A program made the translations under genes and the position numbers. Below, piece by piece: positions 1 to 64,000 of a stretch of DNA of 64,000 nt (position 1 is the stretch's first letter; each line of letters begins with the position of its first letter). Under the pieces are notes generated by a model. It ran no database searches, was not told where the DNA came from, and was given only the letters and a program-made list of their open reading frames with translations. The stretch comes from Flavobacterium enshiense. GTDB lineage: Bacteria; Bacteroidota; Bacteroidia; Flavobacteriales; Flavobacteriaceae. The stretch covers positions 868,001-932,000 of the forward strand of contig NZ_CP090376.1 of the NCBI RefSeq assembly GCF_022836875.1. Direction: 5' to 3'.

Positions 1-498
1 CCTACAGTGCCAATGGTAAATGCCTAATCCTTCTTTGACAGAAAAGAGGCGTTGATGTTGCGGATGATAGTATATACGGTTCCAATCGTTTTCCATTAGA
101 TTTTCCATTAGTTGCGACCAACGTTCGTGAACGCCTTCAATAATTTTTAGGGAAGATTGAATATCGTCCTGTAAACCGTCTGTCAGTTCAGCCCAAAGTG
201 CTTCCTCATAAGGGCGAATTACCGGTGCGTCCTCCGTGAGTGTCTGTTTCAGTCGAATGATAGCGTTCATGTGGCTATCGGCCAAATGATGGATGACCTG
301 TTTAATAGTCCAGCCTTCCGGGCGGTATTTCCAGTTTTTTTCGGTGGCGGAAAGATTTTCGACAGTTTTTTTTAATTCCTGTGGAAATTCGCTAATGGTT
401 TTTTTCCAGGTTTCAAGATGTTCCTGTGTGATTTCCTCGGGACAGGCAAAACGGCCTATTGGGAATTTGAGTTTTTCGATGTCGCTAGGTTTGTTCAT
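1..498 (-). CDS. DinB/YfiT-like putative metal-dependent hydrolase or thiol transferase, 3' end cut by window edge
   Basis: My translation of the minus strand from the ATG at 498-496 gives 166 residues and is still open at base 1, so the C-terminus lies outside the window. It begins MNKPSDIEKLKFPIGRF and contains GWTIKQVIHHLADSHMN near residues 63-79 and YHWHC at the edge. These match the Bacillus YfiT/DinB_2 pattern, in which histidines in HHLADSH and in a terminal HxxHH bind a metal. Family members act as bacillithiol S-transferases or remain uncharacterised; the substrate here cannot be told. By family length roughly 8-12 residues should be missing. It is divergent from ssb across 300 bp. 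The family call is firm, the reaction is not. Confidence 0.8.
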   Translation of the reverse strand, partial: MNKPSDIEKLKFPIGRFACPEEITQEHLETWKKTISEFPQELKKTVENLSATEKNWKYRPEGWTIKQVIHHLADSHMNAIIRLKQTLTEDAPVIRPYEEALWAELTDGLQDDIQSSLKIIEGVHERWSQLMENLMENDWNRIYYHPQHQRLFSVKEGLGIYHWHCR

Positions 499-798
499 GG
501 CGCTTATGATTTGAATTGTCTGCAATTGTCTAAGCTTAAGATTATTGGTTTGTTTTTGTATAAAAGTTAAGGCGGGGTAAGGATTGCAACTGTTTATACT
601 TTTTTTCAGATGAATGAAAAATAGTAATCAAATATAAGAAAATTCCTGATAACAAACGACAACAAATACTTACAAACGAAAGTAAACGACTTACAAACGA
701 TTAATTTTCGTACAATTTTGCAATTTTGCCATGTCGAATCACACAATCATAATCTCGAAGAGATTTTTTTTAACAGAAACATTTAAATTTTATAAGCC
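499..798. other. Intergenic region between the divergent YfiT-like gene and ssb
   Basis: About 300 bp without a gene. It holds the ACAAACGA array (652-700), two CAATTTTG runs around 713-728 that resemble imperfect -7 boxes for ssb, and a weak six-base-pair hairpin AATCTC-gaa-GAGATT at 751-765 followed by seven or eight T residues within the probable ssb leader. I see no reading frame worth calling. Confidence 0.5.
652..700. repeat. Iterated ACAAACGA motif upstream of ssb
   Basis: The octamer ACAAACGA occurs at 652-659, 672-679 and 693-700, with a one-mismatch copy (GTAAACGA) at 682-689. Start-to-start spacings of 20, 10 and 11 bases put the copies on one helical face. The array lies about 100 bp upstream of the ssb start. 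Binding sites for a regulator are an inference; a chance A-rich run is the alternative. Confidence 0.5.
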
Positions 799-1125
799 AT
801 GAAAAACAGAGTACAATTAATCGGAAAAGTAGGCCAGGAGCCGGAAGTGAAGACCATCAATGGAGATCGTAAAGTAGCTAACATTACTATTGCGACTCAT
901 GATTTTTATTATAATGAAAAAGGAGATAAGGTTGAACAAACGGAATGGCATCGTGTTACAGCCTGGGGTAAAACCGCTGAAATCATCGAAAAATTCGTGG
1001 TTAAAGGAAAGGAAATCGGTATTGAGGGCAAACTGACGCATCGTAGTTATGACGATAAAGAAGGTAATAAAAAATACATAACGGAAATCGTTGCCAGCGA
1101 AGTATTGCTTTTGGGAATTAAGTAA
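799..1125 (+). CDS. ssb: Single-stranded DNA-binding protein, short form
   Basis: The 108-residue product is a single OB-fold of the SSB family: an N-terminal MKNRVQLIGKVGQEPEV strand, the conserved EWHRVTAWGKTAEI segment near residues 49-62, and KGKEIGIEGKLTHRSYDDKEG further on. SSB coats single-stranded DNA as a tetramer during replication, recombination and repair. The product stops right after the OB-fold, so the usual disordered linker and acidic DDDIPF-like tail that recruit partners are absent. This is a short paralogue type; the main replicative SSB is probably encoded elsewhere. The start follows a spaced ATG with no strong Shine-Dalgarno, as is normal in this phylum. The iterated motif upstream may control it. 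Confidence 0.93.
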   Translation: MKNRVQLIGKVGQEPEVKTINGDRKVANITIATHDFYYNEKGDKVEQTEWHRVTAWGKTAEIIEKFVVKGKEIGIEGKLTHRSYDDKEGNKKYITEIVASEVLLLGIK

Positions 1126-1128
1126 GAA

Positions 1129-1551
1129 ATGTTCGTTCGGTTATTTACCATCCGTGTTGCCCCGTCTCTTTTTTTGGACGATCAGTGGATTTTGGACGAT
1201 TTTCTACAACAGGTCAAGTTTGTTAAATCAGCAACCCATTTTGTGGAATCGACTAAGCAGCCGTATTGGTCTGTTTTACTCCATTATGAAGATAATTCGA
1301 AGGTGAAAGAAACCTCAAGGGCTGTAGAAGAATCAGACCTGACTCCGGGAGCTTTATGTGTTGGAATGTTTAAAACAATGGAGAGCGGAAAAAGCAGAAG
1401 AATTAAACATGCCGAGTCATAATTCGGAATTGGTAAATATTGCTTTTAGCGTCCAATAAGATAAGGAAGCTTCTAAGAACATATTGGTTTTGGACCAAAA
1501 AAAATTGAAAAATGTGCGAATGATTTTATGGAGGTTTTGAATGTAGTTTAA
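1129..1551 (+). pseudogene. HRDC-domain protein, disrupted by compensating frameshifts
   Basis: The frame opening at 1129 reads MFVRLFTIRVAP and continues to a stop at 1420-1422. The natural HRDC sequence continues in another frame: CLKQWRAEKAEELNMPSHNS is readable from about 1366 to a stop at 1457-1459. The C-terminus returns to the first frame as GFGPKKIEKCANDFMEVLN, ending in TAA at 1549-1551. Small nucleic-acid-binding HRDC proteins of this layout are familiar in Flavobacteriia. Two or more indels, possibly with short deletions, have broken the gene, or there are sequencing errors. The stop after residue 97 removes nearly all of the HRDC domain. It begins 3 bp after ssb and ends at a strong terminator. 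Confidence 0.75.
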
Positions 1552-1554
1552 GTG

Positions 1555-1592
1555 AAACAGACCATCAGCAGTTGCTGGTGGTTTGTTTGTTT
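1555..1592 (+). terminator. Rho-independent terminator after ssb/HRDC
   Basis: Bases 1555-1569 pair with 1574-1588 in a 15-bp stem containing two G-T wobbles, with a tetraloop between. T-rich sequence follows. It lies directly after the broken HRDC reading frame and abuts the end of the convergent deacetylase gene. Confidence 0.75.
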
Positions 1593-2492
1593 TTAATAGA
1601 TGGAAGCCGCTATGCGATATGTATTGGCATGTGCCTCGATAATAGTCTTGATGTCCAGAGAGTAACCGCCTCCCATACTCACCTGTACAGGGATTTGATA
1701 TTTACTACAAAGGGAAAAAACTATTTCATCTCTTTTTTTACATCCGTTCAGACTGCAGCCCAGTTTTCCCAATTTATCTGAAGCCAAAATGTCCACGCCG
1801 CTCAGGTAAAAAATAAAATCCGGTTTTTGTTTTTCGATGAGGTAAGGCAAAGTATTTTGCAGTATCTCAAGAAATTTTTCATCATCAGTATGATCATGGA
1901 GCGCGATGTCTAAATCGGAGGTTTCTTTTTTAAACGGGTAATTCGACTTGCCGTGCATCGAAAACGTAAACACCTTGTCGTTGTTGTGGAAAATTTCTGC
2001 CGTTCCATTGCCCTGATGCACATCCAAATCGACAATCAAAATCTTTTTGGCTAATTTATTGCCTAACAGATATTGTGCACCGATGGCTTGGTCGTTCAGT
2101 AAACAAAAAGCTTCGCCACGGTTGGAATAGGCATGATGTGTCCCTCCGGCTATGTTGAAGGCAATGCCGGTTTGCAATGCTTTTTCGGCTCCTAGTATGG
2201 TTCCTTGGGACAGTCGCAATTCTCTTTCCACCAATTCCGCTGAAAGCGGGAACCCTATTTTTCGAACGGCCCGTGGGTCTAATGTCAGGTTAATCAAATC
2301 CGTAACGTATTCTTTATCATGAACGGCAAGAATATGTTCCATTTCAGGTAATCCCGGTTCGAAAAAGGCTTTGTCATGAACGGTTCCTTCGTGTAAAAGT
2401 TGTTGTGGCAACAACTCATATTTAATCATTGGAAAGCGATGTCCTTCCGGCAACGGATGTTTGTAAAGTGGGTGATAGGCAATCGGAAACAT
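1593..2492 (-). CDS. Histone deacetylase-family (arginase/deacetylase fold) hydrolase
   Basis: The 299-residue protein has the full set of HDAC/AcuC-family motifs: the twin histidine of AGGTHHA (H119-H120), the metal site VDLDVHQGNGT (D157, H159) with third ligand D234 in SGVDIL, and the glycine-rich GGGYS loop with the catalytic tyrosine near residue 272. Bacterial members remove acetyl groups from lysines (AcuC), acetylated polyamines or other small amides; the substrate here is unknown. The start lies 8 bp after the stop of the HAD gene, so the two are probably co-transcribed. No signal peptide, so it should be cytoplasmic. The fold is certain, the physiological target is not. Confidence 0.9.
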   Translation of the reverse strand: MFPIAYHPLYKHPLPEGHRFPMIKYELLPQQLLHEGTVHDKAFFEPGLPEMEHILAVHDKEYVTDLINLTLDPRAVRKIGFPLSAELVERELRLSQGTILGAEKALQTGIAFNIAGGTHHAYSNRGEAFCLLNDQAIGAQYLLGNKLAKKILIVDLDVHQGNGTAEIFHNNDKVFTFSMHGKSNYPFKKETSDLDIALHDHTDDEKFLEILQNTLPYLIEKQKPDFIFYLSGVDILASDKLGKLGCSLNGCKKRDEIVFSLCSKYQIPVQVSMGGGYSLDIKTIIEAHANTYRIAASIY

Positions 2493-2500
2493 TCCTCAGA

Positions 2501-3190
2501 TTACTTTAAAAGCAGGGGAAGAACATCTGTAATTTTTGAAACCGCTTTAAATTTCGGATGCACAATTTCGTGGTCTATTTTCTCATGCGCCCAGGTAGTG
2601 TGAAAAGGTACATGAACAGCAAAACCGCCAATGTTCAAAACAGGAAGCACATCTGATTTCAAGGAGTTGCCTATCATAAAAAACTCTTCCGGCTGAATTT
2701 CCAAACGCTGTAATAATTTCTCATAATTAAGTTCCTGTTTGTCGGCCATAACTTCAATATGGTGGAAGTAGGATCCTAAACCGGAATCGTGCAGTTTGCG
2801 TTGTTGGTCTTTAAGGTCGCCTTTGGTCGCCACAACCAATTTGTATTTTCCGTGAAGCGCTTCGAGTGTTTCTTCTACACCTTCTAACAGTTCAATCGGT
2901 TTTTGAATCAGTTCTTTGCCCAGTTCGGTAATTTTCTGAATCCCTTTCGAACCAATTGTTCCATCGGAAACTTTTATGGCCGTTTCAATCATGGAAAGGA
3001 CATAGCCTTTAATTCCATAACCGTACAAAGGCAAATTATCGACCTGAGTTCTTAGCAGTTCCTGCGACAGCGTCTGATAGGAATGATAATCGCTCATCAT
3101 GCCACAAAATTTTCTTTCGGTTTCCTCGAAATAGGGTTCGTTGATGAATAACGTGTCGTCGGCGTCGAAGGCGATTACTTTTACATCCAT
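2501..3190 (-). CDS. HAD-superfamily hydrolase
   Basis: The 229-residue product opens with the HAD motif I DADDTLF (nucleophile D9, acid D11). Motif II/III features follow in VVATKGDL and the region before LHDSGLGSYF, and motif IV-like IGNSLKSDVLPVLNIGG supplies the acidic Mg ligands. An alpha-helical cap fits between motifs I and II, as in phosphoglycolate-phosphatase-like enzymes. HAD proteins of this type are mostly cytosolic phosphatases with broad substrates. It lies 61 bp downstream of metG behind a terminator hairpin and 8 bp upstream of the deacetylase gene. The natural substrate cannot be read from the sequence. Confidence 0.88.
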   Translation of the reverse strand: MDVKVIAFDADDTLFINEPYFEETERKFCGMMSDYHSYQTLSQELLRTQVDNLPLYGYGIKGYVLSMIETAIKVSDGTIGSKGIQKITELGKELIQKPIELLEGVEETLEALHGKYKLVVATKGDLKDQQRKLHDSGLGSYFHHIEVMADKQELNYEKLLQRLEIQPEEFFMIGNSLKSDVLPVLNIGGFAVHVPFHTTWAHEKIDHEIVHPKFKAVSKITDVLPLLLK

Positions 3191-3207
3191 GTTTATTGAT
3201 ATTAAAA

Positions 3208-3237
3208 AACCCTTTCAATATTTATTTTGAAAGGGTT
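3208..3237 (-). terminator. Terminator downstream of metG
   Basis: AACCCTTTCAA (3208-3218) pairs perfectly with TTGAAAGGGTT (3227-3237), giving an 11-bp stem. On the minus strand the stem is followed by a T run. It separates metG from the HAD gene. Confidence 0.85.
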
Positions 3238-3251
3238 GCATTATTTTTAGT

Positions 3252-5312
3252 TTAGCTTATCATCGCTCCGTTAATCACACCTTCCGCATCCGGATTCACA
3301 AAAACAAGTTTGCCTTCTGCTGTGTTGCTCAGTAATAACATGCCTTCGCTTTCCACACCACGTAGGGCTCTTGGTGCTAAGTTTACCAAAACGGTAACGC
3401 GTTTCCCGATTACTTCTTCAGGAGAGAAATGTTCTGCAATTCCGGAAACAATCGTGCGCACGTCGATTCCAGTATCTACTTTTAAAACCAGTAACTTGTT
3501 GGCTTTCGGCATTTTTTCAGCTTCGATAATGGTTCCGATACGTAAATCTACTTTGGCAAAATCTTCAAACGTGATGATGTCTTTTTGCGGTTCTGCTTTA
3601 GCGTTTTCTGCTTTGTTGGCTACTTTAGTTGCTTCCAATTTGTCGATTTGTTTTTGAATTTCTTCGTCTTCTATTTTAGCGAATAACAATTCTGCTTCTC
3701 CAATCTGATGTCCTGAAGGAAGTAAATCGGATGTGTTGGAAATATTGTTCCAGCCGAAAGTATTATTCTGTTTTAAGATGTTCTTTAATTTGTTTGCCGT
3801 AAACGGTAAGAACGGTTCTGCTAACACACTTAAAGCAGCCGCAATCTGCAATGCTACATACATTTGTGTCTGTACACGCTCAGGGTTTTCCTTGATGATT
3901 TTCCATGGCTCTTCATCGGCTAAATATTTATTACCCAAACGCGCCACGTTCATCAATTCGCTCAACGCTTCTCTGAAACGGTATCTTTCCACAGAAGAAG
4001 CAATTACTGCCGGATAAGCTTTCAGTTCCGTTAATGTTGCTTCGTCTATTTCCGTCAGCGCATTCGGTTGCGGGATAACACCGCTGTAATATTTGTTGGT
4101 CAATACCACCACACGGTTGATGAAGTTTCCGAAGATGGCTACCAATTCGTTGTTGTTTCTGGCCTGAAAATCTTTCCAGGTAAAGTCGTTGTCTTTCGTT
4201 TCCGGAGCATTGGCCGTTAAGGCGTAACGCAATACGTCCTGTTTTTCAGGGAAATCCAATAAATATTCGTGCAACCAAACCGCCCAGTTTTTGGAAGTCG
4301 ACAATTTGTTGCCTTCCAGGTTCAGGAATTCGTTGGCCGGTACGTTATCCGGTAATATATAACTTCCTTCTGCTTTTAACATAGCAGGGAAAATCACGCA
4401 ATGGAAAACGATATTGTCTTTTCCGATAAAGTGCACCAATTTCGTGTCCTGTGATTTCCAGTATGGTTCCCAATCTTTTCCTTCTCGGGCTGCCCATTCT
4501 TTGGTAGAGGAGATGTATCCGATTGGCGCATCAAACCAAACGTACAGTTTTTTCCCTTCAGCACCTTCCACCGGAACGTCGATACCCCAATCCAAATCAC
4601 GGGTTACAGCACGCGGACGTAAGCCATCTTCCAACCATGATTTTACCTGACCAAAAACATTCGGTTTCCAGTCGTTTTTATGGCCTTCCAAGATCCATTC
4701 TCTCAAGAACGCATCGTATTGATCTAAAGGCAAGAACCAGTGTTTTGTCGATTTTAAAACCGGTTTTGTTCCTGTAATAGTTGATTTCGGGTTGATTAGG
4801 TCAGTGGCATTTAAGGACGAACCACATTTTTCGCACTGGTCTCCATATGCTTCTTCATTGCCGCATTTCGGACAAGTTCCGGTTACGAAACGATCCGCTA
4901 AAAACTGATCGGCTTTTTCGTCGTACAATTGATCGGTGGTTTCTTCGATGAATTTCCCTTCGTCGTACAATTTCCTGAAAAATGCAGAAGCCGTTTCATG
5001 ATGGATCTTAGCGGAAGTACGGGAATAATTGTCGAAAGAAATTCCGAAATCTTCAAACGATTTACGAATGATTCCGTCGTATTTATCGATTACCTGCTGT
5101 GGCGTAATTCCTTCTTTTTTGGCTTTCATTGAAATTGCCACACCGTGTTCGTCGCTTCCGCAGATGAAGGCCACATCTTTTCCCTGCATACGAAGGAAAC
5201 GGGCATAAATATCGGAAGGCACATAAACACCGGCAAGGTGTCCAATGTGGATTGGGCCGTTAGTATAAGGTAAAGCGGCAGTTATCGTAAATCTTTTCGG
5301 ATCTTGTATCAT
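3252..5312 (-). CDS. metG: Methionyl-tRNA synthetase
   Basis: Class I aminoacyl-tRNA synthetase charging tRNA-Met. The 686-residue form starting [10 protein letters not shown] has the HIGH signature at residues 22-25, a zinc knuckle with C147, C150, C160 and C163, and the KMSKS equivalent KLSTS at 336-340. The C-terminal 100 residues form an EMAPII-like tRNA-binding domain ([14 protein letters not shown] onward), as in long MetG proteins. The frame is open for 28 more codons upstream, but that extension is not MetG-like and covers a promoter -7 box at 5335-5342, so I place the start at 5312. A strong terminator follows the gene. Confidence 0.97.
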
Positions 5313-5334
5313 AGGAAATTTGTCAATTTGAATG

Positions 5335-5342
5335 CAAAAATA
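5335..5342 (-). promoter_or_regulatory. Probable -7 box for metG
   Basis: On the minus strand this reads TATTTTTG, matching the Bacteroidota TAnnTTTG consensus, 23 bp before the chosen metG start. A TTC rather than TTG sits 21 bases further upstream, so the -33 element is weak. The position argues against the longer reading frame. Confidence 0.5.
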
Positions 5343-5471
5343 ATCTATTGTGCATGAATTCGCGAATTTCAGAGAAATTTTCTGTCTGATTTTCATATTG
5401 AAAATAGATTTTTATAACTTTTTCTTGAGATTATTCTCTAAATTTGTTAGGAATGATTTCAAAATTATGAT

Positions 5472-6470
5472 ATGAATACAGTCAAACTATTTTCTGAATC
5501 CTTATTTTTGAAATCAATTTTAATACTGACTGCACTATCATTTTGTGCAGTATCCTATTCTCAAAAACGCATGAAAATTCCACCGTATCTTAAAAAAGGC
5601 GATACTGTTGCCTTAGTATGTACCGCAAGAAAATTTTTTCCTGAAGAAGCGCAACCGGCCATTGATTTACTGAAATCCTGGGGATTGGAAGTGAAACTGG
5701 GCAAAACCATAGGATTGGACAGTTGCCAGTTAGGCGGTACCGATGCTGAACGCACTGCCGATCTACAGGCAATGCTGGACGATGATAATATCAAGGCGAT
5801 TTGGTGCGCCCGTGGCGGTTATGGTACGGTACGTATTATCGATACACTTGATTTTTCCAAATTCAAAAAACATCCTAAGTGGATTATGGGTTTTAGCGAT
5901 GTTACCGTATTGCACAGTCATCTGAATACTATGGGAATTGCTACTTTGCATTCCATCATGCCGTTTACTGTTCCGAAGGCGCCGGAAGAGGTTAAGGAAA
6001 CGCTTCGCAAGGCACTTTTTGGAGAAAACCTGAAATATGTGGTTCCTGCCAAAGGTTATGAAATTAAAGGTAAGGCCAAAGGTCAACTCGTTGGTGGCAA
6101 TCTTTCAATATTATATAGTTTGTTAGGATCGAAGTCATCTTTGGATACCGACGGGAAGATTCTTTTTATTGAAGACTTGGATGAGTATTTATACCATATC
6201 GACCGTATGATGCAGAACCTGAAACGCAACGGGTATTTCGAAAACCTGAAAGGATTAATCATTGGAAGTATGACGGATATGCATGATAACGAAATTCCGT
6301 TCGGACAGAATGAAGTAGGAATTATTATGGAAATAGCTAAAAAATATAACTTCCCGGTTTGTTTTTATTTCCCTGCAGGACATCAAAAAGACAATCGTAC
6401 ATTGATTCTTGGAAAAGAAGTGGAATTTGAAGTGAATTCGGAGGAAATCATTTTGGAATTCAAAAAATAA
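5472..6470 (+). CDS. LD-carboxypeptidase, peptidase family S66
   Basis: The 332-residue protein carries an N-terminal signal peptide (hydrophobic stretch around residues 12-28 ending near SYSQ). The S66 Ser-Glu-His triad is visible: S142 in GFSDVT, E234 in FIEDLDEYLYHIDRM and H304 in PAGHQKDN. ARGGYGTVR at 113-121 is the conserved oxyanion-side loop. S66 enzymes such as LdcA cleave the L,D-bond of tetrapeptide stems during murein recycling. E. coli LdcA is cytosolic; the signal peptide here implies a periplasmic location. Its stop overlaps the ATG of the following YraN gene by one base (TAATG), indicating translational coupling. Confidence 0.9.
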   Translation: MNTVKLFSESLFLKSILILTALSFCAVSYSQKRMKIPPYLKKGDTVALVCTARKFFPEEAQPAIDLLKSWGLEVKLGKTIGLDSCQLGGTDAERTADLQAMLDDDNIKAIWCARGGYGTVRIIDTLDFSKFKKHPKWIMGFSDVTVLHSHLNTMGIATLHSIMPFTVPKAPEEVKETLRKALFGENLKYVVPAKGYEIKGKAKGQLVGGNLSILYSLLGSKSSLDTDGKILFIEDLDEYLYHIDRMMQNLKRNGYFENLKGLIIGSMTDMHDNEIPFGQNEVGIIMEIAKKYNFPVCFYFPAGHQKDNRTLILGKEVEFEVNSEEIILEFKK

Positions 6471-6829
6471 TGGCAAACCATAATGATATAGGAAAGCTTG
6501 GGGAAGACCTTGCAGCCGAATTTTTAAAAAAAGAAGGTTACGAGATTCTTGAAAGGAATTGGTTTTTTCAAAAGGCCGAAGTGGATATCATCGCCAAAAA
6601 AAATGATATTTTAGCTGTTGTTGAGGTGAAAACACGTACAAATTTAGATTATGGCGACCCTCACGACTTTGTAAATTTAAAAAAAATAAAATTATTAGTA
6701 AAAGCTGTCGATGAATATGTCATCAGCAAAAACCTTGATTTTACAGTGCGTTTCGATATAATTTCTGTAACAAATAAAGCGGCACATTGTGAAATTTTGC
6801 ATCTAAAAGATGCTTTTTATTATTTTTGA
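6470..6829 (+). CDS. YraN family (UPF0102) nuclease-fold protein
   Basis: The 119-residue protein starts MANHNDIGKLGEDLAAEFLKKEGYEIL, the typical YraN opening. It has the restriction-endonuclease-like core EVDIIAKKNDILAVVEVKTR, in which D, E and VEVK fit a PD-(D/E)XK active site. The biochemical role of UPF0102 is not settled; a nuclease or Holliday-junction role has been suggested from the fold. The start codon overlaps the preceding stop (TAATG). It is of normal length for the family. Confidence 0.9.
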   Translation: MANHNDIGKLGEDLAAEFLKKEGYEILERNWFFQKAEVDIIAKKNDILAVVEVKTRTNLDYGDPHDFVNLKKIKLLVKAVDEYVISKNLDFTVRFDIISVTNKAAHCEILHLKDAFYYF

Positions 6830-6839
6830 CGTGTTATAA

Positions 6840-6870
6840 TTGTAACAGTTTGTTTTTTTTTGTAGATTTG
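6840..6870 (+). promoter_or_regulatory. Promoter of the ACT-domain gene
   Basis: TTG at 6840-6842 and TAGATTTG at 6863-6870 are separated by 20 bases, an excellent fit to the Bacteroidota TTG/TAnnTTTG promoter. The start codon lies 29 bases after the -7 box. Confidence 0.75.
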
Positions 6871-6899
6871 CCTAAAATTTGTTTTAAAAATAGTTATTT

Positions 6900-7559
6900 A
6901 TGAAAACGATTTCTTCTGTTGTTGAGAATTATATTAAGTCAAAGCCGTTTTTACTTAACGGATTAACACTTGGAATAGTGAATCTGACGTCATTGGCCAG
7001 AATTATTCAACACGATTTAGAGAATGAAATGGATAAGGAAGTGAAGCAGGGTGCTATTGTAATGGCTTTGAAGCGTTTGTCTGAGGAGCTTGATTTCCGA
7101 ATCAACCATAAAATTGAGAAAACCCTAAAAGGAATGGGTGAAATCACTGTACGTTCCTCGTTGGTTAACTACAACTTCCCGATTAATCAAAGGGTTTTAA
7201 ACAGACAGGCTGATTTTTTATCTGAAATCAGTTCGCTTAAAGATGTTTTTTATACGTCGTCACGTGGAGTTAATGAAACCAATATCATCGTTAGTGAATC
7301 CATCAGTGATGTACTTGAAAAGCATTTTGAGGATGAGAAATGGTTGGTAAAAACGGATAAATTAGCATCGATTACGGTGAAATTACCTAAAGACAATGTA
7401 GGGACTCCGGGTCTTTTCTACTTCGTTTTCCAACGTTTGGCTTGGGACGGAATCAACATTAACGAAGTAATTTCTACAAATTTTGAAATTACCATTGTAG
7501 TAAGCGAAGAGCACATTGATAGTGCATTCAAAGTTATTAAAGATTTGAAAAAAGTCTAA
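6900..7559 (+). CDS. ACT-domain protein of unknown function
   Basis: The product is 219 residues. The N-terminal half (about 1-80) looks like a winged-helix-type helical domain, with KQGAIVMALKRLSEEL as a candidate recognition helix region. The C-terminal 80 residues have the alternating pattern of an ACT domain (ASITVKLPKDNVGTPGLF, then INEVISTNFEITIVVSEE). Homologues in this order are often labelled aspartate kinase, but there is no kinase catalytic domain, so I would not use that name. An amino-acid-sensing regulator is possible. It has its own good promoter and is monocistronic. Confidence 0.65.
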   Translation: MKTISSVVENYIKSKPFLLNGLTLGIVNLTSLARIIQHDLENEMDKEVKQGAIVMALKRLSEELDFRINHKIEKTLKGMGEITVRSSLVNYNFPINQRVLNRQADFLSEISSLKDVFYTSSRGVNETNIIVSESISDVLEKHFEDEKWLVKTDKLASITVKLPKDNVGTPGLFYFVFQRLAWDGININEVISTNFEITIVVSEEHIDSAFKVIKDLKKV

Positions 7560-7574
7560 CCAATTGAATATCTG

Positions 7575-7605
7575 TTAGGATTTTTGTTTTTTTTGGTTAT
7601 TTTTG
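7575..7605 (+). promoter_or_regulatory. Probable promoter of the metalloprotease gene
   Basis: TATTTTTG at 7598-7605 matches the -7 consensus. TTA instead of TTG lies 20 bases upstream at 7575-7577. The ATG is 31 bases downstream of the -7 box. Confidence 0.5.
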
Positions 7606-7636
7606 GCGCAACTAAAACCAAAACTATCTATTAAAA

Positions 7637-9829
7637 ATGAAAAAATTAACTACTATTTTAGCATTATTGTGCTGTTTTTTTGCGTTTTCGCAAAATAAAG
7701 TAGCTTCTAAAATACGGGAACTGAATTTGTCTAAGACAAAATTCGTTCCCGTTTTTCCTTTAATACCTGTTGAGAGTGCTCCGAATGCCCAGATTGAAAA
7801 AACGGTGGCAGAAGCCCAGTTGGCAACAATCAAAACAGCAATAGTTAATGATGTGGTGGCTAAGGGCTATCAAACCATCGAACTGCAAATTCCTTATCAT
7901 GGGAATATGCTTGACTTGCAACTTTACAAAGTTGATTTGTTTTCAGAAGGTTTTCATGTCGATACTGACAAGCAAAAATACATTTCATACAACAAAGGCG
8001 TTTATTATAGAGGGATTGTTAAAAATGATCCTAGTTCGCTAGTGTCTTTTAATTTTTTCAACGGAGAATTTAATGGTGTTGTTTCAAATTCATCATTGAG
8101 CAATTTAGTTGTTGGAAGGATAGATGTGCCTGGGAATACCAGTGACTATGTTATTTACGAAGATCAGAAAATGAAGGTGGCGAGTCCGAACGATTGTCAT
8201 ACTTCGGATGAGGTTACTGAGTATAAGGATCACAAGTCAGAAGATGCAAAATCGCCTTCCAGTACCAAATGTGTAGCCACCTATTTTGAAATAGATAATA
8301 ATTTATTTGTTTCAAACGGTAGTAATACCACTACCACTACCAATTGGATGACTTCTGTTTTTAATAACATGCAAACACTTTATGTCAATGAAGGAATTAC
8401 ATTGGCACTAAAATCGATTTACATATGGACATCAAAAGATCCTTATGAAGGAATAGGGCCAAACTCCACCGATTACTTATACAAGTTTAAAGAAGTTCGT
8501 CCGGTTTTTGATGGTGATGTTGGTCAGTTGGTTGGAATTGATCCGGGTGGTTTAGGCGGTGTGTCCATGGGAATTGGAGGTTTGTGTACAGCAAACAATT
8601 ATGTTTATTCAGATGTTTTTTTAAGTTATTCCAGTGTGCCGACCTACTCATGGACTGTTATGGTGGTTACACATGAATTTGGTCATAATATTGGTTCACG
8701 CCATACACATGCCTGTGCGTGGAATGGCAACAATACAGCTATTGACAACTGCGCGCCTTATGCGATGGGATCTAGTGCTGAGGGCTATTCTTGTATGACT
8801 ACGCCGCCGACTATCCCGAGTAGTTCGGAAAAGGGTTCAATCATGAGCTATTGTCATCTTGTAGGAGGTGTTGGAATCAGTTTCGCTAACGGATTTGGCC
8901 CGCAGCCAAGTAGTGCAATTTTAGATTTTGTTGATTCCAGAGCGTGCTTAAGTACCGATTGCATTTCTGTATGTGTAAATGGAGTTAGTGCTGTCGATGC
9001 ACTGTACAATGCAGCTTCTACTTCTGCGGTTGTTTCCTGGACCGATATGACCAATGAAGATGCCTGGCAGGTGGCAGTAATGCCGTTTTCGAGTAGTTCA
9101 GCTTCATGGACTTCGGTGACATCACCTATGTTTACCGTCAATGGGTTATCGCCTAATACCTATTACAAATTTCGAGTAAAGCCAAATTGCGGAAGTTTGA
9201 CACCTTCAACACGTGAGTTTGTTTTTCTTACATCTGCAGATTATTGTAATGGGATAACCTTAACGGATACCGGAGGGTCGACAGGAAATTATAAGGATAA
9301 TCAAAATTTTGTAAGAACAATTGTTCCTAATCTAACCGGCAATAAGATCAAGCTAAGTTTTTCAAGTTTCTCTTTAGAGCGTGATTATGACTATCTGTAT
9401 GTTTATAATGGATCCAGTACATCATCGCCGTCTTTTGAAGCAAATGGTTATACAGGTACAACGATTCCGGGACCTTTCGAATCTACATCACCTGATGGGG
9501 CTTTAACGATCAGGTTTTTCTCCGATAGCGGTCAAACAAGTCAGGGATGGGTAGCAACAACATCATGTCTTGCAAATCTTGGGCTTGATGAGAATAGCTA
9601 TTTAGATTATTCGTATTATCCAAATCCGACTAACGGTTTAGTAACGATTAATTCTAAAGATATAATCTCAAATGTAATGGTATATAATATTGAAGGACGA
9701 TTATTGTACTCCGGAGAGGCAAATAACCTTACTACGCAGGTGGATATTTCCAGCTATGCATCGGGGACTTATTTCTTCAAGATAAGTATTGACAATCAGA
9801 TTGTTAACTTTAAAATAGTGAAGTTGTAG
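7637..9829 (+). CDS. Secreted reprolysin-like zinc metalloprotease with CUB domain and type IX secretion signal
   Basis: A 730-residue exported protease. Residues 1-19 form a signal peptide. The metzincin zinc site HEFGHNIGSRH is at 346-356 (H346, E347, H350, H356), with the Met-turn SIMSY near M403, as in M12B/ADAM-like peptidases. The region before it is probably a propeptide. A fibronectin type III-like domain spans about 440-530, and a CUB-like domain about 537-650. The last 75 residues, beginning YYPNPTNG, are a type A type IX secretion sorting domain with GTYFFKI near the end. By knowledge of this signal it should be exported by the Por/Gld machinery and released or surface-attached. 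The target is unknown. A terminator follows. Confidence 0.92.
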   Translation: MKKLTTILALLCCFFAFSQNKVASKIRELNLSKTKFVPVFPLIPVESAPNAQIEKTVAEAQLATIKTAIVNDVVAKGYQTIELQIPYHGNMLDLQLYKVDLFSEGFHVDTDKQKYISYNKGVYYRGIVKNDPSSLVSFNFFNGEFNGVVSNSSLSNLVVGRIDVPGNTSDYVIYEDQKMKVASPNDCHTSDEVTEYKDHKSEDAKSPSSTKCVATYFEIDNNLFVSNGSNTTTTTNWMTSVFNNMQTLYVNEGITLALKSIYIWTSKDPYEGIGPNSTDYLYKFKEVRPVFDGDVGQLVGIDPGGLGGVSMGIGGLCTANNYVYSDVFLSYSSVPTYSWTVMVVTHEFGHNIGSRHTHACAWNGNNTAIDNCAPYAMGSSAEGYSCMTTPPTIPSSSEKGSIMSYCHLVGGVGISFANGFGPQPSSAILDFVDSRACLSTDCISVCVNGVSAVDALYNAASTSAVVSWTDMTNEDAWQVAVMPFSSSSASWTSVTSPMFTVNGLSPNTYYKFRVKPNCGSLTPSTREFVFLTSADYCNGITLTDTGGSTGNYKDNQNFVRTIVPNLTGNKIKLSFSSFSLERDYDYLYVYNGSSTSSPSFEANGYTGTTIPGPFESTSPDGALTIRFFSDSGQTSQGWVATTSCLANLGLDENSYLDYSYYPNPTNGLVTINSKDIISNVMVYNIEGRLLYSGEANNLTTQVDISSYASGTYFFKISIDNQIVNFKIVKL

Positions 9830-9848
9830 TATATCCTTAGCATTAAAT

Positions 9849-9885
9849 AAAAACCCGTTGCTTTAAAAAAGTAGCGGGTTTTTGT
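9849..9885 (+). terminator. Terminator after the metalloprotease gene
   Basis: AAACCCGTTGCT pairs with AGTAGCGGGTTT with one mismatch and a wobble, and is followed by TTTTGTTTTT. Confidence 0.8.
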
Positions 9886-9925
9886 TTTTATTTCAATATA
9901 TTTGTTTAACTAATAAAACGAATAT

Positions 9926-10348
9926 ATGTACGAAATTATTCAGAAAGCGCATTCGGGTGTGGCTTATTTAGCTCTGGGAATATTGATAGTTGCCGTGATT
10001 AATGCCTTTATGGGTATCTCTTCCAAAAGAGGATTTGAAGAGAAAGACAGAAAAATTTCTTTGTTCGCCTTAATCTTCTGTCATATTCAATTGCTTTTGG
10101 GATTAGTAGTTTATTTTCTTTCTCCTTTGGGGATGTCAGCTTTAGGAGATATGAGTAACGCTGCTTTACGTTTAACTTCATTAGAACATCCGTTAATTAA
10201 TATACTCGCAATTGCATTGATTACCGTTGGTTGGTCAAAACATAAAAGAGAAGACAGCAGTAACGGTAAATTTAAGAAAATTGCATTCTTATACCTTGCC
10301 GGATTGCTTTTCATACTTAGCAGAATTCCTTGGAACCTTTGGTTCTAA
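9926..10348 (+). CDS. Four-helix membrane protein, function unknown
   Basis: The 140-residue protein has four predicted membrane helices: about 13-31 (VAYLALGILIVAVINAF), 45-67 (ISLFALIFCHIQLLLGLVVYF), 88-105 and 118-134. Histidines near helix ends (H9, H52, H87 in LEHPLIN, H105) recall small cytochrome-b-like proteins, but heme binding is only a guess. I do not recognise a named family with a known function. It stands alone between two terminators, without cotranscribed partners. Confidence 0.6.
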   Translation: MYEIIQKAHSGVAYLALGILIVAVINAFMGISSKRGFEEKDRKISLFALIFCHIQLLLGLVVYFLSPLGMSALGDMSNAALRLTSLEHPLINILAIALITVGWSKHKREDSSNGKFKKIAFLYLAGLLFILSRIPWNLWF

Positions 10349-10354
10349 AACTAT

Positions 10355-10380
10355 AAAAGCCCTTAAAGGGCTTTTTCTTT
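10355..10380 (+). terminator. Terminator after the membrane protein gene
   Basis: The sequence from 10355 to 10375 is a near-perfect palindrome centred on CCCTTAAAGGG, with A-rich left and T-rich right arms. Confidence 0.8.
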
Positions 10381-10425
10381 CTATGGCATATTTCTTGTTA
10401 GTTCTGTAATTTAAAAATTGAAAAC

Positions 10426-10878
10426 ATGAAAAAAATTATTGCCCCAATTTTACTGCTTTTTGTTTTTGTTTTTTTCGTCAGTAGTTTCGCCAGCGAGAAA
10501 ATGAGGCTGAACGATAATACAAAAAGAGTGCTTCAGGATACTTTAAAAATAGATTCTACGCAAATCCGTTTTAAATACAAACCTTACAAAAAAAGTGTCC
10601 ACGCTTCGTACTACCACGACAGATTTAACGGTAGGAAAACGGCAAGCGGGAAACGTTTCGATAATACAAAGTATACTGCTGCGCATAAGAAATTACCTTT
10701 TGGGACAGCGCTTAGGATAACAAATCCGGTTAATAATAAATCAGTTGTGGTAACGGTTATCGATAGAGGCCCGTTTACAAGAGGTCGTGAAATCGACCTG
10801 TCAAAAAAAGCCTTTATGGAAATTTCCCATGCTAAAGGACGCGGATTTATTGATGTCAACATCGATGTGGTAAAATAA
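10426..10878 (+). CDS. RlpA-like septal-ring/double-psi beta-barrel protein
   Basis: The 150-residue protein has an N-terminal signal or anchor (residues 4-22, a run of hydrophobic residues ending in SSFA). A double-psi beta-barrel follows: VHASYYHDRFNGRKTASG, FGTALRITNPVNNKSVVVTVIDRGPF and GREIDLSKKAF match the RlpA core. RlpA proteins bind denuded glycan strands and in some species act as lytic transglycosylases. The SPOR domain found in E. coli RlpA is absent, so binding to septal murein is not assured. It converges with the CYTH gene, 3 bp apart. Confidence 0.88.
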   Translation: MKKIIAPILLLFVFVFFVSSFASEKMRLNDNTKRVLQDTLKIDSTQIRFKYKPYKKSVHASYYHDRFNGRKTASGKRFDNTKYTAAHKKLPFGTALRITNPVNNKSVVVTVIDRGPFTRGREIDLSKKAFMEISHAKGRGFIDVNIDVVK

Positions 10879-10881
10879 GTT

Positions 10882-11349
10882 TTACCACTTTTTAAATGGG
10901 TGATTGCTTAGATAGGCATTGTAATAGCGTTGGTCTCCGGTAACTTCTTTTCCCAGCCAATTTGGTTTTTCGAATGATTCCGATTCCGAAGAAAGTTCGA
11001 TTTCCGCAATGACCAAACCTTGGTTCTCGCCCGAAAAAACATCGACCTCATAGATATGATTTCCAACTGCTATTTCATGTCGGATTTTATCGATAGTCCC
11101 TTGTTCGCAGAGCGGTAACAATAGTTCGGCTTCCGCCAGTGGAATTTCCTTTTCCCATTCCAGACGGGTGGTTCCGGATTCGTTTCCCTTCCCTTTAATG
11201 GTTAAATATCCTTTGTCGCCTTTAATTCGTACACGTACCGTACGCTCGGGGTGTGAGTTTAAGTAGCCTTGTACAATTCGGTTTTTGGTAAAAGCCGCTG
11301 CTTTAAAACCATCTGAAACTACCAGAAATTTTCGTTCTGTTTCCTGCAT
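10882..11349 (-). CDS. CYTH-domain triphosphatase
   Basis: The 155-residue protein begins MQETERKFLV, the defining ExExK motif of CYTH enzymes. It continues with charged strands (RTVRVRIKGDKGYLTIKGKG, RLEWEKEIP, YEVDVFSGENQGLVIAEIEL) that line a triphosphate tunnel. Characterised bacterial single-domain members hydrolyse inorganic triphosphate or thiamine triphosphate, and others are adenylate cyclases. The short form with ERKFLV is typical of the tripolyphosphatase-like group. It is cytosolic and its start is clear. It lies 47 bp downstream of the NAD(P)-binding gene and is probably cotranscribed with it. Confidence 0.88.
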   Translation of the reverse strand: MQETERKFLVVSDGFKAAAFTKNRIVQGYLNSHPERTVRVRIKGDKGYLTIKGKGNESGTTRLEWEKEIPLAEAELLLPLCEQGTIDKIRHEIAVGNHIYEVDVFSGENQGLVIAEIELSSESESFEKPNWLGKEVTGDQRYYNAYLSNHPFKKW

Positions 11350-11396
11350 TTGAATGGGTTAAATTATGTTGGAATAAGTGTCCAAGATAAGGAAAA

Positions 11397-12059
11397 TCAT
11401 TGCAATTGTCCCAAATTATAAATGACATCCGACGAAACAATGTTTTTTGGATAATCGTTTTTAGACAGATGCCACATAGTTTTGGCGATATTTTCCGGAG
11501 GGATGCTTCGGAATTTTTTTAGTTTCCCGATTAATAACGGATTGATGACTTTCATAAGGTAGATCCCCATGGTTTCGCCAACCCGTGCTTCATTTCGGTC
11601 ACCGTCGATTAGAGAAGGTTCCAGAATGTGAGTTTTTGGGATTCCCAAATCGAGAACCTGACGTTCCATTTCTCCTTTGATTCGATTGTAAAAGACAGGA
11701 CTTTTTGGGTTTGCTCCCAAGGCGGAAATGACGATGAATGCCGGAATATTGTTCTGTTTTGCTAATTGTGCCGCAGTTACCGGGATTCCGAAGTCGATGG
11801 ATTTGTATTCGTTTTCATCCGGCGTTTTGGCTTTGGTGGTTCCGATACAGCAAAAAACCACGTCACCTGTAAAATTGGCTGCATGGTTTTCCAAATGGAG
11901 GACATCGACAATATGTTCTTCAATTTTCGGATTCAAATGTCCCGATTCTTTTCTTGAAAACAATTTTATTTTATCAAAATCCGAATCGGAAAGCAATAAA
12001 TCTAAAAGCAAACTGCCTGTCAATCCTGAGGCTCCCAAAAGTATGGCTGTTTTTTTCAT
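11397..12059 (-). CDS. NAD(P)-binding Rossmann-fold oxidoreductase-like protein
   Basis: The 220-residue product begins MKKTAILLGASGLTGSLLLDLL, a GxxGxxG dinucleotide-binding loop of the extended/atypical SDR type. The following segments, VVFCCIGTTKAKTP, FIVISALGANPKSPVFYNRIKGEME and ILEPSLIDGDRNEAR, resemble the HTATIP2/TIP30-like atypical SDR group, in which YxxxK is present as YNRIK. Substrate and even catalysis are uncertain for this group. It is divergent from dinB with only 40 bp between the start codons, so their promoters must overlap. Confidence 0.82.
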   Translation of the reverse strand: MKKTAILLGASGLTGSLLLDLLLSDSDFDKIKLFSRKESGHLNPKIEEHIVDVLHLENHAANFTGDVVFCCIGTTKAKTPDENEYKSIDFGIPVTAAQLAKQNNIPAFIVISALGANPKSPVFYNRIKGEMERQVLDLGIPKTHILEPSLIDGDRNEARVGETMGIYLMKVINPLLIGKLKKFRSIPPENIAKTMWHLSKNDYPKNIVSSDVIYNLGQLQ

Positions 12060-12099
12060 CGGCTTAAAAATGTTCCTTGAATATACATAAATTTACGGT

Positions 12100-13182
12100 A
12101 TGGAACCAGAGATGCTGCAAAGAAAAATTATCCATGTCGACATGGATGCTTTTTATGCTTCCGTAGAGCAGATGGATAATCCTTTGCTCAAAGGAAAGCC
12201 CATTGCAGTAGGCGGAAGCGAGGCCAGAGGAGTGGTTTCAGCTGCTAGTTACGAGGCACGGAAGTTTGGGGTTCGCAGTGCAATGAGCGGTTATATGGCC
12301 CGAAAATTATGTCCGGAGCTGATTTTTGTGCGTCCACGCTTCGATCGGTACAAGGAAATTTCAAATAAAATCCGAAAAATATTTCATGACTATACCGATC
12401 TGGTGGAGCCGCTTTCGCTGGACGAAGCATATCTGGACGTTACCGAAAACAAAAAGGGAAATCCCAGTGCCACGTTAATTGCACAAGAAATCCGCAAACG
12501 TATTTTTGAAGAAATTGGACTGACTGCTTCTGCTGGAATTTCGGTTAATAAATTTGTGGCTAAGATTGCTTCGGATTTCAACAAGCCCAACGGACAGAAA
12601 ACGGTAAATCCTGATGAAGTGGAAAATTTTATGGAGGGACTGGATGTGAAGAAATTTTACGGGGTGGGGAAAGTAACCGCCGAACGGATGTATCAACTGG
12701 GAATATTTACGGGGGCTGACTTAAAAAGCAAATCAATAGAATACTTGGAACAGCATTTTGGTAACAGTGGAAGATCCTTTTATAATTTGGCAAGGGGGAT
12801 AAGTTACAGCAAGGTTAAACCGAATCGTACTTTAAAGTCGGTCGGGGCTGAACGGACTTTTAACGTGAACCTGTCCTCTGAAATCTTCATGGAAGAACGT
12901 TTGGAGAATATCGCCAATGAACTGGAGCGCCGTCTCCGTAAAAGTAAAATAGCTGGAAAAACGGTTACACTCAAGATCAAGTATTCTGACTTTACTTTGC
13001 AGACTCGTAGCAAAACCCTGCCGTATTTTATATCGGATAAGAGCCTTATTTTTGAAGTGGCCAAAGAATTGCTGTACCAAGAAAAAATGAAAGATTCCGT
13101 TCGCTTGCTCGGCATTTCACTGCATAACCTGAACACTGAAATGAAGAAATCTGTTGTAGTACAGCTTAAGTTCGATTTTTAA
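12100..13182 (+). CDS. dinB: DNA polymerase IV (Y-family translesion polymerase)
   Basis: The 360-residue protein has the Y-family palm: IIHVDMDAFYASVE supplies the first metal-binding aspartates and the steric YF/YA gate, and LSLDEAYLDVT supplies the catalytic SLDE. Helix-hairpin-helix thumb residues (VKKFYGVGKVTAERMYQLGI) and a little-finger domain (TLKSVGAERTF onward) follow. It performs low-fidelity synthesis past damaged bases. It ends in VVQLKFDF, without a canonical QLxLF beta-clamp motif. A start four codons later (MLQRK) is possible. A terminator shared with the convergent Bax inhibitor-like gene follows. Confidence 0.95.
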   Translation: MEPEMLQRKIIHVDMDAFYASVEQMDNPLLKGKPIAVGGSEARGVVSAASYEARKFGVRSAMSGYMARKLCPELIFVRPRFDRYKEISNKIRKIFHDYTDLVEPLSLDEAYLDVTENKKGNPSATLIAQEIRKRIFEEIGLTASAGISVNKFVAKIASDFNKPNGQKTVNPDEVENFMEGLDVKKFYGVGKVTAERMYQLGIFTGADLKSKSIEYLEQHFGNSGRSFYNLARGISYSKVKPNRTLKSVGAERTFNVNLSSEIFMEERLENIANELERRLRKSKIAGKTVTLKIKYSDFTLQTRSKTLPYFISDKSLIFEVAKELLYQEKMKDSVRLLGISLHNLNTEMKKSVVVQLKFDF

Positions 13183-13189
13183 TCATAAA

Positions 13190-13218
13190 AAAACCGACTT
13201 CAATTTGAAATCGGTTTT
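13190..13218. terminator. Bidirectional terminator between dinB and the Bax inhibitor-like gene
   Basis: AAAACCGACTTC (13190-13201) pairs with GAAATCGGTTTT (13207-13218) with one mismatch. A and T runs flank both sides, so it can serve both convergent genes. Confidence 0.8.
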
Positions 13219-13237
13219 CGGTATATTTTTTTGCAAA

Positions 13238-14011
13238 TTAGTCTCTGCTGGAAATCTTGGAAAGTAAACGTAAAAACTCTACATATAACCAAACTAAGGT
13301 AATCATCAATCCCATGGCGCCAAACCATTCCATGTATTTCGGAAGGCTTCTTTGTGCTCCTTTTTCAATCTGATCAAAGTCAAGGAATAAGTTTAAAGCA
13401 GCCACAACAACTACGAAAGCACTGATTCCGATGCTCATCAGGGAATTGCCGTGGTGTATCGGCTGGAAGTCAATGAATAAGGAAAATAACCATGAAAGAA
13501 TGTAAAAACTGGCAATGGCTAAAGTTGCTCCCACTACAACGGAACGAAAACGGTCGGTAACCTGAACAACATTGTATTTATATAGTCCGAAACAAACAAT
13601 AAAGGTTACAAAAGTGGCTCCCACTGCCTGAATAACCAATCCCGGATACATTGTTTCGAATATAGCTGAAATTCCTCCAATGAAAAGTCCTTCAAAAATG
13701 GCATAACCCGGTGCCAGATAGCCGGAGTGTTGCGGTTTGAAAGATGCAATAAGTACTAATATGAAACCGATAATAGCACCGCCGATAGTCAAAACGATAG
13801 GGTTGTAGCCACTGAAAGTCATTGTCCAGGTGATTGCAGCGCCCGCAATTAGTAAAAGCAACATCACAAAACTTTTGTTGATGGTACCCTGAACCGTCAT
13901 GGTGTCATTATAATCAACTACAATGGTTTGAGGTTCGTTAATATTGTCTGCAGAATAACGTGTTGTATTGGTGAACGATTTGTTCTTAAAAAACGGATTG
14001 TTTGAATTCAT
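13238..14011 (-). CDS. Bax inhibitor-1/YccA family membrane protein
   Basis: The 257-residue protein has a soluble N-terminal segment of about 45 residues and then seven predicted membrane helices, beginning with VMLLLLIAGAAITWTM. It shows the family pattern YAIFEGLFIGGISAIFE and, near the end, ALNLFLDFDQIE. Relatives such as E. coli YccA interact with the FtsH protease, and eukaryotic BI-1 conducts calcium; the function here is not established. It lies 33 bp after the pyk stop on the same strand and is probably in its operon. Confidence 0.88.
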   Translation of the reverse strand: MNSNNPFFKNKSFTNTTRYSADNINEPQTIVVDYNDTMTVQGTINKSFVMLLLLIAGAAITWTMTFSGYNPIVLTIGGAIIGFILVLIASFKPQHSGYLAPGYAIFEGLFIGGISAIFETMYPGLVIQAVGATFVTFIVCFGLYKYNVVQVTDRFRSVVVGATLAIASFYILSWLFSLFIDFQPIHHGNSLMSIGISAFVVVVAALNLFLDFDQIEKGAQRSLPKYMEWFGAMGLMITLVWLYVEFLRLLSKISSRD

Positions 14012-14044
14012 AGTTTTCTTTTTAGTTATTCAAATATACTTTTT

Positions 14045-15475
14045 TTATTCAATTTCAGAAATACGAAGCGTGTTCACCATTCCTTTTGCATTAACCGGCA
14101 TGGCTGCAAGGTTTACCAGCATATCTCCCTTTTCAACAAATCCTTTTTCCATGCAAATGGCGTTGATATCGTCAATGGTATCATCGGTGCTTACAAACTT
14201 ATCGTATAAGAAAGATTTAACGCCCCAAAGCAGGTTTAATTGTGTAAGGATTCGTTTGTTTGATGTAAATACCAAAATGTGAGCATGAGGTCGCCACGCC
14301 GAAACCTGAAAAGCTGTATAACCGCTGTTCGTAAGTGTTGTGATGGCTTTGGCATTAATGTCGTTGGCTAAAAGTGCGCCGTGGTAACAGATGTTTTTGG
14401 TGATATAACGGTTTGTTTTTATCTGTGGCTGGTTTTGGGGTACCTGAATCAGTGGAGAATCTTCGACAGCTTCAATGATTTGTGTCATTTTTTCAATTAC
14501 CTGTACTGGATAATTACCAACAGACGTTTCTCCCGACAACATTACAGCATCAGCACCGTCCATAACCGAGTTGGCTACGTCATTAACTTCTGCGCGTGTT
14601 GGAGTCAGGCTGGTAATCATCGTTTCCATCATTTGTGTGGCGATAATTACCGGAATGCGTGCTGTTTTTGCACGATAAACCAGTTTCTTCTGAATCAAAG
14701 GTACTTCCTGAGCAGGGATTTCAACTCCTAAGTCGCCACGTGCTACCATTAATCCGTCGCAATAAGCCACGATTTTGTCAATGTTTTCAACCGCTTCTGG
14801 TTTTTCGATTTTAGCGATAACAGGAATTTTATGAGTGGAGTTGGCCGAAATTAAATCTCGTAAATCCTTTAAATCTTCCTGAGTTCGCACAAAGGAAAGC
14901 GCGATCCAGTCGACTTCACTTTTAATGGCAAAAAGCGCATCGCGGATGTCTTTTTCGGTTAAGGCCGGTAAGGAAACTTTTGTATTTGGAAGGTTAACTC
15001 CCTTTTTTGATTTTAACGGACCGCCCTGAATTACGACTGCTTCCACTTCTGTGTTTTTGTCGGTTTTGCGAACTTCGAAGATAAGTTTTCCGTCATCCAG
15101 CAATATGCGTTCCCCCGGATTTACATCCTTAGGAAATTCTTTGTAGTTCATGTAGACTCTCTCGGCAGTTCCCGGGATATCTTCAGCGGTGGTGAAAGTG
15201 ATGGTGTCGCCTTTGCTTACCACAACATCTTCTTTCATTACACCCACACGCAATTTAGGACCTTGAAGATCAGCTAAAATGGAGGTGGTGTAACCGTATT
15301 CTTTATTCAGTTCTCTGATGATGTCGATGCGTTGTTGTACATCGGTATAATCAGCATGGGAGAAGTTTATTCTAAAAACATTTACCCCGGCATCTATCAT
15401 TTCTTTCAGTACCTCTTTAGTACTGCAGGCCGGGCCAAGGGTTGCTACAATTTTTGTCTTTTTTCTTGTTGGCAT
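14045..15475 (-). CDS. pyk: Pyruvate kinase
   Basis: A 476-residue glycolytic enzyme that converts phosphoenolpyruvate and ADP to pyruvate and ATP. It opens with KTKIVATLGPACSTKEVL and has NFSHADYTD, the active-site signature IPVIAKIEKPEAVENID, and MVARGDLGVEIP followed by IIATQMMETMI. The C-terminal allosteric domain is complete. The start lies 4 bp after the stop of the IPExxxVDY gene, indicating an operon. The length matches bacterial type I/II enzymes. Confidence 0.97.
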   Translation of the reverse strand: MPTRKKTKIVATLGPACSTKEVLKEMIDAGVNVFRINFSHADYTDVQQRIDIIRELNKEYGYTTSILADLQGPKLRVGVMKEDVVVSKGDTITFTTAEDIPGTAERVYMNYKEFPKDVNPGERILLDDGKLIFEVRKTDKNTEVEAVVIQGGPLKSKKGVNLPNTKVSLPALTEKDIRDALFAIKSEVDWIALSFVRTQEDLKDLRDLISANSTHKIPVIAKIEKPEAVENIDKIVAYCDGLMVARGDLGVEIPAQEVPLIQKKLVYRAKTARIPVIIATQMMETMITSLTPTRAEVNDVANSVMDGADAVMLSGETSVGNYPVQVIEKMTQIIEAVEDSPLIQVPQNQPQIKTNRYITKNICYHGALLANDINAKAITTLTNSGYTAFQVSAWRPHAHILVFTSNKRILTQLNLLWGVKSFLYDKFVSTDDTIDDINAICMEKGFVEKGDMLVNLAAMPVNAKGMVNTLRISEIE

Positions 15476-15479
15476 TGTA

Positions 15480-15965
15480 TTAGAAAATTAAATTATTTTT
15501 CGATTTCAGCGTATTTTGTTCGATTTTATAAGCCGTTGTAATTTGTTTAATCGTGAGCAATTCATCGATTAAATTGTTGGTATCAAAAAAATCGTCGGTA
15601 TTTTCAATTTTTAAGATATAGTCTACTTTCTTGAGTTCGGGAAGCAGAAAAATATTGGTGGTAATGTCCAATCCTGTTTCTTCGAATAGGGAAGTGGCTT
15701 GGGTTTGTTGGGTTACGACAGTTGTTTTGTTGGGAATTAAATTCCAATACAACTCGTGTTTTTCGTCATCAAAAACGAAGCGGGTGAAATGGCTTTTACC
15801 TTCAGGGATTTGTATGCCGATATCGTTCTTGCTTTTTTCGAAAGATATCGCCAGTTTCTGATTGATAAAATAAGCCAGACGGTAATCCTCCAGCGAAGAA
15901 TGTATCGCGACGAGCTGATAGTCAATCGAAATAAAATCGTCAATCTGGATTTTGTGAATGGCCAT
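15480..15965 (-). CDS. IPExxxVDY family protein
   Basis: The 161-residue protein carries the family-defining motif here as LPELKKVDY at about residues 108-116, a variant of IPExxxVDY. The N-terminus (MAIHKIQIDDFISIDYQLVAIHSSLEDYRLAYFIN) is typical of this Bacteroidota-restricted family, which is usually found beside pyk and rnc. Its function is not known. No membrane segments or signal. The gene order rnc, IPExxxVDY, pyk supports the assignment. Confidence 0.88.
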   Translation of the reverse strand: MAIHKIQIDDFISIDYQLVAIHSSLEDYRLAYFINQKLAISFEKSKNDIGIQIPEGKSHFTRFVFDDEKHELYWNLIPNKTTVVTQQTQATSLFEETGLDITTNIFLLPELKKVDYILKIENTDDFFDTNNLIDELLTIKQITTAYKIEQNTLKSKNNLIF

Positions 15966-16057
15966 AGGTACTGTTAAAGATAATGTAAATATAGTACATT
16001 ATAGTCGGAAAATAACAGCAAAACAGCGTTGTTAACGATAATTTAGTGAAGTAGCAA

Positions 16058-16804
16058 TCAGTCGTTGGATTTCATTTTTTCCTGAAAAACAAAGTAAGCA
16101 CGTTGCGATGCTTTTTCTTCTGCTTTTTTCTTGGAAGTGGCTCGGGCTTTAGCAACTATTTTATTGTCAATTTTAAGCTTTACCCCAAAATATTTTACGC
16201 CTTCGTTTCCGCTATCTTCGTATACATCATAGTGGAACGATTTTTTTTCTTTCTGGCACCATTCGATTACCAAACTTTTATAGCTGATTACTTTGCCTTC
16301 CAGTTTAGCGATGTCTACATAAGGGAGGATCACTTTTTTGTGGATGAATTTTTCGCAATAAGCAAAGCCACGGTCAAGGTAAATAGCACCTATCAATGCT
16401 TCGAAAAGATTGCCGTGAATGTTTTCGCCAAAGTGCTGAGTGGCTACCTTACTTTCAACATGTTTGATAAGATTCAGGTCTTTTCCCAGTTCGTTCAGGT
16501 GGTCGCGGCTGACAATCTTTGAGCGCATCTTAGTTAAGTAGCCTTCATCTCCGGTGGGTACTTCGTTAAAAAGGTGTGCGGCAATGACTGAACCCAGCAT
16601 TGCATCACCAAGAAATTCCAATCGCTCGTAATTTAAGGGATTTCCTTTTTCGTCCACTTTATTTAACGAGCGATGGGTAAAAGCTTTGCGGTAATTGCTC
16701 AAATCGAGCGGTTGAAAGCCTAGTATTTTATGGATGGCATCAAAAAAAATCCCGTCTTCTGGAGAGCGGGAATTTGAAAATATTTTCTTGATGATTCTCT
16801 TCAT
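16058..16804 (-). CDS. rnc: Ribonuclease III
   Basis: The 248-residue double-strand-specific endoribonuclease processes rRNA precursors and structured mRNAs. The catalytic signature NYERLEFLGDAMLGSV lies around residues 58-73, and the second acidic cluster is in GNLFEALIGAIYLDRG. The last 70 residues form a double-stranded RNA-binding domain ending in KKKAEEKASQRAYFV. It has an N-terminal extension of about 25 residues relative to E. coli. The start is 9 bp after the fabF stop, so acpP-fabF-rnc form an operon. Confidence 0.96.
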   Translation of the reverse strand: MKRIIKKIFSNSRSPEDGIFFDAIHKILGFQPLDLSNYRKAFTHRSLNKVDEKGNPLNYERLEFLGDAMLGSVIAAHLFNEVPTGDEGYLTKMRSKIVSRDHLNELGKDLNLIKHVESKVATQHFGENIHGNLFEALIGAIYLDRGFAYCEKFIHKKVILPYVDIAKLEGKVISYKSLVIEWCQKEKKSFHYDVYEDSGNEGVKYFGVKLKIDNKIVAKARATSKKKAEEKASQRAYFVFQEKMKSND

Positions 16805-16813
16805 AGCAAAAGA

Positions 16814-18067
16814 TTACTCTTCAATTTTTTTAAATAAAACGCATGCGTTGTGACCACCAAAGCCGAAAGTGTTACTCATAGCAACTTTTACGTCTCTTTT
16901 TTGCGGTTTATTTAGCGTTAAATTTAAACTTGGATCAATGTTTTCGTCTACAACAGAGTGGTTGATTGTTGGCGGAACAATACCATGTTTCATCGCTAAG
17001 ATAGAAGCGATGGCTTCGATAGCTCCGGCTGCTCCAAGCAAGTGACCTGTCATTGATTTTGTCGAGTTGATATTGATGTTTTTAGCGTGGTCTCCAAAAA
17101 CAGCACTGATTGCTTTTAATTCAGCAACGTCACCAAGCGGAGTAGAGGTTCCGTGCGTATTGATATGATCAACATCTTCCGGTTTCATTCCTGCATCACG
17201 TAATGTGTTGTTCATTACAGCAATTACACCGATTCCTTCAGGATGCGGAGCTGTCAAATGGTAAGCATCGGATGACATACCGCCACCGCCGATTTCGCAA
17301 TAGATTTTTGCGCCACGGGCTTTAGCGTGTTCGTATTCTTCCAATACCAATGCACCTGCTCCTTCACCTAATACGAATCCGTCACGGGTAGCATCGAATG
17401 GTCTTGATGCGGTTTCCGGACTTTCGTTTCGGGTTGATAAAGCATGCATGGAATTGAATCCGCCCATTCCTGCAATGGTTACAGCTGCTTCAGATCCTCC
17501 GGAAATGATAACGTCGCACATTCCCAAACGGATGTAGTTGAAGGCGTCAATTAATGCATTAGCAGAAGATGCACATGCTGATACAGTAGTATAGTTAGGC
17601 CCCATAAAGCCGTTACGCATGGAAATGTGCGCAGGGGCAATATCGGCAATCATTTTTGGTATGAAGAATGGATTAAATTTAGGAGTCCCGTCGCCTTTAG
17701 CATAGTACATAACCTCTTCCTGGAAAGTTTCCAATCCTCCGATTCCGGCTCCCCAAATAACGCCAACGCGATATTTGTCTACATTTTCACCAGTAATTCC
17801 GGCATCTTTAATGGCCTCGTCGCTGGCTGCAATGGCATATTGCGCAAATTTATCCAATCTACGAGCTTCTTTACGATCCATATACGTTTCGATGTTGAAG
17901 TTTTTTACTTCACATGCGAATTTTGTCTTGTGTTTTTCGGTATCGTAATATGTTATTGGGGCAGCGCCGCTTCTTCCATTAATCAATCCATCCCAGTATT
18001 CTTCGATGGAATTTCCAATGGGTGTAAGAGCGCCTAAACCTGTTACTACAACTCGTTTTAATGCCAT
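16814..18067 (-). CDS. fabF: Beta-ketoacyl-ACP synthase II
   Basis: The 417-residue condensing enzyme elongates acyl-ACP with malonyl-ACP. The thiolase-fold Cys-His-His triad is visible: C165 in TVSACASSAN, H305 in HGTSTPLGD and H342 in TGHLLGAAGA. The start MALKRVVVTGLGALTPIG is classical. The gene is separated from acpP by 177 bp that contain two hairpins, and is followed closely by rnc. Confidence 0.97.
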   Translation of the reverse strand: MALKRVVVTGLGALTPIGNSIEEYWDGLINGRSGAAPITYYDTEKHKTKFACEVKNFNIETYMDRKEARRLDKFAQYAIAASDEAIKDAGITGENVDKYRVGVIWGAGIGGLETFQEEVMYYAKGDGTPKFNPFFIPKMIADIAPAHISMRNGFMGPNYTTVSACASSANALIDAFNYIRLGMCDVIISGGSEAAVTIAGMGGFNSMHALSTRNESPETASRPFDATRDGFVLGEGAGALVLEEYEHAKARGAKIYCEIGGGGMSSDAYHLTAPHPEGIGVIAVMNNTLRDAGMKPEDVDHINTHGTSTPLGDVAELKAISAVFGDHAKNININSTKSMTGHLLGAAGAIEAIASILAMKHGIVPPTINHSVVDENIDPSLNLTLNKPQKRDVKVAMSNTFGFGGHNACVLFKKIEE

Positions 18068-18100
18068 AATATATTTTTTACAATGTATTTAAACAAATAA

Positions 18101-18142
18101 TACCCATGTTGCTTTTTCTTGTCTGTAAAGGAAACATGGGTA
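18101..18142. repeat. Inverted repeat in the acpP-fabF spacer
   Basis: TACCCATGTT (18101-18110) and AACATGGGTA (18133-18142) are perfect 10-bp arms with a 22-base loop. It lies in the untranslated spacer between acpP and fabF and may shape the mRNA or regulate fabF expression; this is inference. Confidence 0.5.
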
Positions 18143-18206
18143 CTATGGATTGTATTTTTTTGATTGCTTCCAATCAGTTTTTTTCAGATGGAAAAATAAT
18201 AACACC

Positions 18207-18228
18207 CATGCATCCCGGAGAATGCATG
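18207..18228. repeat. Second inverted repeat in the acpP-fabF spacer
   Basis: CATGCAT (18207-18213) and ATGCATG (18222-18228) form a 7-bp stem with an 8-base loop just after the acpP stop codon. It lacks a T tract on the minus strand, so it is not a classic terminator. A processing or stabilising hairpin is possible. Confidence 0.45.
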
Positions 18229-18244
18229 AGGTTTATGTAAGTTA

Positions 18245-18481
18245 TTATTTTTTAGCTTCTTCGATGTAAGAAATAGCTTGACCAACAGTAGCAATGTTTT
18301 CAGCTTGATCGTCTGGGATTTGAATATCAAATTCTTTTTCGAACTCCATGATAAGCTCAACAGTGTCTAATGAATCAGCTCCTAAGTCGTTTGTGAAGCT
18401 AGCTTCAGTTACAACTTCATTTTCGTCAACACCTAATTTGTCTACGATAATCGCTTTTACTCTTGATGCAATGTCTGACAT
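18245..18481 (-). CDS. acpP: Acyl carrier protein
   Basis: A 78-residue acidic carrier of fatty-acyl intermediates. S37 in [16 protein letters not shown] is the 4'-phosphopantetheine attachment site, and [14 protein letters not shown] is the conserved helix III region. Normal length. It is divergent from purN and is the first gene of the acpP-fabF-rnc cluster, with a well-formed promoter 30 bp upstream. Confidence 0.97.
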
Positions 18482-18510
18482 AATCTTTGATTTTAAATTT
18501 AAATTGTTGG

Positions 18511-18539
18511 CAAAAATAAAAAACTTTATTTTAAAACAA
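18511..18539 (-). promoter_or_regulatory. Promoter of acpP
   Basis: On the minus strand, TTG (18539-18537) and TATTTTTG (18518-18511) are separated by 18 bases, a full match to the Bacteroidota promoter consensus. The start codon is 29 bases downstream. Confidence 0.75.
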
Positions 18540-18680
18540 CGGTTTACTGAAAAAATGTGACTACGAAATTAAAAAAATAATTTTATAAAGTCTCTTAATT
18601 TTTATTTATTATCGTTTATAATTCTTTTTTTTGCAGTGTGAAAACGATGGTTTTCCTTCTATTTAAATGTAAAGGGTCAG

Positions 18681-19244
18681 ATGAAAAAAATAGTGATTTT
18701 TGCTTCCGGTTCGGGTTCGAATGCCGAAAATATCATACTGCATTTCAAAAATAACCAGAAGGCTGATGTGGTTGCGGTATTAACGAACAATCCAAAGGCT
18801 AAAGTTATAGAGCGTGCTGAGAACCATGGTGTTTCTGCAATTGTTTTTGATAAAACAGAGTTGGCTGACGGGTTGGTTTCGCGAAAGGTCAACGAGTTGC
18901 AGCCGGATCTGATTGTGTTGGCAGGATTCCTTCTGATGTTTCCTAACGAGATTATCGAAAACTATCCGGATAGAGTCATCAATATCCACCCTGCCTTATT
19001 GCCAAAATATGGTGGAAAAGGGATGTACGGCATGAAAGTACATCAAACGGTTTTGGACAATAAGGATGCAGAAACCGGTATCACAATTCATTATGTCAAT
19101 GAAAAATATGACGAGGGAGCTATAATTTTTCAGGCAACTACTTCAATTGAGGGTTGTACAGCGCCAGAAGAAATCGCCGAAAAAGTACATGAATTGGAGT
19201 ACAAGCATTTCCCTGAAGTAATCGAAAAACTCCTGACTCATTAA
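18681..19244 (+). CDS. purN: Phosphoribosylglycinamide formyltransferase
   Basis: The 187-residue enzyme transfers a formyl group from 10-formyltetrahydrofolate to GAR in purine synthesis. The N-terminal FASGSGSNAENI binds the phosphate. INIHPALLPKYGG contains the conserved Asn-His pair, and VNEKYDEGAIIFQ contains the catalytic aspartate. Length is normal for PurN. It starts a plus-strand run ending with purF, with rnhA 9 bp downstream. Confidence 0.96.
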   Translation: MKKIVIFASGSGSNAENIILHFKNNQKADVVAVLTNNPKAKVIERAENHGVSAIVFDKTELADGLVSRKVNELQPDLIVLAGFLLMFPNEIIENYPDRVINIHPALLPKYGGKGMYGMKVHQTVLDNKDAETGITIHYVNEKYDEGAIIFQATTSIEGCTAPEEIAEKVHELEYKHFPEVIEKLLTH

Positions 19245-19253
19245 TCAAAAGTA

Positions 19254-19736
19254 TTGAAATCCTACGAAGTACATATTTATACCGATGGCGCGTCCAAGGG
19301 AAATCCAGGGCCTGCCGGTTACGGTGTGATCATGGAAATGGTAGGGACTCCTTATAAAAAAGAATTTTACGAAGGTTTCCGGTTGTCGACCAATAACAGG
19401 ATGGAATTACTGGCTGTTATTGTGGGTATGGAAAAGTTAAAAAAGCAGGGGACGACCGTTTTAATAACCTCGGATTCTAAGTATGTTGTAGATTCAGTCC
19501 AGAAAGGTTGGGTTTTCGGTTGGGAGAAGAAAAATTTCGCAGGAAAGAAAAATCCTGATTTATGGATGCGTTTTCTTAAAATTTACCGCAAGCACCAGGT
19601 TGATTTCCGATGGATCAAAGGGCATAGCAGTCATCCTCAAAATGAGCGTTGCGATGCTTTGGCAGTTATGGCTTCACAACAGGAGAAGCTCTCAGTTGAT
19701 TTTTTTTATGAAAAAGAAGAAGGTCAATTGCTTTGA
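19254..19736 (+). CDS. rnhA: Ribonuclease HI
   Basis: The 160-residue enzyme degrades RNA in RNA-DNA hybrids. The four catalytic acids are visible: D11 in YTDGASKGNPGPAGYG, E51 in NNRMELLAV, D74 in ITSDSKYV and D134 in ERCDALAV, with H124 in GHSSHPQNE. The reading frame begins at a TTG codon 9 bp after purN, and no ATG or GTG lies between the purN stop and the conserved first strand. TTG is therefore the probable start, coupled to purN. Confidence 0.95.
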   Translation: MKSYEVHIYTDGASKGNPGPAGYGVIMEMVGTPYKKEFYEGFRLSTNNRMELLAVIVGMEKLKKQGTTVLITSDSKYVVDSVQKGWVFGWEKKNFAGKKNPDLWMRFLKIYRKHQVDFRWIKGHSSHPQNERCDALAVMASQQEKLSVDFFYEKEEGQLL

Positions 19737-19754
19737 TTTTTATAACTTTAAGGG

Positions 19755-20375
19755 ATGAAATGGTCCCTGTCATATCTATTTTACTCGCTTTTTTTTCTTT
19801 TGATGGGTTTTTGTGTCCATTCACAGAAAAAAACGGAACTTGCCCTTGATAAAGAGGGTATAAAGATTTATTTGACCAAATTTGACACCACTGCTTTTAG
19901 GGAATACAAGGCTGTTATGACGGTTCATGCCAACATTGATACCGTTGCAAAACAGCTTATCGATGTGAAAAGTCTTCAGAAATGGAATTACAAAAACCGT
20001 CACAGTGAGCTTGTTAAAAAGGTTTCGGATTCCAGTTGGATATTTTATGTAGTGCATCATTTGGGGTGGCCAATACAGGAACGGGATAATGTTTCCCGGT
20101 ATACTTTGATAAAAAAAGGGAATGAACAAATCATTACCATAACCCCTGATAATAAACTGTTAAAAGTAAAAGAAGGGCGTGTCCGATTAACTAATTTTAA
20201 GGGTTTTTGGTATTTAAAACGGATTGATGCCAAACAAACACTGGTGATTCAGCAGGTATATGGAGATCCGGGTGGGATGATTCCGGCCTTTATGGTTAAT
20301 GCGGTGGTAACTAAAGGTCCGTTCGATTCTTTTAAGGCTCTTCGGCGACACGTTGAAAATCTTAACAAAAAATAG
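19755..20375 (+). CDS. START-domain-like exported protein
   Basis: The 206-residue product has a signal peptide or single N-terminal anchor (hydrophobic residues 5-20, ending VHSQ). The remainder has the START/SRPBCC layout: FREYKAVMTVHANIDTVAKQLIDVKSLQKWNYKN, then WIFYVVHHLGWPIQERDNVSRYTL, and a C-terminal helix GPFDSFKALRRHVENL. START domains bind lipids or other hydrophobic ligands. Periplasmic location is inferred. It lies 18 bp after rnhA and is probably cotranscribed. Confidence 0.75.
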   Translation: MKWSLSYLFYSLFFLLMGFCVHSQKKTELALDKEGIKIYLTKFDTTAFREYKAVMTVHANIDTVAKQLIDVKSLQKWNYKNRHSELVKKVSDSSWIFYVVHHLGWPIQERDNVSRYTLIKKGNEQIITITPDNKLLKVKEGRVRLTNFKGFWYLKRIDAKQTLVIQQVYGDPGGMIPAFMVNAVVTKGPFDSFKALRRHVENLNKK

Positions 20376-20400
20376 GCTTTTTAGAACGAAAACTATGTTG

Positions 20401-20408
20401 TACATTTG
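20401..20408 (+). promoter_or_regulatory. Probable -7 box for the PfkB-type kinase gene
   Basis: TACATTTG matches TAnnTTTG and lies 25 bp upstream of the start codon. At the proper distance upstream there is only a T run (TTT) instead of TTG. Confidence 0.45.
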
Positions 20409-20433
20409 CTCTTTCAAAAGTTAGGATCATTTT

Positions 20434-21363
20434 ATGAATAAATTATTGATTGTAGGGACGGTAGCGTTTGATGCCATTGAAACACCTTTCGGGAAAACCG
20501 ACAAAATCTTAGGTGGGGCAGGAACTTACATCGGACTTTCAGCTTCTCATTTCAACCTGAAATCAGCCATTGTTTCCGTAGTAGGAGACGATTTTCCACA
20601 AGAATATTTAGATTTATTAAAAGCCAAAAACATTGATATTTCAGGTCTTGAAGTAGTTCAGGGCGGAAAAACATTCTTCTGGAGCGGTCGCTACCACAAC
20701 GATTTGAATTCCAGAGATACTTTGGATACGCAATTGAATGTGTTGGCCGATTTTCAGCCGAAAGTTCCGGCCGATTTCAAGAACGCCGATGTGGTAATGC
20801 TTGGGAATTTACACCCATTGGTTCAAAGCAGTGTTTTGGATCAGATGGAATCGAGACCAAAATTAGTGGTTTTGGATACCATGAATTTCTGGATGGATTG
20901 TGCACTACCGGAATTGTTGGACGTAATCAAACGCGTAGACGTGATTACAATCAACGATGAAGAGGCACGTCAGTTGTCCGGAGAGTATTCATTGGTGAAA
21001 GCAGCTGCTAAGATTCATGAAATGGGGCCGAAATACGTGGTAATCAAAAAAGGAGAACACGGGGCTTTACTTTTCAATAGCGACAAAGTGTTTTTTGCAC
21101 CGGCATTGCCTTTGGAAGAAGTGTTTGACCCTACAGGAGCCGGTGATACATTCGCAGGAGGTTTCGCAGGGTTTATCACACAAAGCGAAAACATTTCGTT
21201 TGACAACATGAAAAATGCCATTATTTACGGTTCTAATTTAGCCTCCTTCTGTGTGGAAAAATTTGGAACGGAAAGAATGGAAAAGTTACAGAAAGAGGAG
21301 GTTTCGGCTCGTTTACGACAGTTTAAGGCCTTAACACAATTTGATATTGCGCTGGAAAACTAG
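20434..21363 (+). CDS. PfkB-family carbohydrate/nucleoside kinase
   Basis: The 309-residue ribokinase-like protein has the N-terminal GGAGTYIGLSASHFN sugar-binding region and the C-terminal PfkB signature DPTGAGDTFAGGFAGF near residues 229-244, whose aspartate in GAGD is the catalytic base. The substrate cannot be deduced; ribokinase, adenosine kinase and fructokinase all share these motifs. Its position just before purF suggests, but does not prove, a nucleoside link. A GAAA-loop terminator follows. Confidence 0.9.
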   Translation: MNKLLIVGTVAFDAIETPFGKTDKILGGAGTYIGLSASHFNLKSAIVSVVGDDFPQEYLDLLKAKNIDISGLEVVQGGKTFFWSGRYHNDLNSRDTLDTQLNVLADFQPKVPADFKNADVVMLGNLHPLVQSSVLDQMESRPKLVVLDTMNFWMDCALPELLDVIKRVDVITINDEEARQLSGEYSLVKAAAKIHEMGPKYVVIKKGEHGALLFNSDKVFFAPALPLEEVFDPTGAGDTFAGGFAGFITQSENISFDNMKNAIIYGSNLASFCVEKFGTERMEKLQKEEVSARLRQFKALTQFDIALEN

Positions 21364-21374
21364 CACTTACATAC

Positions 21375-21398
21375 GAGCCTCGGAAACGGGGCTCTTTT
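21375..21398 (+). terminator. Terminator between the PfkB-type kinase gene and purF
   Basis: GAGCCTCG (21375-21382) pairs with CGGGGCTC (21387-21394) around a GAAA tetraloop, followed by TTTT. The T tract is short, so read-through into purF is likely. Confidence 0.65.
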
Positions 21399-21428
21399 GA
21401 TTAATAAACAACACAACACACAATAATT

Positions 21429-23327
21429 ATGAGCGACGCTTTAAAACACGAGTGTGGCATTGCACTTTTAAGATTGAAAAAGCCATTGGAATTCTACAAA
21501 GAAAAATATGGCACCGCTTTTTACGGGGTACAGAAAATGTACCTTTTAATGGAAAAACAACACAATCGTGGTCAGGACGGAGCAGGTCTTGCCAGTATTA
21601 AACTGGATATGGAACCCGGAGAACGCTACATCAGCCGTGTGCGTTCCAATCAGGCGCAGCCTATTCAGGATATTTTCGCACAAATTAATCAGCGTATCAA
21701 TGAAGAGTTGAAACAGAATCCTGAATACCAGGATAATGTTGCGCTTCAGAAAGAGAACGTTCCCTATATTGGCGAATTGTTTTTAGGGCACGTTCGTTAC
21801 GGGACTTTCGGTAAAAACAGCATAGAAAGTGTACACCCGTTTTTGCGTCAGAACAACTGGATGCACCGTAATCTGATTGTGGCCGGAAACTTCAATATGA
21901 CTAACGTTAAAGAGCTTTTCCAGGATTTGGTACGTTTAGGTCAGCATCCGAAAGAAATGGCAGATACCGTTACGGTAATGGAGAAAATTGGCCATTTCCT
22001 TGATGATGAAGTTGATGAATTGTATAAGGATTGTAAAAACGAAGGTTTAAGTAAAAGAGAAGCTTCTCCGGTTATTGCTGAGAGATTGGATGTAGGAAGA
22101 ATTTTAAGAAGAGCTTCCAAAAACTGGGATGGTGGTTATGCCATGGCTGGATTATTAGGTCACGGAGACGCTTTTGTAACACGTGATCCGGCTGGAATCC
22201 GTCCGGCTTTCTACTATCAGGATGATGAAATCGTAGTAGTAGCTTCGGAAAGACCGGTTATCCAAACCGTTTTCAATGTTCCTTTCGAATCCATTCAGGA
22301 AATCACACCGGGACATGCTATTATCGTTAAAAAAGACGGTCGTGTAATCGACGAACAAATTCGCGAAGCCTTACCGTTGAAAGCCTGTTCTTTTGAAAGA
22401 ATCTATTTCTCCCGAGGAAGTGATGCCGAAATTTATCAGGAGCGTAAGGATTTAGGTAAATTAATCATGCCGGCGGTTTTAGAAGCCGTTGAAAATGATA
22501 CGGACAATACTGTATTTTCTTACATTCCGAATACGGCAGAAACTTCGTTCTACGGAATGGTTGAGGCAGCCAATGATTTCCTTAACCAACGTAAGATCAA
22601 CGATATTTTAGCGAATAAAGAGTCGCTTTCGGCTGAAAAATTACAGAAAATTTTATCAGTGAAATTGCGCTCGGAAAAAATCGCCATTAAAGACGTAAAA
22701 CTGAGAACGTTCATTACGGAAGACAGTAGCCGCGATGATATGGTGGCACACGTGTATGACGTAACGTACGGCGTAGTGAAACCAACAGATAATCTTGTTA
22801 TTATCGATGACAGTATAGTTCGTGGAACTACCTTGCAGAAAAGTATCATCAAAATGATGGACCGATTACAGCCTAAGAAATTAGTGATTGTTTCTTCGGC
22901 GCCGCAAATCCGTTATCCGGACTGTTACGGTATCGATATGGCAAAATTGGAAGGATTAGTTGCGTTTCGTGCGGCAATGGAATTGTTGAAAGAACGTAAT
23001 TTAATGCATATTGTTGAAGACGTTTATAAGAAGTCTAAGGCGCAAGAGAATTTCCATGACAGTGAAGTGGTGAATTACGTGAAAGAAATTTACGATCCAT
23101 TCACGGATCAGGAAATCTCCGATAAAATTGCGGAGATGCTAACGGAAAGTTCGGTAAAAACAGAAGTGAAAATTATCTTCCAGACGGTTGAAAATTTACA
23201 TACTGCTTGTCCTAAAAATTTAGGAGACTGGTATTTTACAGGAAATTATCCTACAGATGGCGGTAATCGCGTGGTAAATCGTGCCTTCATGAACTACTAT
23301 GAAGGTAAAGACGCTCGCGCTTACTAA
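21429..23327 (+). CDS. purF: Amidophosphoribosyltransferase, long form
   Basis: Catalyses the first committed step of purine synthesis, PRPP plus glutamine to phosphoribosylamine. The N-terminus MSDALKHECGIALL indicates an eight-residue propeptide cleaved before the nucleophile C9. The class II glutaminase domain (LGHVRYGTFG, GNFNMTN) is followed by a phosphoribosyltransferase domain with PRPP loop VIIDDSIVRGTTLQKS. At 632 residues it is over 120 longer than E. coli or Bacillus PurF. The extra sequence includes a segment around residues 70-115 in the glutaminase domain and inserts before the PRPP loop, as in other Bacteroidota. It ends upstream of the duplicated RNA-like elements. Confidence 0.94.
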   Translation: MSDALKHECGIALLRLKKPLEFYKEKYGTAFYGVQKMYLLMEKQHNRGQDGAGLASIKLDMEPGERYISRVRSNQAQPIQDIFAQINQRINEELKQNPEYQDNVALQKENVPYIGELFLGHVRYGTFGKNSIESVHPFLRQNNWMHRNLIVAGNFNMTNVKELFQDLVRLGQHPKEMADTVTVMEKIGHFLDDEVDELYKDCKNEGLSKREASPVIAERLDVGRILRRASKNWDGGYAMAGLLGHGDAFVTRDPAGIRPAFYYQDDEIVVVASERPVIQTVFNVPFESIQEITPGHAIIVKKDGRVIDEQIREALPLKACSFERIYFSRGSDAEIYQERKDLGKLIMPAVLEAVENDTDNTVFSYIPNTAETSFYGMVEAANDFLNQRKINDILANKESLSAEKLQKILSVKLRSEKIAIKDVKLRTFITEDSSRDDMVAHVYDVTYGVVKPTDNLVIIDDSIVRGTTLQKSIIKMMDRLQPKKLVIVSSAPQIRYPDCYGIDMAKLEGLVAFRAAMELLKERNLMHIVEDVYKKSKAQENFHDSEVVNYVKEIYDPFTDQEISDKIAEMLTESSVKTEVKIIFQTVENLHTACPKNLGDWYFTGNYPTDGGNRVVNRAFMNYYEGKDARAY

Positions 23328-23380
23328 AAATCTTACAAAATTACCTTTCGTCGATTTTATGTGCGTTTCGTCAGTTTTTT

Positions 23381-23411
23381 TTGATAGATGAAGAGCATCG
23401 CGATACATTCG
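23381..23411 (+). promoter_or_regulatory. Promoter-like element of RNA copy 1
   Basis: TTG at 23381-23383, a 20-base spacer, and TACATTCG at 23404-23411. This differs from TAnnTTTG by one base (TTCG). The same arrangement is present 212 bp downstream before copy 2, although the spacer bases differ. Confidence 0.6.
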
Positions 23412-23413
23412 TA

Positions 23414-23487
23414 CTACCATAGCATTAGTAGGTTAAGTTTATGGTAGATTTGGGGCAAAAAGGGTGGAAGCAATTCCACCTTTTTTA
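23414..23487 (+). ncRNA. Putative small RNA, copy 1 of a tandem pair
   Basis: The segment 23416-23485 is identical over 70 bases to 23628-23697. It can form a 5' hairpin, CTACCATA (23414-23421) with TATGGTAG (23440-23447), then a single-stranded linker with TTTGGGGCAAAAA, and a terminator hairpin GGTGGAA-GCAA-TTCCACC followed by six T. With the promoter-like element ending at 23411 this predicts a transcript of about 70-75 bases. It could also act as the purF terminator. I cannot match it to a known RNA family. Confidence 0.55.
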
Positions 23488-23592
23488 TTTTGGTCAATTT
23501 TTATATTTAAAGAATATTTTTTTACTGATTGAAGGATTGCTGCTATCTGAAAATGTACTTCGTCGAAAAAAAATGTAGTATATCTGATTTAT

Positions 23593-23623
23593 TTGAAAGG
23601 GAAATATAGTCGCCATAAATTCG
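23593..23623 (+). promoter_or_regulatory. Promoter-like element of RNA copy 2
   Basis: TTG at 23593-23595, a 20-base spacer, and TAAATTCG at 23616-23623. Spacing is identical to copy 1, but the spacer sequence has diverged, so the boxes look selectively kept. Confidence 0.6.
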
Positions 23624-23625
23624 TA

Positions 23626-23698
23626 TCACCATAGCATTAGTAGGTTAAGTTTATGGTAGATTTGGGGCAAAAAGGGTGGAAGCAATTCCACCTTTTTA
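23626..23698 (+). ncRNA. Putative small RNA, copy 2 of a tandem pair
   Basis: Identical to copy 1 from 23628 to 23697. At the base of the 5' hairpin CT is replaced by TC, which leaves one wobble and one mismatch while the inner six pairs (ACCATA/TATGGT) stay intact. The terminator hairpin with its GCAA loop is unchanged and is followed by five T. The next gene, sodA, converges and has its own terminator. Confidence 0.55.
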
Positions 23699-23727
23699 TT
23701 TTTAGGAAAAATCGCGGAAATCCATAA

Positions 23728-23755
23728 AAAAAGAGAACCAATTGGTTCTCTTTTT
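23728..23755 (-). terminator. Terminator of sodA
   Basis: A perfect 28-base palindrome centred on GAACCAATTGGTTC with A-rich and T-rich ends. It sits 25 bp downstream of the sodA stop and could act in both directions. Confidence 0.85.
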
Positions 23756-23779
23756 GTTTATCAAAGTATTGTGAAATTC

Positions 23780-24385
23780 TTATTTCGCAGCTGCGTATCT
23801 TCTTGCAACTTCTGCCCAGTTAATTACGTTGAAAAAAGCCTCAATATAATCCGGTCTTCTGTTTTGGTAGTTTAAGTAGTATGCGTGCTCCCAAACGTCC
23901 ATTCCTAAAATAGGCTGACCACCGCAAGGTACTCCCGGCATGATTGGATTGTCTTGGTTTGGCGTAGAACAAACCTCCAATTTACCGTCTTTCACACACA
24001 ACCAAGCCCATCCTGAACCAAAACGGGTTGCTCCGGCTTTAGCAAATTCTGCTTTGAATTGTTCGAAAGAACCAAAAGCCGTGTTGATAGCCTCAGCTAA
24101 CTCACCTGTAGGAAGGCCTCCGGCATTTGGAGCCATGATTTCCCAAAACATAGTGTGGTTGTAGTGTCCGCCACCGTTGTTACGAACTGCCATATTGTTC
24201 ATGTCAAGATTTTTAAGGATATCCTCGATAGATTTTCCTTCTAAATCTGTTCCGGCAATAGCGGCATTTAAGTTGGTGATATAAGCGTTGTGGTGTTTTG
24301 AATGGTGGATTTCCATTGTTCTTGCATCAATATGAGGCTCCAAGGCGTCATATGCATATGGTAACTGTGGTAATTCGAATGCCAT
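23780..24385 (-). CDS. sodA: Superoxide dismutase, Mn/Fe family
   Basis: The 201-residue enzyme dismutates superoxide to hydrogen peroxide and oxygen. Metal ligands are H27 (EIHHSKHH), H77 ([11 protein letters not shown]), and the Asp and His of MDVWEHAYY near residues 163-167. The glutamine in PNQDNP is placed as in manganese enzymes, so a Mn or cambialistic enzyme is likely, but sequence alone does not fix the metal. It has no signal peptide, so it should be cytoplasmic. A TATTTTTG -7 box lies about 45 bp upstream of the start on the minus strand. Confidence 0.95.
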
Positions 24386-24505
24386 GATATTTTTATATTT
24401 AAAGATTAATAATTAAATGCATTCAAAAATATAAATTTATCTTCGTAAAAGAAAATAGTATTAGGCTATTCTTACAGTATCAAAACCAATAGAAGTCAAA
24501 ATAAT

Positions 24506-27500
24506 TTGGATAAAAAAGCTTTCACCATTTACGATGCCTCGGCCGGTTCCGGAAAAACCTATACGCTGGTAAAAGAGTATTTAAAAATTCTGATGTTGGC
24601 CAACACCAACGACGCCTATAAAAAAATCCTCGCCATCACTTTTACCAACAAAGCGGTGGAGGAAATGAAATCCCGTATAGTGAATTCGTTACATGAATTT
24701 TCCAAAGAGGATCCGAGTCCAAAAGCGCAGGATTTCATGAAAGATATAGCCTCGGAAACCAAACTTTCTCTGGCAACCATCAAAGGTAAATCGAAAGCGA
24801 TAATCAAAAATATCATTCACAATTATGCGGCTTTTGATATTTCTACCATTGACAAATTTACTCATAAGGTTATCCGTGCTTTTGCACACGATTTAAATCT
24901 TCCCGTAACATTCGAAGTGTCACTGGAAACCGATTTACTTTTGCAGGAAGCTGTTGATGCGATTGTCGCTAAAGCAGGAGAAGACGAACTGTTAACTAAA
25001 ATTTTGGTTGACTTCTCCGTGGATAAAACCGATAACGATAAGAGCTGGGATGTAACGCATGAATTGCTCGATGTGAGCCGACTTTTGGTCAACGAAAACA
25101 ACCGTAACGAAATTTCGCATTTCCACGAAAAGACCATTGATGAATTTTTGATAATTCGGGAAAAACTGTCCGAGGCTATAAGAACATTAGAAAGTGAATG
25201 TGTGGCTTTGGCCGAAGAAGCGCTACAGTTGATAGAAAACAATAGCATTGATAAAGCATCGTTTTCACGCGGCACCTTCCCTAATCATTTGGGATATATT
25301 CAAAATGGTGAATTGAAAAGTTCGCATAAAAAGTTTTTTGAAGCTGAAGATATTCAGGTGAATAAAGCGGCAAAAGATAAAGCCATCATCGAAAGCATAG
25401 CGCCGGAACTGATTGCAATTCTGGCCAAAGTGTATAAAAATTACGAAAAGAAGAATTTCTACACTGCTTTTCAGAAAAACATCACACCCTTATCGCTGCT
25501 GAACTCGATTGCTCAGGAACTGGACACGATTCAGAAAGAGAAAAACATTTTGTCGATTTCAGAATTCAACGCGATTATTCATAACGAAATCCAGAATCAG
25601 CCCGCACCGTTTATTTACGAACGGTTGGGGGAACGATATAAACATTTCTTTATCGACGAATTCCAGGATACTTCCGAAATGCAGTGGCACAATCTGGTTC
25701 CGCTGATAGACAATGCGCTTTCCTCCGAAGATTTGTCTGGGACACAAGGCTCATTGATGATTGTGGGCGATCCGAAACAGTCTATTTACCGTTGGCGTGG
25801 CGGTAAAGCCGAACAGTTCATCAGTCTGAGTAAAGATGAAAATCCTTTTTCCAATCCGGATAAAGAACTGGTGCGATTGGGAAAAAATTACCGTAGTTTT
25901 TCCGAAGTGATTGAATTCAACAATGCGTTTTTTGCGATGCTGGCCGATGAATTTTCCAATGAGGATTATCAGGATTTGTACCGAAACAAAAGCAGTCAGG
26001 AAGTCAACAGCAAGCAAGGCGGTTATGTGAATATTTCTTTTATTCCGAAAGTGGAAAAAAATGGCGATACGGCTGATGAAGAAGCAGACGATAAAGAACA
26101 GTTGTATTTGAAAGCGACCTTAGCCACCATCGAAAAAGTGAAAGCGCAAGGGTTTCAGTATAGAGATGTTGTTTTACTTACGCGGAAGCGCTCATCGGGT
26201 ATTGCGCTTGCCAATTATTTAACGGAAAACGATGTTCCGATTCTGTCTTCGGAAACCTTGCTGATTGATAATGCCACCGAAGTAAAACTGATTCTGAATG
26301 TACTTCGTTATCTGAAAAACAACAACGATAAGGAAGCTAAAGCGGCATTTTTATATTTCATCGCCAAAAATAAACAGGCCGAATTGCCGATTCATGACTT
26401 TATCGAAGTCGGGATGACCAAATTCTCGGAAGAAGCACTCGAGGATTGGTTAAAGGAATCCGGTATTTCCATTTCGTTCAAAAACTGCCGTAAAAAGTCG
26501 TTGTATGAAGCAGTGGAGATTATCATTTCGACCTTCATCAAGGAGAAAAGTACGGTCTCTTATGTGCAGTATTTCATGGATCTGGTTTTGGAACGCGATG
26601 TGCGTACTCAGGCCGGAGTTTCGGATTTTCTGGAGTATTGGGAAAACAACGGAGTCAAGTTCAGTATTCCTTCACCTGAAGGGAATGATGCGGTTAGGAT
26701 TATGACCATCCACAAATCGAAAGGACTGGAATTTCCGGTTGTAATTTTTCCGTTTGCCGAAGAAGATTACGCCCGTTCACCACGAAATAAAATGTGGCTG
26801 GAATTGGAAGACGAAACGCTGAATATTCCGAAAGCTTTAGTGGATACCAAAAAAGAAGTAGCCGAATATGGTGAAAACGCCGCTCAGGTATATGAAGAGA
26901 AAAGTCAGGAAGAGCTTTTAGATAACATCAATGTGCTGTATGTGGCTTTGACAAGGGCCGAAGAACAATTGTACATTATTTCGAATAAAAACCTGACCAG
27001 TAAAGGCGAACTTACGAATAATATGTCGTCGTATTTTATCAAATACCTTGATTTTAAAGGGGTGTACGATGATAGTAAAATGGAATTTGAATTTGGTGAC
27101 AGCAATAGGTTGTCGGCAGTCAGAGACGAAAAGGAAAAGCAGCCTGTGATTGAAATCGTCAATGAGGTTTTTAATCCGAAAAAAATTAAAATTGCACAAA
27201 GGGAAGCCTTGATGTGGGGAACGGATAGGATGAAAGCGATCGAATTCGGAACAGTGGTTCATGAAATTTTATCGTTTGTAAGAACCAAAGACGATGTGGA
27301 GCTGTCCTTGATGAAGGCAGTCGAAAACGGATTAATCACAGAAAGCCAAAAACCGGAAGTACGGGAAATGGTTAGTCAGATCGTTAATCATCCGGAATTG
27401 CAACTGTTTTTTGAAGCCGATAAAAAAGTATACAATGAACAGAATATTATCAAGAAAGGAACGGCTACAATCAAACCGGACCGTGTTTCTGTAAAAGGCG

Positions 27501-27658
27501 ATAAGGCCTATTTACTGGATTATAAAACGGGAACCCATCAGAAAAAATATGAACTCCAATTAGCTGAATACGAAAGTGCTTTGCAGGAGATGGGTTTTTC
27601 TATTGAGAAAAAAACGTTGGTGTACATAGGGGAAAAATTAGAAGTAGTACATTTGTAA
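24506..27658 (+). CDS. AddA/RecB-like UvrD-family helicase with C-terminal PD-(D/E)XK nuclease
   Basis: The 1050-residue protein has Walker A DASAGSGKT at residues 9-17, helicase motif Ia AITFTNKAVEEMKSR, Walker B-like FIDEFQDTSEMQW, motif III GDPKQSIYRWRGG, motif V MTIHKSKGLEFPVVI and motif VI YVALTRAEEQLYI. A nuclease domain occupies the last 150 residues, with AYLLDYKTGTH and QLAEY. This is the architecture of AddA, which unwinds and trims double-strand-break ends. An AddB-like partner is encoded at 30500. The only start near the conserved N-terminus is a TTG at 24506. It is divergent from sodA. Confidence 0.9.
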   Translation: MDKKAFTIYDASAGSGKTYTLVKEYLKILMLANTNDAYKKILAITFTNKAVEEMKSRIVNSLHEFSKEDPSPKAQDFMKDIASETKLSLATIKGKSKAIIKNIIHNYAAFDISTIDKFTHKVIRAFAHDLNLPVTFEVSLETDLLLQEAVDAIVAKAGEDELLTKILVDFSVDKTDNDKSWDVTHELLDVSRLLVNENNRNEISHFHEKTIDEFLIIREKLSEAIRTLESECVALAEEALQLIENNSIDKASFSRGTFPNHLGYIQNGELKSSHKKFFEAEDIQVNKAAKDKAIIESIAPELIAILAKVYKNYEKKNFYTAFQKNITPLSLLNSIAQELDTIQKEKNILSISEFNAIIHNEIQNQPAPFIYERLGERYKHFFIDEFQDTSEMQWHNLVPLIDNALSSEDLSGTQGSLMIVGDPKQSIYRWRGGKAEQFISLSKDENPFSNPDKELVRLGKNYRSFSEVIEFNNAFFAMLADEFSNEDYQDLYRNKSSQEVNSKQGGYVNISFIPKVEKNGDTADEEADDKEQLYLKATLATIEKVKAQGFQYRDVVLLTRKRSSGIALANYLTENDVPILSSETLLIDNATEVKLILNVLRYLKNNNDKEAKAAFLYFIAKNKQAELPIHDFIEVGMTKFSEEALEDWLKESGISISFKNCRKKSLYEAVEIIISTFIKEKSTVSYVQYFMDLVLERDVRTQAGVSDFLEYWENNGVKFSIPSPEGNDAVRIMTIHKSKGLEFPVVIFPFAEEDYARSPRNKMWLELEDETLNIPKALVDTKKEVAEYGENAAQVYEEKSQEELLDNINVLYVALTRAEEQLYIISNKNLTSKGELTNNMSSYFIKYLDFKGVYDDSKMEFEFGDSNRLSAVRDEKEKQPVIEIVNEVFNPKKIKIAQREALMWGTDRMKAIEFGTVVHEILSFVRTKDDVELSLMKAVENGLITESQKPEVREMVSQIVNHPELQLFFEADKKVYNEQNIIKKGTATIKPDRVSVKGDKAYLLDYKTGTHQKKYELQLAEYESALQEMGFSIEKKTLVYIGEKLEVVHL

Positions 27659-27730
27659 TCTTTGAAAAAAGGGTCAAAAAGGAAGAGATAAGGTTCAAAT
27701 AATCAAAAAATAGAAATAAAACATAACAAT

Positions 27731-28924
27731 ATGTACGGAAAAATTAAAGAGCATTTGCAAAACGAACTGAATGCGATTCAGGAAAACGGATTGTATAAGA
27801 AAGAGCGCATCATAACCTCGCCTCAGGGTGCAGAAATTAAGATTTCAACTGGAGAGACGGTTTTGAATTTTTGTGCGAATAATTATTTAGGGTTATCGTC
27901 ACACCCGGAAGTAGTTCAGGCAGCTAAGGATGCTTTGGATACGCATGGTTTCGGGATGTCATCGGTGCGTTTCATTTGCGGGACGCAGGATATTCATAAA
28001 ACCCTGGAAAAAAAGATAGCCGATTTTTACGGAACAGAAGATACGATTTTGTACGCTGCAGCTTTTGATGCCAATGGAGGAGTATTCGAACCTTTGTTGG
28101 GCGAGGAAGATTGTATTATTTCGGACAGTTTAAACCATGCTTCCATTATTGATGGGGTGCGCTTGTGTAAAGCGGCTCGTTACCGTTATGAAAATAACAA
28201 CATGGAAGATTTGGAAAAACAACTAATTCAGGCTAATGCCGAAGGACGTCGTTTCAAATTGATAGTTACTGACGGTGTGTTCTCTATGGACGGATTAGTA
28301 GCGCCATTGGATAAGATCTGTGACTTGGCTGACAAATATGATGCGATGGTCATGGTGGACGAATGCCATGCTGCCGGTTTCATCGGAGCTACAGGAAAAG
28401 GAACTCTTGAAGCTAAAGGTGTAATGGGACGTGTGGATATTATCACGGGGACTTTAGGAAAAGCCCTTGGTGGCGCCATGGGAGGTTATACGACAGCTAA
28501 GAAGGAAGTCATTGAAATTTTACGTCAGCGTTCCCGTCCGTATTTGTTTTCCAATTCGTTAGCGCCTTCTATTGTGGGAGCGTCGATTAAAGTTTTTGAG
28601 CTGTTGGAAAAAGATACTGCTTTACGCGATAAACTGGAATGGAACACCAACTACTTTAAAGACGGAATGAAGAAAGCCGGATTTGATATTATTGACGGTG
28701 ATTCAGCTATTGTTCCGGTTATGTTGTACGATGCGAAATTATCGCAGGTAATGGCGGATGAACTGCTTAAAAAAGGAATTTATGTAATTGGGTTTTTCTT
28801 CCCAGTGGTGCCTAAAGATAAAGCCCGAATCCGTGTGCAATTATCAGCAGCTCACACACAAGAACATCTTGATAAGGCAATTAATGCATTTACAGAAGTT
28901 GGAAAAATGTTAAAAGTGATATAA
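27731..28924 (+). CDS. kbl: Glycine C-acetyltransferase (2-amino-3-ketobutyrate CoA ligase)
   Basis: The 397-residue PLP enzyme of the alpha-oxoamine synthase family interconverts glycine plus acetyl-CoA and 2-amino-3-ketobutyrate in threonine degradation. It has [46 protein letters not shown] and the PLP lysine in [11 protein letters not shown] near residue 244. Length and N-terminus are as in E. coli Kbl. No tdh lies beside it. It sits between the AddA- and AddB-like genes without an obvious functional link. Confidence 0.94.
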
Positions 28925-28973
28925 TATATAGCTTTTTTTTAGTAAGAAAATGTATTTTTTTTAACAAAACTCT

Positions 28974-29003
28974 TTGTAATTAATAATTAACCTATTATTT
29001 TTG
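28974..29003 (+). promoter_or_regulatory. Promoter of the OmpA-family gene
   Basis: TTG (28974-28976), 19 bases, TATTTTTG (28996-29003): a full consensus match. The transcript leader would be about 30 bases. Confidence 0.75.
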
Positions 29004-29040
29004 TCCTGATTATAACGTATTGTAATTAAATAAAAAAAGT

Positions 29041-30435
29041 ATGAAACATCTAAACAAATTATTTGTTGCTGCTCTTATGTTTGCGGGTTTAAACTCTCAG
29101 GCGCAGGATAGTAACAATCCTTGGGCGATCACATTCGGTGCGAACGCTATGGACGGCGGTAGAGTGAGTGCTGCTTCTAGCATAGAAGATCAGTTTTCTC
29201 AGTATTTTAATGCTAAAGATTATTGGAATATTATTCCTTCAATATCTTATGTTAACGTATCAAGACTTGTTGGAAACAATATCTCCTTTGGTATTACGGG
29301 ATCAGTAAACAGAATTGATAAATTTGTTGGAGAGAGACCTACTATTCCTGGAGATTACCCTGTAACAAATCCTGGGGATTTGATGTACTACGGAATCGAC
29401 GGTATTATCAAATACAGCTTCTTAAAAGGTTGGTTTGATCCGTATGTTCACGTTGGTGGAGGTTATACTTTCATGGGTGATGCTTCTGCAGGTACTGTGA
29501 ATGGTGGTTTGGGGATGAACTTCTGGTTTACGGACCAAGTAGGTTTGACTTTACAATCAACATATAAACAATCATTCGACGATACAAGAACTCCTGATTA
29601 TGATGTGGCTTCACACATGCAACATTTCTTGGGTCTTTCTTTCAAAATTGGAGGTAAAGATACTGACGGTGACGGAATCTATGATAAAGATGACGCTTGT
29701 CCGGAAGTTGCTGGTTTAAAAGAATTCCAAGGATGTCCTGATACTGATGCTGACGGAATCGCTGATAAAGACGATTCTTGTCCTGAAGTAGCTGGTCCAA
29801 AAGAATTAAACGGTTGTCCTGATACTGACGGTGACGGAATCGCTGATAAAGACGATGCTTGTCCTGAAGTAGCTGGTCCTGCTGCAATGAACGGTTGTCC
29901 TGATACTGACGGTGACGGTGTTGCTGATAACGTTGATAAGTGTGTTGACGTTAAAGGTCCTGCTGAAAACGCTGGTTGTCCTTGGCCAGATTCTGACAAA
30001 GACGGTGTAGCTGATAAAGATGACAAGTGTCCGGATGTAATGGGTACTGTAGCTAACAACGGATGTCCAGAGTTAAGCGAAGCGGTTATGAAATCGTTGA
30101 ACGATTACGCTAAGACAATCTTGTTCGTAACCAATAAAGCTACGTTCCAACAAAGATCTTACGCTGTATTGAAAAACATCACTGCGATCTTGAAAGAATA
30201 CCCAGAGGCTAAATTCTCTATCGAAGGTCACACTGATAGCGACGGTAATGACAAATACAACTTGAAGTTGTCTGAAGACAGAGCTGCTGCGGTTAAAAAT
30301 TACTTAATCGAAAACGGTATCGCTGCTGATAGATTGTCATCTAAAGGTTTCGGTGAATCTAAACCAATCGATTCAAACAAAACTAAAGCTGGTAAAGCTA
30401 ACAACAGACGTGTAGAAGTTAAATTAGTAAAATAA
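29041..30435 (+). CDS. OmpA-family outer membrane protein with thrombospondin type 3 calcium repeats
   Basis: The 464-residue protein has a signal peptide (residues 1-21, ending NSQAQ), an eight-strand-type beta-barrel (about 25-205), and five calcium-binding repeats of about 27 residues (pattern [19 protein letters not shown], residues 207-343). A C-terminal OmpA domain carries [20 protein letters not shown], which binds peptidoglycan diaminopimelate. It probably anchors the outer membrane to murein and is highly expressed, judging by a full-consensus promoter and strong terminator. The repeat DNA has an 81-bp period starting at 29659, 29740 and 29821, with high identity between copies. Confidence 0.94.
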
Positions 30436-30456
30436 TTTATTTCTTTACAAATAATG

Positions 30457-30488
30457 AAAACGCCTCGATTTATCGGGGCGTTTTTTTT
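30457..30488 (+). terminator. Terminator of the OmpA-family gene
   Basis: AAAACGCCTCGAT pairs with ATCGGGGCGTTTT with one wobble, and is followed by eight T. Confidence 0.88.
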
Positions 30489-30499
30489 ATTTTTATGGC

Positions 30500-33262
30500 A
30501 TGACACAATTTTCATTCCTTGATAAAGTAAGCCATGAGATAGTTTCTCAATTTGGAGATCGTCTTTCCGAAATAACCATAATACTACCAAACAAAAGGGC
30601 TCGTGTTTTTCTTTTAGAGTCATTAAAAAAGCAGTTGGATCAAACTGTTTTTGCTCCAGATATAATCAGTATTGAAGATTTTATACAGGATGTCGCCGGA
30701 ATCCGAAGTGTCGACTCCATAGAGTTGCTTTTTGAGTTTTACGAGGTTTATCGTTCGGTAACGCCTTCAGAGAAGCAACAAGAATTCGAGTTATTTGCTA
30801 ATTGGGGCAAAACCTTATTGCAGGATTTCAATGAAATCGACCGTTATTTACTAAAACCCAATCATGTTTTCTCTTATCTGAAAGATATTGAGGTGTTAAA
30901 ACGTTGGGATTTGCAGCCGTCTCAAACTACTGTGCTAATCGATAATCATCTGGAATTCTGGAGCCACCTGCCGAAATATTATGAGACTTTATATCTTCAT
31001 TTAAAAAATAGAGGGATTGGGTATCAGGGATTGATTTATCGCGAAGCTGTGGAAAACCTCCACTATTTCTCCGAATCATTGGGAAATAAACAGCTGGTCT
31101 TTGCCGGTTTCAATGCCCTGAATCAGGCGGAAGAAAAAATCATTCAGCAGTTACTGTTTAACGAACAGGCTAATATTTTTTGGGATATTGATGCGGCTTT
31201 CTTAAATGATGGACTGCATGATGCCGGTTTGTTCATCCGCAGGTTCAAAAAGGAATGGAAGCAGTTTGTCAATCAGCCGTTCGAATGGATTACTACCGAA
31301 TTCAGTCAGCAGAAGAATATTCAAATCATTGGTACGCCGAAAACTATAGGTCAGGCAAAAATTGCGGGTAAGATTATTGAGGGAATTCAGGCCAATGGCG
31401 AAAGTCTGGACAAAACAGCACTTGTTCTTGGTGAGGAAAACCTGTTATTGCCGGCTTTATATGCACTTCCTAATACAGTGGAAAGTCTCAATATTACCAT
31501 GGGATATGGCAGCAAGAACAACCCCGCACAAATTCTAATCAGCAAACTTTTTAAGTTGCATGCAAATGCACTGCAGCGTAGTGAAACAAGTTATACGTTT
31601 TACTACAAGGAAGTTTTAGATATACTCACTCATCCTCTGGTGGAGCCTTACAGTAATGCTTCTTCCGTTATTCGGATTATCAACCAAAATAATATTACGT
31701 TTCTTTCGCAGAAGAAATTCCTCGAGCTTAATCAGAATACATCTGAATTGTTTCAATTGTTATTTGAACGTTGGGATAATGATATTGTCACGGTTCTAAA
31801 TCGATTGTCCTCAATAATTTTGAGTATAAAATCGTTTTTGGGTAATGATACCGAAGAAGAAAAGGTAACTAAAGCGTTCCTGTATTCGATTTTCAAAACC
31901 ATTAATAAACTGATTAACTATCAGGAGAAATACGGTCAAATCGATTCGGTAGCGATGCTTCATTCCGTTTACAAGCAGATTATCGATTTAGCCGAAGTTT
32001 CCTTTGAAGGCGAACCGCTTTCAGGGCTTCAGATTATGGGGGTGTTGGAAAGCCGTGTTTTGGATTTTGACAATGTGATTATCACTTCTATGAATGAAGG
32101 TGTGTTCCCGGCCGGAAAATCGACGAATTCCTTTATTCCGTATGATGTGAAACGTGAATTGGGGCTGCCGACCTATAAAGAAAAAGACGCTATCTACTGC
32201 TATCACTTCTATCATCTGCTGTTGCGTGCCAAGAACATATATCTGTTGTACAATACAGAAAGTGAAGGATTGGATGCAGGGGAAAAAAGCCGTTTCATAA
32301 CACAGCTTGAAATCGAAAAACAACCAAATCATATAATTACGCATCAGATTTACAATGCCTATTTGCCGGAGAAAGCCTATGAACCAATCGTGGTCCCGAA
32401 ATCAAAACGCGTGATGGAACGCCTGAAGGAAATAGCTACCGGTAGAGGTTTTTCGCCTTCGGGTCTGACGAGTTACATTCGCAATCCAATACAATTTTAC
32501 AATCAGCGTGTATTGCGGATTTCAGAAGTGGAAGAAGTGGAAGAAAACATTGCTTTGAATACGCTTGGGACTATCATTCACGGTGCGTTGGAGGAATTGT
32601 ATACACCGTTTCTGAATCGTTTTCTGTCGGTTGAAATTATAAGCGAAATGCTTTCCAAAGCGAATGCTGAAGTCGAAAAACAATTCCGTGAAGTGTATAA
32701 GGAAGGAGAAATCAAAAAAGGGAAAAACCTACTGGCTTTTGAGGTGGCCAAACGCAATGTCTTCAATTTTTTAAACGAGGAAAAAAGACTGATTGAAAAT
32801 GGTGATGCGGTTAAAGTACTGGCATTGGAAACTTCTTTAGAGCGAATTCTGGATGACAATCGATTACCTTATCCTGTAAAAATTGCCGGAAATGTTGACC
32901 GTATCGAGCAACGTAACGGTAAAATCAGAATAATCGATTACAAAACCGGAAAAGTAGAACTGAAAAGCGTTCAATTGAAAGATTGGGCAGGATTGACGGC
33001 GGACATTAAAAATGATAAGATCATCCAGTTGTTGTGTTATGCTTTTATGTTTGAAAAGCAAAAGAGCGGTATGGAAATGGAAGCCGGAATTATTTCCTTC
33101 AAAAATATGAAAGCAGGTTTTTTGCCTTTTGCCGTCAAGGAAGATAAAAACGCAGATGTCGTGATTGATGAGGCGGTTTTAGAGGATTTTAAAATCGAAG
33201 TAGTGAACTTAATCAATGAGATTCTCGATGCTGAAATTCCTTTTGAGGAGGAGTTGGAGTAA
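30500..33262 (+). CDS. AddB-like PD-(D/E)XK nuclease/helicase-fold protein
   Basis: The 920-residue protein resembles AddB/RexB-type partners. It has an N-terminal ITIILPNKRARVFLLESL helicase-like segment without a full Walker A, a middle VLESRVLDFDNVIITSMNEGVFPAG block resembling degenerate motifs V and VI, and a C-terminal nuclease starting SGLTSYIRNPIQFYNQRVL. The catalytic residues are in IRIIDYKTGKVE, and a QLLCYAFMFEKQ helix follows. It should form a heterodimer with the AddA-like product at 24506-27658. The cysteines that bind an iron-sulfur cluster in Firmicutes AddB are not evident. Its start lies only 12 bp after the upstream terminator. Confidence 0.85.
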   Translation: MTQFSFLDKVSHEIVSQFGDRLSEITIILPNKRARVFLLESLKKQLDQTVFAPDIISIEDFIQDVAGIRSVDSIELLFEFYEVYRSVTPSEKQQEFELFANWGKTLLQDFNEIDRYLLKPNHVFSYLKDIEVLKRWDLQPSQTTVLIDNHLEFWSHLPKYYETLYLHLKNRGIGYQGLIYREAVENLHYFSESLGNKQLVFAGFNALNQAEEKIIQQLLFNEQANIFWDIDAAFLNDGLHDAGLFIRRFKKEWKQFVNQPFEWITTEFSQQKNIQIIGTPKTIGQAKIAGKIIEGIQANGESLDKTALVLGEENLLLPALYALPNTVESLNITMGYGSKNNPAQILISKLFKLHANALQRSETSYTFYYKEVLDILTHPLVEPYSNASSVIRIINQNNITFLSQKKFLELNQNTSELFQLLFERWDNDIVTVLNRLSSIILSIKSFLGNDTEEEKVTKAFLYSIFKTINKLINYQEKYGQIDSVAMLHSVYKQIIDLAEVSFEGEPLSGLQIMGVLESRVLDFDNVIITSMNEGVFPAGKSTNSFIPYDVKRELGLPTYKEKDAIYCYHFYHLLLRAKNIYLLYNTESEGLDAGEKSRFITQLEIEKQPNHIITHQIYNAYLPEKAYEPIVVPKSKRVMERLKEIATGRGFSPSGLTSYIRNPIQFYNQRVLRISEVEEVEENIALNTLGTIIHGALEELYTPFLNRFLSVEIISEMLSKANAEVEKQFREVYKEGEIKKGKNLLAFEVAKRNVFNFLNEEKRLIENGDAVKVLALETSLERILDDNRLPYPVKIAGNVDRIEQRNGKIRIIDYKTGKVELKSVQLKDWAGLTADIKNDKIIQLLCYAFMFEKQKSGMEMEAGIISFKNMKAGFLPFAVKEDKNADVVIDEAVLEDFKIEVVNLINEILDAEIPFEEELE

Positions 33263-33321
33263 ATTTTAACAACTAATTATGTAGCTGTTTTCTTTTAATT
33301 TTGGTTCTTTACAAAAAATAA

Positions 33322-33609
33322 ATGATTAGGAAACTGTATAACATATTTGAGTTTTATAAAACCACATTGCCGGTGAATTTGGCTATCTCACTACTTCCTA
33401 TACTGTTTTTAAGGTTTTATGAAGTATTTTTTCTATTCATTAGTTTCGGATTTGGAATTAGTCTTCTGTTTAAGGAATTAAAAAATAAAGAAGACTATTT
33501 GTTCTATCATAATAACGGACTGTCCAAAAAACAGTTGTTGTTTTATACTGTTATACTGAATCTTGTTTTTGGGGTGATACTATTTATACTTTGCTCTTTT
33601 TTGATATGA
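33322..33609 (+). CDS. Small membrane protein, putative ABC permease component
   Basis: The 95-residue protein has two hydrophobic blocks, about residues 17-50 and 70-94, joined by a charged loop (KELKNKEDYLFYHNNGLSKKQL). The loop resembles the cytoplasmic coupling region of ABC-2 permeases. Its stop codon overlaps the ATG of the downstream ATP-binding protein (ATGA), so the two are translationally coupled. At this size it can be only part of a transporter, unless it oligomerises. I do not recognise a characterised family. Confidence 0.65.
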   Translation: MIRKLYNIFEFYKTTLPVNLAISLLPILFLRFYEVFFLFISFGFGISLLFKELKNKEDYLFYHNNGLSKKQLLFYTVILNLVFGVILFILCSFLI

Positions 33610-34274
33610 GGCATATTCTGGAAATTGACAGTGTTCAGAAATACTATCAGCATAAATTAGTAGTTTCTGATGTGTATCTCAAATGTGAAACCGGCGACAT
33701 AATAGGATTGTTGGGAAGAAACGGTTCCGGAAAATCGACTTTGCTGAAAATCATTTTCGGAATTGTTCCGGCCGATTATAAATTTGTCCGCATCGACGGA
33801 AAACTGAAACGGAAAACCTCCGAGTTGCTGAAAGAAATCAGTTACTTGCCTCAGGATAATTTTATTCCGAAGCAATTTTCGGTTCAGAAAGCCATTCGGT
33901 TGTCCATTCCGAAAGAGAAATTGGATGCTTTTTGTAACGACGAAATGATTCAGTCGGTGCTGGATAAAAAAATCAGTCATCTGTCTGGTGGCGAATTACG
34001 TTACCTTGAAATAAAACTGATACTTTCAAATGATTCCAAATTTGTACTGCTTGATGAGCCATATAACGGTTTGTCACCTATCATAGCAGAAAAAGTGAAT
34101 CAGTTAATCAGGGAAAATGCAAAACAAAAAGGTGTTATCATCACTGATCATAACTATCGAAATGTTATTGATGTATCCACAAAATTAATCCTGATGGAAA
34201 GTGGAAAAACACGTTCTCTAAATGATAAAGAGGAATTAATTGAACGAGGTTATTTGAGAGAAGGAATGCTTTAA
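33606..34274 (+). CDS. ABC transporter ATP-binding protein
   Basis: The 222-residue ATPase has Walker A GRNGSGKST, Q-loop YLPQDNF, signature LSGGELRYLEI, Walker B FVLLDEPYNGL with D-loop, and switch histidine ITDHNYRNV. The frame could start at a TTG at 33591, but the ATG at 33606 overlaps the upstream stop as ATGA and is preferred. The only adjacent membrane partner is the 95-residue protein upstream. Export or regulation of an unknown substrate is possible. Its last four bases overlap the end of the convergent hydrolase gene. Confidence 0.9.
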   Translation: MRHILEIDSVQKYYQHKLVVSDVYLKCETGDIIGLLGRNGSGKSTLLKIIFGIVPADYKFVRIDGKLKRKTSELLKEISYLPQDNFIPKQFSVQKAIRLSIPKEKLDAFCNDEMIQSVLDKKISHLSGGELRYLEIKLILSNDSKFVLLDEPYNGLSPIIAEKVNQLIRENAKQKGVIITDHNYRNVIDVSTKLILMESGKTRSLNDKEELIERGYLREGML

Positions 34275-35056
34275 ACCGACTTGAAAAAATCTAATAAAAC
34301 TTTTCCTAATTGGTCTCTATTTTCAATATGGCTCATGTGGCCGCCAGAGAAAGAAACTAATTGTACGTTTGTTCCTTCGATTTGTTCCAGGTTATCTTCA
34401 TAAATCAGAACCGGATCTTTTTTGCCTAAAATCAGTAGTATGGGATAAGGGGCAAAATGCAGAATGACTTCGCGGTCTTTTCTTATTTTCATGCCTTCCG
34501 AAGCGGCTACGATGCCTTGGAGTGGTGTTTTTAATGCTTCGACTTTAACGTATTCGATTTCCTCAGTAAGTCTATCGCGGTTTTCTTCACTGAAAAGATT
34601 GGCAATCGCCATGCTGATAAATGCCGAATAATTCTGTTTTACTGCGATAATGGCGCGGTCGCGATTCAGTTTTCGTTCGTCGCTGTCGGCCCGGGAAGTC
34701 GAGTTCAAAAGCACAAGTCCTTTTACGTTGTCGGGATATAATTCTGCGAAAGCCAGTGAAACATAACCGCCCATGGAATGTCCTACAAAAAAGGCTTTTC
34801 GTATGCGCAATTCGTGCAAAACCGCATGAACCGCATCGGCCATATCTTCCATGGTGTGAACGTAGCCCATGCATTCAGTTTGTCCGTGACCCAGCAAATC
34901 TATTGTGATTACGCGATATTTTTTAGCGAATTCGGCAACATAAAAATCCCACATGGTTGCATTTTCCAAAAAACCATGAAGCAGAACTACAGCAGTTCCT
35001 TTTCCGCTTTCGGAATAAGCGATTTTGGTGTTTTTATGAATGATGAATTTACTCAC
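34271..35056 (-). CDS. Alpha/beta-fold hydrolase
   Basis: The 261-residue enzyme contains VVLLHGFLENATMW (oxyanion-hole HG), the nucleophile elbow FVGHSMGGYVSL (serine in GHSMG near residue 100), a late aspartate in LGKKDPVLIYED and the catalytic histidine in SGGHMSHIE near the C-terminus. Such proteins are esterases, lactonases or C-C hydrolases; the substrate is not predictable. No signal peptide. It lies 129 bp downstream of the aminopeptidase gene, separated by a terminator. Confidence 0.9.
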   Translation of the reverse strand: MSKFIIHKNTKIAYSESGKGTAVVLLHGFLENATMWDFYVAEFAKKYRVITIDLLGHGQTECMGYVHTMEDMADAVHAVLHELRIRKAFFVGHSMGGYVSLAFAELYPDNVKGLVLLNSTSRADSDERKLNRDRAIIAVKQNYSAFISMAIANLFSEENRDRLTEEIEYVKVEALKTPLQGIVAASEGMKIRKDREVILHFAPYPILLILGKKDPVLIYEDNLEQIEGTNVQLVSFSGGHMSHIENRDQLGKVLLDFFKSV

Positions 35057-35127
35057 GAGGGTATTATGCTTTTGCAGGCCAAAAATACTGTTTAGTTAGG
35101 AACAAACGAATTTTTTGTAATAAAAAA

Positions 35128-35154
35128 GAAACGGCTCACTTTCGTAAGCCGTCT
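35128..35154 (-). terminator. Terminator of the aminopeptidase P gene
   Basis: On the minus strand, ACGGCTTAC and GTGAGCCGT pair around a GAAA tetraloop, with extension to TTTCTTTTTT on the 3' side. Confidence 0.82.
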
Positions 35155-35185
35155 TTCTTCTTTGTTCTATTTTCTATTCTGTGGA

Positions 35186-36478
35186 TTACGAATTCATCAA
35201 AGTTTCAATCTCATCTGCTTCGATAGGAATGTTGCGCATTAGGTTGAAAGGTTCTCCTTTTTCCTGAATCACCACATCGTCTTCCAAACGTATTCCGAAA
35301 CCTTCTGCTGGGATATAAATTCCGGGTTCTACCGTGAAGACCATGTTGGCTTGCATTGGTTCGTGTAATAAACCGTAGTCATGAGTGTCTAGTCCCATGT
35401 GGTGTGATGTACCATGCATGAAATATTTTTTGTAAGCCGGCCAATCCGGATTTTCGTTCTGCACATCGGCTTTATCGATTAATCCTAAACCTAGTAATTC
35501 TGAGGTCATTATTTTACCCACTTCAAGATGGTACTGTTTCCATAAAGCTCCCGGAACAAGCATTTTGGTAGCCTCGTTTTTCACACGTAAAACCGCATCG
35601 TAAACCGCTCTTTGTCTTTCTGTGAAACGTCCTGAAACCGGAATCGTTCTGGACAAGTCGCTGGAATAGTTCGCATATTCGGCACCAACATCCAAAAGCA
35701 ATAAATCGCCGGCTTTACATTGCTGGTTGTTTTCTATATAATGTAAAACATTGGCATTTGCTCCCGAAGCGATAATTGGTGTATAGGCAAAACCTTTGGA
35801 ACGGTTTCTTAGGAATTCGTGAGCCAGTTCCGCTTCGATTTCATATTCCATTACGTTGGGTTTCACAAACGATAATAATCTTCGGATTCCTTTTTCGGTA
35901 ATGTTACAAGCGTTTTGGATTAAGTCGATTTCCTCGCTTTCTTTTATTGAGCGCAAACGTTGTAAAATCGGATTGGATTTTTCAATCTTGTGTGCCGGGT
36001 AATTTTCTTTCCACCATTTCACAAAACGGGCCTCGCGGGTTTCGGTTTCGATAGCAGCGCGGTAATGCTCGTTGGTGTTAATGTAAATGGTATCGGCATA
36101 TGCCATGATTTCTTTCAGTGTTTTATGGAAATCCTGCAACCAGATCACTGTTTTTACTCCTGATACTTCAAAGGCGCGTTCTTTAGTTAACTTTTCACCT
36201 TCCCAAACGGCAATGTGTTCATTGGTTTCTTTTAAGAACAGGATTTCTTTTAAATGCTCGTAAGGAGCATCCGGAAAAAGTAAAAGGATGCTTTCTTCCT
36301 GGTCTACTCCGGATAAGTAAAAAATATCTCGGTGTTGTGCGAAAGGCAATGTGCTGTCGGCCGAAACAGGGTAGATGTCATTGGAATTAAAAACAGCAAC
36401 ACTGTTGGGTTTCATGTTTGCCGTGAATTTCTGTCTGTTTTTGACAAATAAATCACGGGATATCTGATGGTATTTCAT
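35186..36478 (-). CDS. Xaa-Pro aminopeptidase (aminopeptidase P, M24B)
   Basis: The 430-residue metallopeptidase removes N-terminal residues that precede proline. An N-terminal creatinase-like domain (to about residue 170) leads into the pita-bread domain. Its dinuclear metal ligands are visible as the D in LLLLDVGAEYANYSSDLSRT, the H in HGTSHHMGLDTHD, E in TVEPGIYIP and E in IRLEDDVVI. No signal peptide is seen, so it should be cytosolic. It is divergent from sdhC across a 296-bp region with two palindromes. Confidence 0.94.
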   Translation of the reverse strand: MKYHQISRDLFVKNRQKFTANMKPNSVAVFNSNDIYPVSADSTLPFAQHRDIFYLSGVDQEESILLLFPDAPYEHLKEILFLKETNEHIAVWEGEKLTKERAFEVSGVKTVIWLQDFHKTLKEIMAYADTIYINTNEHYRAAIETETREARFVKWWKENYPAHKIEKSNPILQRLRSIKESEEIDLIQNACNITEKGIRRLLSFVKPNVMEYEIEAELAHEFLRNRSKGFAYTPIIASGANANVLHYIENNQQCKAGDLLLLDVGAEYANYSSDLSRTIPVSGRFTERQRAVYDAVLRVKNEATKMLVPGALWKQYHLEVGKIMTSELLGLGLIDKADVQNENPDWPAYKKYFMHGTSHHMGLDTHDYGLLHEPMQANMVFTVEPGIYIPAEGFGIRLEDDVVIQEKGEPFNLMRNIPIEADEIETLMNS

Positions 36479-36508
36479 ATGTGTATTTTTATTGTTTTTT
36501 ATTGATCA

Positions 36509-36523
36509 TATGCAATTTGCATA
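36509..36523. promoter_or_regulatory. 15-bp palindrome upstream of the aminopeptidase P gene
   Basis: TATGCAA-T-TTGCATA is a perfect inverted repeat 31-45 bp upstream of the start codon. An operator is plausible; no regulator can be named. Confidence 0.4.
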
Positions 36524-36559
36524 ACATTATTGATGTTTGCAGACAATTATGGTTATGCT

Positions 36560-36576
36560 CATTTCATAATGAAATG
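36560..36576. promoter_or_regulatory. 17-bp palindrome in the sdhC-aminopeptidase P intergenic region
   Basis: CATTTCAT-A-ATGAAATG is a perfect inverted repeat with a one-base centre, about 130 bp upstream of the sdhC -33 box. It is a candidate protein-binding site only. Confidence 0.4.
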
Positions 36577-36704
36577 GTTTATAAAAATTACAAGAACCCA
36601 AATTTAGAAACTTTCGGGCCAAAAGATGTTAATCTGTAGAAAAAAATATGGAAAGAAGAAGGGGTGTTGTCATTTTAAATTCATTATAAATAAGCGGCAA
36701 ACTT

Positions 36705-36735
36705 TTGCGGGTAAAGTGAAATACCCTTATTTTTG
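36705..36735 (+). promoter_or_regulatory. Promoter of sdhCAB
   Basis: TTG (36705-36707), 20 bases, TATTTTTG (36728-36735). It overlaps an in-frame upstream extension of the sdhC reading frame, which supports the downstream ATG at 36775. Confidence 0.8.
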
Positions 36736-36774
36736 TTTGATTTTTTTAAAAACTATTATATTCAAACAAATACT

Positions 36775-37629
36775 ATGGCAAAATCTGCGCTTTTAAAGTC
36801 GTCTATCGTAAAAAAATACTGGATGGCTCTTACGGGTTTATTTTTATGCTTGTTTTTGGCGGGTCACTTAGCTGGAAATCTTCAGTTGATTTTCGGAAAT
36901 GCATCACAGTTTAATCAGTATGCATTATTCATGACTTCCAATCCGGCAGTAAAATTATTATCTTACGTAACGTACTTCTCTATCTTGTTTCACGCAGTTG
37001 ACGGGTTTATGTTAACGTATCAAAACGTAAAAGCAAGACCAATCGGTTACGCAAAATCAAATCCTGCTGCAAGCAGCAGTTTTTCATCAAGAAACATGGC
37101 GGTTTTAGGAACGTTAATTTTAGTGTTCATCGTTACGCACATGGTTAACTTTTGGGCTGTGATGCATTTTGACAAAAACATGCCGTTAGTATCCAGAGAA
37201 GTTTCTGAGATGGGTATGAGTCAAAAAGTAGCTGTCGGTGTTTTGGGTTCGCAAGCACCTTATTTTCCTTTAGATGCTAAGGGTAAACTTAATGCAGAAG
37301 TTATAAGAAGAAATGAGTTGACTCAGAAAACGGTTACGACTGTTGTTGATAAAGACGGTTATGTTGTTTTCGAAGGACAGAAGGATTTGCATAAAATTAC
37401 TTTTGCTTTCTTCCAAAATCCAAAAACAGGATTGATTGCAACTATTTTGTATGTATTGGCAATGGTAGTTTTAGCATTCCACTTATTACACGGATTCCAA
37501 AGTGCATTCCAATCGTTGGGTGTAAATAATAAATTTACTCCGGCTATCAAGTCTTTCGGAACCTTATTTGCAATCATCGTTCCTTTATTGTTTGCAATTA
37601 TTCCGGTTTATATTCACTTTGTTAAATAA
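36775..37629 (+). CDS. sdhC: Succinate dehydrogenase/fumarate reductase cytochrome b subunit
   Basis: The 284-residue integral membrane subunit anchors SdhAB and passes electrons to menaquinone. It has about five helices (WMALTGLFLCLFLAGHLAGNL; LLSYVTYFSILFHAVDGFML; NMAVLGTLILVFIVTHMVNFWAVMHF; TILYVLAMVVLAFHLLHGF; TLFAIIVPLLFAIIPVYIHF). Histidines within the helices (H30 in AGHLAGN, H70, the H of VTHM, H of LLHGF) fit di-heme ligation, as in the fused cytochrome b of Bacteroidota. I place the start at 36775 because an upstream ATG at 36733 overlaps the promoter. It is the first gene of sdhCAB. Confidence 0.93.
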   Translation: MAKSALLKSSIVKKYWMALTGLFLCLFLAGHLAGNLQLIFGNASQFNQYALFMTSNPAVKLLSYVTYFSILFHAVDGFMLTYQNVKARPIGYAKSNPAASSSFSSRNMAVLGTLILVFIVTHMVNFWAVMHFDKNMPLVSREVSEMGMSQKVAVGVLGSQAPYFPLDAKGKLNAEVIRRNELTQKTVTTVVDKDGYVVFEGQKDLHKITFAFFQNPKTGLIATILYVLAMVVLAFHLLHGFQSAFQSLGVNNKFTPAIKSFGTLFAIIVPLLFAIIPVYIHFVK

Positions 37630-37644
37630 TCAACATCAAAATAT

Positions 37645-39654
37645 ATGAAGTTAGATTCAAAAATACCTGATGGTCACATTTCAGAGAAATGGACTAATCA
37701 TAAAAATAACCTTAAACTGGTTGCACCTAACAACAGACCAAAAATCGATATCATTATTGTAGGGACTGGTTTGGCAGGTGCTTCTGCAGCAGCTTCATTT
37801 GCTGAAATGGGGTACAACGTAAAAGCGTTTTGTTATCAGGATTCTCCTCGTCGTGCGCACTCTATTGCTGCTCAAGGGGGTATCAATGCTGCTAAAAATT
37901 ATCAAAACGACGGTGACTCTATTTATCGTTTATTCTATGATACAATCAAAGGTGGTGACTACCGTGCACGTGAGGCAAACGTTCACCGTTTGGCTGAAGT
38001 TTCCGGAAACATCATTGACCAGTGTGTGGCTCAGGGTGTTCCGTTCGCTCGTGAATACGGCGGTATGTTAGATAACCGTTCTTTCGGTGGTACTCAGGTT
38101 CAACGTACATTCTACGCTGCAGGGCAAACAGGACAACAGTTGTTGCTTGGAGCTTATTCTGCACTTAACCGTCAAATCGGATTAGGACGTGTTGAAATGT
38201 ACAACCGTCACGAAATGTTGGAATTGGTAAAAGTTGATGGAAAAGCCCGCGGTATCATTGCTCGTAACCTTATTACAGGTGAAATCGAAAGACATTCAGC
38301 TCACGCTGTGATTGTTGCAACAGGAGGATACGGAAACGTATATTTCCTTTCTACAAACGCAATGGGGTCAAATGTTACTGCTGCATGGAAAATCCACAGA
38401 CAAGGAGCTTTGTTCGCTAATCCAGCTTACGTACAAATCCACCCAACATGTATTCCGGTTCACGGAACAAATCAGTCTAAGTTGACTTTGATGTCTGAGT
38501 CATTGCGTAACTCCGGACGTATTTGGGTTCCTAAGAAAAAAGAAGATGCTGAAGCAATCCGTGCTGGAAAATTGAAACCGGTACAAATTGCTGAAGGAGA
38601 CAGAGATTATTTCTTAGAGAGAAGATACCCTGCATTTGGTAACCTTGTTCCTCGTGACGTTGCATCTCGTGCTGCTAAGGAGCGTTGTGATGCTGGTTTC
38701 GGAATCGAAGCTAACGATACTAACGAAGGTGTATATTTAGATTTCTCTACTGAAATTCAAAATAAAGGTAAGCAGGCGGCTTACGCAAAAGGGAACCACA
38801 ACCCATCTGCTGCAGAAATTACTGCTTTAGGTAAACAATGGTTAGAAGAGAAATACGGTAACTTGTTTACAATGTACCAAAAAATCACTGACGAGAATCC
38901 GTATGAGACTCCGATGAAGATTTACCCTGCTGTTCACTATACTATGGGGGGTGTTTGGGTTGATTACAACTTACAGTCTACAATCCCTGGATGTTTCGTA
39001 GCAGGAGAAGCTAACTTCTCTGATCACGGAGCTAACCGTTTGGGAGCTTCTGCGTTGATGCAAGGTTTGGCTGATGGTTATTTCGTATTGCCTTACACGG
39101 TTTCTAACTATTTGGCAGACGATATCCGTACAGGAAAAATTTCTACAGATTTGCCAGAGTTTGTTGAAGCTGAAAACCGTGTGAAAGATCAAATCAACAG
39201 TTTCATAAACAATAAAGGAACTAAGTCTGTAGACCACTTCCACAAGCGTTTAGGAAACATCATGTGGAATAAAGTTGGTATGGGTCGTAACGAGAATGGT
39301 CTGACAGAAGCTATTTCTGAAATCGCTGCTTTAAAAGAAGAATTCTACAAAAATGTTTACGTTCCGGGAAGCAACGATGAATTAAATCCTGAGTTGGAAA
39401 AAGCACTTCGCGTTGCCGACTTCATCGAATTGGGTCAGTTGATGGCTATGGATGCTTTACAGCGTAAAGAATCTTGTGGTGGTCACTTCCGTGAGGAGTA
39501 TCAGGATTCAGAAGGAGAAACTCTTCGTGATGATGTTAACTTCTCATTTGTTGGAGCATGGGAATACCAAGGTTCAGATATCAATAAAGAAGTATTACAC
39601 AAAGAAGATTTGAAATACGATTTTATCAAAATTGCAGCTAGAAATTATAAATAA
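37645..39654 (+). CDS. sdhA: Succinate dehydrogenase flavoprotein subunit
   Basis: The 669-residue subunit oxidises succinate to fumarate. It has the FAD-binding [20 protein letters not shown] near residues 37-56 and the covalent FAD histidine in [15 protein letters not shown]. Catalytic residues lie in the HPT and [19 protein letters not shown] regions. The C-terminal domain is full length. It follows sdhC by 15 bp. Its codon use is strongly biased, with highly regular codons consistent with high expression. Confidence 0.96.
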
Positions 39655-39680
39655 TAGTTGAAAAGCAAAAAGAAAAGATT

Positions 39681-40442
39681 ATGGCTTCTAAAAAGAACAT
39701 CAATATAAACCTTAAAATTTGGCGTCAGAAAAACGCTAAAGCCAAAGGTAGTATGGAAACATACAAACTGGATAACGTTTCTACAGACAGTTCATTCCTG
39801 GAAATGTTAGACCAATTGAACGAAGAATTGATCAACAAACAAATCGAGCCGGTAGCTTTCGATCACGACTGTCGTGAAGGAATTTGCGGTATGTGTTCGT
39901 TATACATCAACGGACGTGCTCACGGACCGGATACAGGAATCACAACTTGTCAGCTTCACATGCGTATGTTCAATGACGGAGATACGATTTTCGTTGAGCC
40001 ATGGAGAAGTAAAGCTTTCCCTGTAATCAAGGATTTGGTTGTAGACAGAACTTCTTTCGAGAGAATCCAACAGGCTGGAGGTTTCGTTTCGGTAAACACT
40101 TCCGGAAACACAATTGACGCGAATGCGACTCCGGTTCCGAAACACGATGCAGATAAAGCGTTCGAAGCAGCAGCTTGTATTGGTTGTGGAGCGTGTGTAG
40201 CTACATGTAAAAATGGTTCGGCTATGCTATTCGTTGGGGCAAAAGTGTCTCAGTTCGCTTTATTGCCGCAAGGAAAAGTGGAAGCAACTCAGCGTGTATT
40301 AAACATGGTACGTCAGATGGACGAAGAAGGATTCGGTAACTGTACCAATACTGGTGCATGCGAAATCGAATGTCCGAAAGGAATTTCTTTGGAAAACATC
40401 GCTCGTATGAACCGTGAGTTCCTTAAAGCAAGTTTGAAATAA
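39681..40442 (+). CDS. sdhB: Succinate dehydrogenase iron-sulfur subunit
   Basis: The 253-residue subunit carries the three iron-sulfur clusters linking flavin and quinone sites. A plant-type [2Fe-2S] site is at [17 protein letters not shown] with a further cysteine in GITTCQ. The ferredoxin-type part has [11 protein letters not shown] and [17 protein letters not shown]. The N-terminus [18 protein letters not shown] lacks extra domains. It is the last gene of sdhCAB and is followed by a perfect terminator. Confidence 0.96.
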
Positions 40443-40460
40443 ACTTTATTCATAAATTTT

Positions 40461-40496
40461 AAAAAACGCATCCAGCATTGTTGGATGCGTTTTTTG
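40461..40496 (+). terminator. Terminator of sdhCAB
   Basis: AAAAAACGCATCCA and TGGATGCGTTTTTT form a long perfect stem with a seven-base loop. Confidence 0.92.
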
Positions 40497-40526
40497 TTTT
40501 TACTATTTTTAACAAAAAGTTCGGCT

Positions 40527-41294
40527 ATGCAAATTTCTATCATACAGGCACCTCTTTTTTGGGAAAACCCAGAAGCTAATCGTAATTATTTTGCGGCCAA
40601 GATTCAGAATATCCCCGAAGAAACTTTATTGGTGGTCTTACCGGAAATGTTTACTTCTGGATTTACTATGAATCCGCATGAAGTGGCCGAGGATATGAAT
40701 GGTGCTACTGTGCAATGGATGAAATCGACTGCCTCAAGCAGAAATATAGCCTTAACCGGCAGTGTCATCATCCGGGAAGATGATAATTATTATAACCGTT
40801 TGTTGTTTGTATTCCCGACAGGTGAAGTGGAATACTATGACAAGCGTCATTTGTTCTCCTTTGCGGGTGAAGATAAGATATATAAAAAAGGAATCGAAAA
40901 AAAAATCATCAATTATCTTGGATGGCGCATTTGTCCTTTGATATGTTATGATTTGCGTTTTCCCGTGTTTTCTCGCATTAATGACGATTATGATTTGCTG
41001 ATTTATGTTGCCAATTGGCCTCAGGCGAGGATAGGTGCCTGGGATACGTTGCTTAAGGCGCGCGCCATTGAAAACATGAGCTATGTGGTAGGGGTAAACC
41101 GCGTTGGTGAAGATGATAATGATAATAATTATCCGGGACATTCTCAGATTCTTGATTATCTGGGAACGTTTTTGATTGAACCTTCTGAAAAAGAAATGGT
41201 CTATTCTGTACGATTGGATAAAGAACTAATGCTGGCTAACCGCAATAGGTTAGGGTTTTTACGAGACAGAGATTCCTTTACTTTGACAGAATAA
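40527..41294 (+). CDS. Nitrilase-superfamily carbon-nitrogen hydrolase (Nit2/omega-amidase-like)
   Basis: The 255-residue amidase has the Glu-Lys-Cys triad: E40 in LPEMFTSGF, K106 in YYDKRHLFSFAGE and C140 in CPLICYDLRFPVF. The FAGED and YDLRFP contexts match omega-amidase/Nit2 enzymes, which deamidate alpha-ketoglutaramate or ketosuccinamate. The reading frame is open back to 40485 but that would begin inside the sdh terminator, so the ATG at 40527 is chosen. It is cytosolic and monocistronic. Confidence 0.9.
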   Translation: MQISIIQAPLFWENPEANRNYFAAKIQNIPEETLLVVLPEMFTSGFTMNPHEVAEDMNGATVQWMKSTASSRNIALTGSVIIREDDNYYNRLLFVFPTGEVEYYDKRHLFSFAGEDKIYKKGIEKKIINYLGWRICPLICYDLRFPVFSRINDDYDLLIYVANWPQARIGAWDTLLKARAIENMSYVVGVNRVGEDDNDNNYPGHSQILDYLGTFLIEPSEKEMVYSVRLDKELMLANRNRLGFLRDRDSFTLTE

Positions 41295-41388
41295 AGGTTT
41301 GTTTTGATGCAAATGTGTCCCTTATTCTGTATTTGTATAAAGTGTGTAAAAAAAATAAAGCATTTTAAAGTTTACTAACTCACGTTTT

Positions 41389-43002
41389 TTATCGCTTTAA
41401 ATCAAAATCTTCATCCATTATCCAATTGGCATGGAGGTCAATTACTGTGGGATAATAAACCACTTCTTCTGCCTGACGTTTTTCAAGAAAACTTCCCGTT
41501 GTCCATTCTCCGTCCTTGTTGTCGTCATAGATGACGCGAACGGTGTACTTCTGTGGTTCTAAAGAATCGAAATTCAGAATGGTTTCTTTTTCTGAATAAG
41601 CAGAAACCAACACTTTTTCTTTGGCATCCAATAATTCCAGAATAATCGGGAATCGCTTCACATTATGAAGAGTGATCTTTAAATTGCCGTAATCGGATAA
41701 ATTCTTAGTGATTACGGAAAATTTTAACGAGTCATTCTCCTTATCATAAAAATCTTTTATAGCACCCGGCAATAATCGGATATTGTATTTCTGATTTTCT
41801 TCTTTCTTAAAATCGAGGGCGATTTCCTCTTCCATTTCTTTGTATTCTGCAGTAAAAGGAACTTTGGTTGAATCTTTTTTGGTGACTGAAATTTTAGAAG
41901 CATCGACCTTGGACAGGGGTATAGCAGTTGTCAGCGTAAAAATATCCCTGAAATGCAGAATGCCCTTTTGTTTGGTTTCAATGCTTAAGGTGTCGACGGC
42001 CTTCATTTCTTTGATGCGCGAAGTAAAAGTTTTTGCGTAATTACCATTGGTTACTTCCACATGAACCGAATCGGTTTTTATTTTTGGGATCCAAATCTGT
42101 AATGAGTCCTTCCCGGCAAAACGTGTAAGTTTGGAAGGGATTATTTCACTGCCTTTCCTAACGGTTATCTTGGTATTTTTCGGATTTCCTTCAAATCCCA
42201 TCAGCAATCGGTTGCTGCTGGCCTGTGATGGTTTTGATGCTTTAAAAACCGACTTTTCTTTGAATAATTCCAGTTGGTACAACGTGTCTGTTGGAATTGT
42301 TATTTCATGTTTCAGAAAGCCGATTTTGTCCTCTTGTGGTTCAAATTTATAATTGTTATTCTTGTCTTTTAGCGCTATAAGACGGTATTTCCCCGGTTTG
42401 ATGTTTTCCAGCGCAAAGGCTTTGATGCTGTCCAACGTATTGGTTACATAACGCGGTTGTTTTTTGTAAACGGTTGAATCGTTGTATGTCTCGGCTTCAT
42501 AAAGCATTACGTTTACAAAGTTGTCCGGTTTTTTGGAATAGGAATCCTTGATTGTACCGGCCAATTTTAGTGAATCTATGTAACTTCCCGTTGAAAAGAC
42601 ATATTTAAACTGTGAATAGGGATTTCCCTCGTTATTATCGGTAATACTTTGTCCGAAGTTAAAGCTGTAGGTCGTATTGGCTTGTAAAGTGTCCTGTATT
42701 TTTATGGTGATGAATTTACTGGCGCTTCCCATCGGAACTATTGTCGGAGGATTTTTCATGGGCGGGGAAATAATCAGCTGTTTGCTGATGTCTTTTATTT
42801 TGATGAACTCATCGAAGTTTATCTTGATGAAATCCCCTTTAAAGTTTGTACTGAAATTTTTTGGCAAGCTGCTTACAATCTTGGGAGCGATAGTGTCCTT
42901 TGATCCACCGGTAATAGTACCTCTTTTAGCGCAACTTGTTGCTATAATGGAAAGGAACACGACGAATAGTATAATCTTTGATTTTAACATCTTGAATTTC
43001 AT
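41389..43002 (-). CDS. Ig-like domain lipoprotein of unknown function
   Basis: The 537-residue product begins with a lipoprotein signal: a hydrophobic stretch followed by IIATSC (lipidated Cys near residue 24). An SbsA-type Ig-like domain follows (DTIAPKIVSSLPKNFSTNFKGDFIKINFDEFI). Later segments are beta-rich, with GKYRLIALKDKNNNYKFEPQEDKIGF resembling a carboxypeptidase-regulatory or Cna-B-like fold. Related Bacteroidota lipoproteins are common, without assigned function. It is probably located in the outer membrane or periplasm. The start could be four codons later. Confidence 0.85.
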   Translation of the reverse strand: MKFKMLKSKIILFVVFLSIIATSCAKRGTITGGSKDTIAPKIVSSLPKNFSTNFKGDFIKINFDEFIKIKDISKQLIISPPMKNPPTIVPMGSASKFITIKIQDTLQANTTYSFNFGQSITDNNEGNPYSQFKYVFSTGSYIDSLKLAGTIKDSYSKKPDNFVNVMLYEAETYNDSTVYKKQPRYVTNTLDSIKAFALENIKPGKYRLIALKDKNNNYKFEPQEDKIGFLKHEITIPTDTLYQLELFKEKSVFKASKPSQASSNRLLMGFEGNPKNTKITVRKGSEIIPSKLTRFAGKDSLQIWIPKIKTDSVHVEVTNGNYAKTFTSRIKEMKAVDTLSIETKQKGILHFRDIFTLTTAIPLSKVDASKISVTKKDSTKVPFTAEYKEMEEEIALDFKKEENQKYNIRLLPGAIKDFYDKENDSLKFSVITKNLSDYGNLKITLHNVKRFPIILELLDAKEKVLVSAYSEKETILNFDSLEPQKYTVRVIYDDNKDGEWTTGSFLEKRQAEEVVYYPTVIDLHANWIMDEDFDLKR

Positions 43003-43057
43003 TTAACAGCACAAAATAACGATTATATTTAGAGGAAATGAAATGTTTTCTGTAAAA

Positions 43058-43762
43058 TTATGAATGTGCAAAGGCTATGGTAATGATGCTTACTTTGGCG
43101 TTCGGTATTTCTAAAAGGGCTTTCCCACAGGCCTCCAACGTCGCACCGCTCGTAATTACGTCATCGACTAAAAGAAAATGTTTTCCATGGTCTTTTTCTG
43201 AAAATTTTGCTTCGAACAGGGTGGGGTTTATTTCGGTTCTGTCCAGCAGGTTTTTTTTGGTTTGTGTTTTCGAGTATAATTTTCTGATCAGTAAATTTTC
43301 GTTGAAAGGAATTTCGAGCCCAGATGCTAAGGCTGTGCCAAATTGGGTAATCTGGTTATAGCCTCTTTCATTCTGCTTCTTTTTGTGCAACGGAACTGGA
43401 ATTACAAGGTCAAATTTTTCGAAAGCATGGATTTCCTTCAGTTTGCTGTAATAAAGCATTCCAAATAATGTTCCTACTTCCTCCGCACCTTTGTATTTCA
43501 AGTTGTGGATGAGTTGTTGTACAATTCCTTTTTTGTGAAAGTAAACAACTGAAGAGGCATGCGAAACCGGAAGCCTACCATAGAATTTTTTAAAAGTTTC
43601 ATTGTCTTTTGCCAGATAATGGTTGGTGAACGGTAAATCGTGCCGGCATTTTGAACAGAGAACACTTTCATTAGTTAACAAAAGGGTGTTACATCCGTTA
43701 CAAATCGCAGGAAAAAGGAGATTAATCAGGTTTTTTATCATTTCATCGATTTTTTTATTCAA
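43058..43762 (-). CDS. ComF-family phosphoribosyltransferase-like protein
   Basis: The 234-residue protein has an N-terminal zinc ribbon (C21, C24, C36, C39 in CNGC and CSKC). A type I phosphoribosyltransferase domain has the PRPP loop HFLLVDDVITSGATLEACG at about 194-212. ComF/GntX proteins are linked to DNA uptake in competent species, but their enzymatic role is not proven. A start seven codons later (MIKNLINLL) is possible. It lies 55 bp upstream of the lipoprotein gene on the same strand. Confidence 0.9.
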   Translation of the reverse strand: MNKKIDEMIKNLINLLFPAICNGCNTLLLTNESVLCSKCRHDLPFTNHYLAKDNETFKKFYGRLPVSHASSVVYFHKKGIVQQLIHNLKYKGAEEVGTLFGMLYYSKLKEIHAFEKFDLVIPVPLHKKKQNERGYNQITQFGTALASGLEIPFNENLLIRKLYSKTQTKKNLLDRTEINPTLFEAKFSEKDHGKHFLLVDDVITSGATLEACGKALLEIPNAKVSIITIAFAHS

Positions 43763-43804
43763 ATATTTAAGGCATTGTTAAATTCGCGATTATTACTTTG
43801 TAAA

Positions 43805-44479
43805 ATGCCACATAATAAATTACTATTCTTGACCACTTTCGGTGTTGGGTTTCTTGCAGTAGGATTAATAACGGTTTCTTTTAAACTGTACGATTTTTCC
43901 TTAAAAAATAAAGAGCTCAAAGATAAGATATCTTTGGAAAAATCAATCCATCAAAATCAGATTTCCGAAATTTTGAAGCGCTATGATTCCGTGAATGAAA
44001 AATATGCGGATAATTCATCGCAGGTTAAAGTATCTGCATCGCCTACAAACGATGGTGTTTCTGTTAAGGGAAATTACCCAGCTGTCGTTAAAACAACACC
44101 TAAAAAACTCGTAAAGAAGTTGTCTGCTGTCAACATAAATGCCCATGGCGTTCGGATAGTTTTAAATGATGCCGTGGAAACCACCGTGTCTTCCAAAGTC
44201 GATCAGGTGCGCGTCCGTTTTACTCTGGAGAAAAATAAGGATATCGGGCCTGGAAACAAGACAATTTTTATTCAGGTAGTCAATCCTAAAAATCGATTGT
44301 TAACACTGAAAGGAGGATCCGGAACTCAATTGGTCAAAGAAATTTATTACGACAAGCTGAACACAGATGCCTGTGTATTTATAGATCTTTATCAATACCA
44401 ATTAATAGTCGGTGATTATAAAATCAATCTAATCCACGAAGGTCAAATTATTGGAACCACTAATTTCAGAGTCAATTAA
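43805..44479 (+). CDS. Single-pass membrane-anchored protein of unknown function
   Basis: From the preferred ATG (MPHNKLLFLTTFG) the product has 224 residues. One membrane helix spans about residues 6-25, followed by a coiled-coil-like region (SLKNKELKDKISLEKSIHQNQISEILKRYDSVNEKY). A low-complexity linker with TPKKLVKKL leads to a beta-rich C-terminal domain of about 130 residues ending in GQIIGTTNFRVN. I do not recognise the family. A longer frame starting at 43775 overlaps the likely promoter. It is divergent from comF and upstream of glyS, which has its own -7 box. Confidence 0.7.
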   Translation: MPHNKLLFLTTFGVGFLAVGLITVSFKLYDFSLKNKELKDKISLEKSIHQNQISEILKRYDSVNEKYADNSSQVKVSASPTNDGVSVKGNYPAVVKTTPKKLVKKLSAVNINAHGVRIVLNDAVETTVSSKVDQVRVRFTLEKNKDIGPGNKTIFIQVVNPKNRLLTLKGGSGTQLVKEIYYDKLNTDACVFIDLYQYQLIVGDYKINLIHEGQIIGTTNFRVN

Positions 44480-44530
44480 AATTCTTTCAAAAAGATAGTT
44501 TTCCGGCTATTTTTTCCCGACCTATTTTTA

Positions 44531-44538
44531 TATTTTTG
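44531..44538 (+). promoter_or_regulatory. Probable -7 box of glyS
   Basis: TATTTTTG, 7 bp before the ATG, implying a very short leader. No clear TTG lies at the expected distance. Confidence 0.45.
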
Positions 44539-44545
44539 CGTCACT

Positions 44546-46087
44546 ATGGCAAAACAAGAAGACTTATTTAAGAATGTAGTTTCGCATGCAAAAGAATATG
44601 GATTTATTTTCCAGTCAAGCGAAATTTACGATGGTTTGAGCGCTGTATATGACTATGCTCAAAACGGAGTGGAACTAAAGAAAAACATCAGGGATTATTG
44701 GTGGAAATCCATGGTACAGATGCACGAAAATATCGTGGGAATTGATTCTGCAATTTTCATGCACCCAACTACCTGGAAAGCTTCCGGCCACGTGGATGCA
44801 TTTAACGATCCGTTGATTGACAACAAAGATTCCAAAAAAAGATACCGTGCCGATGTTTTAATTGAGGATTACGCCGAAAAATTAAATCAGAAAGCACAAA
44901 AAGAAATCGAGAAAGCAAGAACCCGTTTTGGAGAAGCTTTCAACGAGCAGGAATTCATTACCACCAATGCGCGTGTGATGGAATATCTTGGTAAGAAAAA
45001 AGAAATTTTGGAGCGTATGGCCCGTTCACTGGAAACAGAAAATCTGGCCGACGTGAAAGCGTTAATAGAAGAACTGGAAATTGCTGATCCGGAAACAGGT
45101 TCAAGAAACTGGACCGAAGTACGTCAGTTCAATTTGATGTTCGGAACAAAATTAGGTGCTTCTGCTGATTCGGCAATGGACTTATACCTTCGTCCGGAAA
45201 CGGCTCAAGGTATTTTCGTGAACTTCCTGAACGTACAAAAAACCGGTCGTATGAAAGTTCCGTTCGGAATCGCTCAAACCGGAAAAGCGTTCCGTAACGA
45301 AATCGTAGCGCGTCAGTTTATCTTCCGTATGCGTGAGTTCGAACAGATGGAAATGCAGTTCTTTGTTCGTCCGGGAGAGGAAATGAAATATTACGAGTAC
45401 TGGAAAGAAACGCGTTTGAAATGGCATTTGTCGCTTGGTTTGGGTAAAGAAAATTACCGTTTCCACGATCATGAGAAATTAGCGCACTACGCTAATGCAG
45501 CGGCTGATATCGAATTTAACTTCCCATTCGGATTCAAAGAATTGGAAGGAATTCATTCGCGTACCGATTTCGACTTAAAAGCCCACGAACAACATTCGGG
45601 TAAAAAAATGCAGTATTTCGATACCGAATTAAACCAAAACTATACCCCTTATGTGGTTGAAACTTCTGTTGGTTTGGATAGAATGTTCCTGGCAGTTTTC
45701 TCTAACTCTTTGAAAGAAGAAACCTTGGAAGACGGCTCCACAAGGACGGTATTGCGTTTGCCTAGCGTATTGGCGCCAACCAAAGCGGCCGTTTTACCAT
45801 TGGTGAAAAAAGACGGTTTACCGGAAGTGGCCAGACAAATTATCGAAGATTTGAAATGGGATTTCAACGTAGCCTATGACGAAAAAGACGCGGTAGGTCG
45901 TCGTTACAGAAGACAGGATGCATTAGGAACTCCTTTTTGTATCACGGTGGATCACCAAACGTTGGAAGACCAGACGGTAACGATTCGTCACAGAGATTCG
46001 ATGCAACAAGACCGAGTTAAAATTGAAGAATTAAGAGGTATTATCAATAACGAGGTTTCCATGAGAAACTGGTTGATGAAGATGTAA
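44546..46087 (+). CDS. glyS: Glycyl-tRNA synthetase, single-chain (eukaryote/archaea-like) type
   Basis: The 513-residue class II enzyme charges tRNA-Gly as a homodimer, unlike the alpha2-beta2 GlyQS form of proteobacteria. It has LYLRPETAQGIFVNF and the motif 2 loop KAFRNEIVARQFIFRMREFEQMEMQFFV. The motif 3 region VETSVGLDRMFLAVF precedes a C-terminal anticodon-binding domain (APTKAAVLPLVKKDGL). An N-terminal insertion containing a zinc-less region and KARTRFGEAFNEQ is typical of the Bacteroidota version. A bidirectional terminator separates it from thiL. Confidence 0.96.
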   Translation: MAKQEDLFKNVVSHAKEYGFIFQSSEIYDGLSAVYDYAQNGVELKKNIRDYWWKSMVQMHENIVGIDSAIFMHPTTWKASGHVDAFNDPLIDNKDSKKRYRADVLIEDYAEKLNQKAQKEIEKARTRFGEAFNEQEFITTNARVMEYLGKKKEILERMARSLETENLADVKALIEELEIADPETGSRNWTEVRQFNLMFGTKLGASADSAMDLYLRPETAQGIFVNFLNVQKTGRMKVPFGIAQTGKAFRNEIVARQFIFRMREFEQMEMQFFVRPGEEMKYYEYWKETRLKWHLSLGLGKENYRFHDHEKLAHYANAAADIEFNFPFGFKELEGIHSRTDFDLKAHEQHSGKKMQYFDTELNQNYTPYVVETSVGLDRMFLAVFSNSLKEETLEDGSTRTVLRLPSVLAPTKAAVLPLVKKDGLPEVARQIIEDLKWDFNVAYDEKDAVGRRYRRQDALGTPFCITVDHQTLEDQTVTIRHRDSMQQDRVKIEELRGIINNEVSMRNWLMKM

Positions 46088-46106
46088 TTATACTTTTAGA
46101 TATCAA

Positions 46107-46140
46107 AAAAAAAGGCTTTCCAATCGGAAAGCCTTTTTTT
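46107..46140. terminator. Bidirectional terminator between glyS and thiL
   Basis: GGCTTTCC (46114-46121) and GGAAAGCC (46126-46133) pair around an AATC loop, with seven A on the left and seven T on the right. The thiL stop codon overlaps its edge. Confidence 0.9.
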
Positions 46141-47191
46141 ATTCTTCTTCGCTCATGGCATCCCAGCCTCTAGCTTTCAATTCAATTTTTGTATTGGCAC
46201 GGGTAACCAAATGAATGCCTTCACTTTGCTGTGTCATATGACCGATGATGGAGAAATTCGGATTCCCTTTAATCTTGTCAAAGTCTTCCATTTTAATGGT
46301 AAACAGCAATTCGTAATCTTCTCCGCCATTGATTGCAACGGTTGTGCTGTCGATGTTGAATTCCTCACACACATTAATGAATTGCGGGTCGAGCGGTAAT
46401 TTGTCTTCGTATAAATTACAACCCACTTCCGATTGTTTACACAAATGCATAATCTCCGAAGACAATCCGTCGGAAATGTCAATCATGGAAGTTGGTTTTA
46501 TTTCCAGTTTTTCCAAAAGTTCACGTACATCCACACGGGCTTCCGGTTTTAACTGACGTTCTATCAGATAAGTGTAATTGTCTAAATCAGGCTGATTGTT
46601 CGGATTCACCAAAAACACCTGTTTCTCGCGTTCCAAAACCTGCAATCCCATATAGGCAGCTCCTATATCACCGGAAACTACCAGTAAATCGGTTGCACCG
46701 GCACCGCTTCGGTAAACGATCTCGTCTTCATTGGCTTCTCCGATGGCAGTAATGGAAAGAATTAATCCTTTTTGAGAAGAGGTAGTATCTCCACCGATGA
46801 CATCCACTTCGTAAGTTTTAGCAGCGATTGCAATTCCGGAAAACAATTCTTCCAGTGCTTCCAACGGAAAACGATTGGATACCGCAATAGAAACCGTAAT
46901 CTGCGTTGCTTTCGCATTCATTGCGCAGATATCGGAAACATTCGCCGCAACCGCTTTATAGCCCAAATGTTTTAACGGCATGTAAGCTAAATCGAAATGA
47001 ACACCTTCGATTAACAAATCCGTGGAAACAATGGTTTTCTTGTCTTTAAAATCTAAAACAGCGGCATCGTCGCCAATTCCCCTGATGGTGGTTGGTTGGG
47101 TGATTTCAAACTGTTTGGTTAGGTGGTCTATCAAACCGAATTCGCCTAATTGCGCAATATTGGTTCGTGGTTGGTTTTTATCTTCAATCAT
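46139..47191 (-). CDS. thiL: Thiamine-monophosphate kinase
   Basis: The 350-residue enzyme phosphorylates thiamine monophosphate to the active cofactor thiamine diphosphate. Family features are IRGIGDDAAVLDFKDKKTIVSTDLLIEGVHFDL near residues 38-68, AANVSDICAMNAKATQI, VDVIGGDTTSS, MIDISDGLSSEIMHL and GGEDYELLFTI. These carry the Mg-binding aspartates. The N-terminal extension of about 20 residues is usual in Flavobacteria. It lies downstream of lepA, separated by a terminator. Confidence 0.95.
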   Translation of the reverse strand: MIEDKNQPRTNIAQLGEFGLIDHLTKQFEITQPTTIRGIGDDAAVLDFKDKKTIVSTDLLIEGVHFDLAYMPLKHLGYKAVAANVSDICAMNAKATQITVSIAVSNRFPLEALEELFSGIAIAAKTYEVDVIGGDTTSSQKGLILSITAIGEANEDEIVYRSGAGATDLLVVSGDIGAAYMGLQVLEREKQVFLVNPNNQPDLDNYTYLIERQLKPEARVDVRELLEKLEIKPTSMIDISDGLSSEIMHLCKQSEVGCNLYEDKLPLDPQFINVCEEFNIDSTTVAINGGEDYELLFTIKMEDFDKIKGNPNFSIIGHMTQQSEGIHLVTRANTKIELKARGWDAMSEEE

Positions 47192-47243
47192 TTTTTAGGA
47201 ACTAAGTTTCAGAGGGACAAAGGTACAAAGTTTAAAAACAAAA

Positions 47244-47268
47244 AACCCGACTACTTTGGTAATCGGGC
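47244..47268 (-). terminator. Terminator of lepA
   Basis: On the minus strand CCCGATTAC and GTAGTCGGG pair around a CAAA loop, followed by TTTTTTG. Confidence 0.85.
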
Positions 47269-47312
47269 TTCTCTATATTCTATTTTCTTTTATCTAATAT
47301 CTAAATGAAAAA

Positions 47313-49109
47313 TTAATCGTTCAATTTCAATACGGCCATAAACGCTTCTTGTGGAATCTCTACGTTTCCAACCTGACGCATACGTTTTTTACCTTTTTTC
47401 TGTTTTTCCAACAATTTACGCTTACGGGAAATATCTCCTCCGTAACATTTAGCGGTAACGTCTTTACGTAAAGCTTTGATGGTTTCTCTGGCGATGATTT
47501 TAGCACCAATCGCAGCCTGAATTGGAATATCAAACTGTTGTCTCGGGATCAGTTCGCGCAGTTTTTCACACATTTTTTTACCGATATTATATGCATTGTC
47601 TTCGTGAATCAACGCCGAAAGCGCATCCACCGACTGTGCGTTTAATAACACATCCAGTTTTACCAATTTCGAAGTACGCATGCCAATTGGCGTATAGTCA
47701 AACGAAGCGTATCCTTTGGAAACCGTTTTCAATCGGTCGTAGAAGTCGAATACGATTTCCGCCAACGGCATATCGAAATTCAATTCCACACGTTCCGTAG
47801 TCAGATACGTTTGGTTGGTAATCAGTCCGCGTTTTTCAATACACAAACTCATTACGTTCCCCACGAAATCCGCTTTGGTGATAATCGTAGCTTTAATATA
47901 TGGTTCTTCTACACGGTCTAATTTTGAAGGTTCCGGTAAGTCGGATGGGTTGTTAACCACAAGTGCTGTTTCTGGATCTTTTTTGGTATACGCCAAATAC
48001 GATACGTTGGGAACCGTTGTGATTACCGTCATGTCGAATTCACGCTCCAAACGCTCCTGGATAATTTCCATGTGCAGCATTCCCAGGAATCCGCATCGGA
48101 AACCAAAGCCTAACGCCGCCGAACTCTCCGCGGTAAATACCAACGAGGCATCGTTCAGTTGCAGTTTCTCCATCGAGGCACGCAAGTCTTCATAATCTTC
48201 GGTGTCCACCGGATAAATTCCGGCAAATACCATCGGTTTCACATCTTCGAAACCGGTAATCATATTGGTTGTAGGGGTTTTTGCGTCGGTTAACGTATCA
48301 CCCACTTTTACTTCTTTCGCTTCTTTAATTCCGGAAATTAAGTACCCCACATCTCCGGCAGAAATAACCTGCTTCGGAACTTGATTTAGTTTCAGCGTAC
48401 CGATTTCGTCTGCAAAATATTCGTTACCTGTTGCCATGAACTTAATTTTCTGACCTTTGCGGATTTCCCCGTTTTTCACTCGGAAAATAACTTCAATACC
48501 TCGGAACGGATTGTACACCGAGTCAAAAATCAACGCCTGTAACGGTTCGTTCGGATCGCCTTTCGGAGCCGGAATACGTTCGATAATCGCTGCTAAAATA
48601 TTCTCCACACCAAATCCGGTTTTCCCCGAAGCGTGGATAATATCTTCTAATTTACAGCCCAACAAGTCAATAATATCGTCGCTCACTTCCTCCGGATTCG
48701 CACTTGGCAAATCCACTTTGTTCAATACCGGAATAATTTCCAAGTCATTTTCCAAAGCCAGGTATAAATTCGAAATCGTTTGTGCCTGAATACTCTGTGC
48801 TGCATCCACAATCAAAAGCGCGCCTTCACAAGCAGCAATCGAACGGGAAACCTCATACGAGAAATCCACGTGTCCGGGAGTGTCAATCAGGTTCAGGATA
48901 TATTGTTCGCCTTTATAGGTGTATTCCATCTGGATGGCGTGACTTTTAATGGTAATCCCACGTTCACGCTCCAAGTCCATATTGTCCAACAATTGTGCTT
49001 TTTCCTCACGCGCCGTAACGGTTTGTGTGGCACCAAGCAAACGGTCGGCCAACGTACTTTTTCCGTGGTCAATGTGTGCAATAATGCAGAAATTTCTAAT
49101 ATGCTTCAT
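47313..49109 (-). CDS. lepA: Elongation factor 4 (LepA)
   Basis: The 598-residue translational GTPase back-translocates stalled ribosomes and aids initiation. G1 is AHIDHGKST (residues 11-19), G3 DTPGHVDF and G4 NKVDLP. The LepA-specific C-terminal domain includes [23 protein letters not shown]. The frame is open for 12 codons before the ATG at 49109, but that part reads into a non-coding hairpin element and is not LepA-like. A -7 box at 49329-49336 suggests a leader of about 210 bases. Confidence 0.96.
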
Positions 49110-49131
49110 CTTCGTTCTTTGTCTTAATTTA

Positions 49132-49227
49132 GGGCGTTCCCACAAGGGTCGGGCTTTCCGCTGTATCTTTTGTTCCTCTCGTAAAAAACGAGATCCACAA
49201 AAGGATGCCGCTGCAATCCCTAACGCA
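49132..49227. repeat. Intergenic hairpin element A, upstream of lepA
   Basis: The element is bounded by GGCGTT and AACGC arms. Inside, GCTGTATCTTTTGT pairs with ACAAAAGGATGCCGC, and the core is TCTCGT (49177-49182) with ACGAGA (49188-49193). Base composition is much richer in G+C than the flanks. From memory, similar CCGCT-hairpin-CCGCT elements are scattered through Flavobacteriaceae genomes; I cannot verify this here. It may lie in the lepA leader. Confidence 0.6.
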
Positions 49228-49328
49228 ATCTATGGTTGTCTTTGAATTACCTGACAGCCACTGGCTGTCCTCCTCTTAATATCAAATCTAACGCGCATCA
49301 CGACTCATAAAGGTAGTGAATTAATCGG

Positions 49329-49336
49329 CAAATATA
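49329..49336 (-). promoter_or_regulatory. Possible -7 box of lepA
   Basis: The minus strand reads TATATTTG, matching TAnnTTTG. No TTG lies at the optimal distance, so support is moderate. Confidence 0.4.
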
Positions 49337-49513
49337 GCTTAAAGATTTGATTTAAAAGGGAAGGTTAACAAATTACGTTAAATTCAGATTTTGTGATTTC
49401 AAAAAATGTAAGAATCAGTAAAACTTGTCTTGAACCCTTTGAAAATAGGAATTCATAAAAAAAACGTTTTTGTTTTTGAAGAAAAATTCACAAATTGAAT
49501 TAAGACTAGTGCT

Positions 49514-50476
49514 TCACTTTTCGATTACTTCGCTGTCTGGTTTTGCTGTATTGGGCAAAACTGTTACTTCTTTTTCCTTTTCGTATTGTTCAATATAGAC
49601 CGCATAATCTGACGGTTGAATTTTTAAGCCCATATATTCCGCGTATATCTTTGTGAATTCAGCGCCAAAATATAGAATAGCAGCGGTATAATATACCCAA
49701 ACTAGAATAACGATTAAAGAACCTGCAGCGCCATAAGCAGAGCCGGTACTTGCTACATCGATATAAATACCAATTAAAAAGCGGCCTAGCATAAAAAGGC
49801 ATCCGGTAAAAAATGCACCGGATCTAACATCTTTCCAAGAAATTTTTGCATCTGGAAGTACTTTGAAAATCACGCCAAAAAGAGTGGTAATGACTGCAAA
49901 ACTGACCAATATATCGATAATCCGAAAAATAACCAGAGTTACACTCGGGAAATAATTTTTAAGCCATTCACTTAATGCCAGTAAAGCTCCATTTATCAGT
50001 AATGAAACAATGAGTAAGAATCCAAGGCTGATAATTAGGGAAGAAGAAAGCAGCCTGTCTTTGATTAATTTTACCCAGCCTTTTTTTGGTTTTGCTTTTA
50101 ATTTCCAAATCATATTGATGGAATCCTGGATTTCTACAAAAACGCTGGTCGCCCCGATGAGTAAAATAATGCCGCTAACAACTATAGCTGCATTTGTTTC
50201 TCCAGAGAGTTCCATATTTTTGATAATATCCTGAATTTGGGCTGCGGCTTCACTGCCTATTAGATCGTTTATTTCTTTGAAAATCTCTCCTTGGACAGCG
50301 TCTCGTCCAAAGAAAATTCCTGTTAGTGAAATTATTAATAGCAAAAGGGGAGCCAACGAAAAAATGGTATAATAGGAAAGAGATGCGCTAAGTTTTAATG
50401 CGCGGTCATCAATAAAACTTTGAAAAGTATCCTTCAGGATTCTGAAAACAATGCCAATAGTGATTCTCTTTTCCAT
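49514..50476 (-). CDS. YihY/BrkB family membrane protein
   Basis: The 320-residue protein has about six membrane helices. The family N-terminus DDRALKLSASLSYYTIFSLAPLLLLIISL is followed by SVFVEIQDSINMIWKLK and a late helix pair with GSLIVILVWVYYTAAILYFGAEFTKIYAE, a hallmark of the family. Members were once called ribonuclease BN in error; transport or envelope roles are suspected but unproven. The hydrophilic C-terminal tail of about 45 residues is charged. It is preceded by 243 bp shared with the divergent dusB. Confidence 0.9.
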   Translation of the reverse strand: MEKRITIGIVFRILKDTFQSFIDDRALKLSASLSYYTIFSLAPLLLLIISLTGIFFGRDAVQGEIFKEINDLIGSEAAAQIQDIIKNMELSGETNAAIVVSGIILLIGATSVFVEIQDSINMIWKLKAKPKKGWVKLIKDRLLSSSLIISLGFLLIVSLLINGALLALSEWLKNYFPSVTLVIFRIIDILVSFAVITTLFGVIFKVLPDAKISWKDVRSGAFFTGCLFMLGRFLIGIYIDVASTGSAYGAAGSLIVILVWVYYTAAILYFGAEFTKIYAEYMGLKIQPSDYAVYIEQYEKEKEVTVLPNTAKPDSEVIEK

Positions 50477-50719
50477 TTCCCGTTTTTAATAAAGTTATAA
50501 TGTGACGTTCAAAAGAAACTATTAAATTTAATAATTCTATTGTGAAATTATGATTATATTTTTTCGAAATACGGTCATAAGCATTGATTATATTTCTAAC
50601 GAAGTTGTCCTTCCTGAAAATCCTCGAACGAAGCCGTGAACTCATTAGTTTTCTGTTTGTTATGGCTTCTAACAATTAATTAAGGTTTAAATTCGTAATT
50701 TTGCGCCAAATTGAAGAAG

Positions 50720-51712
50720 ATGGTTAAAATTGGCAACATAGAATTACCCGAATTTCCTTTGTTACTCGCGCCGATGGAGGATGTGAGCGACCCACCGTTT
50801 CGTCGTTTGTGCAAGCAGCACGGTGCCGATCTGATGTACTCGGAGTTTATTTCCAGTGAAGGACTGATCCGTGATGCTATGAAAAGCAAAAAGAAACTTG
50901 ATATTTTCGATTACGAACGTCCGGTAGGTATTCAGATTTTCGGAGGAGACGAAGAGGCGATGGAAATGTCGGCTAAAATCGTCGACACGGTGCAACCCGA
51001 TTTAGTAGACATTAACTTTGGTTGTCCGGTTAAAAAAGTAGTTTGTAAAGGTGCCGGTGCCGGTGTTTTAAAAGATGTCGACCTGATGGTGCGTCTTACC
51101 AAAGCCGTAATTAAAGGAACGAATCTTCCGGTAACGGTAAAGACTCGTTTGGGTTGGGACCACGATTCCATCAACATTGATGAAGTGGCCGAACGATTGC
51201 AGGATGTTGGTGTACAAGCGCTGACGATTCACGGTCGAACCCGTGCCCAAATGTATAAAGGGCATTCGGATTGGTCGCATATTGAAAGGGTGAAAAACAA
51301 TCCACGTATCACGATGCCGATTTTCGGAAACGGGGATATCGATTCTCCCGAAAAAGCGTTGGAATACAAAAACAAATACGGTCTGGATGGTATCATGATC
51401 GGTCGTGCCGCGATTGGTTATCCGTGGATTTTCGACGAAATCAAACATTACTTCAAAACTGGCGAATTATTGCCGCCTCCCGACATGGAAGCCCGTATAC
51501 AGGCTGCTCAAAATCACCTGACTTGGGCTATGGAATGGAAAGGCGAGCGTGTAGGTATCGTAGAAATGCGCCGTCATTACACCAATTATTTCAAAGGGAT
51601 TCACAATTTCAAGGAATACCGTCAACAGTTAGTAACCAACGACAGTGCCGAGGAATTATTCAAGATTTTTGACGAAATCCGTGATGCTTTTTCGGATTAT
51701 CAAGTGGTTTAA
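50720..51712 (+). CDS. dusB: tRNA-dihydrouridine synthase B-like
   Basis: The 330-residue flavoenzyme reduces uridine in tRNA D-loops. It has LLLAPMEDVSDPPFRRLC at the N-terminus, VDINFGCPVKKVVCKGAGAGVL with the catalytic Cys in GCP, and the FMN phosphate site FGNGDIDSPEKAL and GLDGIMIGRAAIGYPW. An upstream TTG at 50711 would add only three residues, so the ATG at 50720 is taken. A TAATTTTG -7 box lies just upstream, at about 50696-50703. Mce and rbfA-type translation genes lie further downstream but not in the same unit. Confidence 0.93.
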   Translation: MVKIGNIELPEFPLLLAPMEDVSDPPFRRLCKQHGADLMYSEFISSEGLIRDAMKSKKKLDIFDYERPVGIQIFGGDEEAMEMSAKIVDTVQPDLVDINFGCPVKKVVCKGAGAGVLKDVDLMVRLTKAVIKGTNLPVTVKTRLGWDHDSINIDEVAERLQDVGVQALTIHGRTRAQMYKGHSDWSHIERVKNNPRITMPIFGNGDIDSPEKALEYKNKYGLDGIMIGRAAIGYPWIFDEIKHYFKTGELLPPPDMEARIQAAQNHLTWAMEWKGERVGIVEMRRHYTNYFKGIHNFKEYRQQLVTNDSAEELFKIFDEIRDAFSDYQVV

Positions 51713-51726
51713 TAGATAAATACGAA

Positions 51727-51969
51727 GTGAATAGTAATAAAATCTGGTACGCTTTATTAATCGCATCCATCTTATCATTCATTGTTTTTGTGTTTATGTT
51801 TTTGGGTTTTCTCTTAGACATTAAATATGCAATGGAATCAGTAAAAGGGATTAGTAATGAAATAATTGAGTTGTCCTATAATCATGTTTATTCATTGAGT
51901 TGGATTATATTTTTCCAATTTTTGATAATTATATATTTGTTGGTAATAGCAAAGAAGAATAAAAACTGA
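51727..51969 (+). CDS. Small two-helix membrane protein
   Basis: The 80-residue frame begins with GTG 14 bp after dusB. It has hydrophobic helices at about 8-30 (YALLIASILSFIVFVFMFLGFLL) and 55-74 (SLSWIIFFQFLIIIYLLVIA), followed by KKNKN. I recognise no family. Coding is supported by its length, tight spacing after dusB and a strong terminator right after its stop. The start codon is the weak point. Confidence 0.55.
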   Translation: MNSNKIWYALLIASILSFIVFVFMFLGFLLDIKYAMESVKGISNEIIELSYNHVYSLSWIIFFQFLIIIYLLVIAKKNKN

Positions 51970-51980
51970 TTTGAAAATAA

Positions 51981-52013
51981 AAAAAGGGCTCAACAATTGT
52001 TGAGCCTTTTTTT
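51981..52013. terminator. Bidirectional terminator between dusB and the MATE gene
   Basis: GGCTCAAC (51987-51994) and GTTGAGCC (51999-52006) pair perfectly around AATT, flanked by A and T runs. It also covers the MATE stop codon region. Confidence 0.92.
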
Positions 52014-53442
52014 AAACCTGTACTTTCTTCCATCTTCCTTTTTTGTAAAGTACAATGCTGGCAAGTGTAATTGCGGTTTCGGCAATTGGGACGGCCATGA
52101 AAACTCCGGTTGGTCCCATTTTAAATTGTTTTGCCAAAACATAAGCAAGCGGAATCTGAAACAGCCAGAATCCGAAAAAGTTAACCCATGTAGGAGTCCA
52201 GGTGTCGCCTGCTCCGTTGAAAGTGTTGATCAATACCATTCCGATACCGTAAAAAATATATCCCAGGCTCATGGTTTGCAATGCTTCCACGGCAATTTTC
52301 CGTACAATAACATCGTTCGAGAAAAAAGAGATGATGTGATGGGAAAACAATAAGGTGATTACCATGATGGTTGCCATGAAAACCGTGTTGTATTTCGCAG
52401 TGGTGAATACTGATTTCTCCGCACGTGCAATCTGTTGAGCGCCCAGATTTTGTCCGACCAGAGTCGCAGCGGCATTGCTCAGTCCCCAGGCAGGAAGTAT
52501 GAAAAACATCATAATCCGCAAGGCAGTCTGATAACCTGCCGAACCTTGATCACCTCCTGTTGTAGCGACCAACTGCGCTAAGAAAATCCAGCTGCAGGAA
52601 GCAATTACGAACTGTAAAACACCCGGAGCGGCAATTTTGGCAATGTGTTTGATTTGTTCAAAATCGGGAATGAAATACGAAGGAACAATTTTTAAAATGC
52701 TTCGCCCGTTAAACAAGTGGTAGGCCTGGTACAATACTCCGATACTTCTTCCTGTGGTGGTGGCCATTGCCGCGCCAATTAATCCGAACGCGGGAATCGG
52801 TCCCAGTCCGTTAATTAAGATCGGACATAAAATAATGTTGCAGGCATTGGCCAGCCACAAACTGCGCATGGCAATAGCCGCATTTCCGGCACCTCGAAAA
52901 ATTCCATTAATCAGGAATAAAAGCATGATACATAAGCTTCCGCCCATCATGATTCGGGTAAAGTTTACTCCGTAATCGGCAGCTTCCCGTGTGGCTCCCA
53001 TTAGAAGCAAAATATCTTTGGCATAAATAAACCCAAAAACACTGATTATTGTATTGATTGCAAAAGCAATAATAATGGCCTGCATTCCGGCTTTGGATGC
53101 TGCTACCGGGTCTTTCTCACCGATGCGTCGCGCTACTACAGCCGTCGCAGCCATACTGATCCCGATGGCTAATGAGTAGATAATGGCGAGTACAGATTCT
53201 GTTAATCCTACCGTTTGAATGGCGTAACTACTGTGTTCTAAATGCCCTACGAAATATAAATCAACCAAAGCGAAAACCGATTCCATCATCATTTCCAAAA
53301 CCATGGGTATGGCAAGGAGAACAACGGCTTTCTTGATGCTTCCGCTGGTGTAATCGAAAGAGTCGTCGCCTTTAATGGCGGTTTTCAGGGTGTTGAATAT
53401 TCTTGAAAAAGTAGTATGTCTTGATGTGTTTGTCATGATCAA
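52012..53442 (-). CDS. MATE-family multidrug/Na+ antiporter
   Basis: The 476-residue protein has twelve predicted membrane helices in two homologous halves. The first begins GSIKKAVVLLAIPMVLEMMMESVFALVDLYFVG and the second begins near HIAKIAAPGVLQFVIASCSWIFLAQLV. Both are typical of NorM/DinF-like MATE exporters, which expel cationic drugs using ion gradients. Substrate specificity is not predictable. About 30 soluble residues precede the first helix. Confidence 0.93.
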   Translation of the reverse strand: MIMTNTSRHTTFSRIFNTLKTAIKGDDSFDYTSGSIKKAVVLLAIPMVLEMMMESVFALVDLYFVGHLEHSSYAIQTVGLTESVLAIIYSLAIGISMAATAVVARRIGEKDPVAASKAGMQAIIIAFAINTIISVFGFIYAKDILLLMGATREAADYGVNFTRIMMGGSLCIMLLFLINGIFRGAGNAAIAMRSLWLANACNIILCPILINGLGPIPAFGLIGAAMATTTGRSIGVLYQAYHLFNGRSILKIVPSYFIPDFEQIKHIAKIAAPGVLQFVIASCSWIFLAQLVATTGGDQGSAGYQTALRIMMFFILPAWGLSNAAATLVGQNLGAQQIARAEKSVFTTAKYNTVFMATIMVITLLFSHHIISFFSNDVIVRKIAVEALQTMSLGYIFYGIGMVLINTFNGAGDTWTPTWVNFFGFWLFQIPLAYVLAKQFKMGPTGVFMAVPIAETAITLASIVLYKKGRWKKVQV

Positions 53443-53597
53443 TTAGGATAAAATGAATGAAGCCGGATTGATGAAACCGGATGAGGTGAAAATGTCCTAA
53501 TTATCTCAGCGGTAAATAAGTAAGGACTAGACAAAAACAATCATGGGCGTTCCGTTTTGTTGAACAGCAAAGATAAAAATTAATTTTTGAAGCAAAA

Positions 53598-54797
53598 TTA
53601 CTCCAGCAGGCTTTTGCCGACACGGCTTGAAGCAATCCAAGACGCTGTTAATCCCAGTATGCTGATGGTAGCCATTACAATGATAACGTTAATTGTTCTA
53701 AATTCAATAGGGTAGGCCATGGAAGGCGTAATCATAATCAGTGCATATTTTTTTTGCAGGACAACAAACAGCATGCCTAATAATAAACCGATGGTTCCGC
53801 CAATAAACGTTAGCAAATTTCCCTGAAGTAAAAACACAGCTCTCAGGTGTCGGATTTCCGCTCCCAGATTGAAGAGGGTTTTAAGGTTGGCTTTTTTGTC
53901 CAGGATCATCATGATCAGCGCGCCCACCAGATTGAAAAGGGCAACGATTATCACTAAGGTGAAAATGAGGTAAACAGCAATGTTTTCGGTGTTGAGCATT
54001 TTGTATAAACTGTCGTTTAATTGAGCCCGTGTTTTTACCGATACCTTATTGTTGAAAATGGTTTGCAGTTCTTCGATGGTTTCGTCTTCAGAAGCTGACG
54101 GTTTTAGTTTTACTTCAATGGAAGTGACCTGATTGGATTGATATTGCAGTAATTCTTGAGATAGTCCCAGATCTGCAAAAACATATTTTTTATCCAAATC
54201 GTCGTTGATGGCATAGATGCCTATAGGCGTCAGTGGTGATTCGTTGAAAGCTTCTTCGGGATTTTCTATTGCACCTTTACCGGGTTTAGGTACGAAAACC
54301 TCAAAAACATTATTAAAGTCGAAAAGTCCCATGGAAAGTTTGTTGGCAATACCATATCCGATAACTACCTGGGAGGTATTGGGTTTAAGCCATTCTCCGG
54401 CATAAATTTTCTTTTCGAATGGAGTCGTTTTTTTGAAAGCGTCGTCAACACCTTTTAAATAAGCTACTTCCTGTTTTTCGTTGAAAGAGAATAGTACACG
54501 TTCTTCAATTGTTTTACTGTAAACGGCAATGTTTTTGGAAGTCTTTAACTTGTTTTCCTGCTGCGGGGTAATCATCAGCGATTTGCCAACCGAGTTTGAC
54601 AGTTTTAAGTCGGGATCGGTATCGTTGGCAAAGGAAAGACTGAATTCCCGTAAACCGCTGAATACCGACAAAACCACAAAGAGCGCCATGGAACTCACGA
54701 TGATTCCAAGTGTCGCAATACCTGTAATAATATTGATGGCAGTGCTTTTGCTGAAACTAACCGTGTAACGACGCGCTATGTAGAACGGAAAATTCAA
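53598..54797 (-). CDS. LolC/LolE/MacB-type ABC transporter permease
   Basis: The 399-residue protein has one membrane helix at the N-terminus (INIITGIATLGIIVSSMALFVVLSVFSGL), a large periplasmic domain (about 45-265) and three C-terminal helices (VYLIFTLVIIVALFNLVGALIMM; LLTFIGGTIGLLLGMLFVVL; NVIIVMATISILGLTASWIA). This is the FtsX-like layout of lipoprotein-releasing permeases. The ATPase partner is not adjacent. The gene starts one base after the rbfA stop, so they are cotranscribed, an arrangement known in Flavobacteriia. Confidence 0.9.
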   Translation of the reverse strand: MNFPFYIARRYTVSFSKSTAINIITGIATLGIIVSSMALFVVLSVFSGLREFSLSFANDTDPDLKLSNSVGKSLMITPQQENKLKTSKNIAVYSKTIEERVLFSFNEKQEVAYLKGVDDAFKKTTPFEKKIYAGEWLKPNTSQVVIGYGIANKLSMGLFDFNNVFEVFVPKPGKGAIENPEEAFNESPLTPIGIYAINDDLDKKYVFADLGLSQELLQYQSNQVTSIEVKLKPSASEDETIEELQTIFNNKVSVKTRAQLNDSLYKMLNTENIAVYLIFTLVIIVALFNLVGALIMMILDKKANLKTLFNLGAEIRHLRAVFLLQGNLLTFIGGTIGLLLGMLFVVLQKKYALIMITPSMAYPIEFRTINVIIVMATISILGLTASWIASSRVGKSLLE

Positions 54798-54798
54798 T

Positions 54799-55191
54799 TT
54801 ATAATTTCTTTCTTCGAGCTAAAAGGTCGCGGTTTTCGATCGGGTTTTCATCGCCTTTTAAAGCGTTGTCTATTTTTTCGATATAATCTAAACTGTCGTC
54901 GATGTAAAAAATCAGATTCGGTACACGGCGTAACTGTTGTTTAACGCGTTGTGCTAAGTCGTATCTAATTAATGGAGTATTTGTTCGGATTGCCGCTAAA
55001 AGTTCCGGACCTTTATCAACCGGAAAAATGCTCAAATATACTTTCGCAATGGATAAGTCGGACGTCACATTCACTTTTGACACGGAAATAATCAGATTGC
55101 TGATTCCGTTTTTACGTACCTCACCCTGCAAAATATCCACCAAATCTTTTTGCAAAAGCGTTCCTATCTTTTTTTGTCTGTTTGTTTCCAT
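54799..55191 (-). CDS. rbfA: Ribosome-binding factor A
   Basis: The 130-residue KH-fold protein aids 16S rRNA 5'-end maturation on the 30S subunit. Family features are the opening METNRQKKIGTLLQKDLVDIL, the central ISVSKVNVTSDLSIAKVYLSIF and the late YDLAQRVKQQLRRVPNLIFYIDDSLDYIEKID. Length is normal. It forms a unit with the downstream LolE-type permease gene. Hairpin element B lies upstream. Confidence 0.94.
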   Translation of the reverse strand: METNRQKKIGTLLQKDLVDILQGEVRKNGISNLIISVSKVNVTSDLSIAKVYLSIFPVDKGPELLAAIRTNTPLIRYDLAQRVKQQLRRVPNLIFYIDDSLDYIEKIDNALKGDENPIENRDLLARRKKL

Positions 55192-55264
55192 ACTGCAAAA
55201 ATACGATTTTTTTAAGTTAAATGAGAAGAAGCGAACGGACAGTGTGTTTTTTGCAGTCCATTTT

Positions 55265-55335
55265 CCTGCTATCGCTCATAGTCCCGTCTCGTTAAAAAAA
55301 ACGAGACGGGAGCTAATCCGCTCTATCAGGGCTAT
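55265..55335. repeat. Intergenic hairpin element B, between rbfA and mce
   Basis: TCCCGTCTCGTT (55282-55293) and AACGAGACGGGA (55300-55311) make a perfect 12-bp stem around AAAAAA. Outer segments CCTGCTATCGCTC and CCGCTCTATCAGGG resemble the flanks of element A at 49.1 kb in layout. It lies between divergent genes. Confidence 0.6.
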
Positions 55336-55404
55336 GGGAAAAACCATTTTATTTTTTGTAAACATTGTAAAAACTTTGCGAACTTTGCGGCTCAATAAAA
55401 AGAT

Positions 55405-55809
55405 ATGAGAAAAATAGAACATATAGGTATTGCGGTTAAGGATCTGGAAACGTCCAATCTGGTTTTTGAAAAACTGTTCGGAGCACCAGCTTACAAGCAG
55501 GAAGAAGTGGAAAGCGAAGGGGTGAAGACTTCCTTTTTTATGAATGGTCCTAATAAAATTGAGTTATTGGAAGCAACTAATCCGGAAAGTCCGATAGCTA
55601 AGTTTATCGAGAAAAAAGGAGAAGGGATTCATCATATCGCTTTTGATGTGGAAGATATCGTTGCGGAAATAGCTCGTTTACAGCAAGAAGGCTTTATGGT
55701 TTTGAATGAAGTACCTAAGAAAGGAGCGGATAATAAGCTGGTTGCTTTTCTTCACCCAAAAGGAACAAATGGCGTTTTAGTGGAATTATGTCAAGAAATC
55801 CCGAATTAA
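55405..55809 (+). CDS. mce: Methylmalonyl-CoA epimerase
   Basis: The 134-residue vicinal-oxygen-chelate protein interconverts the (R) and (S) forms of methylmalonyl-CoA in propionate metabolism. It starts MRKIEHIGIAVKDLETS with the first metal histidine (H6). KIELLEATNPESPIAKFIEKKGEGIHHIAFDVEDI contains the second histidine and LVELCQE the metal glutamate. Length and motif order match characterised epimerases rather than general glyoxalases. It is followed by tRNA(CAT), which has its own promoter. Confidence 0.93.
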   Translation: MRKIEHIGIAVKDLETSNLVFEKLFGAPAYKQEEVESEGVKTSFFMNGPNKIELLEATNPESPIAKFIEKKGEGIHHIAFDVEDIVAEIARLQQEGFMVLNEVPKKGADNKLVAFLHPKGTNGVLVELCQEIPN

Positions 55810-55812
55810 TTT

Positions 55813-55842
55813 TTGTGGGATTAAAAAATAATAGTAATATTG
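55813..55842 (+). promoter_or_regulatory. Promoter of the tRNA gene
   Basis: TTG (55813-55815), 19 bases, TAATATTG (55835-55842), one base off the TAnnTTTG consensus. It overlaps the end of mce's 3' region and lies 13 bp before the tRNA. Confidence 0.65.
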
Positions 55843-55855
55843 CAACCTCTAAACC

Positions 55856-55929
55856 GGTCCTATAGCTCAGTTGGTTAGAGCACCTGACTCATAATCAGGT
55901 GGTCCCTGGTTCGAGCCCAGGTGGGACCA
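55856..55929 (+). tRNA. tRNA with CAT anticodon (Met elongator or Ile2)
   Basis: A 74-base cloverleaf. The acceptor stem GGTCCTA pairs with TGGGACC (one wobble), with discriminator A73. The D-arm is GCTCAGTTGGTTAGAGC. The anticodon arm CCTGA-CTCATAA-TCAGG carries anticodon CAT. The T-arm is CCTGG-TTCGAGC-CCAGG. CCA is not encoded. CAT serves elongator methionine or, after lysidine modification, isoleucine AUA; the sequence alone does not settle which. Confidence 0.93.
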
Positions 55930-55937
55930 CTAAAGTC

Positions 55938-55970
55938 AAAAGACCTTCCGTAAAGAAGGTCTTTTTTTTT
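55938..55970 (+). terminator. Terminator of the tRNA gene
   Basis: AGACCTTC (55941-55948) and GAAGGTCT (55955-55962) pair, extended by AAA/TTT, and end in nine T. Confidence 0.9.
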
Positions 55971-56022
55971 AATGATGAATTCAAAGAATTTAACAAAAAA
56001 TCGATTTTTTTGATAAAAATTA

Positions 56023-56052
56023 TTGATTTTTAGAAAAATATTTTTACATTCG
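56023..56052 (+). promoter_or_regulatory. Promoter-like element with TACATTCG box upstream of the PID-CTERM gene
   Basis: TTG (56023-56025), 19 bases, TACATTCG (56045-56052). The -7 box is identical to that of RNA copy 1, and TTCGTCGA (56049-56056) recurs here as at 23347 and 23559. Transcription from here would give a leader of about 130 bases for the gene at 56190. Confidence 0.4.
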
Positions 56053-56118
56053 TCGAAACGCTAACGGGTTTGTGATTGAGGTGTTTTAGAGGGTGGTTAT
56101 TCGGAAGCATTTTTTATT

Positions 56119-56150
56119 AAAACATTAAATTTTGTCAAAACATTAGATTT
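56119..56150 (+). repeat. Direct repeats upstream of the PID-CTERM gene
   Basis: AAAACATTAAATTT (56119-56132) and AAAACATTAGATTT (56137-56150) differ by one base and are 18 bp apart. Immediately downstream, TTCCTTG-TTG-CAAGGAA (56149-56165) forms a hairpin. Tandem activator sites are possible. Confidence 0.45.
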
Positions 56151-56189
56151 CCTTGTTGCAAGGAAGTTAATTTTTATATTTTTACACCC

Positions 56190-56402
56190 ATGAAAAATAA
56201 CCTACAAAAATTATTAATGATTATGGTGGCATTGTTGAATGCTACAGTGGTCTTTTCCCAAGAAGGCCCGCCACCACCAATGGCGCCACCAGTGCTACCA
56301 GGACTGCCTATCGATACAGGTGTGGTTTTTCTGTTAGTAAGTGCTTTAGGCTTAGCATTTTATTATTTCAAAAATATCTATACAAAAAAAGCTTCAAAGT
56401 GA
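56190..56402 (+). CDS. Minimal PID-CTERM sorting-signal protein
   Basis: The 70-residue protein has a signal peptide (residues 1-24, ending VVFSQ) and a proline-rich linker (EGPPPPMAPPVLPGL). The segment LPIDTGVVFLLVSALGLAFYYF at about 39-60, with basic tail KNIYTKKASK, is the PID-CTERM layout: a Pro-Ile-Asp motif, a membrane helix and positive residues. By knowledge of such signals, an exosortase (XrtF in Flavobacteriia) should recognise it. After cleavage only about 15 residues would remain, so it may be a small surface peptide. The terminator overlaps its last codons. Confidence 0.75.
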   Translation: MKNNLQKLLMIMVALLNATVVFSQEGPPPPMAPPVLPGLPIDTGVVFLLVSALGLAFYYFKNIYTKKASK

Positions 56403-56417
56403 TTTGAAGCTTTTTTT
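56384..56417. terminator. Terminator enclosing the stop codon of the PID-CTERM gene
   Basis: AAAAAAAGCTTCAAA (56384-56398) and TTTGAAGCTTTTTTT (56403-56417) pair perfectly around GTGA (56399-56402). The TGA stop is in the loop. It may also serve the convergent ribE. Confidence 0.9.
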
Positions 56418-56423
56418 GTGGTT

Positions 56424-57014
56424 TTAATTTTTCAGTTCCTGCAATCGGGCGACATATTTTCCAATAACATCAAATTCAAGATTGATTTTTGTGCCAATTT
56501 TAAAGTTTTTAAAATTGGTGTGTTCCAAAGTGTAAGGTATTATTGCAACGCTGAATTCGTTTTTCTTTGAATTTACGATTGTTAGACTGACACCATTTAT
56601 GGTTATGGAGCCTTTTTCGATGGTTATGTTGTTTTGGTTGCTATCGTATTCAAAGGTGAAATAAATACTTCCGCCGGCATTTTCGATGTTTTTGCAAATG
56701 CCGGTCTGATCCACATGTCCCTGAACAATATGACCGTCCAAGCGATCGCCTAATTTCATGGCGCGTTCTATGTTAACAGAGTCACCCACTTTCCAGTCAC
56801 CCAAATTTGTTTTATCGATGGTTTCTTTAATGGCGGTAACAGTATAACTATCGTGGCTGATATTAACGACGGTTAGGCAGATGCCGTTGTGGGCTACGCT
56901 TTGGTCAATTTTCAATTCTCCGGTGATTGAAGAACTTATGGTAACGTGAATATTGTTGTTTTCTTTCTGAATATCCTGAATCGTTCCAAGAGTTTCAATA
57001 ATTCCTGTAAACAT
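56424..57014 (-). CDS. ribE: Riboflavin synthase alpha chain
   Basis: The 196-residue enzyme dismutates two lumazine molecules into riboflavin. It has two lumazine-binding barrel repeats, each with an MFTGIIE-like or G(D)xVNIE pattern. The first spans residues 1-97 (MFTGIIETLGTI, SVAHNGICLTVV, VGDSVNIERAM). The second spans 98-190 (DGHIVQGHVDQTG, SITINGVSLTIV, GTKINLEFDVIGKYVARL). No FMN riboswitch is visible upstream. It is divergent from pdxA, with overlapping TAAATTTG and TAATTTTG -7-like boxes in the 57-bp gap. Confidence 0.94.
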   Translation of the reverse strand: MFTGIIETLGTIQDIQKENNNIHVTISSSITGELKIDQSVAHNGICLTVVNISHDSYTVTAIKETIDKTNLGDWKVGDSVNIERAMKLGDRLDGHIVQGHVDQTGICKNIENAGGSIYFTFEYDSNQNNITIEKGSITINGVSLTIVNSKKNEFSVAIIPYTLEHTNFKNFKIGTKINLEFDVIGKYVARLQELKN

Positions 57015-57071
57015 AACTATTAAATTTGCTAAATTTGCACATCCAAAATTAGGAATAAATAACTAGTCAGC

Positions 57072-58109
57072 ATGGTTAAAAGAGCAGAAAATATAATTGT
57101 AGGGATTTCCATCGGAGATTTAAATGGTATCGGAAGTGAAGTAATTTTGAAAACTTTCGAAGATACCCGTATGCTTGAGCTTTGTACGCCGGTTATTTTT
57201 GGGAATGTAAAAATTCTTTCATTTCTTAAAAGAACACTGAATTTAGAATCTAATCTGCAAGGGATAGATAAATTGGAACAATTAGTGTTTGGTAGAATCA
57301 ATGTGCTTAATATTTGGCGAGAAGGAGTGAATCTGCAATTCGGAGAGAATGACGAAACTGTTGGTAAGTATGCGATTAAGTCGTTTACCGCCGCTACCCA
57401 GGCATTGAAAGAGGGGTTGATAGATGTTTTGGTGACGGCTCCTATTAATAAGTATAATATACAATCGGAAGAATTTCATTTTCCCGGTCATACCGATTAC
57501 CTGAATCAGGAATTGGAAGGCGATGCGTTAATGTTGATGGTTCAGGATAATTTGCGGGTCGGGCTTTTAACGGATCATGTGCCGGTTAATGAGGTTTCTG
57601 CTCATTTAACGGAAGCATTGATCAGAACCAAGCTGGAGACGGTTAATAAAACACTTATTCAGGATTTTGGAATCACAAAGCCAAAAATTGCAGTATTGGG
57701 ATTGAATCCACACTGCGGCGATCATGGTGTGATAGGCAAGGAAGATGATGAGGTAATCCGGCCGGCATTGCAGAAACTTTTTGACGAAGGAATTATGGTT
57801 TTTGGACCGTATTCGGCAGATAGTTTCTTCGGTTCAGGGCAATACGAAAAATTTGATGCCGTGATTGCGACTTATCACGATCAGGGATTAATTCCGTTTA
57901 AGACATTGTCTTTTGGAAAAGGAGTTAATTATACAGCGGGATTAAATAAAATACGAACATCACCAGACCATGGAACAGCATATGAAATTGCCGGAAAAGG
58001 GATGGCGGATTTCAATTCGTTTAAGGAGGCGGTTTATCTGGCATTGGATGTGTTTCATAACCGAAACGAATACAAGGAGTTGGTTAAAAATCCTTTGAAA
58101 ACAAAGTAA
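57072..58109 (+). CDS. pdxA: 4-hydroxythreonine-4-phosphate dehydrogenase
   Basis: The 345-residue NAD-dependent enzyme makes the intermediate that PdxJ turns into pyridoxine phosphate. It has ISIGDLNGIGSEVILKTF at the N-terminus, the substrate/metal region VTAPINKYNIQSEEFHFPGHTDYLNQE with a metal histidine, LTDHVPVNEVSAHLT, LGLNPHCGDHGVIG and YHDQGLIPFKTLSFGKGVNYTAGL with the last metal histidine. Bacteroidota PdxA have this length. It lies 82 bp upstream of yceD, which has its own promoter. Confidence 0.95.
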   Translation: MVKRAENIIVGISIGDLNGIGSEVILKTFEDTRMLELCTPVIFGNVKILSFLKRTLNLESNLQGIDKLEQLVFGRINVLNIWREGVNLQFGENDETVGKYAIKSFTAATQALKEGLIDVLVTAPINKYNIQSEEFHFPGHTDYLNQELEGDALMLMVQDNLRVGLLTDHVPVNEVSAHLTEALIRTKLETVNKTLIQDFGITKPKIAVLGLNPHCGDHGVIGKEDDEVIRPALQKLFDEGIMVFGPYSADSFFGSGQYEKFDAVIATYHDQGLIPFKTLSFGKGVNYTAGLNKIRTSPDHGTAYEIAGKGMADFNSFKEAVYLALDVFHNRNEYKELVKNPLKTK

Positions 58110-58144
58110 AAACAGTTATAAACAAAAAAATGTTTACAACTCGT

Positions 58145-58172
58145 TTGAATTTACAATAATTTTATATCTTTG
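58145..58172 (+). promoter_or_regulatory. Promoter of yceD-rpmF
   Basis: TTG (58145-58147), 17 bases, TATCTTTG (58165-58172), matching TAnnTTTG fully. The spacing is at the short end of the accepted range. Confidence 0.7.
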
Positions 58173-58191
58173 CACGCTCAAAACTGTTGGT

Positions 58192-58728
58192 ATGAATATT
58201 CAGAAAGATTTTTTAATTCCTTTTGTGGGATTAAAGTTGGGGAAACATCAGTTTGACTATCAAATAGGTAAGGAGTTCTTTGAGAGCTTTGAGTTTGACG
58301 AATATAATGATGTCAATATCAAGGTGGATTTGGTTTTGGAAAAGAAAAGCACTTTGCTTGAGCTTACATTTAAACACAAGGGTACGATTAATGTACCTTG
58401 TGATTTAACCGGTGAGGAATTCGATTTGCCAATAAAAGGAAAGCTGAATTTAATTGTGAAATTCGGTGATGCTTTTAATAATGAGAATGATGAATTACTG
58501 ATCTTGCCTCATGGTGAATTTCAGGTTGATGTGGCACAGTATATCTATGAGATGATTGTGTTGTCGGTACCTTCGAAACGTATCCATCCTGGTGTGAAAG
58601 ACGGTACATTAAAAACCGAAGCGATTGAAAAACTGAATGAACTGGCTCCGAAAGAGCAACATAAAAAAGAAGAAGAAAATAATGATCCCCGTTGGGATAA
58701 ATTAAAACAACTATTAACGGATAAATAA
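58192..58728 (+). CDS. YceD/DUF177 family protein
   Basis: The 178-residue protein of the DUF177 family is linked in plants and bacteria to 23S rRNA accumulation. It contains LTFKHKGTINVPCDLTGEEFDLPIKGKLNLIVKFG, the family core in which one cysteine of the usual pair is kept. An acidic segment with PHGEFQVDVAQYIYEMIVLSVPSKRIHPG is followed by KEEENNDPRWDKLKQLL at the end, another hallmark. It lies directly upstream of rpmF, the classical yceD-rpmF pairing. Confidence 0.92.
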   Translation: MNIQKDFLIPFVGLKLGKHQFDYQIGKEFFESFEFDEYNDVNIKVDLVLEKKSTLLELTFKHKGTINVPCDLTGEEFDLPIKGKLNLIVKFGDAFNNENDELLILPHGEFQVDVAQYIYEMIVLSVPSKRIHPGVKDGTLKTEAIEKLNELAPKEQHKKEEENNDPRWDKLKQLLTDK

Positions 58729-58737
58729 TATAGTAAG

Positions 58738-58932
58738 ATGGCACATCCTAAGAGAAAAACCTCGAAAACAAGAAGAGATAAGAGAAGAACGCACTATAAA
58801 GCGACAACTCCTCAAATTGCAACATGTCCTGTAACAGGAGAGGCGCATTTATACCACAGAGCTTACTGGCATGAAGGTAAAATGTACTACAGAGGTCAAG
58901 TTGTTATTGACAAACAAGTAGCGGAAGCATAG
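58738..58932 (+). CDS. rpmF: 50S ribosomal protein L32
   Basis: The 64-residue ribosomal protein begins [22 protein letters not shown], the universal L32 N-terminus. It continues with [28 protein letters not shown]. The first zinc cysteine is not part of a CxxC here, so this appears to be a zinc-independent form. It follows yceD by 9 bp and is capped by a terminator. Confidence 0.97.
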
Positions 58933-58950
58933 TCCGAAAACAAATAGAGA

Positions 58951-58979
58951 AAACTCTCACTGTGTGGGAGTTTTTTTTT
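58951..58979 (+). terminator. Terminator of yceD-rpmF
   Basis: AAACTCTCAC (58951-58960) and GTGGGAGTTT (58964-58973) pair with one wobble, followed by six more T. Confidence 0.87.
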
Positions 58980-59094
58980 GTAAACCTATTGAAAGTAAAT
59001 TAAGTAGGTATAAAAGAATATTGGTTTGGGATTTTTTTTGTAATTTCCACCACTTTTTGAAATCATATTTTTCAGGAAGAAAAATACAACTTTT

Positions 59095-60093
59095 ATGAAT
59101 AAAACAACAGCCGCTATAACAGCAGTGGGTGCCTATGTTCCGGACTTCGTTTTGTCAAACCAAGTATTGGAAACCATGGTGGATACTAACGACGAGTGGA
59201 TTACTACCCGTACTGGTATCAAAGAAAGAAGAATGCTAAAAGAAGAAGGGCAGGGGACTTCTTTCATGGCGATAAAAGCAGCGCAAAACTTAATCGAAAA
59301 AACAGGAATTGATCCTAAAGAAATCGATTTGTTAATAATGGCTACCGCAACACCAGACATGCCGGTTGCCGCTACAGGAGTGTATGTTGCCACTCAAATC
59401 GGGGCCGTTAATGCGTTTGCCTACGATCTTCATGCAGCATGTTCAAGTTTCCTTTACGGAATGTCTACCGCTTCAGCCTACATCGAATCAGGACGTTACA
59501 AAAAAGTCCTTTTGATTGGAGCCGACAAAATGTCTTCCATTATCGATTATACCGACAGAGCAACCTGCATCATCTTTGGAGATGGCGCCGGAGCTGTATT
59601 GTTTGAACCGAATAATGAAGGTTTAGGTATTCAGGACGAGTTTTTGAGAAGTGACGGTATCGGAAGGGAATTCCTTAAAATCGATGCAGGAGGTTCTATT
59701 TTACCGGCTTCGGAAGAAACGGTTAAAAACAGACAACACTATGTGTTCCAGGACGGGAAAACGGTATTTAAATATGCGGTGTCGGGAATGGCAGATGTAA
59801 GTGAAAAAATCATGCAGCGCAATAATCTGACGAAAGAAGATGTGAATTGGTTAGTGGCACACCAGGCCAATAAACGTATTATTGATGCAACAGCAAACCG
59901 CATGGGGCTTGACGAAGAAAAGGTATTGATTAACATTCATCGTTACGGAAATACTACATCAGCAACATTGCCATTGTTGTTGAGTGATTTTGAGAGTCAG
60001 CTTAAAAAAGGAGATAACATTATTTTTGCAGCCTTTGGGGGCGGTTTCACATGGGGAGCTGTTTACCTGAAATGGGCGTATAACAAACAATAA
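59095..60093 (+). CDS. fabH: Beta-ketoacyl-ACP synthase III
   Basis: The 332-residue initiator of fatty-acid synthesis condenses acetyl-CoA (or a branched primer) with malonyl-ACP. Its catalytic cysteine is in DLHAACSSFLYGM near residue 114. The second and third active-site residues are in WLVAHQANKRIIDA (His) and INIHRYGNTTSATLPL (Asn). Flavobacteria use branched primers, so branched-chain acyl-CoA use is likely but not shown. It is followed by accB after 26 bp. Confidence 0.95.
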   Translation: MNKTTAAITAVGAYVPDFVLSNQVLETMVDTNDEWITTRTGIKERRMLKEEGQGTSFMAIKAAQNLIEKTGIDPKEIDLLIMATATPDMPVAATGVYVATQIGAVNAFAYDLHAACSSFLYGMSTASAYIESGRYKKVLLIGADKMSSIIDYTDRATCIIFGDGAGAVLFEPNNEGLGIQDEFLRSDGIGREFLKIDAGGSILPASEETVKNRQHYVFQDGKTVFKYAVSGMADVSEKIMQRNNLTKEDVNWLVAHQANKRIIDATANRMGLDEEKVLINIHRYGNTTSATLPLLLSDFESQLKKGDNIIFAAFGGGFTWGAVYLKWAYNKQ

Positions 60094-60119
60094 ACAAACA
60101 AAACCAAATTTAGAATAGT

Positions 60120-60608
60120 ATGGATATCAGAGAAATTCAAAACCTAATCAAATTTGTAGCAAAATCAGGTGCTACAGAAGTAAAATTAGAAATGGATGAT
60201 TTTAAAATCACCATTAAAACAACTGAAGCTGGAGCAGCTGAAACAACTTATATTCAGCAAATGCCTATGCAGGCAATGCCTATGGCGGCTCCTGTAGCAG
60301 CGGCACCAGCAGCAGTAGCACCGGGGGCACCGGCAGCACCAGTTGCAGCAGTAGATGACAATTCGAAATACATTACTATCAAGTCACCAATGATTGGTAC
60401 TTTCTATAGAAAACCTTCTCCGGACAAACCAACGTTCGTTGAAGTAGGTAGCACAATTTCTAAAGGAGATGTAGTTTGTGTTATTGAAGCAATGAAATTA
60501 TTCAACGAAATCGAAGCGGAAGTTTCCGGTAAAATCGTTAAAGTTTTAGTGGATGACGCTTCTCCGGTAGAATTCGATCAGCCATTGTTCTTAGTAGATC
60601 CATCTTAA
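60120..60608 (+). CDS. accB: Biotin carboxyl carrier protein of acetyl-CoA carboxylase
   Basis: The 162-residue carrier holds biotin on the lysine in VIEAMKLFNEIEAE near residue 126. The N-terminal MDIREIQNLIKFVAKSGATEVKLE is followed by an Ala/Pro-rich linker (about 60-85). The biotinyl domain begins KSPMIGTFYRKPSPDKP, including the thumb. With AccC it forms the biotin carboxylase half of acetyl-CoA carboxylase, supplying malonyl-CoA to FabH/FabF. Confidence 0.96.
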   Translation: MDIREIQNLIKFVAKSGATEVKLEMDDFKITIKTTEAGAAETTYIQQMPMQAMPMAAPVAAAPAAVAPGAPAAPVAAVDDNSKYITIKSPMIGTFYRKPSPDKPTFVEVGSTISKGDVVCVIEAMKLFNEIEAEVSGKIVKVLVDDASPVEFDQPLFLVDPS

Positions 60609-60611
60609 TTC

Positions 60612-60643
60612 TTAGATTATTAGATTGTTAGATTGTTAGATTT
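60612..60643 (+). repeat. Tandem 8-bp repeats in the accB-accC spacer
   Basis: Four consecutive octamers: TTAGATTA, TTAGATTG, TTAGATTG, TTAGATTT. Complementary motifs (TCTAATTTTCTAATTT) lie at the other end of the 98-bp spacer, so a long imperfect foldback is possible. Confidence 0.7.
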
Positions 60644-60706
60644 CTTAGAGGTCTGATAATCTGATTGTCCAAAAATCCAAATTGTCTAATTTTCTAATTT
60701 AAAAAG

Positions 60707-62053
60707 ATGTTTAAAAAAATATTAATCGCAAACAGGGGAGAGATTGCACTTCGTGTGATTAGAACCTGTAAAGAAATGGGAATCAAAACGGTTGCGGTTT
60801 ATTCTACAGTTGATGCGGAAAGCTTGCACGTTAAGTTTGCCGATGAAGCAGTATGTATCGGACCTGCACCCAGTAATCTTTCCTATTTAAAGATGTCAAA
60901 TATCATTGCAGCTGCAGAAATAACTAATGCAGACGCAATTCACCCGGGTTACGGGTTCCTTTCTGAGAATGCTAAATTCTCCAGAATCTGTCAGGAACAC
61001 AATATCAAATTTATTGGTGCATCTCCTGAGATGATTGACAAAATGGGAGATAAGGCTACGGCTAAAGCTACCATGAAAGCAGCTGGTGTTCCTTGCGTAC
61101 CGGGTTCTGACGGTATCCTGGAAGATTTTAAACAAGCTAAAAAAGTAGCTAAAGAAATCGGATACCCGGTGATGATGAAAGCTACTGCCGGTGGTGGTGG
61201 TAAAGGGATGCGTGCTATCTGGAAAGAAGAAGAGCTTGAAAAAGCTTGGGAAAGCGCTCGTATGGAAGCTGCAGCAGCATTCGGTAATGATGGTATGTAC
61301 ATGGAAAAACTTATCGAAGAGCCTCGTCACATCGAGATTCAGGTGGTAGGGGATTCGTATGGAAAAGCATGTCACCTTTCGGAAAGAGACTGTTCGGTAC
61401 AACGTCGTCATCAAAAATTAACGGAAGAAACACCTTCTCCGTTCATGACGGATGAATTACGTGAAAAAATGGGTGAAGCTGCGGTTAAAGCTGCAGAATA
61501 TATCAAATACGAAGGAGCCGGTACTGTTGAGTTCTTAGTGGACAAACACAGAAACTTCTACTTCATGGAAATGAACACGCGTATTCAGGTAGAGCATCCA
61601 ATCACTGAGCAGGTTATCGATTATGACTTGATTCGTGAGCAGATTATGGTAGCAGCAGGGGTGCCTATTTCAGGTAAAAACTACTTGCCGCAATTACACT
61701 CTATCGAATGCCGTATCAACGCGGAAGATCCTTACAATGATTTCCGTCCGTCTCCAGGTAAAATTACAGTTTTACACGCACCGGGAGGACACGGAGTTCG
61801 TTTGGATACTCACGTTTATGCAGGATACACAATCCCGTCAAATTACGATTCAATGATTGCGAAGTTGATCACGACTGCGCAAACCAGAGAAGAGGCAATC
61901 AATAAAATGAAACGTGCTTTGGATGAATTCGTAATCGAAGGGATAAAAACTACGATTCCGTTCCACAGACAATTGATGGATGAGCCGGATTATGTTGCCG
62001 GAAATTATACCACCAAGTTTATGGAATCTTTCAAAATGAAAGAGCTTAATTAA
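60707..62053 (+). CDS. accC: Biotin carboxylase subunit of acetyl-CoA carboxylase
   Basis: The 448-residue ATP-grasp enzyme carboxylates biotin using bicarbonate. It has [21 protein letters not shown] at the N-terminus, the glycine-rich loop [43 protein letters not shown] and [18 protein letters not shown], with catalytic Glu, Asn and Arg. Length is normal. It ends in a GAAA-loop terminator. Confidence 0.97.
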
Positions 62054-62061
62054 TAAAAAGT

Positions 62062-62088
62062 AACCCAGTCGAAAGATTGGGTTTTTTT
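62062..62088 (+). terminator. Terminator of the fabH-accB-accC cluster
   Basis: AACCCAGTC and GATTGGGTT pair around GAAA with one wobble, followed by T residues. Confidence 0.88.
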
Positions 62089-62155
62089 ATTTGTAAAGGC
62101 GTATATTTGATTGTTAGTGACTCATCTGAGACAACACTTCTTTAAGATAAACGAT

Positions 62156-63271
62156 ATGGCTAATCAAAAGAAAATAGTAAAGCGAATGATGAGATTCCTT
62201 TTATTGCTTATATGCGTATGTTTTTCTTCTTGCAAGGGACAGAACAAGTCTGAAAATAGTATCAGTAGTACAACTGACAAGGAAACTATTAAGAGCGCCA
62301 ACAAATTCAAAACTAATTCAGCAACCGAAATCGACAAAAACATTCGGAGTATCTTTCAGGATAAAAATGGCAATTATTGGTTTGGCACAAATGGAGCCGG
62401 TGTGTATCGCTACGATGGTACAACATTGATACAACTTACTGAGAAAGACGGACTGTCTAATAATCAAGTTCAAAGTATTCAAGAAGACAAATTCGGAAAC
62501 ATTTGGTTTGGCACAGGTTTATTCCGCGTCAGCCGTTTTGATGGAAAAACTTTTACCACGCTCATCAATCATTTAAATGATAGTTCTGTCAACAATTGGA
62601 AAATAGAACCTGACGACCTGTGGTTCTATGCCGGAGGTGGAGTTTTTCGCTATAGCAACAATTCACTTAAATATTTGCCTTTGGCGGAGACTGGTCATAA
62701 GTCTGGAAATCCACAAAATTCTCCCTTCAACCTTAGTCCCTACGCGGTATATTCTATTCTGAAAGATAAAAAAGGAAATCTTTGGTTTGGCACTCAGGCT
62801 AAAGGGGTTTGTCGATATGATGGAAAATCGTTCATGTGGTTTACTGAAAAAGGTCTGAGTGGTCCGGCAGTACTTAGTTTGTTTGAAGATAGTAAAGGGA
62901 ACATTTGGTTTGGAAATAATGGTGCCGGTCTATTTAGATATGACGGCAAATCGTTAGTCAATTTTACAGAAGAAAAGGAACTTGGTAATAAAGAATTTAG
63001 GGCTTCAGGTAAAGCAGGTTTAGGTACCTTGGCTCGTATTTATTCTATAAACGAAGACAGCAATGGAAGCCTTTGGGTTGGAACCGTTGATGCCGGTGTT
63101 TGGAGATATAATGGGAATGACTTAACTAATTATACCACAAAAGATGGATTGACCAGTAATGCCGTAAACACGATTTATAAAGATAAAAAAGGCGACCTTT
63201 GGTTTGGAACAGACGAAAATGGTGTATGTAAATTCAATGGAAAATCTTTTACTGAGTTTGTTCCAAAATAA
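62156..63271 (+). CDS. Seven-repeat beta-propeller lipoprotein
   Basis: The preferred ATG gives 371 residues with a lipoprotein signal: MMRFLLLLICVCFSSCK, lipidated Cys about 26. After a linker there are seven propeller repeats of the two-component-regulator type, each with a GNxWFGTxxxGVxRYDG-like strand pair; the third (DDLWFYAGGGVFRYS) is degenerate. Elsewhere such repeats form the sensor of hybrid histidine kinases, but here there is no Y_Y_Y, transmembrane or kinase part. A single seven-bladed periplasmic or surface ligand-binding propeller is inferred. A TTG at 62111 in frame is less likely as start. Confidence 0.8.
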   Translation: MANQKKIVKRMMRFLLLLICVCFSSCKGQNKSENSISSTTDKETIKSANKFKTNSATEIDKNIRSIFQDKNGNYWFGTNGAGVYRYDGTTLIQLTEKDGLSNNQVQSIQEDKFGNIWFGTGLFRVSRFDGKTFTTLINHLNDSSVNNWKIEPDDLWFYAGGGVFRYSNNSLKYLPLAETGHKSGNPQNSPFNLSPYAVYSILKDKKGNLWFGTQAKGVCRYDGKSFMWFTEKGLSGPAVLSLFEDSKGNIWFGNNGAGLFRYDGKSLVNFTEEKELGNKEFRASGKAGLGTLARIYSINEDSNGSLWVGTVDAGVWRYNGNDLTNYTTKDGLTSNAVNTIYKDKKGDLWFGTDENGVCKFNGKSFTEFVPK

Positions 63272-63310
63272 GAAGCAAAATCCGTCACCTATTAAATTAG
63301 GTGGTGTTTA

Positions 63311-63322
63311 TTACCGGTAATT
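63311..63322. repeat. 12-bp palindrome ATTACCGGTAAT upstream of the HD-domain gene
   Basis: A perfect palindrome about 55 bp upstream of the start codon, next to a weak CACCTA/TAGGTG hairpin. A binding site is possible but unsupported. Confidence 0.3.
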
Positions 63323-63374
63323 TTAACCGACCTCACTTCAACAGTAGAATTCTCTTGAAAATTATTATTGGACT

Positions 63375-63965
63375 ATGCAGACTGAAAATTTATTAAAACA
63401 AGTAGCTTTCATAAAAGAGATTGACAAGCTTAAATACATTCAACGTAAAACTAAATTATTCAACAGCGACAGACGCGAAAACGACGCAGAACACAGTTGG
63501 CATTTGGCAATGATGACGATTGTGTTAGCAGAACATTCTGACAAACCAATAGATGTTCTCAAAGTTTTGAAAATGGTTTTAATGCACGACATTGTAGAAA
63601 TTGATGCCGGTGATACGTTTATTTACGACACACAAAAAAATCACACAAATACCGATGAGGAGCTTATTGCAGCGAAACGAATATTTGGGCTTTTACCAAA
63701 AGAACAAGCAGAAGAATTTATAGTAATTTGGCAGGAATTTGAAGAGGGTATTACAGATGAGGCAAAATTTGCAAAATCAATGGACAGATTTGAGCCATTA
63801 CTTCAAAATGTCTCCAATAATGGTGGAACGTGGGCGGAATTTAATGTGCCTTATCAAAAAGTTTATGACAAGAAAAAAGCAATTAAAGACGGTTCCGCTG
63901 TAATCTGGGAATATGCCGAGAATTTGATCAATGAAAGTGTGGACATGGGAATCCTCAAAAAATAA
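63375..63965 (+). CDS. HD-domain phosphohydrolase (YfbR/HDDC2-like)
   Basis: The 196-residue protein has the HD metal ligands in NDAEHSWHLAMM (first His near residue 36), the HD pair in VLMHDIVEIDAGDTF and a distal Asp in SMDRFEPLL. The layout matches YfbR/HDDC2 5'-deoxynucleotidases, which remove phosphate from dNMPs. The first 20 residues (LLKQVAFIKEIDKLKYIQR) also fit. It is cytosolic and monocistronic at the window's end. Confidence 0.87.
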   Translation: MQTENLLKQVAFIKEIDKLKYIQRKTKLFNSDRRENDAEHSWHLAMMTIVLAEHSDKPIDVLKVLKMVLMHDIVEIDAGDTFIYDTQKNHTNTDEELIAAKRIFGLLPKEQAEEFIVIWQEFEEGITDEAKFAKSMDRFEPLLQNVSNNGGTWAEFNVPYQKVYDKKKAIKDGSAVIWEYAENLINESVDMGILKK

Positions 63966-64000
63966 ATTTATTTACGAAGAAGGAAAACTGCTATACCATT

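Follow-up and report, generated by a model that had tools for sequence, protein, structure and literature searches.

A tandem small RNA family between purF and sodA in Flavobacteriaceae and its candidate antisense targets among CAP lipoprotein genes

The purF–sodA locus of Flavobacterium enshiense

The window analysed here is a 64,000-nt stretch of the genome of Flavobacterium enshiense, a single contig of 3.25 Mb. Between the genes that an initial annotation had named purF and sodA, the window carries two copies of a 121-nt unit with 86% identity and a start-to-start register of 212 bp (Table 1). No other full copies are present in the genome. The two units share an exact run of 70 nt (23416–23485 and 23628–23697); outside this run, in the same register, only 49 of the 100 bases on the upstream side and 12 of the 40 on the downstream side agree. 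The initial annotation had described precisely this arrangement, i.e., 70 identical bases in two copies 212 bp apart, with an unchanged core in heavily drifted flanks.

Both copies consist of the ACCATA/TATGGT arms of a possible 5′ hairpin, the sequence TTTGGGGCAAAAA, and a terminator stem-loop, GGGTGGAA-GCAA-TTCCACC, followed by six T in copy 1 and five in copy 2, the same GCAA-tetraloop terminator that had first been noted. The 71-nt RNA predicted for copy 1, within the 70–75 nt initially proposed, is calculated to fold into two hairpins with a free energy of −21.6 kcal/mol (z = −3.3), a value equalled by one of 200 shuffled sequences. Conserved promoter boxes fall within the stretch that the initial annotation had delimited, from 23347 onward, and are absent from its description.

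Table 1. Features of the purF–sodA locus, with positions in the window
Feature	Position	Strand	Basis
purF, conserved upstream neighbour	21429..23327	+	ORF; name as in initial annotation; synteny
Copy 1 upstream box 1, TTCGTC	23347..23352	+	pattern match G000:C1:891347-891373; box consensus
Copy 1 upstream box 2, TTCGTC, 20 bp past box 1	23367..23372	+	pattern match; box consensus
Copy 1 −7-like element TACATTCG, cf. TAnnTTTG	23404..23411	+	TAnnTTYR-type element in 250/288 genus copies
sRNA copy 1, predicted transcript of ~71 nt	23416..23486	+	sequence, fold; R1 model 102.5 bits
Copy 1 conserved putative antisense core (ACCATA...TTTGGGGCAAAAA)	23416..23461	+	column conservation, 378 distinct RNAs; pairs with target starts in relatives
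Copy 1 intrinsic terminator, GCAA loop and six T	23462..23486	+	sequence; helix covarying in relatives
Copy 2 upstream box 1, TTCGTC	23559..23564	+	sequence; box consensus
Copy 2 upstream box 2, TATATC, degenerate	23579..23584	+	sequence; box consensus
Copy 2 −7-like element TAAATTCG	23616..23623	+	sequence; TAnnTTYR-type consensus
sRNA copy 2, predicted transcript of ~70 nt	23628..23697	+	sequence; R1 model 101.3 bits
Copy 2 conserved putative antisense core	23628..23673	+	column conservation; identical run
Copy 2 intrinsic terminator, GCAA loop and five T	23674..23697	+	sequence; helix covarying in relatives
sodA, conserved downstream neighbour	23780..24385	−	ORF; name as in initial annotation; synteny

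At Rfam gathering thresholds, the whole window contains one tRNA and two Flavo-1 RNAs, and no family reaches its gathering score at either sRNA copy, in agreement with the initial view that the RNA had no family assignment. Flavo-1 (RF01705, cut-off 42 bits), which had been named as the first family to consider, is also a small RNA of Flavobacteria that occurs twice in the window, but its matches lie only at 49143–49235 and 55258–55337, both on the minus strand (54.2 and 44.4 bits), so it is excluded at this locus. A permissive search of positions 22900–24100 (E up to 5) gave 19 sub-threshold matches; these include FopS on both copies, discussed below, and do not include Flavo-1.

Distribution and conservation of the RNA

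The two copies belong to an sRNA family that is present in one to five tandem copies, mostly between purF and sodA. A covariance model, R1, built from 47 sequences and 82 positions, matches 322 of 397 genomes of the Flavobacteriaceae at E ≤ 0.01 and 309 of them strongly, at E ≤ 1e-8; the weaker matches in the remaining 13 may be terminators or target sites (see below). Using BLAST with 60 relatives, matches at E ≤ 1e-10 were obtained in 28 of 37 genomes of the genus (the window genome included), with no comparable match outside it. Within the genus, R1 scores at least 58 bits in 30 of the 37 genomes, and the next best score is 42 bits. A class-level search found matches at E ≤ 0.001 in 10 of 295 genomes, six of them from the same genus; the four outside it (L170–L173; G and L labels denote genomes and loci) resemble gene-end terminators and were rejected as homologues. 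The exact core pattern occurs in no viral contig, and a phage origin was rejected.

When named genomes were scanned for the exact core, at least 120 loci were returned, mostly carrying Flavobacterium or Flavobacteriaceae names. Some of the 120 listed are titled as other Bacteroidota, and there is one Lentimicrobium MAG and one Chryseobacterium. Because they were selected by exact core, these loci are uninformative on core variation. Their surroundings agree with the location first described: among the 120 listed, purF lies upstream in 111, sodA lies downstream on the opposite strand in 94, and both are present in 90, these being incomplete counts for some loci that end close to the RNA. Both neighbors also flank the RNA in 24 of 29 further loci from the genus and 22 of 27 from other genera. 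Copy number in the 120 listed loci is one in 38, two in 50, three in 18, four in 13, and five in a single case.

To describe the sequence constraint, we collected 394 distinct copies, 288 from the genus and 106 from other genera, having dropped copies at locus edges or containing N; 378 distinct RNAs were used. In these, 38 of 46 core columns are ≥96% identical, compared with 34–42% for the four bases preceding the core, although the core figure is inflated because many loci were selected by core similarity, and the sample as a whole is skewed toward conserved members (named loci by exact core, the remainder high-scoring). The pattern AGTAGGTTAAGTT(T)YATGGTA(A)GATTTGGGGC is present in 101 of the 106 copies from other genera. 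The few variable core positions lie mainly just 5′ of AGTAGG, together with a T/C position ahead of ATGG. A diverged group from two genomes (L033, L034) keeps TTAGTA, GGTA, and TTTGGGG with a changed 5′ arm. In two other loci (L020, L029), the second copies end in unrelated terminator stems.

The RNA had initially been described as structured, and covariation in relatives divides this claim. For the terminator helix it holds, with six of eight pairs changed on both sides, i.e., compensated. The 5′ hairpin, by contrast, is predicted in the window copies and has 91.5% of its alignment cells paired, but only one sequence carries a double change, at a single pair, and the RNAalifold consensus of 47 relatives does not contain this hairpin. 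The broader claim, selection acting on an RNA, is supported, because the core is kept in hundreds of genomes while flanks drift, synteny is maintained, and promoter-like sequence is conserved as well.

Upstream boxes and lipoprotein start regions

Upstream of the predicted sRNA promoter lie direct repeats of the type GCATTYATCT, 20 bp apart. In 105 upstream regions there are 67 pairs of TTYRTC-like half sites at 20-bp spacing, compared with 0.13 per spacing after shuffling. In the 394-copy set, which overlaps the set from which the box definition was derived, box pairs at a spacing of 20 or 21 bp precede 224 of 288 genus copies (222 of them at 20 bp) and 63 of 106 others; shuffled sequences give 2.5 and 1.4, respectively. 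An element of the type TAnnTTYR is found in 250 and 70 copies, respectively (shuffled, 29.9 and 10.8), and box pair and −7-type element occur together in 192 of the 288 and 38 of the 106. Instead of the box pair, thirteen genus copies and none of the others carry a different upstream motif (...CATTTGCCTATCATCCCAATATA...), a sign of a possible second input. Copies of this type include L029:1686-1768, L182, L193, L218, L248, and L280.

The arrangement of two direct repeats resembles LytTR-type operators. In E. coli, the YpdB operator is likewise a direct repeat, of GGCATTTCAT, upstream of a promoter, with copies 21 bp apart in the oligonucleotide printed in the available part of PMC4847170; there the repeat is bound by YpdB, whereas here a LytTR protein is the candidate binder. 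Across 13 genomes, the box pattern has 97 matches, compared with 67 for a reversed control, and this only modest enrichment means that single matches need care. The matches include sRNA promoters, a LytTR regulator gene, and genes for secreted-looking surface proteins. In the regulator, a LytTR domain is recognised at E of about 1e-15 (PF04397), alongside a weakly matching receiver domain; boxes lie upstream of its gene in three loci that were read (G003, G004, G007). Homologues with ≥73% identity are encoded 3.6–4.6 kb from the sRNAs in six genomes (G003, G005, G007, G010, G017, G019); the window genome has no homologue of this linked regulator at E ≤ 1e-20. A small gene downstream of the boxed LytTR gene encodes a secreted-looking peptide made of repeat units (L106, L109, L124). 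It looks like a multi-unit peptide precursor; in L106, for example, LVGTQSTGGNKKVD is repeated. In the window genome, outside the window, box matches near 273181 (L133) and 843209 (L135) precede genes for secreted-looking proteins, so a regulon beyond the sRNA is possible.

Candidate targets came from a subset of the weak R1 and BLAST places in genomes of the genus, 33 of which were read. At the first, L137, both boxes are present, and the opposite strand is a gene start region complementary to the sRNA. In total, 12 such sites were found at 10 loci in 9 of 37 genus genomes (G003, G004, G005, G013, G017, G019, G021, G025, G030), and 23 of the 33 places lack a target site; a search that starts, as here, from weak similarity to the sRNA model favors near-perfect sites. 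All 12 reach the AUG of mutually similar lipoprotein-like genes, and because these genes are paralogous, the sites do not represent 12 independent events. One target protein was scanned in full and proved to be of the CAP type (PF00188, E 1.7e-11). Used as a query, it matches 1986 proteins at E ≤ 0.001; of the 120 listed, those with names are mostly annotated as Flavobacterium “CAP domain-containing protein”.

The predicted duplexes between each of the 12 sites and an sRNA of the same genome have free energies of −41.0 to −52.3 kcal/mol, with z scores of −6.1 to −11.0; the means for shuffled duplexes are −17.2 to −21.0 kcal/mol. Four duplexes that were drawn comprise 36–40 pairs from about −41 to +4 relative to the start codon and involve the whole core, including its 5′ end. 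The target sites read approximately TTTGCCCC(AC)AATCTACTTTAAA, and the longest invariant stretch in the 12-site alignment is TTTGCCCC, inside the pairing region; conservation also extends in part to the first codons. Box pairs are present in 8 of the 12 target promoters, compared with 0.34 expected from dinucleotide shuffles, and all nine target-bearing genomes also encode the sRNA. Throughout 3.8 Mb of analysed DNA, read on both strands but not an unbiased sample, above-threshold matches to the antisense core are sRNA genes or target sites.

Several features of the target loci are worth recording. Three genomes (G017, G019, G021) each carry two target-bearing CAP genes, and a contig end is close to some genes of this kind (L137, L417, L421), which suggests that they belong to multi-copy gene sets. 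The target-site CAP lipoprotein loci include L137, L411, L412, L417, L421, and L436. The 5′ UTR of the G013 target gene (L437) holds, upstream of its main site, an additional partial one.

In the window genome, an R1 search at E ≤ 0.01 finds the two sRNA copies and no target site, and of the 30 genus genomes that carry the sRNA, 21 show no target among the weak places read. Near-matches in the window genome (L077, L079, L080, L085) and short matches (L003, L004, L005) gave no convincing target. Searches with short seeds showed no enrichment at gene starts: AAATCTACCATRAA has 116 matches in the window genome (131 for the reversed control), and TTTGCCCCAAATD has 32 in the 37 genomes (22 for the control). 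Thirty of these 32 places were read; the motif was located in 27 of them, and no gene start recurs. Neither seed matches the candidate targets, which read approximately TTTGCCCC(AC)AATCTACTTTAAA.

Proposed mechanism, alternatives, and related RNAs

We favor, with a probability of about 0.7, a model in which the RNA is a LytTR-activated, multicopy, trans-acting antisense sRNA that would block translation of co-regulated lipoprotein mRNAs; in this model, both the transcription of the RNA and the repression are what we infer. Each copy would be its own transcription unit, as its conserved sequence suggests. A LytTR-type activator would bind the two direct repeats upstream of a putative Bacteroidota housekeeping-type promoter, and an RNA of ~70 nt would be made, ending at the intrinsic terminator. 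The conserved core would then act as a trans-acting antisense element. In relatives, it would pair with positions of about −41 to +4 of CAP-type (YkwD/SCP-like) lipoprotein mRNAs, covering the start codon. Start regions in Bacteroidota are not known to rely on Shine-Dalgarno pairing, and covering the AUG and the preceding bases is therefore a plausible way to block initiation; the complementarity is visible in the sequences, and a translational block would be its expected effect. In some related species, then, the sRNA probably turns down production of surface lipoproteins. Most target genes share the promoter boxes of the sRNA, and the three components (activator, sRNA, and target) would thus constitute an incoherent feed-forward loop, in which tandem copies may raise the dose or mix inputs. 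The RNA may have the same role in F. enshiense.

It is rather improbable that the core is mainly a protein-binding site, for an RRM or other RNA-binding protein or for a regulator that the tandem copies titrate, with pairing being secondary or lineage-specific. Such a site would fit with the equal conservation of the core in genomes where no target was found, the window genome included, with a 5′ part in which sequence is conserved rather than pairing, and with the RRM protein encoded in the window genome. However, a protein site alone does not predict complementarity that spans the whole core, including the 5′ end, in nine genomes, and the promoter boxes common to target and sRNA speak against it too.

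Still less probable is an RNA of the FopS/GibS type known from Bacteroides (RF04319), which would act through a short single-stranded seed at SusC-type start codons with the RRM protein RbpB as partner. According to the accessible portions of PMC11697453, FopS acts near start codons from a reported housekeeping-type promoter, the promoter here being predicted from sequence; for FopS-10, initiation block by start-region pairing was proposed from in vitro translation. Both RNAs are multicopy sRNAs of Bacteroidota with a conserved 5′ stretch followed by a terminator, a single RRM_1 match is found in the window genome, and the FopS model weakly matches both copies (21.8 and 20.6 bits). These scores are far below the 56-bit gathering cut-off, and FopS exceeds that cut-off in none of 148 genomes of the phylum, nine of which have weaker matches; as a control, the cut-off was reached in one of 14 named genomes, Bacteroides ihuae. 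The local similarity to FopS is not significant, being equalled by 91 of 2000 shuffles of the family core and 1104 of 2000 of the window core, and the tandem arrangement at purF–sodA is a further difference. Lastly, pairing is no stronger for 25 SusC-type starts, taken from nine genomes, than for 41 window genes (means of −15.5 and −16.6), with the genus core used throughout and only some loci coming from the window genome; the signal here is instead at the CAP lipoprotein starts of relatives, with which the whole core can pair.

We give almost no weight to a non-regulatory origin, whether by duplication of terminators, as a repeat element, or as a short reading frame (ATGGTAGATTTGGGGCAAAAA, read as MVDLGQK): each unit does lie between genes and close with a terminator, and MVDLGQ can be read from an ATG in most copies, but the window genome has just two copies, viral contigs lack the exact core, the units carry promoter-like sequence, L033 and L034 have ACG instead of ATG, and a peptide in the core was rejected because third positions of codons vary as little as the other two, the frame is shifted in some relatives by an additional A behind ATGGTA, and peptide readings diverge past the core.

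The antisense model has partial parallels among other RNAs. Qrr and LhrC also comprise several near-identical sRNAs per genome; the RNA described here differs in that its targets seem to share its operator and pairing runs along the whole core. Both Qrr and LhrC are named in the available text of PMC11697453. In F. psychrophilum, RNA-seq revealed 85 new RNAs, among which Rfp11, 13, 15, and 18 are structured and conserved in other species (PMC9723704, available in part), and the Rfp RNAs thus resemble the present family in being sRNAs conserved past the species level, there found by RNA-seq. The same excerpts describe differences: the third stem-loop of Rfp18 is said to pair with metalloprotease mRNAs, and Rfp11, at 182,564, has an ECF-type promoter. 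The sodA gene of that F. psychrophilum strain is THC0290_0164, as given in the accessible part of PMC5682007, and interpolation from locus tags places it near 200 kb, not far from Rfp11; one Rfp RNA of about that number may therefore be the window RNA. F. psychrophilum has no record among the 120 named loci listed. For F. columnare, candidate sRNAs are given in a supplement, according to the portion of PMC5395568 at hand. The string TATGGTAGATTTGGGG was not found in the paper texts searched; reported Flavobacterium sRNA sequences sit in supplements, where the transcript may be listed. Among the papers searched, none joins Flavobacterium, sRNA, purF, and sodA.

A larger proposal, which we consider unlikely at present, is a family-wide signaling circuit in which the LytTR regulator, encoded in some genomes near the sRNAs and followed by the repeat-unit peptide gene, switches on both the sRNAs and their lipoprotein targets. 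If true, this circuit would be a Flavobacteriaceae counterpart of the peptide and quorum-sensing circuits that act via tandem sRNAs.

Among base-pairing sRNAs of Bacteroidota, those with a studied function are mainly from gut Bacteroides. The same emphasis is the tenor of PMC11697453, as far as its available sections go. The RNA described here is nearly universal across a family that is very large and mainly environmental, no Rfam entry covers it at gathering score, and it is accompanied by a candidate activator site and a testable class of targets. A trans-encoded RNA that pairs almost completely with members of a paralogous gene family would be unusual and, if the proposed targets are true, its pairing would come close to the completeness seen with cis-encoded antisense RNAs. 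What had appeared as a row of intergenic repeats may thus be recast as a regulatory circuit that can be tested in Flavobacterium.
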